Origin: an uncultured Eubacteriales bacterium
Lineage (GTDB): Bacteria; Bacillota; Clostridia; Oscillospirales; Oscillospiraceae
Direction of reading: 5' to 3'
Assembly (NCBI GenBank): GCA_900319695.1
Contig: ONPN01000020.1
Location: 1 to 38,327, forward strand
Length of the DNA: 38,327 bases
Shown: piece after piece, positions 1-38,327 of the stretch
Layout of the letters: each line of letters begins with the position of its first letter
Position numbering within the stretch: the first letter of the stretch is position 1
Translations under genes and position numbers: made by a program
Notes under the pieces: model-generated
The model's database searches: none
Seen by the model: the letters and a program-made list of their open reading frames with translations, nothing else
What the model was told of the DNA's origin: nothing

Positions 1-135
1 TCGTTTTAACGAAAAGGCATCGCGCAAGGCGCGCTGCCAGTTTTGTGCCCTCGGGCACAAAACACGTCTCATAGGTCTCCGACGTGCCTTTGGCGCTATA
101 AAACAGCTTTAAGCCGTTTTATGGGAGACCAGTAT
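1..135 (+). repeat. Multi-hairpin dispersed repeat, copy 1 (cut by window edge)
   Basis: Collinear with 22548-22682 over 135 bases without indels and with three substitutions. It holds the right half of hairpin 1 (GTTTTAACGAAAA), hairpin 2 (CGCGC-AAG-GCGCG closed by GGCA/TGCC), hairpin 3 (GTTTTGTGCCC-TC-GGGCACAAAAC), and a branched hairpin closed by GGTCTCC/GGGAGACC that encloses GTGCC-TTT-GGCGC and an ATAAAAC/GTTTTAT stem. It ends in CAGTAT, which pairs with ATACTG at the left end of complete copies. The left part lies outside the window. Function is unknown. Confidence 0.85.
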
Positions 136-159
136 AAGCTCTGTTAGAATGCTTTCATG

Positions 160-230
160 GATTTCCGAGCAAAAATTGCGTCAGGCGAGGCAACGCCCGC
201 AGGGCATAATGGAGATATATGGCCAAGGGC
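160..230 (+). repeat. Second dispersed repeat family, copy 1
   Basis: Aligns with the last 70 bases of the window (38258-38327). Shared blocks are GATTTCCGAG, GTCAGGC, AGGCA, CGCCCGCAGGG and GCCAAGGGC, with variable bases between them. It lies 25 bases beyond the multi-hairpin repeat, so this margin is a compound of repeats. The short open frames across it look like chance. Confidence 0.6.
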
Positions 231-235
231 TTTCA

Positions 236-431
236 CAATGCTTGGCACAGTTTTTGTCGGGAAGACTTAAACTATTAGGGCAACACCGCACAATCCGCCT
301 GCGGCATCTCCTGAAAAATTTGTGCCCTGATTTCGTCACTTTTTCTTGAGGTACACAATCCGATTCGCTTCGCTCACATGTATAAGTTCGCGTAGCCAAA
401 TCAAAGATTTGGAGTTGATTGATACAATCGC
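236..431. other. Intergenic DNA downstream of the GT8 gene, no gene seen
   Basis: About 200 bases between the repeats and the GT8 stop codon. Open frames here lack ribosome sites and show no recognisable protein. No hairpin followed by a T-run was seen for the minus-strand operon ending at 432, so its terminator is not identified. Confidence 0.5.
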
Positions 432-1694
432 TCATGCTCCTTTACTTTTTTCCTCGTCCTTCCACAGTCCCACGTGGTACAGCGCCCGACGGAAGGTGTA
501 GCCCGCGCCGTGATCCCGGAAGCACCGGACGCCGCCGCGCAGCTTGCGCGGCGCCCAGGTGATCGCGCGGCCGACGCGGAAGGAGACGGAGTTGTGGACG
601 CAATCGAGGTCGTATTGGAGCCGGGCGTTTCGCACTTTGAGCTCATCCGCCTCGGCCTTTTGCTTTTTAAGCTCCTCCGCCGCGGTTTCTCCCATGGTTT
701 TCAGGATACGCTCAAAGAAGACAGAATTTTTCGCATACCTCCAGAAATAGAGCGAAAGCGGCAGTTCAGGATGAGACCAGGGCTTCAGTTCGCAAGCAAA
801 ATGGAGCACATAAAAGTTTTCACCCATTTGTTCTGCATAGGATTGCCATGCAGGAACAGGCGCCAGCCGAGTAAACCAACAAAAATTCCAGGCGTAGTCC
901 AAATAGAGAACGTGATCCGCGCACACGGCATTCAGAGCATCCTGATCGACGAACACAAGCTGCTCCGGCCGTGCAGTTTTGATATACGCGAAGCATTTCT
1001 CCGTTGTTTTCTCCGCGTTCCACTGACCGATATTGAAGACAAGAACGCCGGAGTTGAAATAGTTTTCTTCCTTTACGCCCAATTGTTCTGTTATACGTTT
1101 TGCAGTCAAAAGATCATGATGAGAACGAACTGCGCCAAACAGATTGTCCCCCATGTCGGGCGGCAGAATATCGGCGATATCCCGGTTGACGACTAAGTCG
1201 CAGTCGAGGTAGACGACCCGAGAAAAGGCGCTGAAAATCTCCGGGATGAGAAGCCGAAAATAGGCTTCCTTCGAGAAATAGCTGCAAACACGCAGCTGCG
1301 TGCCCTTGCTCTCCACAAGCGGCTCCACGTTCAGGCAGCGGACGGTGAGCTGGGGCGATTTGATAGACTCCAGCAGTCGTATCGTGTCGCCTGTCAAGCC
1401 CGCGTGCAGGACATAGACGCGGTAAAAGCGGCCCGCCCCGACGTTTTCCAGCACAGACTGAATGGCGACGCTCGCGTAGGGGGCATAGTTTTCGTTGCAG
1501 GCAAAGACCAGCGGATTTTCCAGCACAGACTGAATGGCGACGCTCGCGTAGGGGGCATAGTTTTCGTTGCAGGCAAAGACCAGCGGAATGACGCTCTCAA
1601 AGCCCGCCGGAACCTCCGTGTCCGCCGGATCGACAAGATATTCCGTTTCTGGACAAGCAGGAAGCGTATCAATTGCTTTTGTCGATTTTTCCAT
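432..1694 (-). CDS. Family 8 glycosyltransferase with internal 24-residue tandem duplication
   Basis: A 420-residue GT-A-fold transferase of the GT8 family (retaining, nucleotide-sugar donor, metal-dependent), probably adding hexose to a surface glycan. It shows the metal-binding DCD at about 164-166 within VVYLDCDLVVN, NSGVLVFNI at 214-222, and a C-terminal HFACELKPW at 298-306 resembling the family HxxGxxKPW motif but with Cys for Gly. A likely coiled coil (about 335-362) precedes a basic tail containing PRKLRGG. The ATG at 1694 is chosen because AAAGGAG lies 7 bases upstream; a TTG 6 bases earlier would sit on top of that site. Residues 37-60 are repeated exactly as 61-84, which doubles the first strand-helix of the nucleotide-binding fold and may impair folding. 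It is the last gene of the glycan operon and a close paralog of its neighbour at 1745-2865. Confidence 0.85.
   Translation of the reverse strand: MEKSTKAIDTLPACPETEYLVDPADTEVPAGFESVIPLVFACNENYAPYASVAIQSVLENPLVFACNENYAPYASVAIQSVLENVGAGRFYRVYVLHAGLTGDTIRLLESIKSPQLTVRCLNVEPLVESKGTQLRVCSYFSKEAYFRLLIPEIFSAFSRVVYLDCDLVVNRDIADILPPDMGDNLFGAVRSHHDLLTAKRITEQLGVKEENYFNSGVLVFNIGQWNAEKTTEKCFAYIKTARPEQLVFVDQDALNAVCADHVLYLDYAWNFCWFTRLAPVPAWQSYAEQMGENFYVLHFACELKPWSHPELPLSLYFWRYAKNSVFFERILKTMGETAAEELKKQKAEADELKVRNARLQYDLDCVHNSVSFRVGRAITWAPRKLRGGVRCFRDHGAGYTFRRALYHVGLWKDEEKSKGA
1444..1587 (-). repeat. Exact 72-bp tandem duplication inside the GT8 gene
   Basis: 1444-1515 and 1516-1587 are identical. At 72 bases the duplication keeps frame and repeats 24 residues beginning PLVFACNENYAPY. 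The neighbouring paralog has this block once. It could be a true recent duplication or an assembly artefact from the two paralogs. Confidence 0.95.
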
Positions 1695-1744
1695 AATCAA
1701 GCTCCTTTTCGATTATAAGCTGAAACACGCTTGATTCATCTTAT

Positions 1745-2865
1745 CTACCAAGGGCGCTGCGCTTTCCCGGTCAGATGCTCAAGAAAGCGGTGTGCGGTAT
1801 AGGCGGCTCCGTGCTCCTTGTAGCACCGGACGCCGCCGCGCAGCTTGCGCGGCGCCCAGGTGATCGCGCGTCCGACGCGGAAGGAGACGGAGGCATGGAC
1901 GCAATCGAGGTCGTATTGGAGCCGGGCGTTTTGCACTTTGAGCTCATCCGTCTCGGCCTTTTGCTTTTTAAGCTCCTCCGCCGCGGTTTCTCCCATGGTT
2001 TTCAGGATACGCTCAAAGAAGACAGAGTTTTTCGCATACCTCCAGAAATAGAGCGAAAGCGGCATTTCAGGATGAGACCAGGGCTTCACCCCGGCAAAAT
2101 GGACCAAGTAGAATCTTTCGCCCATTCGTTCCAAAAATGGGCGAAAGATTGGATCTGTGCTCAACACGGCAAACGAGTAATAATTCCAGGCTGCGTCCAA
2201 AAAGAGAACACGATCCGCGCACACGACATTCAGAACATCCTGATCGACAAATCTGAGCTTCTCCGGCTGTGCGGTTTTGATATACGCGAAGCATTTCTCC
2301 GTCGTTATCTCCGCGTTCCACCGAGCGATATTGAAGACAAGAACGCCGGAGTTGAAATAGTTTTCGTCGTTCAAGCGCAGTTCTTCTGTTATATATTTTG
2401 ACATATAGAGAATAGGCTGATCACGAACCGCGCCGAGCAGTTTATCCCCCATGTCGGGCGGCAGAATATCGGCGATATCCCGGTTGACGACTAAGTCGCA
2501 GTCGAGGTAGACGACCCGAGAAAAGGCGCTGAAAACCTCCGGGATGAGAAGCCGAAAATAGGCTTCCTTTGAGAAATGGCCGCAAACATGCAACTGAGTG
2601 CCCTTGCTCTCCACAAGCGGCTCCACGTTCAGGCAGCGGACGGTGAGCTGGGGCGCTTTAATTGACTCCAGCAGCCGTATCGTGTCGTCTGTCAAGCCCG
2701 CGTGCAGGACATAAACGCGGTAAAAGCGGCCCGCCCCGACGTTTTCCAGCACAGACTGAATGGCGACGCTCGCGTAGGGGGCATAGTTTTCGTTGCAGGC
2801 AAAGACCAGCGGACCGTTTCTGGGCTAACAGAATACGTATCAGATGCTGTTGTTGGATTTTTCAT
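1745..2865 (-). pseudogene. Family 8 glycosyltransferase, frameshifted near its N-terminus
   Basis: Paralog of the adjacent GT8 gene with DCD (VVYLDCDLVVN), NSGVLVFNI and HFAGVKPW motifs, the same coiled coil and the same basic PRKLRGG tail. The natural start is the ATG at 2865, preceded by AGAGGGG at 6 bases and encoding MKNPTTASDTYSVSPETV. The conserved PLVFACNENYAPY block follows in another frame. One base appears to be missing near 2811-2816 (GTCCGCTGG where GTCCCGCTGG would restore frame), and 1121 nt is one short of 374 codons. The remaining open frame, 1745-2752, can only start after the first beta-strand and would lack donor-site residues. Either a real inactivating indel or a sequencing error. 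If corrected, the protein would be 373 residues and look functional. Confidence 0.75.
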
Positions 2866-2928
2866 TGTAGACCCCTCTTCCAAATATAAGCTGGAACACG
2901 GCTGATTCAGGTATATATCGCTTATTCA

Positions 2929-3867
2929 TCAAAGGCACTGCTTAAAATAGTCGATGGTCTTGCGCAGTCCTTCCTCCAGTATAACAGAAGGTTCCCAGCC
3001 GAGCTCCTTTTTTGCCAGATCAATGTTTGGCTTTCGTTGCTTCGGGTCATCCTCAGGCAGCTCCTGATAAATCAGTTTGGAGTTGCTCCCGGTCAGCCGT
3101 ATCACGATTTCGGCCAACTCCCTGATGGTAAACTCACCGGGATTGCCGACGTTGACAGGGCCGGTAAAGCCGTCCCGGCTGTTCATCAGCCGAACCATTC
3201 CCTCGATCAAATCATCTACATAGCAAAAGCTCCGGGTTTGTAAGCCGTCCCCATAGATGGTAATATCCTGTCCCAGCAGCGCCTGGATGATAAAGTTGCT
3301 GATGACTCGTCCATCGTTGATATCCATGCGGGGGCCGTAGGTATTGAAAATCCGCATGACCTTGATATCCACACCGTGCATCCTGTGGTAATCGAAGAAT
3401 ATAGTTTCCGCCGCTCTTTTCCCCTCATCATAGCAGGAGCGGATTCCTATCGTGTTCACACAGCCCCGGTATTCTTCGGGCTGAGGGTGTATCTCCGGGT
3501 CGCCGTATACTTCGCTTGTTGACGCCTGCAAAACACGCGCTCCGGTTCGTTTTGCAAGCCCCAGACAGTTCATGGCGCCCCACACAGATGTTTTGAATGT
3601 ATAAATAGGATCTTTCTGATACCATTTGGGACTTGCCGGACAGGCCAGATTATAGATCTGGTCACACTCTACAAAGACAGGCTGTGTCACATCATGCCGG
3701 ATAAACTCAAAATAAGGGTCGTCCAGCAGATGCCGAATATTATCCTTGGAGCCGGTAAACAAATTATCTACGCAAATGACGTCATTGCCCTCTTGCAGGA
3801 GTCGATCACAGAGGTGAGAGCCCAGAAAACCGGCTCCTCCGGTGACCAATATTCTTCTTTTTCTCAT
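2929..3867 (-). CDS. uxs: UDP-glucuronate decarboxylase (UDP-xylose synthase)
   Basis: 312-residue extended short-chain dehydrogenase that oxidises and decarboxylates UDP-glucuronate to UDP-xylose in the cytoplasm with bound NAD. The Rossmann motif TGGAGFLG is at 9-16, and [11 protein letters not shown] at 33-43 is typical of this family. Further family hallmarks are YNLACPASP at 72-80, [15 protein letters not shown] near 92-106, STSEVYGDP at 116-124, the catalytic YDEGK (Tyr146, Lys150) and [10 protein letters not shown]. Length is normal for the soluble bacterial enzyme. dTDP-glucose dehydratase was considered, but the ACPASP and YDEGK context favours decarboxylase. It sits inside the glycosyltransferase operon and probably supplies UDP-xylose to one of them. 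No UDP-glucose dehydrogenase is seen in the window, so the precursor must come from elsewhere. Confidence 0.9.
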
Positions 3868-3889
3868 ATGTAAACACCCTTACCTTTCG

Positions 3890-6800
3890 TCACTTTATAA
3901 AAACAGAAGCAATGCGCTTGACAGCTTCTCTTTTGCCGCTGCCCTTCGGGAATACTTTGTTAAGCTTCCTGTACATCTTGACAAAAAGGCCATCCATATA
4001 CATATCCTGGAATTCAATGGGCAGATGGGCAGCCGTGCCTTCACTGGCAGAATCGAGTCCACGGACAGCCGTCTCGTTATTCCAGAAATCAAGTACACTG
4101 AGTAGTCTCCCTTCGCCAAAATCATCCTCAAAAGGCTGAGCCAAAAACAGTTTCCGGTCAAAGGGCTTCGAGTAGTGCAGATAATACTCAAAAGCGACGG
4201 AAAGGATATCCTGCGGAATGACCATGCTGTCCAGATAATTGCCAAAGGTGGAGAGGTAGTCTTCAATGAAACGAATGGCGTTTTCCTGAACCAGCGAAGT
4301 CATAAGCTTTTCGCAATAATTCTGCTTGTACTCTTCAAAGAGCGGCTGCAGTCTTCCGCCCACCTCTGTGTAAGCGATCGTGGATGGGCCGAGCTCCATC
4401 AGCAGCTGCTCACGCATAACGCCGGTTATTTTGGGCTTATAGGGATAGAAGCACAGGTTGGGCGCCTGATAGCGCCGCTGACGCTTTTCGGCAATATCCG
4501 AGTTTGTGTGGATATAGAAGCTGCCTACCGGGAAGCCAAGAATATTGGAAAGCGCAGCCTCGGGACGGCCGCTGTAACCCACGTCAAAAATATAGTCGCC
4601 CGGCTTAATGATCTGGGAGAAGTATTCTCTCAGTTTCTTTTTGTAGGTCGGCAGGAGGGAGAAATCCACGATCTCGTCAATGAAAAGCTTCAGGCAGGTA
4701 TAGAACTCTGTATCGCTGGCGAAACTGACGTTCATCTTGAATTTGTGATCTTCCACGATATTATTTATTCCGTTTTTCTTTTCTTCCGGAATGATCGGAT
4801 CCAGATATTCAGCCAGCTTCTTGGGTGAACAACCGTAAATATTGAGCTTGCGAAGGAGGGAGTACAGGTCGGAGGGCGAGTCCACATCCGCCAGAACCAG
4901 GGACTTTCTCGACAGACGAATATAATTGGAGCCCACCGGCGAACGCTTGATCAGATCGAAGGCTCGTTTAACCAAATACCCATCCCTTGCGACAAAGTGC
5001 ACTGTACCGACATGTCTTTGCACAGCATTCTGCTCGATCCATCTGGCGAGCGCCAGCAGATGCGGGCCAAGCGCCGCGTAACCGATGTAAGCTGGGTTGC
5101 AGTTAAAGTCAGAGTCTCTGTTTATGGAGACAAAAGGATTGTCGAAAAAACGGTTTGCCGCGAGCGCGAGGATCCATTGTGAAGCAGGATAATCAATGAG
5201 TGCCAGCGGATAGTCTTCTTTGCTGCTGTTGTGTACAAAAGCCTTTTGGTAAAGCTCTCCCCCATATATTTTGGGGTTAACATTACGAAAGATATTTGCC
5301 GCCCTGTCCAGATGCGCCGCGTGCATGCCTGCTCTTTGCGGGCTTACTACATCGGATATCTGGTTATCCCCAATATGGAAGACAGATTTTGGGTTTGTAA
5401 TTTTCATGTCCTTCAGATAATGGGTAAAAAGCTTGCCGCTGTACTTTGCCTTTTTGACACTTGAAGAGAGATAGAAGCCTGTCCAGCCGGAATAGCCGTT
5501 TCTTATGAGGAGCTCTTTCACGACATTCTCGGGCAGATACATATCCGAGCAGATGATGATCGACTTACCGGCAAACAGAGCCAAGTCAAAAAGCTCCTTT
5601 CCGCACTTTCTCGCCTTGCACAGAGAAAGCTCAAGCTCTATTTCCAACTCCTTGGCCTTTTGAATCTCTTCCGGGGTCAGCACGGTGATTCTCCGGATTT
5701 CTTCATAAATCTCGTCCAAAGTGACTTCTTCACAGAATGGGAATTTCCGACGTTTTTTCTCTCTACAATTCAACTCCGCGAACTTGCGGATCTGGCAATA
5801 ATCCACATAGGCGCTGTTGCCGGCGTTGAGCTTGTCGCTGAGCAAATGGAAAATCCCGTCAGGCTCCAAAAAAGGCCTGCTGATGAGCGTATCAAAAACA
5901 TCAAAGCTCACATACTTGATTTCATCCGCGCAGATTTTCTTTTTGATGTCTTCGTAAAACGAAAAGGATTGCTCGAGCGGAGAAGTCACCATGAAGAGGG
6001 AAACATCATGGTCAATGAAATCGGATTTCTGCCCAAACGCCTGCCGTATATCCTCATACACAAACGATGCGGCCCGAGCGTTCCAGGACAAATAATGATC
6101 CCTGGTGCGGTCGTAGGCGCCCGTGGCCTTCAACTGCGTCTCCATAAAACGCATGGCACTTGAGGTATCCTGCACGTGTTTCCGGTTTCCTCTGTCTAAA
6201 GCAGTCAAGCTGCCCTTGTGCTGGAAATAATAATAATAAATTCCATGGACGTTTGTTACTCTGGCAGCTCTCGCCCATAGTCCCACGGATACAGCAATAT
6301 CCTCCCACATGAGCATGCGGCCGTATTCTTCCGAAAAGCGCTTGAACTCCGGCATGACGCTTTTCCACAGGGAAGCCTTATAGAGCTTATTCCATAATAC
6401 CGTCCAACTGAAGCAGCGCCCTTCCTGTTCCATGAAGCTGTCAAGGACATCGTCGCCCTCAAGCATATAGTCATTGAGACGGAAGGGATCAAAGTTCAAA
6501 TATGTGCAGGATTTGCCGTCGTGATCAAAGCACCATTCACCGACAACAATGTCTGAATCTGTCTCCTCTGCCTTTTGCACCAGTTTCCGAAACCAATCTA
6601 TTGAGATATAGTCATCGCCGTCCATGAAAGCGATGTAATCACCATGCGCTGCCTCCACACCGCTGAGTCTCGCCTGGAGCGGGCCGCGATTGCTTTCATT
6701 CGCAATTTCAATGATTCTTTTATCCGCTTGCGCATATTTTTTTATGATTTCATCGGATCGATCCGGTGAGTTGTCATTGACAAGTATGATTTCAAAATGA

Positions 6801-6940
6801 TCGTATGTCTGGTGCAGAATACTGTCAACGCAGCGGGCTAAATATTCCTCAACATCATAAACCGGAATAATGACGGAAATCAGCGGCCTTTTCTCTTTTA
6901 ACTTCATTGCCGCCGATTTCCCGGTATCTCCACCAATCAT
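3890..6940 (-). CDS. Fusion: GT2 glycosyltransferase + HAD hydrolase + COG5610-type C-terminal module
   Basis: 1016 residues in three parts. Residues about 18-320 are a GT2 GT-A domain: SVIIPVYDVEEYLARCVDSI, VNDNSPDRS, then the metal-binding DGDD at 107-110 and WEDI at 212-215. Residues about 340-570 are a HAD-type hydrolase with nucleophile motif DVFDT at 347-351, a later CSDMYLP, and GDNQISD as the acidic motif. The remainder is an alpha-beta module with FVARDGYLV and DVGYSGRPE motifs that also occurs as the separate protein at 6993-8249. This resembles COG5610-type proteins of glycan clusters; the substrate is not known. Translation likely starts at 6940 behind AGGAG; an internal ATG 11 codons later is less well placed. 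GC is lower than in the dcw genes, consistent with transfer. Confidence 0.8.
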   Translation of the reverse strand: MIGGDTGKSAAMKLKEKRPLISVIIPVYDVEEYLARCVDSILHQTYDHFEIILVNDNSPDRSDEIIKKYAQADKRIIEIANESNRGPLQARLSGVEAAHGDYIAFMDGDDYISIDWFRKLVQKAEETDSDIVVGEWCFDHDGKSCTYLNFDPFRLNDYMLEGDDVLDSFMEQEGRCFSWTVLWNKLYKASLWKSVMPEFKRFSEEYGRMLMWEDIAVSVGLWARAARVTNVHGIYYYYFQHKGSLTALDRGNRKHVQDTSSAMRFMETQLKATGAYDRTRDHYLSWNARAASFVYEDIRQAFGQKSDFIDHDVSLFMVTSPLEQSFSFYEDIKKKICADEIKYVSFDVFDTLISRPFLEPDGIFHLLSDKLNAGNSAYVDYCQIRKFAELNCREKKRRKFPFCEEVTLDEIYEEIRRITVLTPEEIQKAKELEIELELSLCKARKCGKELFDLALFAGKSIIICSDMYLPENVVKELLIRNGYSGWTGFYLSSSVKKAKYSGKLFTHYLKDMKITNPKSVFHIGDNQISDVVSPQRAGMHAAHLDRAANIFRNVNPKIYGGELYQKAFVHNSSKEDYPLALIDYPASQWILALAANRFFDNPFVSINRDSDFNCNPAYIGYAALGPHLLALARWIEQNAVQRHVGTVHFVARDGYLVKRAFDLIKRSPVGSNYIRLSRKSLVLADVDSPSDLYSLLRKLNIYGCSPKKLAEYLDPIIPEEKKNGINNIVEDHKFKMNVSFASDTEFYTCLKLFIDEIVDFSLLPTYKKKLREYFSQIIKPGDYIFDVGYSGRPEAALSNILGFPVGSFYIHTNSDIAEKRQRRYQAPNLCFYPYKPKITGVMREQLLMELGPSTIAYTEVGGRLQPLFEEYKQNYCEKLMTSLVQENAIRFIEDYLSTFGNYLDSMVIPQDILSVAFEYYLHYSKPFDRKLFLAQPFEDDFGEGRLLSVLDFWNNETAVRGLDSASEGTAAHLPIEFQDMYMDGLFVKMYRKLNKVFPKGSGKREAVKRIASVFIK

Positions 6941-6992
6941 GATTTCTTCTCTCCTATACCGAACAATTATGATGACAGTAATGTAAAAATCT

Positions 6993-8249
6993 TTAAACGT
7001 GTTCTGCCAAGTATTTTATATATTGCCAAATAAATATATTAATGCGATACCATGAGCGTTTTGCTCCCTTCAGAAACGCGGCGGTTCCGCATGGCCAGTA
7101 CAATCCGGCGTCTGCACTGTCACTCGGCTTTGAAAGAAATCGGACTTTTAATCTTCCCAACACTGTATAATCCTTTAATTGATTCAGCAAAGACGCATCG
7201 GCAAGCGGGTTTTCATACGCCTCTGTTATGTCGTCACAGAACACATACTGCCCCAGAATGTTTACTTCTTCTTCCGTCGGATGAAACATAAAGCGTCGGA
7301 TTGTTTGGTCTGTCTCTTTTCGGTTGATCTTACGTTGGAAAACATACTGACCGCATTTCTTCGCAGTATAGTCCAAAATGCAATCCCTATAGAGGTATAT
7401 TTCTGCAGCTCTGCTCTCGCCCGGTCCTCTCATCAAAACCGGAGCAGAGCCGTCGCCTTCTTTTCGGTAACTGCCTGTCATTCCATGCGGAGCAGAGAGC
7501 AGACATTCAAAGAGATTATTGTTGAATATTGCTTTCTGACGACAGCCCTTTTCCCCTGAGAAATACCATGTGTTGTAAAGGCCGTCAGCAGGATCGGCAG
7601 GTTTTTTATACATGCCGAAATAATACCCGACAAGATTACCCTTCCATCCGGCGGATTCCATAAGCTGCCGCAGGGAACGCTGCATACTGCCTGTCCACCC
7701 GCTGTCAACAATGGCAATCGTTTGTTCGTTGAACAGCCCTTCCTGGCGTAGATATCCGATGGTGGCCGGATAAGCGGACCTGGATTTTTCAATGACGTAT
7801 TGCCGGTATACCTCGTTCTTCCGAAGTGTTTGAGTTATCTCGTCAAACTCTGCCCAGGACAGCAGCCGCTGCTCGTTTTCTATTGTCCAGCCGCAGCTTT
7901 TATAAACTTCCTGCCGCTGCGCCTCGTTAAGGTGTGCGCGCTGCAGGATCGAATCCAGGCGAAGCTGGTATCCCCCGCAGAGCAGAAGGTCGAAGGCTTC
8001 TTCTCCAATCAGCCAGTAACTCGGCGTGCGGAGCGAAATCCTGGAGCAATACAAGTATTTGCATTCAATATCCAGGCTGTAGTGTTCGCAGATCACCAGC
8101 CCGATCTCCCGCAGCAGCCAGCCGTCCCTGGCGAGAAAGTACAGGGTTTTGATGCCCGCTTTCTCGGCTTCCTGCAGGACCCACCAGACATAATCCGTCA
8201 TGAGCCTGCCGGGAAACGTCTCATACAATTTCTTTGTAAACGCATCCAT
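6993..8249 (-). CDS. Stand-alone COG5610-type C-terminal module protein
   Basis: 418 residues from the ATG at 8249, which has GAGGG 6 bases upstream. The frame stays open further upstream only as an antisense-like reading over the next gene. TLYFLARDGWLLREIG at about 35-50 and IAIVDSGWTGSMQ at 178-190 match FVARDGYLV and DVGYSGRPE in the last third of the 1016-residue neighbour, so this is a free copy of that module without the HAD or GT2 parts. The pair of motifs, one ending in DxGxxG, recalls a Rossmann-like or phosphoribosyltransferase-like pocket; that is only a guess. No signal peptide is seen and the role is unknown. The start lies 14 bases after the GT2 stop, so the two are probably translated from one transcript. 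Confidence 0.75.
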   Translation of the reverse strand: MDAFTKKLYETFPGRLMTDYVWWVLQEAEKAGIKTLYFLARDGWLLREIGLVICEHYSLDIECKYLYCSRISLRTPSYWLIGEEAFDLLLCGGYQLRLDSILQRAHLNEAQRQEVYKSCGWTIENEQRLLSWAEFDEITQTLRKNEVYRQYVIEKSRSAYPATIGYLRQEGLFNEQTIAIVDSGWTGSMQRSLRQLMESAGWKGNLVGYYFGMYKKPADPADGLYNTWYFSGEKGCRQKAIFNNNLFECLLSAPHGMTGSYRKEGDGSAPVLMRGPGESRAAEIYLYRDCILDYTAKKCGQYVFQRKINRKETDQTIRRFMFHPTEEEVNILGQYVFCDDITEAYENPLADASLLNQLKDYTVLGRLKVRFLSKPSDSADAGLYWPCGTAAFLKGAKRSWYRINIFIWQYIKYLAEHV

Positions 8250-8263
8250 ATGCTGCCCTCGTT

Positions 8264-9145
8264 TCAAAAACTTTCTGAGCCCGGGCGAAATCGTATCCCA
8301 TCCATGAAGCCCGCCCAGATCACCCGCAGGCGCGGGAGTTTGCCGTGCCGGATCACCTGCGCGCTGTGCCAGCAATCCTTTGCAATCAGCCACAGCCAGC
8401 CGCGCAGGCCCTCCCGGCGGTAAAGATACACGTCGTTGCGGTAGAAATACCGGTAGCGCCCCAGACGCTCCGGCGCGTCGGCGGCGATGTTTACCACCGT
8501 GTTGGACTTCATTGCGTGTACCACCCGGCTCTCCGCAGCGACATAGCAGGGCTTCCTGATGGATATTCTGCGCGTGTATTCCCAGTCGTCCGACCAGATA
8601 AAGAAATCCTTGATCGGCAGTCCGAACGCTTTCACCGTTTCCGCTCGAAGAAAAAGCGAGACGAAGCTCGCCATCACGCAGGGCGTGAGCGGAGCTGTGA
8701 CCCCGGCAATATCCCTGTACGGCGTTTTCCTTTGCAGGTTCATTCTGCACATTGTCCCGTCCGTCCACAGTGCAACGCTCGAGAGCCACCCGTAGTCGCC
8801 GCCCAGCAGCGCGTCCGCGTCCAGCAGCTTTTCCAGCGCGTCCGGCTCCGGCAGGCAGTCGTCGTCCATGAGCCATAAATAATCGTACCCTGCTTCCGCT
8901 GCCCAGAGCATGCCGTAATGGAAGCCGCCCGCGCCGCCGAGGTTTTCTCCGGTATTCTTCGCGTGGAGGCGGCGGTGATTCGTTTCCCGCTCAGCCAGCC
9001 ATTCCCCCGTGCCGTCCGTGGAGGCGTTATTCAAGACAAGAATGTCACAGACTTGCGTCTGCCCTTCAAGCTTTGCTATGCACTTTTGCAACAGCGGCAG
9101 GCGGTTGTAGGTCACAACCACTGCCGCAATACGTTCATTTCTCAT
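8264..9145 (-). CDS. GT2 glycosyltransferase, galactofuranosyl/rhamnosyl type
   Basis: 293 residues resembling COG1216 / GlfT-type GT2 enzymes that transfer a sugar to a lipid-linked glycan at the inner face of the membrane. AAVVVTYNR at 7-15 starts the GT-A fold, LNNASTDGT follows at 38-46, and the metal-binding DDD is at 94-96 in WLMDDDCLPEPDALEKLL. FFIWSDDWEYTRR at about 180-192 supplies the usual catalytic-base and acceptor motif. The ATG at 9145 overlaps the end of the upstream gene by 11 bases, which implies translational coupling. There are no membrane segments. Donor and acceptor cannot be read from sequence; the sub-family assignment rests on the DDD and W-DD motifs. Confidence 0.85.
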   Translation of the reverse strand: MRNERIAAVVVTYNRLPLLQKCIAKLEGQTQVCDILVLNNASTDGTGEWLAERETNHRRLHAKNTGENLGGAGGFHYGMLWAAEAGYDYLWLMDDDCLPEPDALEKLLDADALLGGDYGWLSSVALWTDGTMCRMNLQRKTPYRDIAGVTAPLTPCVMASFVSLFLRAETVKAFGLPIKDFFIWSDDWEYTRRISIRKPCYVAAESRVVHAMKSNTVVNIAADAPERLGRYRYFYRNDVYLYRREGLRGWLWLIAKDCWHSAQVIRHGKLPRLRVIWAGFMDGIRFRPGSESF

Positions 9146-9902
9146 GGCTTTTGTATGTAAACTTTCGCTTGATAAACGCCGCGCCCTTCCTGATCCAGTG
9201 CTGGTTCTCCGTGTTCAGCACGGGCAGCTCGCGATAATCATACCCGTTTGTCTCGATCCACACATCCAGCAGGCGCTCGGCCACAAAGCCGAAGACGCGG
9301 GCGTTGTAGGGATCGTACCCGCTGATGTCAAGGCGCCGCTCCACCTCGAAGAGGACGGGGAACAGCCAGGCGCACCAGGCGTCAAAACAGTCCCGCCGCA
9401 TGACAAACATGTTAAAGCGGTGCCCGGAGCGCTTTTGCATCTGCCGGTCATACGCGGACAGATATTCCGGACAGCGCTCAGCGAGGACGGCGCGGGTGAT
9501 CTCAAGATCCTGCGTGTGGTGGGCGTGGATGTACTGGCTGTAGTTTGTCTCGATCCAGTAATGCCGCTTGACAGGCAGAAGGATCGGCGCCCTGTCCAGG
9601 GCCTTTCGGAAATCGGCCTCCTGCGCGGGCTGCTTTGAAAAAGGCCGCCCCGCAAAATAGCGGCGGTAATGCACGAGCCCGACAGCGTCCACATCCAGGT
9701 TCTTCCACGCCCAGAAGAGTGCCGTGAGCTCACAATAGTTTTTATTCTTTTCCGAGATGTTCTCCCCGGTATTATCGGGGGTGAAGCCCGGGATCGGCTC
9801 CGTGTGCAGCGCTGCCCCAACCTCGACCGGCAGATAGCAGGGCCCGTCCGGCACCGGATACTGCTGATGGCAGGCGATCAGGATCTTGATTCTCTGCGCC
9901 AT
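9135..9902 (-). CDS. DUF4422 glycosyltransferase-like protein
   Basis: 255 residues covering one DUF4422 domain, found in capsule and exopolysaccharide clusters and thought to be a glycosyltransferase. Diagnostic segments are IKILIACHQQYPVP (5-18), NTGENIS (44-50), the KN-x-x-YCELTALFWAWKN block (53-68) and GLVHYRRYF (75-83). The start at 9902 has AGGGAGG 6 bases upstream. It is the first gene of the minus-strand glycan operon, behind a roughly 200-base leader and a promoter at 10119-10147, and overlaps the following GT2 gene. The family is clear; the sugar transferred is not. Confidence 0.85.
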   Translation of the reverse strand: MAQRIKILIACHQQYPVPDGPCYLPVEVGAALHTEPIPGFTPDNTGENISEKNKNYCELTALFWAWKNLDVDAVGLVHYRRYFAGRPFSKQPAQEADFRKALDRAPILLPVKRHYWIETNYSQYIHAHHTQDLEITRAVLAERCPEYLSAYDRQMQKRSGHRFNMFVMRRDCFDAWCAWLFPVLFEVERRLDISGYDPYNARVFGFVAERLLDVWIETNGYDYRELPVLNTENQHWIRKGAAFIKRKFTYKSHEK

Positions 9903-10118
9903 CTTGCGCCTCCCTGTGTTTGGAATCTTCTCTTCCCCGGATTATGCCCGGCTCATCAAGGCACCGGGCGGGTCTTCAGTCAAAGCTGACCTTTCAACTT
10001 TCCGATAGCTGCGAAGGCCTTTGAGTCAGAGACTGATGTGGAACCGCTATCGTCCACATTTTTCGTGAGTATATTAAAATTGTTATGCACTTTGTTATAC
10101 GCCGGCATGTTGAGAAAT
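9903..10118 (-). other. Untranslated leader of the glycan operon
   Basis: About 200 bases between the predicted start of transcription and the DUF4422 ATG. A short hairpin (GCCCGG/CCGGGC, 9946-9951 with 9964-9969) lies some 45 bases before the ATG. A 60-codon minus-strand frame (9980-10162) starts upstream of the predicted transcript and looks spurious. No known riboswitch was recognised. Confidence 0.4.
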
Positions 10119-10147
10119 ATATTATCATAACTTGTGTAATTGTTCAA
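10119..10147 (-). promoter_or_regulatory. Sigma-A-like promoter of the glycan operon
   Basis: On the minus strand -35 TTGAAC (10142-10147) and -10 TAATAT (10119-10124) are separated by 17 bases. It points at the DUF4422 gene, and two 25-bp direct repeats lie just upstream of the -35. Confidence 0.55.
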
Positions 10148-10151
10148 GTGC

Positions 10152-10201
10152 TGAGCAGGCACGCGGGTTTAACAAATGAGCTGGCACGCGGGTTTAACAA
10201 A
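10152..10201. repeat. Two adjacent 25-bp direct repeats upstream of the promoter
   Basis: 10152-10176 and 10177-10201 are identical except for A/T at the sixth base; both contain GGCACGCGGGTTTAACAAA. They begin 5 bases from the -35 of the glycan promoter, where activator sites usually lie. Alternatively a recent slippage duplication. Confidence 0.8.
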
Positions 10202-10254
10202 TGTGAATAGCGATTCGCAGAATCGCGCGGCTTTCAAATGAACGCGCTCATGTG

Positions 10255-10384
10255 ATACTGTTTTTCGTTAAAACGGCTCGTTTTAACGAAAAGGCATCGC
10301 GCAAAGCGCGCTGCCAGTTTTGTGCCCTCGGGCACAAAACACGTCTCATAGACGGCTTTAAGCCGTTTTATAGGAGACCAGTAT
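10255..10384 (+). repeat. Multi-hairpin dispersed repeat, copy 2 (130 bp, lacks a sub-hairpin)
   Basis: Complete at both ends: ATACTG at 10255-10260 and CAGTAT at 10379-10384. Hairpin 1 is perfect (TTTTCGTTAAAAC with GTTTTAACGAAAA); hairpins 2 and 3 match the other copies. Relative to copy 3 about 28 bases are missing after GTCTCATA, removing the GTGCC-TTT-GGCAC sub-hairpin; GTCTC and GGAGAC can still close the last stem. Confidence 0.9.
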
Positions 10385-10587
10385 GAATCCTCCCTATCGT
10401 TGATGGCTTTATTATGCCCGATCAGGGGACCTTGATTGTATTCTGTTGAGTACAGCAACTCTACGGTCTGGGACTTTTCGTAATACTTGCAGGAACTCAG
10501 TGTTATCATTATCAAAACCACCAAATCATTTTGTTTTCTTCTTTTTCGGGCCTCGCGTCTTGGATTCGGGTCGGCATGGCATACCAT
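10385..10587 (-). pseudogene. Possible lipoprotein gene remnant cut off by the repeat
   Basis: From the ATG at 10587 the frame gives a basic stretch (RREARKRRKQ), a hydrophobic run (DLVVLIMIT) and LSSC, a plausible lipobox, then KYYEKSQTVELLYSTEYNQG. After roughly 65 codons it runs into the multi-hairpin repeat and continues as repeat-encoded sequence. The ribosome site is weak and no family is recognised. The best reading is the 5' end of a lipoprotein gene whose remainder was lost at the repeat; chance is not excluded. Confidence 0.3.
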
Positions 10588-10640
10588 TGGGAAAGACCTG
10601 TTTCCTGTAGAAAATACAAAATCCGAACCGTTCCCCATAG

Positions 10641-10770
10641 CCGAAACGGGAGTCCCACGTGAGACTCCCGTTTCGGAAAGGAAGAAGGACTCAGCGGATG
10701 TGCAGTTTTCGCGGCTCTTACGGAAACCGCGGAAACGGAGCGGAGCTGAGTTCTTCTGACGTGGTGCGAG
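10641..10770 (-). repeat. Duplicated tRNA-Leu 3' flank with terminator-like hairpin (copy A)
   Basis: A perfect 14-bp hairpin (10641-10654 with 10663-10676, loop CCACGTGA) is followed by AAAGGAAGAAGGA, GATGTGCAG and TTCTTCTGACGTGGTGCG. The same order occurs at 10803-10888 around the intact tRNA-Leu end. The last bases (complement CGCACCA) are a tRNA 3' tip with no tRNA attached. This copy has about 43 extra bases. Confidence 0.7.
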
Positions 10771-10802
10771 TGTTCATAACAGACTTAAAAACTCCCGTTT
10801 AA

Positions 10803-10838
10803 ACCAACTCGGAGGTCCCCCGTGAGACCTCCGAGTTG
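10803..10838 (-). terminator. Hairpin downstream of tRNA-Leu (copy B), probable terminator
   Basis: Perfect 14-bp stem (10803-10816 with 10825-10838), loop CCCCGTGA. On the minus strand it lies 43 bases after the tRNA CCA and is followed by TTTAAACGGGAGTTTTT, a poor T-run, so a terminator or processing role is likely but not certain. Confidence 0.5.
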
Positions 10839-10881
10839 GAAAGGAAGAAGGAGACTGTGGATGTGCAGGCTTCTTCTGACG

Positions 10882-10966
10882 TGGTGCGGGTAACAGGGCT
10901 TGAACCTGCACGCCTTGCGGCACGAGAACCTAAATCTCGCATGTCTGCCAATTCCATCATACCCGC
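10882..10966 (-). tRNA. tRNA-Leu (anticodon TAG)
   Basis: 85 bases including an encoded CCA. The acceptor stem GCGGGTA pairs with TACCCGC. The anticodon stem GCGAGA/TCTCGT encloses TTTAGGT, giving anticodon TAG (reads CUN). A short variable arm (GCCGCAAGGC) typical of leucine tRNA precedes the T-arm with GGTTCAAGCC. Confidence 0.95.
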
Positions 10967-10980
10967 GTATCTGATTATCA

Positions 10981-11012
10981 AAAAAACCTATTGCATCAGC
11001 AATAGGTTTTTT
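10981..11012 (-). terminator. Bidirectional intrinsic terminator between the two tRNAs
   Basis: Perfect 14-bp inverted repeat AAAAAACCTATTGC (10981-10994) with GCAATAGGTTTTTT (10999-11012), loop ATCA. It lies just downstream of tRNA-Gly and would stop transcription on either strand. Confidence 0.85.
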
Positions 11013-11013
11013 G

Positions 11014-11089
11014 TGGAGCGGCTTACGAGGCTCGAACTCGCTACCTCCACCTTGGCAAGGTGGCGCTCTACCGGATGAGCTAAAGCCGC
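11014..11089 (-). tRNA. tRNA-Gly (anticodon GCC)
   Basis: 76 bases with encoded CCA. The acceptor GCGGCTT pairs with AAGCCGC. The anticodon stem CCACC/GGTGG encloses TTGCCAA, giving anticodon GCC. The D-arm TAGCTCATCCGGTAGAGC and T-loop GTTCGAGCC are standard. A strong promoter lies immediately upstream and a terminator immediately downstream, so this is a one-gene unit. Confidence 0.96.
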
Positions 11090-11105
11090 ATCAACAGCAT
11101 GTGTG

Positions 11106-11133
11106 ATTATAGCACATAATGCTGTGTTGTCAA
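11106..11133 (-). promoter_or_regulatory. Near-consensus promoter of tRNA-Gly
   Basis: Minus-strand TTGACA (11128-11133) and TATAAT (11106-11111), spacing 16 bases, both hexamers perfect. The mature tRNA begins 17 bases after the -10, as expected for a stable-RNA promoter. Confidence 0.88.
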
Positions 11134-11158
11134 GAGTTTTTTCACATTTTTTCGCAAG

Positions 11159-11220
11159 GCACAGGCTGAGTACGGTCGTATGCAGCCGTACTCAGCCGTG
11201 CCGGGACTTCAAGCTCCCGG
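11159..11220 (-). terminator. Two back-to-back hairpins after the lipoprotein gene
   Basis: GGCTGAGTACGG (11164-11175) pairs with CCGTACTCAGCC (11186-11197), extended by GCAC/GTGC around a bulge. CCGGGA (11201-11206) pairs with TCCCGG (11215-11220). They lie directly downstream of the stop codon at 11225. There is no adjacent T-run, so termination is only probable. Confidence 0.45.
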
Positions 11221-11224
11221 CTCT

Positions 11225-12370
11225 TCACTTTTCGCTCTCATTCAGGCTCGGCAGGAAGAAATCGAAGAAGCGGTTCGTGCTCGTGCACTTCGGGTAGCTG
11301 CCGACGTCCCAGCGGTAGGAGCCCCAGAAGGCCTCGTCGTTCTTCATAAAGCCGAGGATGAGACCGGCGTTTGCGCACTGGGTCACGTCGACGTGGTAGT
11401 AGTTGCCGTCGACCCTGACGATGTTCCAGCAGTGCTCGGTCCAGTCGAGCTGACCATAAACGATGTGGCACTCGAGGCCGAGCTGGCGGCAGAGCTCCAC
11501 ATAGCCGAAGGCGATGCCCTCACTGTTGGCCTCCCGCCGGATCAGGGCGGCATAGGCGCTGTTCTGGGTGCTCCGCTCCGTGATCGCACAATTTTCCAGC
11601 AGCCAGCTGCAGGCCCGGTAGGCCAGATCCGCGTCGCTGAGCCCGATGGTGTTGAGCTGGGCGAAGGGGGCGAAGTCCTCCATCTGCTTTTTGTACTGGG
11701 CAAGTCTCTCCTCGCTCATGCCGTAGTTGATCTGCATGTCATACAGGCGCTGGGTGCCCGCGCCGCTGTAGGCGTTCACGCTCACAAGCGGACTGCCCGG
11801 CGTCACGGTGGGGTGGTCGCGATAGATGCGCGTAACCTGGGCGGCCATGTCCTCCGCGGAGTAGCCGCTGTGCCCGATCAGCACGGTCAGCCGCTTCTCG
11901 CCCTTCTCCAGGGCGTTCAGGATCGCGCCGTCCGCCTCGGAGGAGAAGCCGAGACGGATGATCCTCTCCGGGCTCTCCCCTGCCTGGGAGTAGCTGATCT
12001 TGATCTCCGCTTCGTTGAGCGTGACGATCCTGTTGAAGTCGTAGGATATCTTCTCCACGCAGAAGACGCAGAGCGCATCCTCCGTCTTTACCGTCCAGCA
12101 GGCGTTTTCCAGATCCTTTGCGGGCTCGCCCTCATAGGCGGGATCAAAGACGATGGTACCCTCGGTGCGCCCTTCATAGACCATGTTCAAAAGGGCTGAT
12201 TTGACGGCGTCGGCGCCTTGTACGGTAAAGCTCCCTCCGGCTGCCTTGACCTCCTGCTCGGAAGGTATGTAGTCATGGATGGAGACATATTCCTTGTCAA
12301 GCATGGCGCATCCGCCCAAAAGCAGCGGCAGCAGCATGGCCGCCAGGATGCACAGCAGTTTCTTTTTCAT
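11225..12370 (-). CDS. Lipoprotein with transglutaminase-like domain, catalytic Cys replaced by Ser
   Basis: 381 residues. An N-terminal lipoprotein signal (MKKK, then a hydrophobic run to LGGC) places Cys21 as the lipidated residue, so the protein is anchored outside the membrane. The C-terminal part, about 240-335, has the transglutaminase-like pattern: NSEGIAFGYVELCRQLG (282-298), YGQLDWTEHCWNIV with His313, and DGNYYHVDVTQ with Asp328. Related domains usually have Cys-x-Gly-[YF]-A at the first motif; here Ser283 occupies that position, while the His and Asp remain. Cys294 lies 11 residues later and does not fit the motif. The protein may therefore bind peptides or glycans without Cys catalysis. 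Its start follows the YitT stop by two bases, so the two form an operon. The ligand is unknown. Confidence 0.75.
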   Translation of the reverse strand: MKKKLLCILAAMLLPLLLGGCAMLDKEYVSIHDYIPSEQEVKAAGGSFTVQGADAVKSALLNMVYEGRTEGTIVFDPAYEGEPAKDLENACWTVKTEDALCVFCVEKISYDFNRIVTLNEAEIKISYSQAGESPERIIRLGFSSEADGAILNALEKGEKRLTVLIGHSGYSAEDMAAQVTRIYRDHPTVTPGSPLVSVNAYSGAGTQRLYDMQINYGMSEERLAQYKKQMEDFAPFAQLNTIGLSDADLAYRACSWLLENCAITERSTQNSAYAALIRREANSEGIAFGYVELCRQLGLECHIVYGQLDWTEHCWNIVRVDGNYYHVDVTQCANAGLILGFMKNDEAFWGSYRWDVGSYPKCTSTNRFFDFFLPSLNESEK

Positions 12371-12372
12371 AG

Positions 12373-13251
12373 TCAGCGTACCTCGCTTATACTCTCAAAG
12401 CCGTTTCCGAAGACGTTCTTGGCGTTGGTGACGATAAAGAAGGCCCTCTCGTCGTGGCCCCTGACCAGGCGCTTGAGCTGGCCGATCTGCTGGCGCTTGA
12501 TGACGCACATAATCACGTCCCGGTGCGCGCCGGAGTAGGCGCCCTTGCCGTCGAGCAGGGTCACGCCCCGGTGCAGCGCCCCGGAGACGATCTCCTCGGT
12601 GATCTCGTCGGTCTTCTCGCTGATGATGTAGCAGAGGCAGGCGTTGTCGATGCCGTAGAGGGCGAGGTCGACCATCTTCGTTGTGACGTACATGGCGACC
12701 ATGGAGTACATGGCACTCTCGTAGCGGCCCAGAACGAGGGCGTAGGCCGCGATGATGAACACGTCCAGCAGCAGCATGATGGTGCCGAAGTTGACCGACG
12801 CGAGGCGCTTTCTCAGGAGCTTTACCACGATGTCGATGCCGCCGGTGGTCGCGCCGACATAGTAGATGATGCCGAGGCCCGTGCCCTTGATGACCCCGCC
12901 GATCACCGCGGCGAGCATGGGGTCGTTGGTGAGCACAAAGCCGAAGCGCGCAAAGAGGTCCACCAGCACGGAGCTCAGCGCCATGCCGGCGGCGGAGCCG
13001 ATCATGAAGTCGAGCCCGAAGTGCCGCCAGGCGATGAGAAAGAGAGGGATGTTGAGCAGAATGGTCATCACGCCGACGGGAAGGTTCGTGAGCTGGTTGA
13101 TGATCATGGCCGTGCCGACCACGCCGCCGGAGGTGATGTTGTTCGGGTACAGGAAGAACTGAAAGCCGACCGCGTAGATGCATGCGCCGACAACGATCAT
13201 CACATACTTCCAGAAAATGACCCAGAAGCGGTTTTTGGCTTTCTTTGGCAT
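12373..13251 (-). CDS. YitT family membrane protein (DUF161 + DUF2179)
   Basis: 292 residues from the ATG at 13251, which follows GAGGAGC; an ATG nine codons earlier would lie in front of that site. Residues about 10-200 form five or six membrane helices with the family segments PNNITSGGVVGTAMI (36-50) and GATTGGIDIV (133-142). A soluble DUF2179 domain occupies about 206-292. YitT proteins are widespread in Firmicutes; their transport or sensing role is not established. The stop lies two bases before the transglutaminase-like lipoprotein ATG, so both are co-transcribed. No promoter was clearly seen, since the upstream gap is filled by a palindromic repeat. Confidence 0.88.
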   Translation of the reverse strand: MPKKAKNRFWVIFWKYVMIVVGACIYAVGFQFFLYPNNITSGGVVGTAMIINQLTNLPVGVMTILLNIPLFLIAWRHFGLDFMIGSAAGMALSSVLVDLFARFGFVLTNDPMLAAVIGGVIKGTGLGIIYYVGATTGGIDIVVKLLRKRLASVNFGTIMLLLDVFIIAAYALVLGRYESAMYSMVAMYVTTKMVDLALYGIDNACLCYIISEKTDEITEEIVSGALHRGVTLLDGKGAYSGAHRDVIMCVIKRQQIGQLKRLVRGHDERAFFIVTNAKNVFGNGFESISEVR

Positions 13252-13298
13252 GGCACGCGCTCCTCTCTGTAAAATCATAATGACTGCGGTTTTTTACC

Positions 13299-13468
13299 GT
13301 AGGGGCGACCCTTGCGGTCGCCCGGCGGCGGGGCGTTTGTTTCCCGTGTCCGCCCGGCGAATACGCGGAACGTGAGCTTTCCCCGCGCGGGAGAGGCTAG
13401 CCCCTCTCCTACGGCGCGTGAACGTACGTCGGCGCATGTACGCGGGCGACCGCGAGGGTCGCCCCTAC
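13299..13468. repeat. GTAGGGG palindromic repeat, locus I
   Basis: Bounded by inverted ends, GTAGGGGCGACC on the left and GGTCGCCCCTAC on the right. Each end is itself a hairpin (GGGCGACC/GGTCGCCC). A third, related hairpin inside (around 13389-13411, GAGAGG/CCTCTC) has a different stem but the same flanks on the opposite strand. It fills the gap between the gyrA-like gene and yitT; no gene is seen. Confidence 0.8.
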
Positions 13469-13491
13469 AGTTCATTCCGGTACGCCGTCCC

Positions 13492-15729
13492 TTACTCCAG
13501 CAGCGACAACTGCTTTTCCGTCGTGTCGTCCGGCTTCAGGATCGCGCCCGCGCCGGGGAGGTTCTTGACCCGGTAGCGCGCAGGGTTCGTGATGCCGGTG
13601 TCCGAAAGGCGCTCGGCCTTCACGACGCTGCGCTTTGCCTTGAGGGTCATCACGTTTACGCCCTGGGTGGTGCGGCTGGTCTTGGGCTGGAGCTGGGCGC
13701 TGTTGAAAATCAGCACGCGCCCGTCGCTGGATGTGAGGGCGATGTCCAGCTCCTCGGTCAGCGGGAAGACGCCGACCACGGGGCTCTTGTCCGAGTACGC
13801 GCCCACCAGCTTGCGGCGGTTGGTCTTGGTCTCGTAGGCACTGAGCTCGATGCGCGCGGCCTTGCCGTTTTGGAAGACCAGCAGCAGATGCCTGGTGTAG
13901 TCCCCCGGCAGGAGCATGGCGATCACGCTCTCCCCCTCGTCCATCTGGAGCTTGGTCGGCAGATAGACGCCGAGCTGGGAGGCCTTGCCGTCCTCGAAGT
14001 CCGAGGCGCGCACCTTGTACATCTGCTGGCGGTCGGTGAGGATGAGGAGCTCCGCGCGGTTCGTGGTCTCGAAGCTCACGCGCAGTTCGTCCCCCTCTTT
14101 GTATTTCTGCTCCCCGCTCATACGCAGGGACTGGGCGGTGATCTTCTTGAAGTAGCCCTCGCGGGACAGGAAGACGGTCACGGGGTAGTCCTCGACGCTC
14201 TCCTCCTCGGAGTATTCCTCGATCTCGCCGGCATAGACGATGCCGGTTTTGCGCGGCTCGCCGTACTTTTTGGAGATTTGCCTGAGCTCGTCGATGATGA
14301 TGGCCTTGAGCTTCCGGCGGTTGTTGAGGGTGGCTTCGAGCTCTGCGATGTCCCGCTCCAGCTCCTCGGTCTCGGCGGTGCGCTTGAGGATGTATTCGCG
14401 GTTGATGTTGCGCAGCCTGATCTCCGCCACGAACTCCGCCTGCACCTGGTCGATGCCGAAGCCCAGCATCAGGTTCGGCACCACGTCGGCCTCAAGCTCC
14501 GTGCCGCGGATGATTTCGATGGCCCGGTCGATGTCCAGCAGGATGGCCGCGAGGCCCTTTAACAGGTGCAGCTTCTCCTTCTTTTTGCTCAGCTCGAACC
14601 AGACCCTGCGCCGCACGCAGTCAAGGCGCCAGGCGGTCCACTCCTCCAGGATCTCCCCCACGCCCATGACGCGCGGATTGCCGGCAACCAGGATGTTGAA
14701 GTTGCAGGGGAAGGAGTCCATCAGTGGCGTGAGCTTGAAGAGCTTCTGCATGAGCTTTTCGGGGTCGACGCCGCGCTTTAAGTCGATGGCGAGGCGCAGG
14801 CCGCTCAGGTCGGTCTCGTCGCGCATGTCGTTGATCTCGCGGATTTTGCCCGCGGCGATGAGCTCGCGCACCTTGTCGATGATGGCCTCGGAGGTGGTGG
14901 TGTAGGGGATCTCGTAGATCTCGATGATGTTCTCTTTTTCCACGAAGCGCCATCTCGCGCGGACTTTGAAGCTGCCGCGGCCCGTGCGGTAGATGCTCTC
15001 CATCTGGGCGCGGTCGTAGACGATCTCGCCGCCGGTCGGGAAGTCCGGCGCGGGCATGGTGGAAAAGAGATCATGCTCGGGGTCTTTGAGCCAGGCGACC
15101 GTGGTGTCGCAGACCTCGGCGAGGTTGAAGCCGCAGATCTGGCTTGCCATGCCGACGGCGATACCGAGGTTGGAGGAGACAAGCACGTTCGGGAAGGCCG
15201 TGGGCAGGAGGGTCGGCTCCTTCATGCTGCCGTCGTAGTTGTCGGCAAAGTCCACGGTGTCCTTGTCGATGTCACGGAAGAGCTCCGCGCAGATGGCGGA
15301 GAGCTTGGCCTCGGTATAGCGGGGCGCGGCGCAGGCCATGTCGCGGGAGTAGACCTTGCCGAAGTTGCCCTTGGAGTCGACAAAGGGGGTCAGCAGGGCC
15401 TGATAGCCCGCGGACAGGCGCACCATTGTGTCGTAGATGGCGGCGTCGCCGTGGGGGTTTAATTTCATGGTCTGGCCCACGATGTTGGCGCTCTTGGTTC
15501 TGCCGCCTGTCAGCAGCCCCATCTTGAGCATCGTGTACAGGAGCTTGCGGTGGGACGGCTTGAAGCCGTCGATCTCCGGGATGGCGCGGGAGACGATCAC
15601 GCTCATGGCGTAGGGCATGTAGTTTGTCTCCAGCGTCTCGGTGATGGGCTGCTCCAGCACCTCGGCCCGCAGCCCGACCACATTGGGGTTATTGAATTTT
15701 TTCGTTTCCTCTTGCTTTTTTCGTGCCAT
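13492..15729 (-). CDS. Type IIA DNA topoisomerase subunit A (GyrA/ParC-like)
   Basis: 745 residues, the DNA-cleaving subunit. It cuts both strands through Tyr138 in CAAPRYTEAKLS. The winged-helix start is marked by AMSVIVSRAIPEIDGFKPSHRK (about 41-62; the family has R-x-LPD-x-RDGLKPxxRR), so the normally invariant RALPDxRDGLKP block is altered. PHGDAAIYDTMVRL (92-105) is standard. A coiled-coil tower (about 390-480) is followed by a C-terminal beta-pinwheel-like region (about 500-730) without an obvious gyrase GQRGGKG box, which argues for topoisomerase IV or another decatenase over gyrase. The partner ATPase subunit is at 16242-18233, with a zinc-ribbon gene between. Start at 15729; the ribosome site is weak. 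Confidence 0.85.
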   Translation of the reverse strand: MARKKQEETKKFNNPNVVGLRAEVLEQPITETLETNYMPYAMSVIVSRAIPEIDGFKPSHRKLLYTMLKMGLLTGGRTKSANIVGQTMKLNPHGDAAIYDTMVRLSAGYQALLTPFVDSKGNFGKVYSRDMACAAPRYTEAKLSAICAELFRDIDKDTVDFADNYDGSMKEPTLLPTAFPNVLVSSNLGIAVGMASQICGFNLAEVCDTTVAWLKDPEHDLFSTMPAPDFPTGGEIVYDRAQMESIYRTGRGSFKVRARWRFVEKENIIEIYEIPYTTTSEAIIDKVRELIAAGKIREINDMRDETDLSGLRLAIDLKRGVDPEKLMQKLFKLTPLMDSFPCNFNILVAGNPRVMGVGEILEEWTAWRLDCVRRRVWFELSKKKEKLHLLKGLAAILLDIDRAIEIIRGTELEADVVPNLMLGFGIDQVQAEFVAEIRLRNINREYILKRTAETEELERDIAELEATLNNRRKLKAIIIDELRQISKKYGEPRKTGIVYAGEIEEYSEEESVEDYPVTVFLSREGYFKKITAQSLRMSGEQKYKEGDELRVSFETTNRAELLILTDRQQMYKVRASDFEDGKASQLGVYLPTKLQMDEGESVIAMLLPGDYTRHLLLVFQNGKAARIELSAYETKTNRRKLVGAYSDKSPVVGVFPLTEELDIALTSSDGRVLIFNSAQLQPKTSRTTQGVNVMTLKAKRSVVKAERLSDTGITNPARYRVKNLPGAGAILKPDDTTEKQLSLLE

Positions 15730-15782
15730 ATTCGTTACTCAACTTTGCTGTGATTTTTCATGGGAGAGGCGCGTTTTCCGCC

Positions 15783-15900
15783 GTAGGGGTCGATCCCTCG
15801 CGGTCGCCCGGCGGTATGACGCAAGGTTTCCGCATCGCCCCTGCGGTGCTTGAACCTGCGTTGGCACACGTCCGCGGGCGACCGCAAGGGTCGCCCCTAC
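15783..15900. repeat. GTAGGGG palindromic repeat, locus II
   Basis: Inverted ends like locus I: GTAGGGG left and GGTCGCCCCTAC right, with GGTCGCCCGGCGG inside the left end. The inner part has a degenerate unit (GCATCGCCCCTGCGG). It lies between the gyrA-like ATG and the zinc-ribbon stop, so one repeat sits on each side of the gyrA-like gene. Confidence 0.8.
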
Positions 15901-15928
15901 AATGTTTAACGTACGCCGCCGCGCGTCC

Positions 15929-16219
15929 TTACCGCTTCTTCATCTTCTTCCCCGTGACCAGATTTCTCTTGCACCGGGGGCAGGCGTCGACGGCGAGGAC
16001 GCCGATGACGATGACCTTGCCGCAGTTGGGGCAGCGGCAGTATTTCACCGCGATATAGATGATGGCGATGAAGAGGATGATCGTGGCGATGGAAAAAACG
16101 CCCATCACCATGGGATTTGACTTAAACACGATGGCGAGCACCGCCGACGCCATGTCGCCGACGAGCAGCTTTTTCAGAAGATCCCGCCCGCGGATAAAGC
16201 TGTTGATATACGTTTCCAT
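15929..16219 (-). CDS. Small zinc-ribbon membrane protein
   Basis: 96 residues from the ATG at 16219 with GGGGAG 6 bases upstream; this start avoids overlap with the topoisomerase gene. A basic N-terminal region (about 1-20) precedes one or two hydrophobic segments, about 23-34 and 38-59. CPNC (63-66) and CPRC (80-83) follow, a four-cysteine zinc ribbon, and then a very basic end (TGKKMKKR). The ribbon would face the cytoplasm if there is an even number of membrane passes. No known family is recognised. It lies between the two topoisomerase subunits with a 22-base gap to the ATPase subunit, so it is probably in the same transcript; any link to DNA topology is only suggested by position. Confidence 0.65.
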   Translation of the reverse strand: METYINSFIRGRDLLKKLLVGDMASAVLAIVFKSNPMVMGVFSIATIILFIAIIYIAVKYCRCPNCGKVIVIGVLAVDACPRCKRNLVTGKKMKKR

Positions 16220-16241
16220 GTTTTTCTCCCCTGTCAATCGA

Positions 16242-18233
16242 CTAAGAAATGTCGGCGAGGTCAAGATACTTCGCGCCGAATTCGGATATATGGTTCTTGC
16301 GTCCCTCGAGGTTGTCGCCCAGCAGCAGCTCGAAGACCTCGGCCATGCGCTCGGCGTCCTCGGGCATGACTTTGATGAGACGCCTTGTCTCGGGGTTCAT
16401 GGTGGTCATCCACATCATGTCCGGGTCGTTCTCGCCGAGACCCTTCGACCGGCTGATGCTGACCTTTGCGCCGTTGAGGCTGTCTAAAATCTCCGCCTTT
16501 TCCCGGTCGGAGTAGGCAAAGTACGTCTTGCCCTTCGACTCGATCTCGTACAGCGGCGACTCCGCGATATAGACGTAGCCCTCGCGGATGAGCGTCGGGG
16601 TGAGGCGGTAGAGCATGGTGAGGATCAGCGTCCGGATCTGGAAGCCGTCCACGTCCGCGTCGGTGCAGATGATGACCTTGTTCCAGCGGAGGTTTTCGAG
16701 GTCGAAGCCCGCCATGTCCTTGGAGTGCTTGTCCTTCACCTCCACCCCGCAGCCGAGGACCTTGATCAGGTCGGTGATGACGTCGCTCTTGAAGATGCGC
16801 ACGTAGTCGGCCTTGAGGCAGTTGAGGATCTTGCCGCGCACGGGCATGATGCCCTGAAACTCCGCGTCCCGCGACAGCTTGCAGGCGCCGAGGGCCGAGT
16901 CGCCCTCCACGATGTAGATCTCGCGCCGGTCCACGTCGCGGCTGCGGCAGTCGACGAATTTCTGCACGGGATTGGTGATGCTGATGGAGCCGGAGAGTTT
17001 TTTCTTCATGCCCTGCCGCGCCCGCTCGGCGGTCTCGCGGCTTCTCTTGTTGATGAGCACCTGCTCGGCAATCCTGTCGGCCTCGGGCTTGTTCTCGATG
17101 AAATAGACCTCGAGCTGGCTTTTGAAAAACTCCGTCATCGCGGTCTGGATGAAGCGGTTGTTGATGGCCTTCTTGGTCTGGTTCTCATAGGAGGTCTGGG
17201 TGGAAAAGCAGTTGGTGACCAGAACCAGGCAGTCCTGCACGTCCTGGAACTTGATGGCGCTCTCGTTCTTCTGGTACTTGCCGAGGCCCTTGATGTAATT
17301 GTCGATCGCGGAGGTAAAGGCGAGCTTCGTCGCCTTGTCCGGCGCGCCGCCGTTTTCGAGCCAAGAGGAGTTGTGGTAGTATTCCAGCGCGCTGACCGTC
17401 TTGGAGAAGCAGAAGGCGGCCGAGAGCTTGACCTTGTATTCCGGCTTGTCCTCGCGGTCGCGGCCCTTGCGCTCGGCGGAGATGAAGTACGGGGCGGTCA
17501 GGGGCTTGTCCCCCGCGAGCTCCGCGACGTAGTCCATGATGCCGTTTTGATAGAGATAGTCCTTTGTCTCAAAGCCCTTGTCCCGCTCGAGGCAGAGGCG
17601 GAAGGTCACGCCCGCGTTCACGACCGCCTGGCGGTGGAGCACGTCGTCAAAGTACTCGTCCGGGATGTCGATGTCGGTGAAGACCTCGAGGTCGGGCTTC
17701 CAGCGGATGGTGGTGCCGGTCTGCTTGCGGTCGGCGGGCTCGATGCTGAGCTCCTGGCCCTTCTTGCCGACGGCCTTGCCCTTTTTAAAGTGCAGGGAAT
17801 ACTTCTTCCCGTCCCGCCGGACGGTCACGTCCATGTACTCCGAGGCGTACTGCGTGGCGCAGGAACCTAGTCCGTTGAGGCCCAGCGAGAACTCATAGTC
17901 CCCGCCGGAGAGGTTGTTGTACTTGCCGCCGGCGTAGAGCTCGCAGAACACGAGCTCCCAGTTGAAGCGCTTCTCGTTGGGGTTCCAGTCCAGCGGACAG
18001 CCGCGCCCGAAGTCGGACACCTCGATGGAGCGATCCTTATAGTAGGTCAGCGTGATGAGATCGCCGTAGCCCTCGCGCGCCTCGTCGATGGAGTTGGAGA
18101 GGATCTCAAAGACCGCGTGCTCGCAGCCGTCGAGCCCGTCCGAGCCGAAGATGACGCCGGGGCGTTTGCGCACCCGGTCCGCGCCCTTGAGCTGGGAGAT
18201 GCTGTCGTTGCCGTAATTGGGGGTAGTCGCCAT
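16242..18233 (-). CDS. Type IIA DNA topoisomerase subunit B (GyrB/ParE-like), divergent
   Basis: 663 residues, the ATP-binding and TOPRIM subunit. The GHKL ATPase has Glu43 and Asn47 in EILSNSIDEA (usual EVVDNSIDEA, so Asp is Ser). DFGRGCPLDW (74-83) stands for DNGRGIPVD, and GLNGLGSCATQYAS for GLHGVGxSVVNALS. The TOPRIM part has IVEGDSALG with Glu443 and the DADVDG metal site at 525-530, so the catalytic acids remain. PVRGKILNCLKA resembles PLRGKILNVEKA. These shared changes suggest a separate Clostridia lineage from housekeeping gyrase. ATG at 18233 is preferred because an AAAGG site lies 10 bases upstream; an ATG 7 codons earlier lacks one. First gene of the topoisomerase unit, divergent from pckA. 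Confidence 0.85.
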   Translation of the reverse strand: MATTPNYGNDSISQLKGADRVRKRPGVIFGSDGLDGCEHAVFEILSNSIDEAREGYGDLITLTYYKDRSIEVSDFGRGCPLDWNPNEKRFNWELVFCELYAGGKYNNLSGGDYEFSLGLNGLGSCATQYASEYMDVTVRRDGKKYSLHFKKGKAVGKKGQELSIEPADRKQTGTTIRWKPDLEVFTDIDIPDEYFDDVLHRQAVVNAGVTFRLCLERDKGFETKDYLYQNGIMDYVAELAGDKPLTAPYFISAERKGRDREDKPEYKVKLSAAFCFSKTVSALEYYHNSSWLENGGAPDKATKLAFTSAIDNYIKGLGKYQKNESAIKFQDVQDCLVLVTNCFSTQTSYENQTKKAINNRFIQTAMTEFFKSQLEVYFIENKPEADRIAEQVLINKRSRETAERARQGMKKKLSGSISITNPVQKFVDCRSRDVDRREIYIVEGDSALGACKLSRDAEFQGIMPVRGKILNCLKADYVRIFKSDVITDLIKVLGCGVEVKDKHSKDMAGFDLENLRWNKVIICTDADVDGFQIRTLILTMLYRLTPTLIREGYVYIAESPLYEIESKGKTYFAYSDREKAEILDSLNGAKVSISRSKGLGENDPDMMWMTTMNPETRRLIKVMPEDAERMAEVFELLLGDNLEGRKNHISEFGAKYLDLADIS

Positions 18234-18278
18234 ATGTGATGTACCTTTCGTCATTCATCAAACTGTTTTAACTTGGGT

Positions 18279-18284
18279 AGTATA
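18279..18284 (-). promoter_or_regulatory. Possible -10 of the topoisomerase operon
   Basis: Minus-strand TATACT lies about 45 bases before the ATG at 18233. No good -35 is seen at the right distance (TGTCAA at 17 bases is poor), so the promoter is weak or activated. Confidence 0.35.
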
Positions 18285-18457
18285 ACACAGATTTTCCCCG
18301 TTTGACACTACAATTCGGTAACATTTTGCGCCTGCGGCTCCCCTGCCGATTCATACACTGTTGTCCACAGAACGCTTCGTCAAACGGATTGTGCACGAAG
18401 CACGGAATATCCGCCGGAAATGCGCCTGAACAAGGTCGGATTTGTGTACTGTGACGC
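18285..18457. other. Divergent intergenic region between topoisomerase and pckA
   Basis: No gene or strong terminator is seen. An imperfect inverted repeat GCTTCGT/ACGAAGC lies around 18381-18407 and could be a regulator site; there is no direct support. Confidence 0.35.
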
Positions 18458-18486
18458 TTGACGGAGCCCCGCGGATGTGGTATTTT
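18458..18486 (+). promoter_or_regulatory. Promoter of pckA
   Basis: TTGACG (18458-18463) and TATTTT (18481-18486), spacing 17 bases. The 5' leader would be about 50 bases, with AAAGAGGA as the ribosome site. Confidence 0.55.
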
Positions 18487-18539
18487 TAACACATCGTGCG
18501 AGACCCCTATTTTTTTATAAGAAAGAGGATTGATGCAAT

Positions 18540-20153
<1,614 letters not shown>

Positions 20154-20175
20154 TTCAAAACACACAGCTTCTCTT

Positions 20176-20213
20176 TCGGGATCCGCCATCCGGCGGGTCC
20201 CGAATTTCTTTTT
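20176..20213 (+). terminator. Intrinsic terminator of pckA
   Basis: TCGGGATCCGCC (20176-20187) pairs with GGCGGGTCCCGA (20192-20203), loop ATCC with one mismatch, followed by a T-rich run ATTTCTTTTT. It lies 20 bases after the stop codon. Confidence 0.85.
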
Positions 20214-20326
20214 CAAATTTTTCTAAAAAAATGAAATTTCTATTGTTTTATTCTTTGAAGTTTTGTATTATATAAAGTGCGCATGGTGTTTGGTCCGCCC
20301 CGTACAACGGGAGTATATATGATGCG

Positions 20327-21412
20327 GTGAATGAGATGAAGCTGTTTCTCGATTTCTTCCGGCAGGAAGTGCCGAAAAACACAAAAAATCCTCTTTTCTA
20401 TTATCGGCAGTCCGTCAGGCTTGCCGACAGAATGCTTGCCGTCTATTTTATCATATCCCTGCTGCTGGTTTTTCTGACCGTAAAGCAGTTCTTCTGGCTG
20501 CCCACACTTCTGCTTGGTCTGCTGCTTATAAAACTGTTCCACTCGGATCAACTCTCCGCGCGCGTCAATCTTCTGCTGGTGACGCTGCTGGTCTGCGCCT
20601 GGTCCTGCTGGTATGTTGTCCTCTTCGGCTGGGATTTTGGCGGGCAGCATATGCTGTTTGTGCTCATCGTGCTGGTCTTCTTCTGTCTGTATGAGCCGCC
20701 GACCTTCAAAATTATCTACTTTCTTCTGATCCTCACCGTCCGCATTTCCCTCTTCCAATACACCTCTGCCCATGAGCCGCTTGTCCCGATGGACAGCTTT
20801 ACCCAGTTTCTGATGCAGATGGTCAACACCATTTCGTCCTTCCTCATGCTGGCCGGCTGCTGCATCGTCTACAGCAGCAATCTTCAGGAAACCGCCCGTC
20901 AGCTTCTTCTGCACAACCAGCAGCTCCAGGTTCAGGCTGAAACCGACCCGCTGACCAAGCTCATCAACCGCCGCGGCTTCATGGACGTGATGACCCGCTA
21001 TGTCAGCGACAATCCCGAAGCCATGTACTGCGTCGCCATCGCGGACATCGACTTTTTTAAGCGCGTCAACGACACCTATGGCCACAACTGCGGCGACTAT
21101 GTGCTCCAGCAGCTGTCCAAGCTGTTCACGGAGCAGGCCAAGGAGGGCTATTTTGTCAGCCGCTGGGGCGGTGAGGAGTTCTGCTTCCTCTTCCCGGGCA
21201 TGAACATCGACGACGCGAGCCGCATTATGACAGACCTGCTCATCGCGGTGCGCAAGATGAAGATCGACTATGAGGATTTTCACTTCTCCATCACCATCAC
21301 CGCAGGCGTGGAGGAGAACGACTACCGCTCCCCGCTTGCGGATCTGCTCGAGAGCGCCGACCGAAAGCTCTACCGCGGCAAGGCCAACGGCCGTAATCAA
21401 ATGGTTTTTTAA
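20327..21412 (+). CDS. Membrane diguanylate cyclase (GGDEF domain)
   Basis: 361 residues making cyclic di-GMP from two GTP. Residues about 36-180 hold five or six hydrophobic helices, an integral sensor with no recognised ligand motif. The GGDEF domain runs from about 205 to 361: DPLTKLINRRGF (207-218), ADIDFFKRVND (239-249) with the metal Asp240, and the active-site GGEEF at 281-285. The upstream inhibitory RxxD site is absent (KEGY at that position), so product inhibition is probably missing. The start is uncertain: GTG at 20327 or ATG at 20336. GGAG (20309-20312) lies 8 bases before another ATG at 20322 that gives only a two-codon frame. It is followed after 12 bases by the pyruvate-kinase-like gene, suggesting one transcript. 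Confidence 0.9.
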   Translation: MNEMKLFLDFFRQEVPKNTKNPLFYYRQSVRLADRMLAVYFIISLLLVFLTVKQFFWLPTLLLGLLLIKLFHSDQLSARVNLLLVTLLVCAWSCWYVVLFGWDFGGQHMLFVLIVLVFFCLYEPPTFKIIYFLLILTVRISLFQYTSAHEPLVPMDSFTQFLMQMVNTISSFLMLAGCCIVYSSNLQETARQLLLHNQQLQVQAETDPLTKLINRRGFMDVMTRYVSDNPEAMYCVAIADIDFFKRVNDTYGHNCGDYVLQQLSKLFTEQAKEGYFVSRWGGEEFCFLFPGMNIDDASRIMTDLLIAVRKMKIDYEDFHFSITITAGVEENDYRSPLADLLESADRKLYRGKANGRNQMVF

Positions 21413-21424
21413 GGACGTCAGAAA

Positions 21425-22414
21425 ATGCTTGATTTTTACGGGACGCTCGGCCCGCGCTGCGCCGATGTTACGACGCTTCGCGCCATGCTGGACGCCGGGA
21501 TGACCGGCGTGCGTCTGAATCTTTCGCACATCACGCTGCCCGAGGCGGCAGAGGAAATCGAAGCGCTGCACACGGCCGCCTCTCAAAGCGGCGTGAAAGC
21601 GCGGCTTCTCATCGACATGCAGGGTCCCGAGCTTCGCATCGGGGCCCTTGCACATCCCCTCACGCTCCGCGAGGGAGAGACCGTGACGCTGGGCGCGGGC
21701 GGCATCCCGATCCCGGTGATCGCTCTCCCCTGTCTCGTCCCCGGCGCACAGCTTCTGCTGGACGACGGGAAGCTGCTTCTGGAGGTCAGAGCGGCCGACA
21801 GTGAATCCGTCAGGGCCGAAGTGATACGGGGCGGCACGCTCACGGGGCGCAAGAGCCTTGCCATCCCCGGCGCCGAGCTGCACCCGCCGACATTAACGGA
21901 GGCCGACCTTGCCAATATCGCCATGGCGAAGAACTATGGCGTGACGGGTGTGATGCAGCCCTTTGTGCGTGACCGCGCCGATCTCGAGGCTGTGCGCGCA
22001 GCGCTGGACCGGGCGGGCGGCCGGGATATCCGCCTCTTTGCCAAGATTGAGAACCGCGAGGGGGTCCGAAATCTGGACGAGCTGATCGACGCCTGCGATG
22101 AAATTGTGATCGCGCGCGGCGACCTGGGCAACGCCGTGCCGCTCTGGGAGCTGCCGCGCGTGCAGAAGGAGATCGCGGAAAAATGCCGGGAAAAGGGCCG
22201 GGCCTTCATGGTGGTGACGCAGATGCTCGCCAGCATGGAGCATACCGCCGTGCCCACCCGCGCGGAGGTCAGCGACGTCTTCAACGCCGTCCTCGACGGG
22301 GCAAGCTCCGTCATGCTCACCGGTGAGACCGCCGTCGGCGACTACCCGGTGGAGGCGATGCGCTATCTGGTCAACACCGCCGGGGAAGCGGCGCGGTACA
22401 TGGAAAAATCATAA
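21425..22414 (+). CDS. Short pyruvate-kinase-like protein lacking the C-terminal domain
   Basis: 329 residues against 470 or more for usual pyruvate kinases. The barrel and lid (A and B domains) are present: GMTGVRLNLSH (25-35), LLIDMQGPELRIG near 61-73, the active-site LFAKIENREGVRNLDEL with its Lys, IARGDLGNAVPLWELP, and VVTQMLASM with PTRAEVSDVFNAVLDG and MLTGETAVGDYP. These cover the catalytic Lys and the metal and phosphate residues, so phosphoryl transfer from phosphoenolpyruvate to ADP is plausible. The protein stops where the allosteric C domain would begin, so tetramer control is probably lost. Linked to a diguanylate cyclase 12 bases upstream and close to pckA. It may be a second isozyme or a regulatory relative. 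Confidence 0.82.
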   Translation: MLDFYGTLGPRCADVTTLRAMLDAGMTGVRLNLSHITLPEAAEEIEALHTAASQSGVKARLLIDMQGPELRIGALAHPLTLREGETVTLGAGGIPIPVIALPCLVPGAQLLLDDGKLLLEVRAADSESVRAEVIRGGTLTGRKSLAIPGAELHPPTLTEADLANIAMAKNYGVTGVMQPFVRDRADLEAVRAALDRAGGRDIRLFAKIENREGVRNLDELIDACDEIVIARGDLGNAVPLWELPRVQKEIAEKCREKGRAFMVVTQMLASMEHTAVPTRAEVSDVFNAVLDGASSVMLTGETAVGDYPVEAMRYLVNTAGEAARYMEKS

Positions 22415-22420
22415 AAAACC

Positions 22421-22457
22421 TGTCATCCTGAGCCGACGCTCGGGATGACATTTTTTT
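22421..22457 (+). terminator. Intrinsic terminator after the pyruvate-kinase-like gene
   Basis: TGTCATCCTGAGC pairs with GCTCGGGATGACA and is followed by seven Ts. It starts 7 bases after the stop codon. Confidence 0.88.
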
Positions 22458-22495
22458 AAAAAAGGTATCCCTCCCGCTTGCATACGGGAGGGATA
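22458..22495 (-). terminator. Intrinsic terminator at the end of the dcw operon (ftsZ)
   Basis: TATCCCTCCCG (22466-22476) pairs with CGGGAGGGATA (22485-22495), loop of 8. On the minus strand it is followed by CCTTTTTT, so it would stop transcripts coming from ftsZ after they cross the multi-hairpin repeat. Confidence 0.8.
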
Positions 22496-22524
22496 TAAGG
22501 AGGATGGAGTAGAATCAGAAACTG

Positions 22525-22682
22525 ATACTGTTTTTCGTTAAAACAGCTCGTTTTAACGAAAAGGCATCGCGCAAGGCGCGCTGCCAGTTTTGTGCCCTCG
22601 GGCGCAAAACACGTCTCATAGGTCTCCGACGTGCCTTTGGCACTATAAAACGGCTTTAAGCCGTTTTATGGGAGACCAGTAT
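22525..22682 (+). repeat. Multi-hairpin dispersed repeat, copy 3 (complete, 158 bp)
   Basis: Full unit with end pair ATACTG/CAGTAT. Hairpins: TTTTCGTTAAAAC/GTTTTAACGAAAA; GGCA-CGCGC/GCGCG-TGCC; GTTTTGTGCCC/GGGCGCAAAAC (one U-G pair); then a branched unit closed by GGTCTCC/GGGAGACC holding GTGCC-TTT-GGCAC and ATAAAACGGCTT/AAGCCGTTTTAT. Its right end is two bases from the ftsZ stop codon (22685), so it forms the whole start of the ftsZ 3' untranslated region. Confidence 0.92.
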
Positions 22683-22684
22683 GA

Positions 22685-23890
22685 TTACTTGGTGTTGAAA
22701 ATCTTGAAGATGCTGTCGAAGGGGTCCTCCTCCGCGGCAGGTTTGGCCTGTGCGGCGGGCTGAGCCGCGGGTGCGGCGGGCTGGACGGGCTGCTGCGCGG
22801 CGGCTGCCTTCTCGGCGGCGCCGGTGAAGAGGCCCTGCGGTCTCTCACGGCCTGCGGCGGGACGCACCGGCGTAAAGGCCGGGTTGTTCTGCTGCACGGA
22901 GGCGGCAGGAACGGGGACGGCCTCAGCATTCAGGACGGCGTCTTCAAAGCCGGTGGCGATGACAGTGACGCGGATCTCATCCTCGAGCGTATCGTCGAAG
23001 GTCGCGCCGAAGATGATGTTGGCCTCGGGGTGGGCGGCCTCCTGCACGAGGCTGGCCGCGGTCTCGACGTCCTCGAGATCCATGTCGGCGGAGCCGGTGA
23101 TGTTGATGAGCACGCCGCGCGCGCCGTTGATGGAGGTCTCCATGAGGGGGCTGGCAACGGCCATGCGGGCGGCCTCCTCGGCCTTGCCCTTGCCTGCTGC
23201 GCGGCCCACGCCCATGTGGGCAAAGCCGGCGTTCTTCATAATGCAGGTCACATCGGCAAAGTCGAGATTGATGAAGCCGGTGTTCTTAATGAGGTCGGAG
23301 ATGCTGGTGACAGCCTGAAGCAGCACGTCATCCGCGATCTCAAAGGCGTTGGCCAGGGTGACCTTCTGGTCGGTGGCGAATTTCAGCCTGTCGTTCGGGA
23401 TAATGAGCAGGGAGTCAACCCGGCCAAGCAGATCCTTGATGCCGGCGTTGGCCTGATCCATGCGGCGCTTGCCCTCAAACTTGAATGGCTTGGTCACGAC
23501 GCCGACGGTCAGCAGACCCGCGTCGCGCGCGATCTCAGCCACGATAGGCGCAGCGCCCGTGCCGGTGCCGCCGCCCATACCGCAGGTGATGAAGGCCATA
23601 TCGGCGTTCTCGATCACCTTGGCGATGTTGTTGCGGCTCTCCTCGGCGGAGCGCTTGCCGATCTCGGGATCGGAGCCCGCGCCCTGGCCCTTGGTCATCT
23701 TCTCGCCGATCTGGAGCTTCTGATCCGCGTTGGAGACGGCCAGCGCCTGCTTATCTGTATTGATGGCGATGAACTCAACGCCCTGGGTGCCGGCCTTGAC
23801 CATGCGGTTGACCACATTGTTGCCGGCTCCGCCAATGCCAATCACCTTGATATTGACAACATTTTCAGGTACATCGGCTTTAAAATCCAT
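22685..23890 (-). CDS. ftsZ: Cell division GTPase FtsZ
   Basis: 401 residues. It polymerises with GTP into the mid-cell ring. The nucleotide motif VIGIGGAGNN is at 16-25, and the tubulin signature GGGTGTG is at 106-112. The synergy-loop region NLDFADVTCIMKNAGFAHMG follows. An Ala/Pro/Gln-rich linker (about 320-385) leads to a C-terminal tail of DPFDSIFKIFNTK, which differs from the usual DIPAFLR-type peptide that binds FtsA, SepF or ZipA. The ATG at 23890 has GGGAGG 7 bases upstream; an in-frame ATG 5 codons earlier has none. Last gene of the dcw cluster with its own promoter at 23957-23985; ftsA is absent. Confidence 0.97.
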   Translation of the reverse strand: MDFKADVPENVVNIKVIGIGGAGNNVVNRMVKAGTQGVEFIAINTDKQALAVSNADQKLQIGEKMTKGQGAGSDPEIGKRSAEESRNNIAKVIENADMAFITCGMGGGTGTGAAPIVAEIARDAGLLTVGVVTKPFKFEGKRRMDQANAGIKDLLGRVDSLLIIPNDRLKFATDQKVTLANAFEIADDVLLQAVTSISDLIKNTGFINLDFADVTCIMKNAGFAHMGVGRAAGKGKAEEAARMAVASPLMETSINGARGVLINITGSADMDLEDVETAASLVQEAAHPEANIIFGATFDDTLEDEIRVTVIATGFEDAVLNAEAVPVPAASVQQNNPAFTPVRPAAGRERPQGLFTGAAEKAAAAQQPVQPAAPAAQPAAQAKPAAEEDPFDSIFKIFNTK

Positions 23891-23956
23891 AGAATTGCCT
23901 CCCATCTATTGTTAACGCATAGGTTACAAATCATTTCACAATTATCTACATTCGGT

Positions 23957-23985
23957 ATTTTATTACAAATCTCTTCAGGAGTCAA
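23957..23985 (-). promoter_or_regulatory. Internal promoter for ftsZ
   Basis: Minus-strand TTGACT (23980-23985) and TAAAAT (23957-23962), spacing 17 bases, in the 145-base AT-rich gap between ftsQ and ftsZ. This would let ftsZ be expressed above the rest of the cluster. Confidence 0.7.
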
Positions 23986-24035
23986 TAGTTTTTTTATTTT
24001 AGCGAAATCTTTTGTAAGTTTATTGTAACCTTTGC

Positions 24036-24818
24036 TCAGCCCGGGCTGAAATGCGCTGTATTTCCGTCGCTTACATTGATTATTCCCACATCTCCCTCCA
24101 ATAATTGCGAAAGCGCGGAAATCAGCATGCCGAATTTGTATTCGACGTTGGAGGCGTTGCCGAGACGCACGGTATATTTATCGCCCAGGGTAAACTCCAC
24201 ATGCTCCGGATCGGAGAAATCCACGCGCCCGACCCTGGTGTACAGGCCGCGGGCCTCGAGCTGATAGAGGACCTCGGAGATATAGTCGACGATGCTCTCG
24301 TCCCCGTCGTCGGTCTCCAGCGGCTCGCCGATCATGAGGGTGCCCGGGGAGATGCCGATAATGGGGATGAGGCCGGTCAGCTCGTCGTCGTTGGCCTTGC
24401 CGAGGATTTTGCAGCTGTGGTCGATGGTCCAGTTCTCCTCGCCCAGGACGATATAGGCCAGGGCGCGGCTCTCGGTGACGGTGATGATGACCCTGTTCGG
24501 CAAACTGCGCTCGACCGTGACCTCGTCGATATAGGGCAGCTTTGCGAAAACGCGGCTCAGGGCGGCAAACCTGTCGAAAAAGAACAGGTTGTCGCCCTCT
24601 TCGATATCAATGGCGCGGATGATCTCCTCATCCGTATAGTGTGAGTTGCCCCGGACCTGGATATCCGAGACGCGGAAAAAAACGCTCATCACGAAGATGA
24701 CGGCGACGATCACGAGAAAAAACATGATCGGCCCGCTGACGGAGGCGGTGAGCTCTCTGAGGCTGAAGCCCTCCTCGTCGGCATAGCGTTTTCTTCTTCT
24801 GTTGAGCTTAAAAGCCAT
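24036..24818 (-). CDS. ftsQ: Cell division protein FtsQ/DivIB
   Basis: 260 residues, a bitopic divisome protein that links FtsL/FtsB-type partners with the septal synthase. A basic cytoplasmic start (LNRRRKRY) is followed by one membrane helix (about 28-50). A POTRA domain (about 50-120) opens with VSDIQVRGNSHYTDEEI, and a beta domain shows LPNRVIITVTESRALAYI. The family is clear from POTRA plus position; call it divIB in Bacillus terms. ATG at 24818 lies 7 bases from GAGGA. It follows murA by 18 bases. Confidence 0.9.
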   Translation of the reverse strand: MAFKLNRRRKRYADEEGFSLRELTASVSGPIMFFLVIVAVIFVMSVFFRVSDIQVRGNSHYTDEEIIRAIDIEEGDNLFFFDRFAALSRVFAKLPYIDEVTVERSLPNRVIITVTESRALAYIVLGEENWTIDHSCKILGKANDDELTGLIPIIGISPGTLMIGEPLETDDGDESIVDYISEVLYQLEARGLYTRVGRVDFSDPEHVEFTLGDKYTVRLGNASNVEYKFGMLISALSQLLEGDVGIINVSDGNTAHFSPG

Positions 24819-24836
24819 TTTTCAATCCTCTCAGAA

Positions 24837-26087
24837 TCATTCAAGTCGTATCTCCGCCCCGAGCTCGGCAAGTCTCTGATCGAGAGCTTCGTAGCCCCTT
24901 CGGATGTGGCCCTCATCGCGGACCAGGGTCTCCCCTTCCGCCGAGAGTCCCGCCACGATCATAGACGCGCCGCCGCGCAGATCGGTCGCGTTCAGCACCG
25001 CTCCATGCAGGCGCTCGACCCCGCGTATCTCCGCGCGCTGACCGTCAAGGCGGATGTCCGCGCCCAGGCGGCGCAGCTCCGGGACCTGGCGGAAGCGGTT
25101 TTCAAAGATGGTCTCGCGCACGAGCGTCGTCCCTTTTGCCTTCAAAAGCGCCGCCGTCAGAACGGGCTGGGCGTCGGTGGGAAAGCCCGGATAAGGTTCG
25201 GTACGGATCTCCCCCACGGCGCGCAGCTTCCCGTCCGAGCGCAGGCGCACACCGCGATTTTGGCACATTATATCACAGCCCGCCTGTTTTAGGAAGTGGA
25301 GAACGGTAGAAAAATGACGGGGCGAAACATCAAGCAGCTCGATTTCTCCCCCGGCCGCGGCCAGGGCGCAGGCCATGGTGGCGGCGACGATGCGGTCGGC
25401 GATGACGCGGTGCCTGACGGCGTCTGCGCTCCGGCGCTCCGCGATATAGATGGTGCCGCTTCCCGCGCCGCGCACCCGGCAGCCGGTTTTGTTCAGATAG
25501 TCCTGCAGGGCGACGATCTCCGGCTCGCGGGCAGCGCCCCGGAGCACGGTCTCCCCCTTCGCCGCCGTCGCCGCGAGCATGACGTTCTCGGTCGCCCCGA
25601 CGCTCGGGAAAGGCAGGACGATTTCCGTCCCGCGCAGATTTTCGGCGCGGCATACGATCTCGCCCCCCTGCTCCACGACCTCGGCCCCGAGCCGGCGCAG
25701 GGCTTTGAGATGCAGGTCAATGGGTCTTTTGCCGAGCTGGCAGCCGCCCGGTGGACTCAGCCGCGCCTCGCCGCAGCGGGCGAGCAGGGCCCCCATGAAG
25801 ATGACCGACGAGCGCATCTCCAGCATCAGCTCATGGGGGATGACGCTGCGCGTGACGCCGGACGCATTTATGTAAACCTCATTTCCCCGCTGGTCCGTCT
25901 CGCAGCCGAGGCATCTCAGGATGCGCAGCGCGGCGTCGATGTCCCGCAGGCGCGGCACGTTGGTAAGCGTGCTCTCCTTCGGTGCGAGGATCGCGGCCGC
26001 CAGAATGGGGAGGGAGGCGTTTTTCGAGCCCTGCACGCGGCACGCGCCGTTCAGCCGATTTCCGCCTCTGATGCGCCAGATGTCCAT
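24837..26087 (-). CDS. murA: UDP-N-acetylglucosamine 1-carboxyvinyltransferase
   Basis: 416 residues. It adds enolpyruvate from phosphoenolpyruvate to UDP-GlcNAc, the first committed step of peptidoglycan synthesis. Lys22-Asn23 in GSKNASLPILAA and Cys116 in GGCQLGKRPIDLHL are the catalytic residues; presence of the Cys predicts fosfomycin sensitivity. ATG at 26087 is chosen since a GGGGGA run lies 7 bases upstream; the in-frame start 6 codons earlier overlaps that run. Located between murG and ftsQ. A palindromic heptamer repeat separates it from murG. A second murA copy elsewhere is possible, as in many Firmicutes. Confidence 0.95.
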   Translation of the reverse strand: MDIWRIRGGNRLNGACRVQGSKNASLPILAAAILAPKESTLTNVPRLRDIDAALRILRCLGCETDQRGNEVYINASGVTRSVIPHELMLEMRSSVIFMGALLARCGEARLSPPGGCQLGKRPIDLHLKALRRLGAEVVEQGGEIVCRAENLRGTEIVLPFPSVGATENVMLAATAAKGETVLRGAAREPEIVALQDYLNKTGCRVRGAGSGTIYIAERRSADAVRHRVIADRIVAATMACALAAAGGEIELLDVSPRHFSTVLHFLKQAGCDIMCQNRGVRLRSDGKLRAVGEIRTEPYPGFPTDAQPVLTAALLKAKGTTLVRETIFENRFRQVPELRRLGADIRLDGQRAEIRGVERLHGAVLNATDLRGGASMIVAGLSAEGETLVRDEGHIRRGYEALDQRLAELGAEIRLE

Positions 26088-26154
26088 AAAAAAATCCCCC
26101 CGCATGTGAAATCAGTCCATCATATGCGGGGGAGAAAACTTGTGTTCAGTGCGG

Positions 26155-26302
26155 AGTGTGAAGTGTGGAGTGTGGAGTGTGGAGTGTGGAGTGTGGAGTT
26201 AAGGTGTCGCTTCGCGACAATTTATAATCATCCCCGAAGGGGATACCATAACTCCACTCTCCACTCTCCACTCTCCACTCTCCACTCTCCACTCTTCACT
26301 CT
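26155..26302. repeat. Inverted heptamer arrays with two inner hairpins
   Basis: Left arm: six AGTGTGG-type heptamers (26155-26196). Right arm: six CCACTCT heptamers (26254-26295) plus a degenerate one. GGAGTTA/TAACTCC joins them, with hairpins GTCGC-TTC-GCGAC and ATCCCC-GAA-GGGGAT between. It forms a long cruciform between murG and murA. The murG stop codon lies inside the right edge. Confidence 0.9.
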
Positions 26303-27414
26303 TTTTTACAGCTTTCCAGCACGATGTCCGCGATCCTGTCGCAGGCGTCGCGGACGGCGAGGGAGCGCATGGCCTCCCCCATGTCTTCGAGCTTCTGCGC
26401 GTCGGCTAACAGCGCCTGCACGCGCGAGAGCAGGGAGTCCGCGTCAAACTCGCCCTCGAGCATGACCTCCGCGCCGCCTGCGTGTTCAAGGACGCGGGCG
26501 TTTTTCTCCTGGTGGTTGTTGGTCACGTTCGGGGATGGAACCATGACAACAGGCTTGCCCATATAGCTCAGCTCGGAGATGGTGGAGGCTCCGGCCCGGC
26601 AGAGGATCAGATCCGCCGCCGCCATGAGGCGGGGCATGTCGTGGATGTACTCGCGAATCTCGATCCCGGCGTGCTCGAGGTCCTTGTCCCTGAGCTTTTC
26701 GGTCAGGCGCGGATAGTAAAGCCTGCCCGCCGCGTGGACGAGGCGGAAGCCCTGCGCGCCGTCGAGCTTTTCCATCAGCTCCCCCATGACCTTGTTCATA
26801 TGCTCCGCGCCGAGGGAGCCCCAGACGGAGAGCACCAGCTTCCCGCCCTCGGGGATGCCGAGCTCCGCGCGCGCCTGTTCCCTGGAAATGCGGTCAAACT
26901 CCCCTCTCACGGGGGTACCGGTCACGGTCACGCGCTCGGGATGGCGGTAGTGCTGGCGGCTCTCCTCAAAGCCCACCATGACGCGGCTGACCTTTTCGGA
27001 GAGGAGCTTCGTCGTGAGGCCGGGGACGGCATTGCTCTCATGGATGAGGGTCGGAATGTGCAGCTCGTGCGCCGCGGTGAGCACCGGGTAGCAGATATAG
27101 CCGCCCGTGCCGATCACGGCGTCGGGCTTAAACTCCCGGATGATCTGTTTCGCCTCCCGGGTCGAGCGCGCGACGTTGCGCAGCGTCTCCAGATTCTGCG
27201 CGAGGGCGTGCAGGCTGTGGCCGCGCACAATATACGTCATGTTAAGACCGCGGATCTCATAGCCCGCGCGGGGCACAAGCTCCATCTCCATCTTGCCGCT
27301 CACGCCGATGAAGAGAAAGCGGCTGTCAGGCATGAGCTCCCTGAGTCTCCCGGCCACCGCGAGGGCGGGGTTGATGTGCCCGGCGGTTCCGCCGCAGGTA
27401 AAGATAAAGCGCAT
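26296..27414 (-). CDS. murG: UDP-N-acetylglucosamine--lipid I transferase MurG
   Basis: 372 residues (GT28, GT-B fold), converting lipid I to lipid II at the inner membrane face. CGGTAGHINPALAVA (7-21) is the glycine-rich loop, IGTGGYICYP near 100 the second, and CRAGASTISELSYMGKP the donor-sugar region with the family Glu. ATG at 27414 lies behind AGGAAAC; the open frame upstream runs over repeat DNA and is not coding. The last codons (KKE) are followed by a TGA that belongs to the heptamer repeat. Confidence 0.96.
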   Translation of the reverse strand: MRFIFTCGGTAGHINPALAVAGRLRELMPDSRFLFIGVSGKMEMELVPRAGYEIRGLNMTYIVRGHSLHALAQNLETLRNVARSTREAKQIIREFKPDAVIGTGGYICYPVLTAAHELHIPTLIHESNAVPGLTTKLLSEKVSRVMVGFEESRQHYRHPERVTVTGTPVRGEFDRISREQARAELGIPEGGKLVLSVWGSLGAEHMNKVMGELMEKLDGAQGFRLVHAAGRLYYPRLTEKLRDKDLEHAGIEIREYIHDMPRLMAAADLILCRAGASTISELSYMGKPVVMVPSPNVTNNHQEKNARVLEHAGGAEVMLEGEFDADSLLSRVQALLADAQKLEDMGEAMRSLAVRDACDRIADIVLESCKKE

Positions 27415-27476
27415 GATGCTGTTTCCTTTCTGTGTTTTCTGGATGGTACTCGAACTGCACATCCTTCCCGGATTTT

Positions 27477-27604
27477 CGGGTCGATCTGGGGATCGACCCC
27501 TACGAGATATGCGCGAGGTGGGTGCCGTAGGGGCCGATGCCCTCATCGGCCCGCCAGCGCTGTACCGCGTCCGGGGCCGGGTCGCTCCGGGGATCGCCCC
27601 CTAC
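27477..27604. repeat. GTAGGGG palindromic repeat, locus III (three units)
   Basis: Three hairpin units: 27477-27504 (GGGTCGAT/ATCGACCC), 27525-27553 (GGGCCGAT/ATCGGCCC) and 27577-27604 (less perfect), in alternating orientation. Each has GTAGGGG at one foot. Compared with loci I and II the stems differ on both arms. The last unit ends one base before the ftsW stop codon. Confidence 0.8.
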
Positions 27605-27605
27605 A

Positions 27606-28763
27606 TCAGTGTACCGGGATGTCCCTGGACGCGCTCAGCACGATCCCGAGCTCGAAGAGCTGGATCAGCAGCGCCGTGCCGCCATAGCTGAACATGGGCA
27701 GCGAAATGCCGGTGCAGGGGACGAGATTCGTCACCACGGCGACGTTCAAGAAGACCTGGATGGCGAGCAGGCTCGTCACCCCGCCCACGACCAGGAAGCT
27801 GAAGCGGTCCCGGCAGTGGAAGGCGATCCACCAGCCCCGCAGGATCAGCAGGGCAAAGAGGCAGAGGATAAGCGCCGCGCCGATGTAGCCCAGCTCCTCG
27901 CAGACGATGGAGAAGATAAAATCGTTGTGCTCCTCGGGCAGATACAGAAATTTCTGGCGGCTGCCGCCGAGGCCGAGGCCGCTCAGACCGCCTGAGCCGA
28001 TGGTATACAGGGATTGGACGATCTGGTAGCCCTGGTCGGAGCTGTCGGAGAAGGGGTCGCGCCAGGAATTGATGCGCGACGAGGCGTAGGGAAAGAAGGT
28101 CAGCAGCACCGCGATGCCCGCGCCAGCCGCCCCGAAGGCCCCGGCAAACCAGAACAGCCGGACGCCGCCGAGAAAGAGCATCACCGCCCCGATGGCGAGG
28201 ATGATGACCGAGGCGGAGAAGTGCGGCTCGAGCACCAGCAGGCCGATGATCGCGCCCAAAATGCCCGCGAAGGGCAGGATGCCGTAACGGATGGAGCGCA
28301 TTTTCCCCCGATAGCGGCAGACCAGCGCCGAGAAGGACAGGATCACCGCGAGCTTGGCAAGCTCCGACGGCTGTAAGGTCAGCCCCCCGACGCCGAGCCA
28401 GCGGCGGGAGCCGTTGGCCTTCACGCCGACGAGCGGCACCAGCATCAGCAGCACCAGGGTCAGCGCGAGGAAGGGAAAGGCCCAGCGGCGGTAAAGTCCC
28501 ATCGGGACGCGCGAGGCGATCAGCATGGCCGCCACGCCCAGCAGGGCGAAGACGAGCTGGCGCACGAAATAATAGGCGGCGTTGCCCCCGGTCACATGGC
28601 CGGGATCATACCAGGCGCGCGGGTAACTCGCGGACAAGACCATGAGCACCCCGGCGAGCAGCAGAAGCATGCTCAACACAAAGAAGGGCCCGTCGAACAC
28701 GGGCCTGCGCGCGTCTGTCTCAGCGTCGGGAAGGCCGGCGAGGCGGGCGCTGTCGTAACGCAT
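27606..28763 (-). CDS. ftsW: SEDS peptidoglycan polymerase FtsW/SpoVE
   Basis: 385 residues with about ten membrane helices. It polymerises lipid II into glycan strands with a class B PBP. SEDS motifs include NGSRRWLGVGGLTLQPSEL near 117-135, PHFSASVIILAIGAVMLFLGG, and the late segment PCTGISLPMFSYGGTAL. ATG at 28763 is preceded by GGAGGTGGG. The location in dcw favours FtsW over RodA; a sporulation role (SpoVE) is possible. murD, which often precedes it, is missing. Confidence 0.93.
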   Translation of the reverse strand: MRYDSARLAGLPDAETDARRPVFDGPFFVLSMLLLLAGVLMVLSASYPRAWYDPGHVTGGNAAYYFVRQLVFALLGVAAMLIASRVPMGLYRRWAFPFLALTLVLLMLVPLVGVKANGSRRWLGVGGLTLQPSELAKLAVILSFSALVCRYRGKMRSIRYGILPFAGILGAIIGLLVLEPHFSASVIILAIGAVMLFLGGVRLFWFAGAFGAAGAGIAVLLTFFPYASSRINSWRDPFSDSSDQGYQIVQSLYTIGSGGLSGLGLGGSRQKFLYLPEEHNDFIFSIVCEELGYIGAALILCLFALLILRGWWIAFHCRDRFSFLVVGGVTSLLAIQVFLNVAVVTNLVPCTGISLPMFSYGGTALLIQLFELGIVLSASRDIPVH

Positions 28764-28794
28764 ATTCCCACCTCCCCGGCCTTTCAAACGGCGC

Positions 28795-29820
28795 TTAATA
28801 GGGGTAACGCTGATAAACCCCTATAAAGGATATGATCGCCATGGCGAGAGATATTCCTGCGAAGAGGAAAAAGAGCTGTTTTTCCTTCCACTTTTTGCCC
28901 GTCCAGCCGCCCATCTCCAGATGGTGGTGGAAGGGCGCCATCTTGAAGATGCGCCTGCCCTGGCCGTACAGCTTCTTTGTGAGCTTAAAATAGCCGACCT
29001 GGAGAATATCGGACAGGGTTTCGACGATGAAGACAAGGCCCAGGGTGACAAGGATCAGCGGCATGTCGTAGGCGAAGGCCAGAGCCGCGATCGCGCCGCC
29101 GAGAAAGAGCGAGCCCGTGTCGCCCATGAAGCACTTGGCGGGGTTGAAGTTATAGATCAAAAAGCCGCACAGGCCCCCGACCATCGCCGAGGCGAAGATG
29201 CCGAGCTCCTGATAGCGGCGGCCCCAGGCGATGGAGACCGCGACGAAGAACAGGAACACCGGCAGTGAGGTGCCGCTGGCCAGGCCGTCCACCCCATCGG
29301 TGATGTTGACGGCGTTGACCGTGCCGACGATGACGAAGGCGGCGAAGACAAAATACAGCCACTCGGGCATGTAAATGGTTTTCTGGAAGAAGGGCACATA
29401 GAGCTGCGGGCGCACAAAGCCGATCTGCCGCATGAGGAGGATGAAGACCAGCGCCGCCGCGAGCTGCAGCAGGAACTTGCTGCGGGAGCTCAGGCCCATG
29501 TTCTCCTTTTTCTTGAGCTTTTCCCAGTCGTCCAGAAAGCCGATCAGGCCGAAGACGCAGGCAAAGAGCAGGACGAAGATATGCTCGAAGCGGCCATGCA
29601 GCATCCCGTCGGCCCCGACCGTGAGACATACGAGGATCGCCCCGAAGATGAACATCGCGCCGCCCATGGTGGGCGTGCCCGCCTTGAGCCTGTGCCACTC
29701 CACCTCGCTCTTGATCTGCTGTCCGGCCTTCTGCTGTCTGAGCCAGGGGACATAGTATTTTCCGAAGGCGCTTGCAAACAGAAACGCCAGAACGAATGCG
29801 GTTATCAGCTTAATCGTCAT
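28795..29820 (-). CDS. mraY: Phospho-N-acetylmuramoyl-pentapeptide transferase
   Basis: 341 residues, ten membrane helices. It moves phospho-MurNAc-pentapeptide from UDP to undecaprenyl phosphate, forming lipid I. GTPTMGG (48-54), GFLDDWEK with Asp97-Asp98, NITDGVDGLA (172-181), MGDTGSLFLGG and PFHHHLEMGGW are all intact. GGAGCAG precedes the ATG at 29820. It lies 24 bases after murE with no murF between. Confidence 0.96.
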   Translation of the reverse strand: MTIKLITAFVLAFLFASAFGKYYVPWLRQQKAGQQIKSEVEWHRLKAGTPTMGGAMFIFGAILVCLTVGADGMLHGRFEHIFVLLFACVFGLIGFLDDWEKLKKKENMGLSSRSKFLLQLAAALVFILLMRQIGFVRPQLYVPFFQKTIYMPEWLYFVFAAFVIVGTVNAVNITDGVDGLASGTSLPVFLFFVAVSIAWGRRYQELGIFASAMVGGLCGFLIYNFNPAKCFMGDTGSLFLGGAIAALAFAYDMPLILVTLGLVFIVETLSDILQVGYFKLTKKLYGQGRRIFKMAPFHHHLEMGGWTGKKWKEKQLFFLFAGISLAMAIISFIGVYQRYPY

Positions 29821-29844
29821 ATACTGCTCCGTATTGTCAGAGGC

Positions 29845-31302
29845 TCAGGGCCTCTCTTTTCTCTTTATAAGCCACTCAGCCACGATCTCCCGCTCGTCCA
29901 TGTGATGCTTCTCATGGCCGATGACCTGGTAATCCTCGTGGCCTTTGCCGGCAAGCAATATTACATCACCGGGGGCGGCGTTGTCAATAGCCCAGCGTAT
30001 CGCGTCGATTCTGTCGCAGATCATTTTGTACGGCGTCTGCCCGCCTTCGACCCCGGGCAGGATCTCGTTGATGATGTCCATGGGGTCCTCGGTGCGGGGG
30101 TTGTCGCTGGTGACGATGACGAGATCCGCGTTCTCGGCGGCGATCCTGCCCATGATGGGGCGTTTCAGGCGGTCGCGGTCGCCGCCGCAGCCGAAGAGGA
30201 CGATGAGGCGTCCGCGCGTCACCGGGCGCAGGGCCCTGAGGGCCTTCTCCAGCGCGTCCGGCTTATGGGAGTAGTCGATGATGACGCTGTAGTCCCCGTC
30301 CGTCGGCACGGACTCCATGCGCCCCTTGACGCCCTTGGCGCTGCTGATCCCGGCGGCGGCGTCACGCAGGCTCATGCCGAGGGCGAGGCAGGCGGCCAGC
30401 ACGCTCAGGGCGTTGTAGACCGAGAAGAGACCGGGGATGGCGAGCTTCGTCTGAGCGCTCTCCCCGCCGTATCGGGCCGTAAAGCTCACCCCGTCCGCCG
30501 TGGAGCGCGCGTCTTCGGCAAGCAGCTCCGCGTCTTTATTCCGGGCCGTATAGCGCAGGAAGGGGCAGGCCGCGCCCTCCATCATATACGCCCCGCGCTC
30601 GTCGTCCACATTCACGCAGCCGATTTTACACTGGGAGAAGAGCTTCTTCTTGGCGGCGGCGTAGGCCTCCATCGTCCCGTGCAGATCCAGATGGTCCTGC
30701 GAGAGATTGGTGAACACCGCCACGTCAAAGTCGATGCCCGCCACCCTCTCCAGTGTCAGGGAGTGGGAGGAGACCTCCATCACCACATGGGTGCAGCCCT
30801 CGTCCTTCATCCGGCGAAAGAGCTGATGCAGTTCCAAGCTCTCGGGCGTGGTGTGCTCGGTGTGGAGGACGCGCTCGCCGATCATGTTGCCGTTGGTGCC
30901 GATGAGGCCGACCTTTGCCCCCGCCATCGTCTCCAGCACATGCTTCATGATGTGGGTGGAGCTGGTCTTGCCGCTGGTGCCGGTAAAGCCGATCACCTTC
31001 ATCTCCCCCGCCGGGTTGCCGTAGAACTCGCGGCTGACCAGAGCGAGGCCGAGGCGGCAGTCGCGGATTTTCACATAGGGCGTCCCGTCGGTCGGCGCGT
31101 CCTCGCACAGGACCGCCGCCGCGCCGTTTGCCGCGGCCTTGGGGATGAATTTGTGTCCGTCGGTCTCGAAGCCCTTGACGGCGACGAAGAGCTCGCCCGG
31201 CTTCGTCTTGCGGGAGTCGTAGCTGATCCCCGTAATTTCAAGCGCGGGATCGGCCGTCGCCTCCAACACCTCAATATGCTTCAAAAGCTCTGACAGCTTC
31301 AT
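29845..31302 (-). CDS. murE: UDP-MurNAc-L-Ala-D-Glu:meso-diaminopimelate ligase
   Basis: 485 residues, adds the third stem residue in cytosol using ATP. P-loop TGTSGKTSS is at 107-115, followed by TTPES (151-155) and EVSSHSL (176-182). DNPR at 400-403 is the motif of meso-diaminopimelate ligases; lysine-type enzymes have other residues. So the wall is probably A1-gamma type. ATG at 31302 lies 9 bases from GGAGG. The expected partner murF is not in this cluster. Confidence 0.95.
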   Translation of the reverse strand: MKLSELLKHIEVLEATADPALEITGISYDSRKTKPGELFVAVKGFETDGHKFIPKAAANGAAAVLCEDAPTDGTPYVKIRDCRLGLALVSREFYGNPAGEMKVIGFTGTSGKTSSTHIMKHVLETMAGAKVGLIGTNGNMIGERVLHTEHTTPESLELHQLFRRMKDEGCTHVVMEVSSHSLTLERVAGIDFDVAVFTNLSQDHLDLHGTMEAYAAAKKKLFSQCKIGCVNVDDERGAYMMEGAACPFLRYTARNKDAELLAEDARSTADGVSFTARYGGESAQTKLAIPGLFSVYNALSVLAACLALGMSLRDAAAGISSAKGVKGRMESVPTDGDYSVIIDYSHKPDALEKALRALRPVTRGRLIVLFGCGGDRDRLKRPIMGRIAAENADLVIVTSDNPRTEDPMDIINEILPGVEGGQTPYKMICDRIDAIRWAIDNAAPGDVILLAGKGHEDYQVIGHEKHHMDEREIVAEWLIKRKERP

Positions 31303-31480
31303 GTCTCTATTCCTCCAAAGGGTTAATCAATCTCACACAATTATTGTCACATCGCAGCAAAAAACTTACCTGTCTGACCTGGCAGCGGCGCGAGCGTAAG
31401 CGAAGCCCTCCGCGGACGGCGTGGCGCAGGACCGTATACCACTTGGAAGCGCCCTTTTCTTTCTTACACCGGGCGCGGCG

Positions 31481-31516
31481 CATTCTTTCTTTTCGGCAAG
31501 ACGAAAAGAAAGAATG
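31481..31516. repeat. 15-bp inverted repeat between pbp and murE
   Basis: CATTCTTTCTTTTCG (31481-31495) and its perfect complement (31502-31516), loop GCAAGA. It sits 16 bases past the PBP stop codon in a 230-base gap with no gene. It could stop or attenuate transcription into murE, but there is no T-run of the usual kind. Confidence 0.7.
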
Positions 31517-31531
31517 GGGGGCGCAAGGCTC

Positions 31532-33841
31532 TCAATACCTTCCCAGCAGCTCTTCATCGCTGTCGATCAGCGTGACCTCGACCACGCTGCCGTGGCGGAG
31601 CTCGGTGCCCGCCGGGAAGCTCTGCGCGCCGACGGTCTGCCGTGCCGGGTCGGTGACGCTGCTGCGCGTGGTGAGATAGAGCCCGTAATAGGAGAGCGTG
31701 TCGCGCGCCTGCTCGTAGTTTAAGCCCGTGAGCTCCGGCAGACTCTCCAGATCGGGCGAAATCTCCGCGTCAAAGTACAGGATGACCTCCGTCCCCTCCG
31801 CGAGAACCGTGCCCGCGGCCGGGAGCTGATCGGTGACGGCGCTGCCGCCGCCTATCGTCCGGTAGCGCAGCCCCGCCTCTTTGAGCTTTTCCGCGGCCTG
31901 CGGCAGATCGAGTCCGGTACAGGCGGGCATCACCGCGCCGCCGTTATCGGAGCCCGTCGGCTCCACGCCGAGGTAGGGCAGGATGTCGGCCAACATGCGC
32001 CCGACCACGGGGGCCGCCATCTGGCCGCCGCTGACATAGACGCCGGACTTGTCGCTGGGCGTATCGAGAAAGACCAGCAGGGCGATCTTCGGATCGTCCG
32101 CCGGGGCCACGCCGATAAAGGAGACGATGTACTCCTTCTGCCCGGTACGGGCCTCGAGACTGACCTTTTCGCTGGTGCCGGTCTTGCCGCCGATGCGGTA
32201 GCCGGGGACGGCGGCGTTGCGGCCGGTGCCGTCGTTGGGATCGCCCACCACCTGCTCCAGGATCTCCCTCACCTTGCGGCTGGTCGATTCGCTGATGACG
32301 CGGCGCACCAGCTTTGGCTCATGCTCAAAGCTGACGCTGCCGTCGGGCTCGACAAGGCGCTGCACCACATAGGGCTCCATGAGCCTGCCGCCGTTGACGC
32401 AGGCGCTCACCGCCGTGACAAGCTGGAGGGGCGTGATGGTAAAGGTCTGGCCGAAGGACGCCGCCGCGAGCTGCGAGAGGTTTTTCTTCGAGCAGAAGGT
32501 GTTTCTGCTCCACCAGATGCTCCCGCTCTCACCCGACAGGTCGATGCCCGTGCGGGCCGTGAGGTTTGCGTCCGGGTCGTCCGAGAGCTTCAAAAAGCCG
32601 AAGGCCTCGCAGTAGTCGTAAAAACGCTCCGCCCCGACGCGCTGGCCGATGTTGACGAAGGCGACGTTGCAGGAGTGCTGCACGGCCTGGGTCAGGGTCT
32701 GGCTGCCGTGGCCGCCGCTCTTCCAGCAGCGGATGGGGTTTGTGCGCCCCTGCACCGTGGTGCTGCCGCCGCAGTAAAAGCTGTCGCCGAGGCCGGTCTT
32801 GCCCTCCTCGAGGGCCATGGCGAGGGTGATGATCTTGAAGGTGGAGCCCGGCTCATAGGTGTCCGATAGGGCCTTGTTGCGCCACTGCCTGGCCTGGGCC
32901 TGGGCCAACAGCGCGGCGGCCTCCTCCTTCGTCGCGGCGGCGTCCACGGCGATCTGCGCCTCGGGACTCACCGCGAGGAAGTGATTGGGGTCGTAGTCCC
33001 CCAGGGACGCCATGGCGAGGATGGCCCCGGTGTTGACGTCCATGGCGATGGCCCCCGCGCCGTTGAGCGCGTCGTAATCCAGCACCGCCTGGCGCAGATG
33101 CTTTTCGACATAGTACTGGATGCTCGCGTCGATGGTGGTAAAGAGATCCTGCCCGTCCTCTCCGGGGCGGTACTCCTCATAGCGTCGCAGCAGCATCTCT
33201 CCCCCGTAGGCGTTGGTGGCGCGCAGGCTCCTGCCCGCCGTGCCGGAGAGGGCGTCGTCATAGCGGGCCTCGATGCCCTCGAGCCCGTAGTTGTCCGTGC
33301 CCACAAAGCCCAGCAGATGGCAGGCGAGGCGGCCGTTGGGGTAATAGCGCCTGGTGTCGGGCTCGAGGCGGACGCCGCTGATATGGTTTTCGGTCTTGAA
33401 TCTTCGGATCTCGGCGGCCTTGTCGGCTTCGATCTTGCGCGCCGCGGTCACATACCAGCTCCCCTTGCGTCCGGTCTTCTCGTAGAGCTCGTCATAGTCA
33501 AGGCCGAGGATTTCCGAAAGACCCCGGGCGATCAATTCCCGGTCCTCGCCGTTGGCCTCGATCTCGGCAGGGCTCAGATAGACGTTGTCCACCGTGGCGC
33601 TGACCGCGAGGACGTTCCCGTTGCGGTCGTAGATCCGCCCGCGCGCCGCCGTGCCGGGGGCCTCGCGCAGCTGCTGGGAGATGGCCAGGTTTTCGTAAAA
33701 CGTGTGATCCGTAATTTGCAGCTTGTAAAGCCGCGCCAATAAGACGGCAAAGGCGCCCACGCCGAAAACCGCCGCGAGCACCGCGCCCCTTCTCAGCATC
33801 TGCCGTGAGACAGACGCCGTTTTCTGCGTTTGCTTTGTCAT
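31532..33841 (-). CDS. Class B penicillin-binding protein, SpoVD/FtsI type with two PASTA domains
   Basis: 769 residues. A transpeptidase that cross-links septal or spore-cortex peptidoglycan alongside FtsW. A basic start precedes one membrane helix (about 18-38). A dimerisation domain follows, then the transpeptidase with STFK (Ser333, Lys336), SCN (390-392) and KTG (553-555). Two PASTA repeats occupy about 635-769 (PACTGLDLPQAAEKLKEAGL and LPELTGLNYEQARDTLSYYG). ATG at 33841 is 5 bases from GGAGG; a TTG five codons earlier overlaps that site. Without a second dcw PBP here, division and sporulation roles cannot be told apart. Confidence 0.93.
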   Translation of the reverse strand: MTKQTQKTASVSRQMLRRGAVLAAVFGVGAFAVLLARLYKLQITDHTFYENLAISQQLREAPGTAARGRIYDRNGNVLAVSATVDNVYLSPAEIEANGEDRELIARGLSEILGLDYDELYEKTGRKGSWYVTAARKIEADKAAEIRRFKTENHISGVRLEPDTRRYYPNGRLACHLLGFVGTDNYGLEGIEARYDDALSGTAGRSLRATNAYGGEMLLRRYEEYRPGEDGQDLFTTIDASIQYYVEKHLRQAVLDYDALNGAGAIAMDVNTGAILAMASLGDYDPNHFLAVSPEAQIAVDAAATKEEAAALLAQAQARQWRNKALSDTYEPGSTFKIITLAMALEEGKTGLGDSFYCGGSTTVQGRTNPIRCWKSGGHGSQTLTQAVQHSCNVAFVNIGQRVGAERFYDYCEAFGFLKLSDDPDANLTARTGIDLSGESGSIWWSRNTFCSKKNLSQLAAASFGQTFTITPLQLVTAVSACVNGGRLMEPYVVQRLVEPDGSVSFEHEPKLVRRVISESTSRKVREILEQVVGDPNDGTGRNAAVPGYRIGGKTGTSEKVSLEARTGQKEYIVSFIGVAPADDPKIALLVFLDTPSDKSGVYVSGGQMAAPVVGRMLADILPYLGVEPTGSDNGGAVMPACTGLDLPQAAEKLKEAGLRYRTIGGGSAVTDQLPAAGTVLAEGTEVILYFDAEISPDLESLPELTGLNYEQARDTLSYYGLYLTTRSSVTDPARQTVGAQSFPAGTELRHGSVVEVTLIDSDEELLGRY

Positions 33842-33890
33842 ATACGCCTCCGCCAAATTGCTAATCCAGCTTATTCGGCGGGCCGACTCT

Positions 33891-34181
33891 TTATCCCAAA
33901 TAGTCGATCACGCGCAGCTGTCCCGGCTCGGGACGCCGCATGCCGAGTTCCGTCACGGCGCGGCGCTCGAGCTCTTCCAGGCTCAGCGCGCTGTCTGTTT
34001 TGATCTCCAACATAATTTTTTCATTCTCCGCGTCGGCGAGGGCCTTTTCAAGCTCCCCGATCCTTGTCTCGGTCCGGACGGTCTGGATCTGGGCGAACAG
34101 GGCCATGACCAGCAATACCGCCGAAAACACGACGCACACGACACGAAAGAGCAGGGCGCTCAGGCTGATGTCCCTTCTCAT
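33891..34181 (-). CDS. ftsL: FtsL/DivIC-type septum protein
   Basis: 96 residues: short cytoplasmic start, one membrane helix (about 10-31) and a coiled coil (about 38-62), then a segment LSLEELERRAVTELGMRRPEPGQ typical of FtsL and septum formation initiators. It anchors FtsQ and the PBP. The ATG overlaps the rsmH stop by four bases (ATGA), the standard position for ftsL. Sequence alone is weak; position decides. Confidence 0.82.
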   Translation of the reverse strand: MRRDISLSALLFRVVCVVFSAVLLVMALFAQIQTVRTETRIGELEKALADAENEKIMLEIKTDSALSLEELERRAVTELGMRRPEPGQLRVIDYLG

Positions 34182-35131
34182 ACGCGCTCGGCCACCCGGA
34201 GTTTGGCGCTTCTCGATCTCGGGTTATGCTCCAGTTCCTCCGCGCTGGGGAGGATGGGCTTTCTTGTCACGGATCTGAGCGTCTGCACAAAGCCGCAGGT
34301 GCAGACCGGGGCCTCGCGCGGGCAGGTGCAGCCGTGCTCCCGCGCCTGGATGCCGGACTTGACGATCCGGTCCTCCAGCGAGTGGAAGCTGATGACGCAG
34401 AGCCTGCCGCCTTTGTTGAGCTTGTCCGGGGCCGAATCCATCATGGAGGCGATCGCGCCCAGCTCGTCATTGACCGCAATGCGGATGGCCTGGAAGCTGC
34501 GCTTGGCCGGGTGCTGCTTTTCTCTCAGCGCGGCGGCGGGCATGGCGGCGCGGATCACGTCCACCAGCTCCTGCGTGGTCTCGATGGGTCTCTCGGCCCG
34601 GCGCTTGAGAATAGCCGCCGTGATGCGCCTCGCGTAGCGTTCCTCCCCGTAATCCCAGAGAATGCGGTTGAGACGGTTTTCATCCCAGGTGTTGACGATC
34701 TCCCCGGCGGTCAGCGCGGCGCTGCCGTCCATGCGCATGTCCAGCGGGGCGTCCAGCATATAGGAAAAGCCGCGCTCGGCCTCGTCCAGCTGGGGCGAGG
34801 AGACGCCGAGGTCAAAGAGCATCCCGTCCACGCCCTCGATGCCGAGGCTGTTCAGGATGGCGGCGGCGTCCGAGAAATTGCCGTGCACCAGCGTCACTTT
34901 GTCCCCGAACGGCGCGAGACGCCTTCCGGCCCTCTCGATGGCGGTCTCGTCCCGGTCGATGCCGATGAGCCGTCCCTCGGTGAGCCGGGAGGCGATCTCA
35001 AAGGAATGCCCGCCCATGCCGAGCGTGCCGTCGAGATAGATCCCGTCCGGCCTGATGTTCAGATTGTCTATGCACTCATGAAGCAAAACGGAGATGTGCG
35101 CCCCGCTCCGCTTATCCGTATCCGTCGTCAA
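34178..35131 (-). CDS. rsmH: 16S rRNA (cytosine-1402-N4)-methyltransferase
   Basis: 317 residues. It methylates C1402 in the ribosomal P site with S-adenosylmethionine. HISVLLHECIDNL near 12-24, the cofactor loop DGTLGMGGHS, FDLGVSSPQLDEAERGFSY and CVISFHSLEDRIVK are the family hallmarks. A Cys-rich HGCTCPREAPVCTCG segment near the end is common in Firmicutes forms. The ATG overlaps the mraZ stop by four bases. Confidence 0.96.
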   Translation of the reverse strand: MTTDTDKRSGAHISVLLHECIDNLNIRPDGIYLDGTLGMGGHSFEIASRLTEGRLIGIDRDETAIERAGRRLAPFGDKVTLVHGNFSDAAAILNSLGIEGVDGMLFDLGVSSPQLDEAERGFSYMLDAPLDMRMDGSAALTAGEIVNTWDENRLNRILWDYGEERYARRITAAILKRRAERPIETTQELVDVIRAAMPAAALREKQHPAKRSFQAIRIAVNDELGAIASMMDSAPDKLNKGGRLCVISFHSLEDRIVKSGIQAREHGCTCPREAPVCTCGFVQTLRSVTRKPILPSAEELEHNPRSRSAKLRVAERV

Positions 35132-35544
35132 AATTCCAGCTCCTCCATCACCGCCGCGATGTTCTCCGGCGTGGTCTCCTGTTCAAAGACGGCGCGCCAG
35201 GCCTCGCTGTCCCAGAGCTCGGCGTGGTTGTTGCAGCCCACGACCGTCACGTTCTTCGTAAAGCCCGCGTAGTCCCGGAGGTTCTGCGGGATCAGGACAC
35301 GGCCCTGGGCGTCCAGCTCACATCTTGCGGCGTGGGCGAAGAGCGGCCGCATCTTGCGCTGCTTGACAAAAGGCATGGCGTCAACACGCTCTGTCAGGTT
35401 TTTCCAGCTCTCGCCGCTGTAGGCGCAGAGACAGCGATCCATGGAAATTGTGATAAAAAAGACCTCGCCCAACTCATCCCTGAGCTTGGCGGGTATGAAC
35501 AGCCTTCCCTTGTTGTCAAGAGAATGCTGATATTCGCCTGTCAT
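35128..35544 (-). CDS. mraZ: Transcriptional regulator MraZ
   Basis: 138 residues with two SpoVT/AbrB-like beta domains (LDNKGRLFIPAKLR at 9-22 and LDAQGRVLIPQNLRDYA at 78-93). It forms a ring that binds repeated TGGGN boxes and represses its own dcw operon. The ATG at 35544 lies 9 bases from AGGAGG; an upstream start would reach into the operator. First gene of the cluster. Confidence 0.96.
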   Translation of the reverse strand: MTGEYQHSLDNKGRLFIPAKLRDELGEVFFITISMDRCLCAYSGESWKNLTERVDAMPFVKQRKMRPLFAHAARCELDAQGRVLIPQNLRDYAGFTKNVTVVGCNNHAELWDSEAWRAVFEQETTPENIAAVMEELEF

Positions 35545-35573
35545 GTCCGGCGCCCTCCTATTGTGGTTTCTTG

Positions 35574-35598
35574 ACCCATTTTGCCCCACTTTCATCCA
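35574..35598 (-). promoter_or_regulatory. MraZ box (three TGGNN repeats)
   Basis: Minus-strand TGGAT-GAAAG-TGGGG-CAAAA-TGGGT: three five-base sites with five-base spacers, matching the known MraZ operator pattern, placed just after the predicted start of transcription. Confidence 0.85.
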
Positions 35599-35608
35599 CT
35601 TCAGTTTC

Positions 35609-35637
35609 ATTATATGAGGGCCTTACGGAAAAAGCAA
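35609..35637 (-). promoter_or_regulatory. Promoter of the dcw operon
   Basis: Minus-strand TTGCTT (35632-35637) and TATAAT (35609-35614), spacing 17 bases. Transcription should start near 35602, directly before the MraZ box. Confidence 0.78.
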
Positions 35638-35939
35638 GTGAAACTTTTTGTTATCTTTTGACTCTTTCCTGCATGATTTTGCAAAAAAGTTTTTGTCCAA
35701 TCTCCTGTGCCTGAGCTTGGTTTAAAGTCCATATTTTGTGTCTGTCCCCTGCCTGTTCAGCTGCGGCGCAGACCCGCCGCCCGCAGATCACCGCGTGTCC
35801 GGTATCAAATCCGTTTTATTCATGCGGCCTTGTTTCATTTCCACATGAATAAGCACGGCCTGTCTCTTTGCTCAACTCGCAGCGGGTGGGCGGCAGCTTT
35901 ATGAGCAGCAGAAATGCCTACTGTTTTTACAAATAAATC
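35638..35939. other. Intergenic region between mraZ and the LtaS-like gene
   Basis: About 300 bases with no convincing gene. A GCGGCG/CGCCGC inverted repeat lies around 35763-35781. The mraZ side is AT-rich, the middle GC-rich. Confidence 0.4.
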
Positions 35940-35968
35940 TTGATTTTCAGGATCGGTTCATATATTCT
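35940..35968 (+). promoter_or_regulatory. Possible promoter of the LtaS-like gene
   Basis: TTGATT (35940-35945) and TATTCT (35963-35968), spacing 17 bases; 45 bases before the ATG. Confidence 0.45.
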
Positions 35969-36012
35969 TTATTTGCATATTGAAACCATCATGAATTAAG
36001 GAGACTCTCCCT

Positions 36013-38229
36013 ATGCGCGTAGACACCCGCCTCTATAGAGAATCGCTTCTTACCTTCCTGCTTCCCCCTGCGCTGACCCTGTTTTTGTCCATGCTCTATC
36101 TCGAGCTGCTGTTAAGACTCAGCAGCTCCCTGCCGCTGATCCATGACGGTCTTCCCGCCGAACTGCTGTGCAGCCTGGCGTTTTCATGCGGCTTTGCCGC
36201 GCTCTCCACGCTTCCGCGCAAACCGTCCGGCGCACGCCTTGTCTGCCTGCTCCTGCTCGAGCTCGTCACTGTCTGGTATCTGATCGCCTATTTCACGGAT
36301 GACTCCTACGGCGTGTTTATGAGTCCCATGATGATTGCGCGCGAGACCGGCAACGTCATGAAGGACTTCGGCGGCAGCGTTGCGGCCGCCGTTCTCAACG
36401 GCCTCGGCGTGATCCTGCTGTACCATGTGCCCGTTCTCATCGCCCTCTTTCTGCCGAAACGGCGTTTTGCCGCCCCCGCGACGCTCAAGGCCGCGCTTCC
36501 TCTTGCGCTGGTTCTGACGGTTTTGAGCGCGGCGGGCGCCTGGGGACTGAGCAACTGCACGCCTCAGCTCAGAACGGAGTACCGGCAGCGCTACACCTAC
36601 GACAATGCCGTGCGCAACTTTGGGCTTCTCTCCGCGTTGCATCAGGAGCTCTCGCATCAGCTCTTTCCGCGGGACGTGAGCTTCAGCTTCCAGCCTGTTT
36701 ATGAGACCCCCGCCCCCACTGCGACGCCTGCTTCAACGGAGGGTCCCGCGCCCACCGAGACGCCCGCGCCCACCGAGACGCCCGCGCCGACAGAAGCTCC
36801 TGCGTCGACTGAGACGCCCCTTCCGACCGAGACACCCGCATCCGCCAAGACGCCCGCACCCGCCGAGACGCCCGCAGCGTCCGAAGTCCCTGCGCTGACC
36901 GAGACGCCTGTGCCGACGCCCGAAGCGACGCCGGTACCCAGCGGGCCGAATATCATGGAGCTGGATTTCAGCCGCATCGAGAAGCCAGACCAGGCCGTCT
37001 CCCTCTCCCAGTACATCCAGAGCCGGACGCCCACGGAAAAGAACCGCTATACCGGCATGTTCAGGGGCAAGAACCTCATTCTGATCACCGCGGAGTCCTT
37101 TGCCAAGGAGCTGATCGACCCGGAGCTCACTCCCACGCTCTACCGCATGGCCAACAAGGGCATCGTCTTTGAGGACTTCTATCAGCCCGCCTGGGGCGGC
37201 AGCACTTCCACCGGCGAATACTCCTGGCTGACGGGGCTTGCGCCCACCGACCCGCTGACAATGATGCTCTCGCACGACAAGAACCTGTACTTTACCATGG
37301 GCAACCAGCTCCAGCGTCTGGGCTATGCCAGCCACGCCTACCACAACGGGAGCTATGATTACTACAACCGGGACACGACGCACAAAAACCTCGGCTACTC
37401 CAGCTATATCGGCGTGGGCAACGGCCTGGAGGAAGGGCTCACCGCCGGTGAATTTCCGCACAGCGACAAGGAAATGATCGAATTTACACTTCCCCAGTAC
37501 ATTGACGAGCAGCCGTTCAGCGTCTATTACATGACCATCAGCGGACACCCCGCTTACGCCTTCAGTTCCGAATCCAACGACATGGCCATGAAGAACCGGG
37601 ATGTTGCCGAAGATCTGCCTCACTCCTTCGCTGTCAACGCCTATATTGCCTGCAATCTCGAGCTGGAATACGCCATGGAGAGTCTGCTCCGCAGTCTGGA
37701 GGAGGCCGGGATCGCTGACGACACTGTGATCGCCCTGGTGCCCGACCACTACCCCTACGGCCTCAGCCCCGGTTCGGCGTGGGGCAGCGGCGTGGACGGG
37801 CTCGGAGAGCTCTTCGGCTATGCGCCCGACACGCCGTGGAAGCGGGATCACAACGCCGCCATCATCTGGTGCGGGGCGCTTGAAAAGCTGGACGAGCCGA
37901 TCCGGGTCAGCGGGCCTGTGTCGAGTCTGGATATACTCCCGACGCTCTCCAATCTCTTCGGCCTGGACTACGACTCGCGCCTGCTCGCCGGTAATGACGT
38001 TTTCTCCGGTGCCGAGCGTCTGGTATTCTGGAACGACTGCAGCTGGGTGACCGAAAAAGGCACCTACAGCGCCCACGGGGACGTCTTCACCCCGGCGGAG
38101 GGCCAGGAGACCGACAAGGACTATCTGGAACGCATCCACGCCGACGTGAGAAACAAGATCAATCTCTCCTGGACGATCGAATACTGCGACTATTACCGAC
38201 TCCTCTTCGGTGACGACGACTATACATAA
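36013..38229 (+). CDS. LtaS-like membrane sulfatase (lipoteichoic acid synthase family)
   Basis: 738 residues. Four or five membrane helices (about 13-32, 50-66, 76-95, 130-148, 162-180) are followed by a Pro/Thr/Glu-rich linker (231-310). An extracellular alkaline-phosphatase-like domain begins at about 352 with NLILITAESF (metal Glu361). The catalytic Thr is expected in WGGSTSTGEYSWL (Thr398 by comparison with the KTSDSEF of LtaS), and VPDHYP gives the later metal Asp-His pair. Family members transfer glycerol phosphate or phosphoethanolamine to surface glycans; which one applies here is unknown. AAGGAG lies 9 bases before the ATG. It is divergent from the dcw operon. No terminator was seen after 38229. 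Confidence 0.88.
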   Translation: MRVDTRLYRESLLTFLLPPALTLFLSMLYLELLLRLSSSLPLIHDGLPAELLCSLAFSCGFAALSTLPRKPSGARLVCLLLLELVTVWYLIAYFTDDSYGVFMSPMMIARETGNVMKDFGGSVAAAVLNGLGVILLYHVPVLIALFLPKRRFAAPATLKAALPLALVLTVLSAAGAWGLSNCTPQLRTEYRQRYTYDNAVRNFGLLSALHQELSHQLFPRDVSFSFQPVYETPAPTATPASTEGPAPTETPAPTETPAPTEAPASTETPLPTETPASAKTPAPAETPAASEVPALTETPVPTPEATPVPSGPNIMELDFSRIEKPDQAVSLSQYIQSRTPTEKNRYTGMFRGKNLILITAESFAKELIDPELTPTLYRMANKGIVFEDFYQPAWGGSTSTGEYSWLTGLAPTDPLTMMLSHDKNLYFTMGNQLQRLGYASHAYHNGSYDYYNRDTTHKNLGYSSYIGVGNGLEEGLTAGEFPHSDKEMIEFTLPQYIDEQPFSVYYMTISGHPAYAFSSESNDMAMKNRDVAEDLPHSFAVNAYIACNLELEYAMESLLRSLEEAGIADDTVIALVPDHYPYGLSPGSAWGSGVDGLGELFGYAPDTPWKRDHNAAIIWCGALEKLDEPIRVSGPVSSLDILPTLSNLFGLDYDSRLLAGNDVFSGAERLVFWNDCSWVTEKGTYSAHGDVFTPAEGQETDKDYLERIHADVRNKINLSWTIEYCDYYRLLFGDDDYT
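36703..36942 (+). repeat. Pro/Thr/Glu coding repeats in the linker
   Basis: About 80 codons rich in APTETP-like units, with GAGACGCCCGCGCC recurring at 18-base spacing. The repeats can change length by slippage and set the distance of the catalytic domain from the membrane. Confidence 0.85.
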
Positions 38230-38257
38230 TACTCTTCTCCAATAAGGCGCTGTGAAA

Positions 38258-38327
38258 GATTTCCGAGGCGGATTTGTGTCAGGCAAGGCAGCGCCCGCAG
38301 GGAATACTTTGTGTATTGCCAAGGGCG
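38258..38327 (+). repeat. Second dispersed repeat family, copy 2 (cut by window edge)
   Basis: Aligns with 160-230: GATTTCCGAG, GTCAGGC, AGGCA, CGCCCGCAGGG and GCCAAGGGC in the same order. It starts 28 bases after the LtaS-like stop codon. Confidence 0.6.

Follow-up and report, generated by a model that had tools for sequence, protein, structure and literature searches.

The window (the whole stretch of DNA that was analysed, 38,327 nucleotides) is the entire contig C58. It contains three copies of a repeat element in one orientation, at the positions that the initial annotation had given. Copy 1 lacks its left part because the contig starts within it. Copy 3 is full length and is located in the pyk-ftsZ spacer, between the ftsZ stop codon and a terminator-like site facing ftsZ. 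A second terminator-like site, after pyk, lies ahead of copy 3 (both sites were identified by a consensus scan). The plus strand of copy 3 lies behind this second site and so need not be transcribed. The features of the element in the window are as follows.

22526..22681, plus strand: full-length element (copy 3), 156 bp, TACTG...CAGTA
22523..22525, no strand: left target-site duplication TGA
22682..22684, no strand: right target-site duplication TGA, which adjoins the ftsZ stop codon (22685-22687, minus strand)
22526..22544, plus strand: left terminal inverted repeat TACTGTTTTTCGTTAAAAC
22663..22681, minus strand: right terminal inverted repeat TACTGGTCTCCCATAAAAC
22532..22562, plus strand: hairpin 1, formed by the left terminal repeat and an inverted copy of this repeat after it (predicted fold, covariation)
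22563..22585, plus strand: hairpin 2 (predicted fold, covariation)
22587..22610, plus strand: hairpin 3 (predicted fold, covariation)
22611..22620, plus strand: unpaired conserved linker ACGTCTCATA, family consensus CGTCTCATRC
22621..22677, plus strand: branched unit, with a stem of 22621-22627 paired with 22671-22677 that encloses hairpins 22631-22643 and 22645-22669
10256..10383, plus strand: copy 2, with 28 bp missing from the branched unit and TGA at 10253-10255 and 10384-10386
1..134, plus strand: copy 1, truncated by the contig start, with a TAA right flank at 135-137

The terminal inverted repeats are imperfect, about 20 bp in length, and start with TACT. The ends had been described as pairing through ATACTG and CAGTAT. 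TACTG and CAGTA belong to the element, whereas the outermost bases are those of the target duplication TGA. The three hairpins and the branched unit recognised earlier agree with the predicted RNA structure, and the loss of about 28 bases reported for copy 2 corresponds to a 28-bp deletion in the branched unit. The stem of the branched unit exhibits changes on both sides in 7 of 7 pairs. No open reading frame of at least 80 amino acids is present inside the 156-bp element. Another sequence of the window, at about 280-360 (GGCAACACCGCACAATCCGCC...), recurs in or beside other copies (C44:75851, C84, and C47) and is apparently another dispersed repeat.

Copies and variants of the element

The genome of the window (G000) is a 2.82 Mb draft that was judged 79% complete. 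The genome-wide search identified many copies in it rather than few. A search with the 158-bp unit yielded 85 first-look candidates, 40 of which were scored, and the left-end and right-end patterns gave 59 and 55 matches respectively, with 0 in the controls (at most 3 mismatches). Among the copies of this genome with matching flanks, the length between the duplications ranges from 48 bp (the two ends only) to 176 bp, and this variation consists mostly of lost stretches. The genome also contains a second subfamily that has a very different sequence and the same architecture (5 candidates with an ambiguous linker were left out of the subfamily comparison). One-ended copies were observed as well (G000:C43, C27, C62, C65, C69, C79, C31, and C85), and in many of them the break falls at one of two shared points immediately outside hairpin 3, around position 60-63 or 96-102. 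The recurrence may stem from deletion driven by the hairpins or, alternatively, from the assembly.

Across the genus, the element was identified by BLAST in 14 of 61 genomes, and diverged members were identified by the covariance model in 27 of 61. The degenerate end pattern matched 36 of the 61 genomes. Its reversed control also gave 7 matches in 6 genomes, and single matches to this pattern therefore mean little. In the collection of named genomes, the linker pattern identified 31 stretches. Each belongs to a MAG titled Oscillospiraceae, Ruminococcaceae, Clostridiales, or Clostridia, and rumen or abomasum appears in several of the titles. The covariance model matched all 13 of the loci that were tested out of these 31 stretches (46 source loci, bacterial and viral, were supplied to the model check of linker-pattern loci). 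The looser linker pattern matched 33 viral contigs, none of which was confirmed by the covariance model, and the phage and plasmid collections exhibit no match to the element. Spread via viruses or plasmids was rejected on these results. One relative, G057, has at least 7 copies that share one model score and differ in their flanks, which is a sign of recent spread. The element has proliferated in several species of a single genus of gut bacteria within the Oscillospiraceae.

Several variants and other repeats were observed beside these copies. Two genomes have 215-bp variants (L186 in G060:C35, L391 in G060:C71, and L383 in G034:C5) in which the linker is lengthened by about 50 bp of additional, hairpin-like sequence. 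Two 309-bp copies in G057 (C9:12885-13193 and C10:19096-19404) share an insert within hairpin 1. Measured against the element, this insert points one way in the first copy and the other way in the second, which suggests a further mobile insert. A different element of 164-167 bp (G000:C47:21459-21622, L175 in G039:C88, and G000:C82:31748) resembles the 156-bp element in its TACT ends and TNA flanks but lacks the linker and folds differently; in C47, the two elements directly abut each other. L157 and L177 (G039:C151) represent an element of 195 bp, including duplications, that has TNA flanks, TACT/TACC ends, and hairpins arranged differently.

Insertion sites and target preference

The copies of the relatives that were found by the model have T and A on both sides in 63 of 69 cases, a count that is favoured by the inclusion of about 12 copies whose loci were first fetched with an end pattern demanding T-N-A outside one end. 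That pattern does not favour the equality of the middle base, which is identical on both sides in 59 of the 63 T-A-flanked copies, compared with 32% expected from composition. The set of 69 omits the window, two loci of its own genome, rows that are short or lie at an edge, and duplicate entries of the same flank. A larger tally of 94 duplications in 105 copies contains 38 copies of the genome of the window that were chosen for equal flanking bases.

A nested insertion was identified in G057, where excising the element together with one TAA restores an element of the second type; over 163 nt, the restored element has 96% identity with an intact copy. This insertion fits a TNA duplication and does not fit a TA duplication. 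The genome G089, from a sister species and 93% identical in the ftsZ stretch, has the end of ftsZ, the spacer sequence, and the inverted repeat that belongs to the terminator-like site, with no element beside ftsZ. G089 does have a full copy (96% identical, model E value 1.6e-47), but on the pyk stop codon, at a distance of 281 bp from the ftsZ stop, and TAA flanks it on either side. The genome of the window has a copy beside the ftsZ stop codon and none at pyk. The comparison of empty sites, which had been proposed in search of target duplication, has thus revealed reciprocal empty sites in the pyk-ftsZ spacer, together with the TNA duplications. No copy was seen at the ftsZ site of 12 other relatives (by eye, within at most 200 bp, and only 109 bp in one), and no covariance-model match above noise was obtained in their loci.

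As established by sequence comparison of these sites, the element inserts as DNA at T-N-A and duplicates 3 bp. A non-autonomous mobile unit was one of the two possibilities raised initially, and it is supported by the copy number, the 3-bp duplications, the nested insertion, the reciprocal empty sites, and an IS630-type candidate partner.

The target logo of 93 unique sites exhibits a weak WCTRAA, and TAA and TGA outnumber TTA and TCA by 76 to 18 in the orientation of the element (94 copies). A home-made hexamer gene caller assigned 87 of the 93 sites as non-coding. By this caller, 34 of the 87 non-coding sites are exactly on a stop codon (28 sense and 6 antisense), compared with 16.3 expected (13.2 sense and 3.1 antisense; P about 9e-6). 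The TRA target preference by itself predicts the split of 28 to 6 (P 0.53). A cruder null exhibits hardly any excess (12 sense and 4 antisense seen, 10.7 and 2.5 expected); it used a poor open-frame gene caller that left 27 sites as 'coding' and 11 without candidates. The first tally of 35 sense and 8 antisense among the 93 sites was based on open frames of at least 70 codons and overstates the number. Since the two nulls disagree, the stop-codon excess of about twofold is graded as likely rather than proven. Three copies from both subfamilies (G000:C50, C91, and C79) end at one short sequence, whose last bases before TTA are CATGGGGAT and which is part of a palindromic repeat in two of the three cases and looks as if it were an insertion hot spot.

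Fold and complementarity of the arms

The plus-strand RNA of the element has a predicted minimum energy of -81.5 kcal/mol (z -9.65), and none of 200 shuffles is as low; the minus-strand RNA has a z of -7.63. The plain MAFFT alignment of 12 chosen sequences exhibits two-sided changes in 20 of 60 pairs. The model alignment was made to follow the structure; pairing is retained in 95.7% of its 3908 pair cells, and 55 of the 60 pairs exhibit two-sided changes. This alignment consists of 76 covariance-model matches (70 distinct) drawn from 70 source loci; two of its rows are truncated at a contig end, and a third is a weak match on the reverse strand within a different copy. The compensatory changes that the initial annotation had proposed to look for are evident, with a covariation score of 0.489 compared with a mean of 0.155 for shuffles and at most 0.087 for slid partners. 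The linker columns (CGTCTCATRC) carry 1.25-1.89 bits each, compared with a mean of 1.13 for paired columns, and rank with the TACT/AGTA ends among the best conserved columns. The six-hairpin architecture and the unpaired linker are fixed while nearly every stem changes by paired substitutions. The Rfam search of the window matched only two tRNAs at the curated threshold and left the element unmatched. The loci of 15 relatives likewise matched only tRNAs at threshold, and three matches to unrelated families, far below threshold, overlap copies.

The pairs that are kept are seldom wobble pairs. There are 44 G-U cells and 54 A-C cells among the 3908 pair cells, and the proposed trend of substitutions towards plus-strand G-U pairs is not borne out by these counts. 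G-U represents 1.18% of the standard pairs in the element, compared with 6.2% in a control of 16 tRNAs taken from the loci that hold the element. The 14 full-length copies of the genome of the window exhibit one-sided changes of 7 A-C, 2 G-U, and 3 other, and 8 two-sided changes. Close copies differ mostly on one side, whereas distant copies differ mostly on both. Among pairs of sequences at most about 15% apart, which are not independent of each other, one-sided differences are more often A-C than G-U except in the closest class (6 G-U and 2 A-C). Since G-U is rare and not above A-C, neither strand behaves like a selected RNA. The suggestion of a folded RNA under selection is thus not upheld, although the covariation is very strong. 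The absence of wobble argues, indirectly, that complementarity looks kept in DNA and not as RNA, presumably because selection favours hairpin extrusion, because template switching corrects the arms, or for both reasons. The end hairpins, each a terminal repeat paired with an inverted copy of itself, would extrude in single-stranded or supercoiled DNA at replication or transposition, so that the arms stay Watson-Crick. Alternatively, polymerase template switching may repeatedly correct one arm from the other.

These observations bear on two other explanations of the element. A structured RNA could be the selected function (a 3'-UTR stabiliser, a terminator, or a small RNA) that mobility merely spreads, and this is decidedly unlikely. 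The strong covariation and the highly conserved unpaired linker are what such an RNA would exhibit. Many copies would also lie in 3'-UTRs if many insertions are on stop codons, as 34 of the 87 non-coding sites are (16.3 expected, with hardly any excess under the cruder null). However, the G-U share of 1.2% is not above A-C and is far from the 6.2% of tRNAs, the 28:6 split is accounted for by the TRA preference, copy 3 is located behind the terminator-like site after pyk, and the element has no Rfam match at the curated threshold. The hairpins could instead be functionless in an otherwise ordinary parasite, with template switching between the inverted repeats keeping the arms complementary. Arm homogenisation of this kind is described in the literature (PMC8604942), and it would produce both the changes from one Watson-Crick pair to another with no preference for wobble and the passage from one-sided differences in close copies to two-sided differences in distant ones. 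However, the six hairpins, their order, the length of about 156 bp, and the linker are kept across very different sequences. Correction alone would not suffice for the number and order of the hairpins and the linker to be kept, and this explanation is possible but doubtful.

Candidate transposase and comparison with known systems

Element ends at contig breaks in G034 pointed to a reading frame, and a DNA search followed by a protein search gave an IS630-family element of about 1.1 kb that has two overlapping frames and ends beginning with TACT. The DDE half of the G043 copy matches NCBIfam NF033545 at 138.6 bits (cut-off 100) and Pfam DDE_3 (PF13358) at 1.3e-19. The helix-turn-helix half of the copy in the genome of the window, taken alone, scores 56.3 with NF033545, below the cut-off of 100. 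The last catalytic D and the E are separated by 31 residues, in a stretch that was picked by eye and whose length was verified; 34 residues are usual in the IS630 family. Transposase matches were identified in 22 of 102 genus genomes, including that of the window, and many of them are 28-residue stubs at contig ends. The genome of the window has one copy (G000:C55) with 84% protein identity and TAA/TAA flanks. The five copies with both ends read have flanks of TAA/TAA (three), TGA/TAA (one), and TCA/TAA (one, a broken copy). The TAA/TAA flanks agree with a TA duplication as well as with a TNA duplication.

The ends of 94 copies of the element, a miniature inverted-repeat transposable element (MITE), were compared with 12 ends of the IS. 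The best-match means are 14.0 (left) and 14.9 (right) of 22, compared with 9.3 (sd 1.9) for shuffled left ends. These means owe their height to the subfamilies other than that of the window. Three copies of the second subfamily from the genome of the window have means of 17 and 18.7, with ends that reach 17-19 of 22. The 35 copies of the window's subfamily have means of 10.8 (left) and 12.8 (right), and means of 9.2 and 11.6 with the IS copy of their own genome, near the shuffled 9.3. Given this weak match, the window's subfamily is tied to the transposase mainly via the architecture, the TACT ends, and the TNA target that are common to the other subfamilies. No excess of co-occurrence was found among the 61 genomes, where the MITE is present in 5 of 13 transposase-positive genomes (5.8 expected). 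The MITE-rich genomes G060 and G057, both incomplete assemblies, gave no transposase match.

The family-model search for alternative transposases covered a single family, PF01609 (IS4/IS5-type), and TNA duplications occur in IS5-type elements. PF01609 was rejected as the partner: it is unmatched in the assemblies of the genome of the window, G054, and G060, and none of the 30 fetched loci with such genes has matching ends around the gene, with one chance pair of 7 out of 22 bases alike. A pair of TACTGTG ends located 1196 bp apart in G000:C10 was also rejected as an IS, as no transposase frame could be recognised in it and the sequence resembles, by eye, a group II intron remnant.

The element is a MITE that is probably moved in trans by the IS630-family transposase. 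The transposase would bind the ends, excise the element, and reinsert it via a 3-bp staggered cut, and the window's subfamily would use the same transposase or a sister one. The linker is a putative protein-binding site. It is unlikely that another transposase moves the element and that the IS630-type element only resembles the ends of some subfamilies. The TNA duplication differs from the TA described for IS630, the ends of the window's subfamily match the IS weakly, and the co-occurrence exhibits no excess, all of which would fit such a transposase. However, PF01609 gave neither a match in the three assemblies nor a locus with matching ends, and the IS630-type copies have the TACT ends and TAA/TAA flanks. 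A unit like REP/REPIN, in which the end hairpins would be the recognition sites of a mobilising Y1 (HUH) transposase, is highly improbable. Each end of the element is a short conserved tetranucleotide beside a hairpin, just as a short conserved tetranucleotide adjoins the hairpin in REPs. However, Y1 transposition is not known to leave a target duplication, and the 3-bp duplication and the nested insertion contradict it.

A further reading, which we put forward tentatively, adds to the IS630-family explanation that the DNA structure itself is conserved. The six hairpins and the fixed linker, maintained in extruded or single-stranded DNA, would serve as a platform for recognition or synapsis, and a transposase of the IS630 lineage would have switched from TA to WCTRAA with a 3-bp TNA duplication. 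If this is true, the element represents a class of bacterial transposon in which the oriented WCTRAA target would let insertions fall on stop codons and spare the gene.

No prior description of the element family was found in the open-access papers that were searched. Its nearest counterpart in kind is RUP of Streptococcus pneumoniae, the MITE of IS630-Spn1. RUP has been described as a short, intergenic, and geneless element of about 100 copies, with terminal repeats that resemble an IS630-family element in the same genomes (PMC2229807). RUP has 107 bp and inserts at TA, whereas the element in this work has 156 bp, a TNA duplication, six hairpins that are conserved across diverged subfamilies, and a conserved linker. 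The CIR elements of Caulobacter are described as two hairpin arms and a linker, with phylogenetically conserved fold properties (PMC2229807), and share the plan of arm, linker, and arm with the element in this work. CIR differs in that it exposes a GANTC motif and is of unclear mobility, whereas the linker in this work is CGTCTCATRC and mobility is shown by the insertion sites. Among pneumococcal repeats, BOX has been reported as modular and structured and SPRITE as enriched near the 3' ends of genes (PMC3049150). SPRITE and the element in this work are both near gene ends; SPRITE is described as terminator-like with AAAA/TTTT ends, and the same source reports that a duplication could not be established for it and that no IS with similar ends was found (PMC3049150). 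The TA target duplication of IS630 is reported to be common to Tc1 (PMC7325037). The DDE half of the candidate partner is above the NCBIfam cut-off for IS630. However, the MITE has TNA in place of TA, and the partner differs from the IS630 family in its two overlapping frames and its 31-residue D-E spacing. The TNA duplication, the oriented target, and the fold conserved over diverged subfamilies set the element apart from these known systems.

The reviews, as far as their accounts of bacterial MITEs go, call these elements structured mostly on the basis of predicted transcript folds (PMC10969869, PMC2229807). The many diverged sequences in this work allow the fold to be tested by covariation, and the lack of wobble pairs favours DNA over RNA. 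The findings also provide a candidate system of the IS630 lineage that duplicates TNA, has an oriented target, and inserts at stop codons. The many natural deletion variants of the element could reveal which of the hairpins are needed for its movement.
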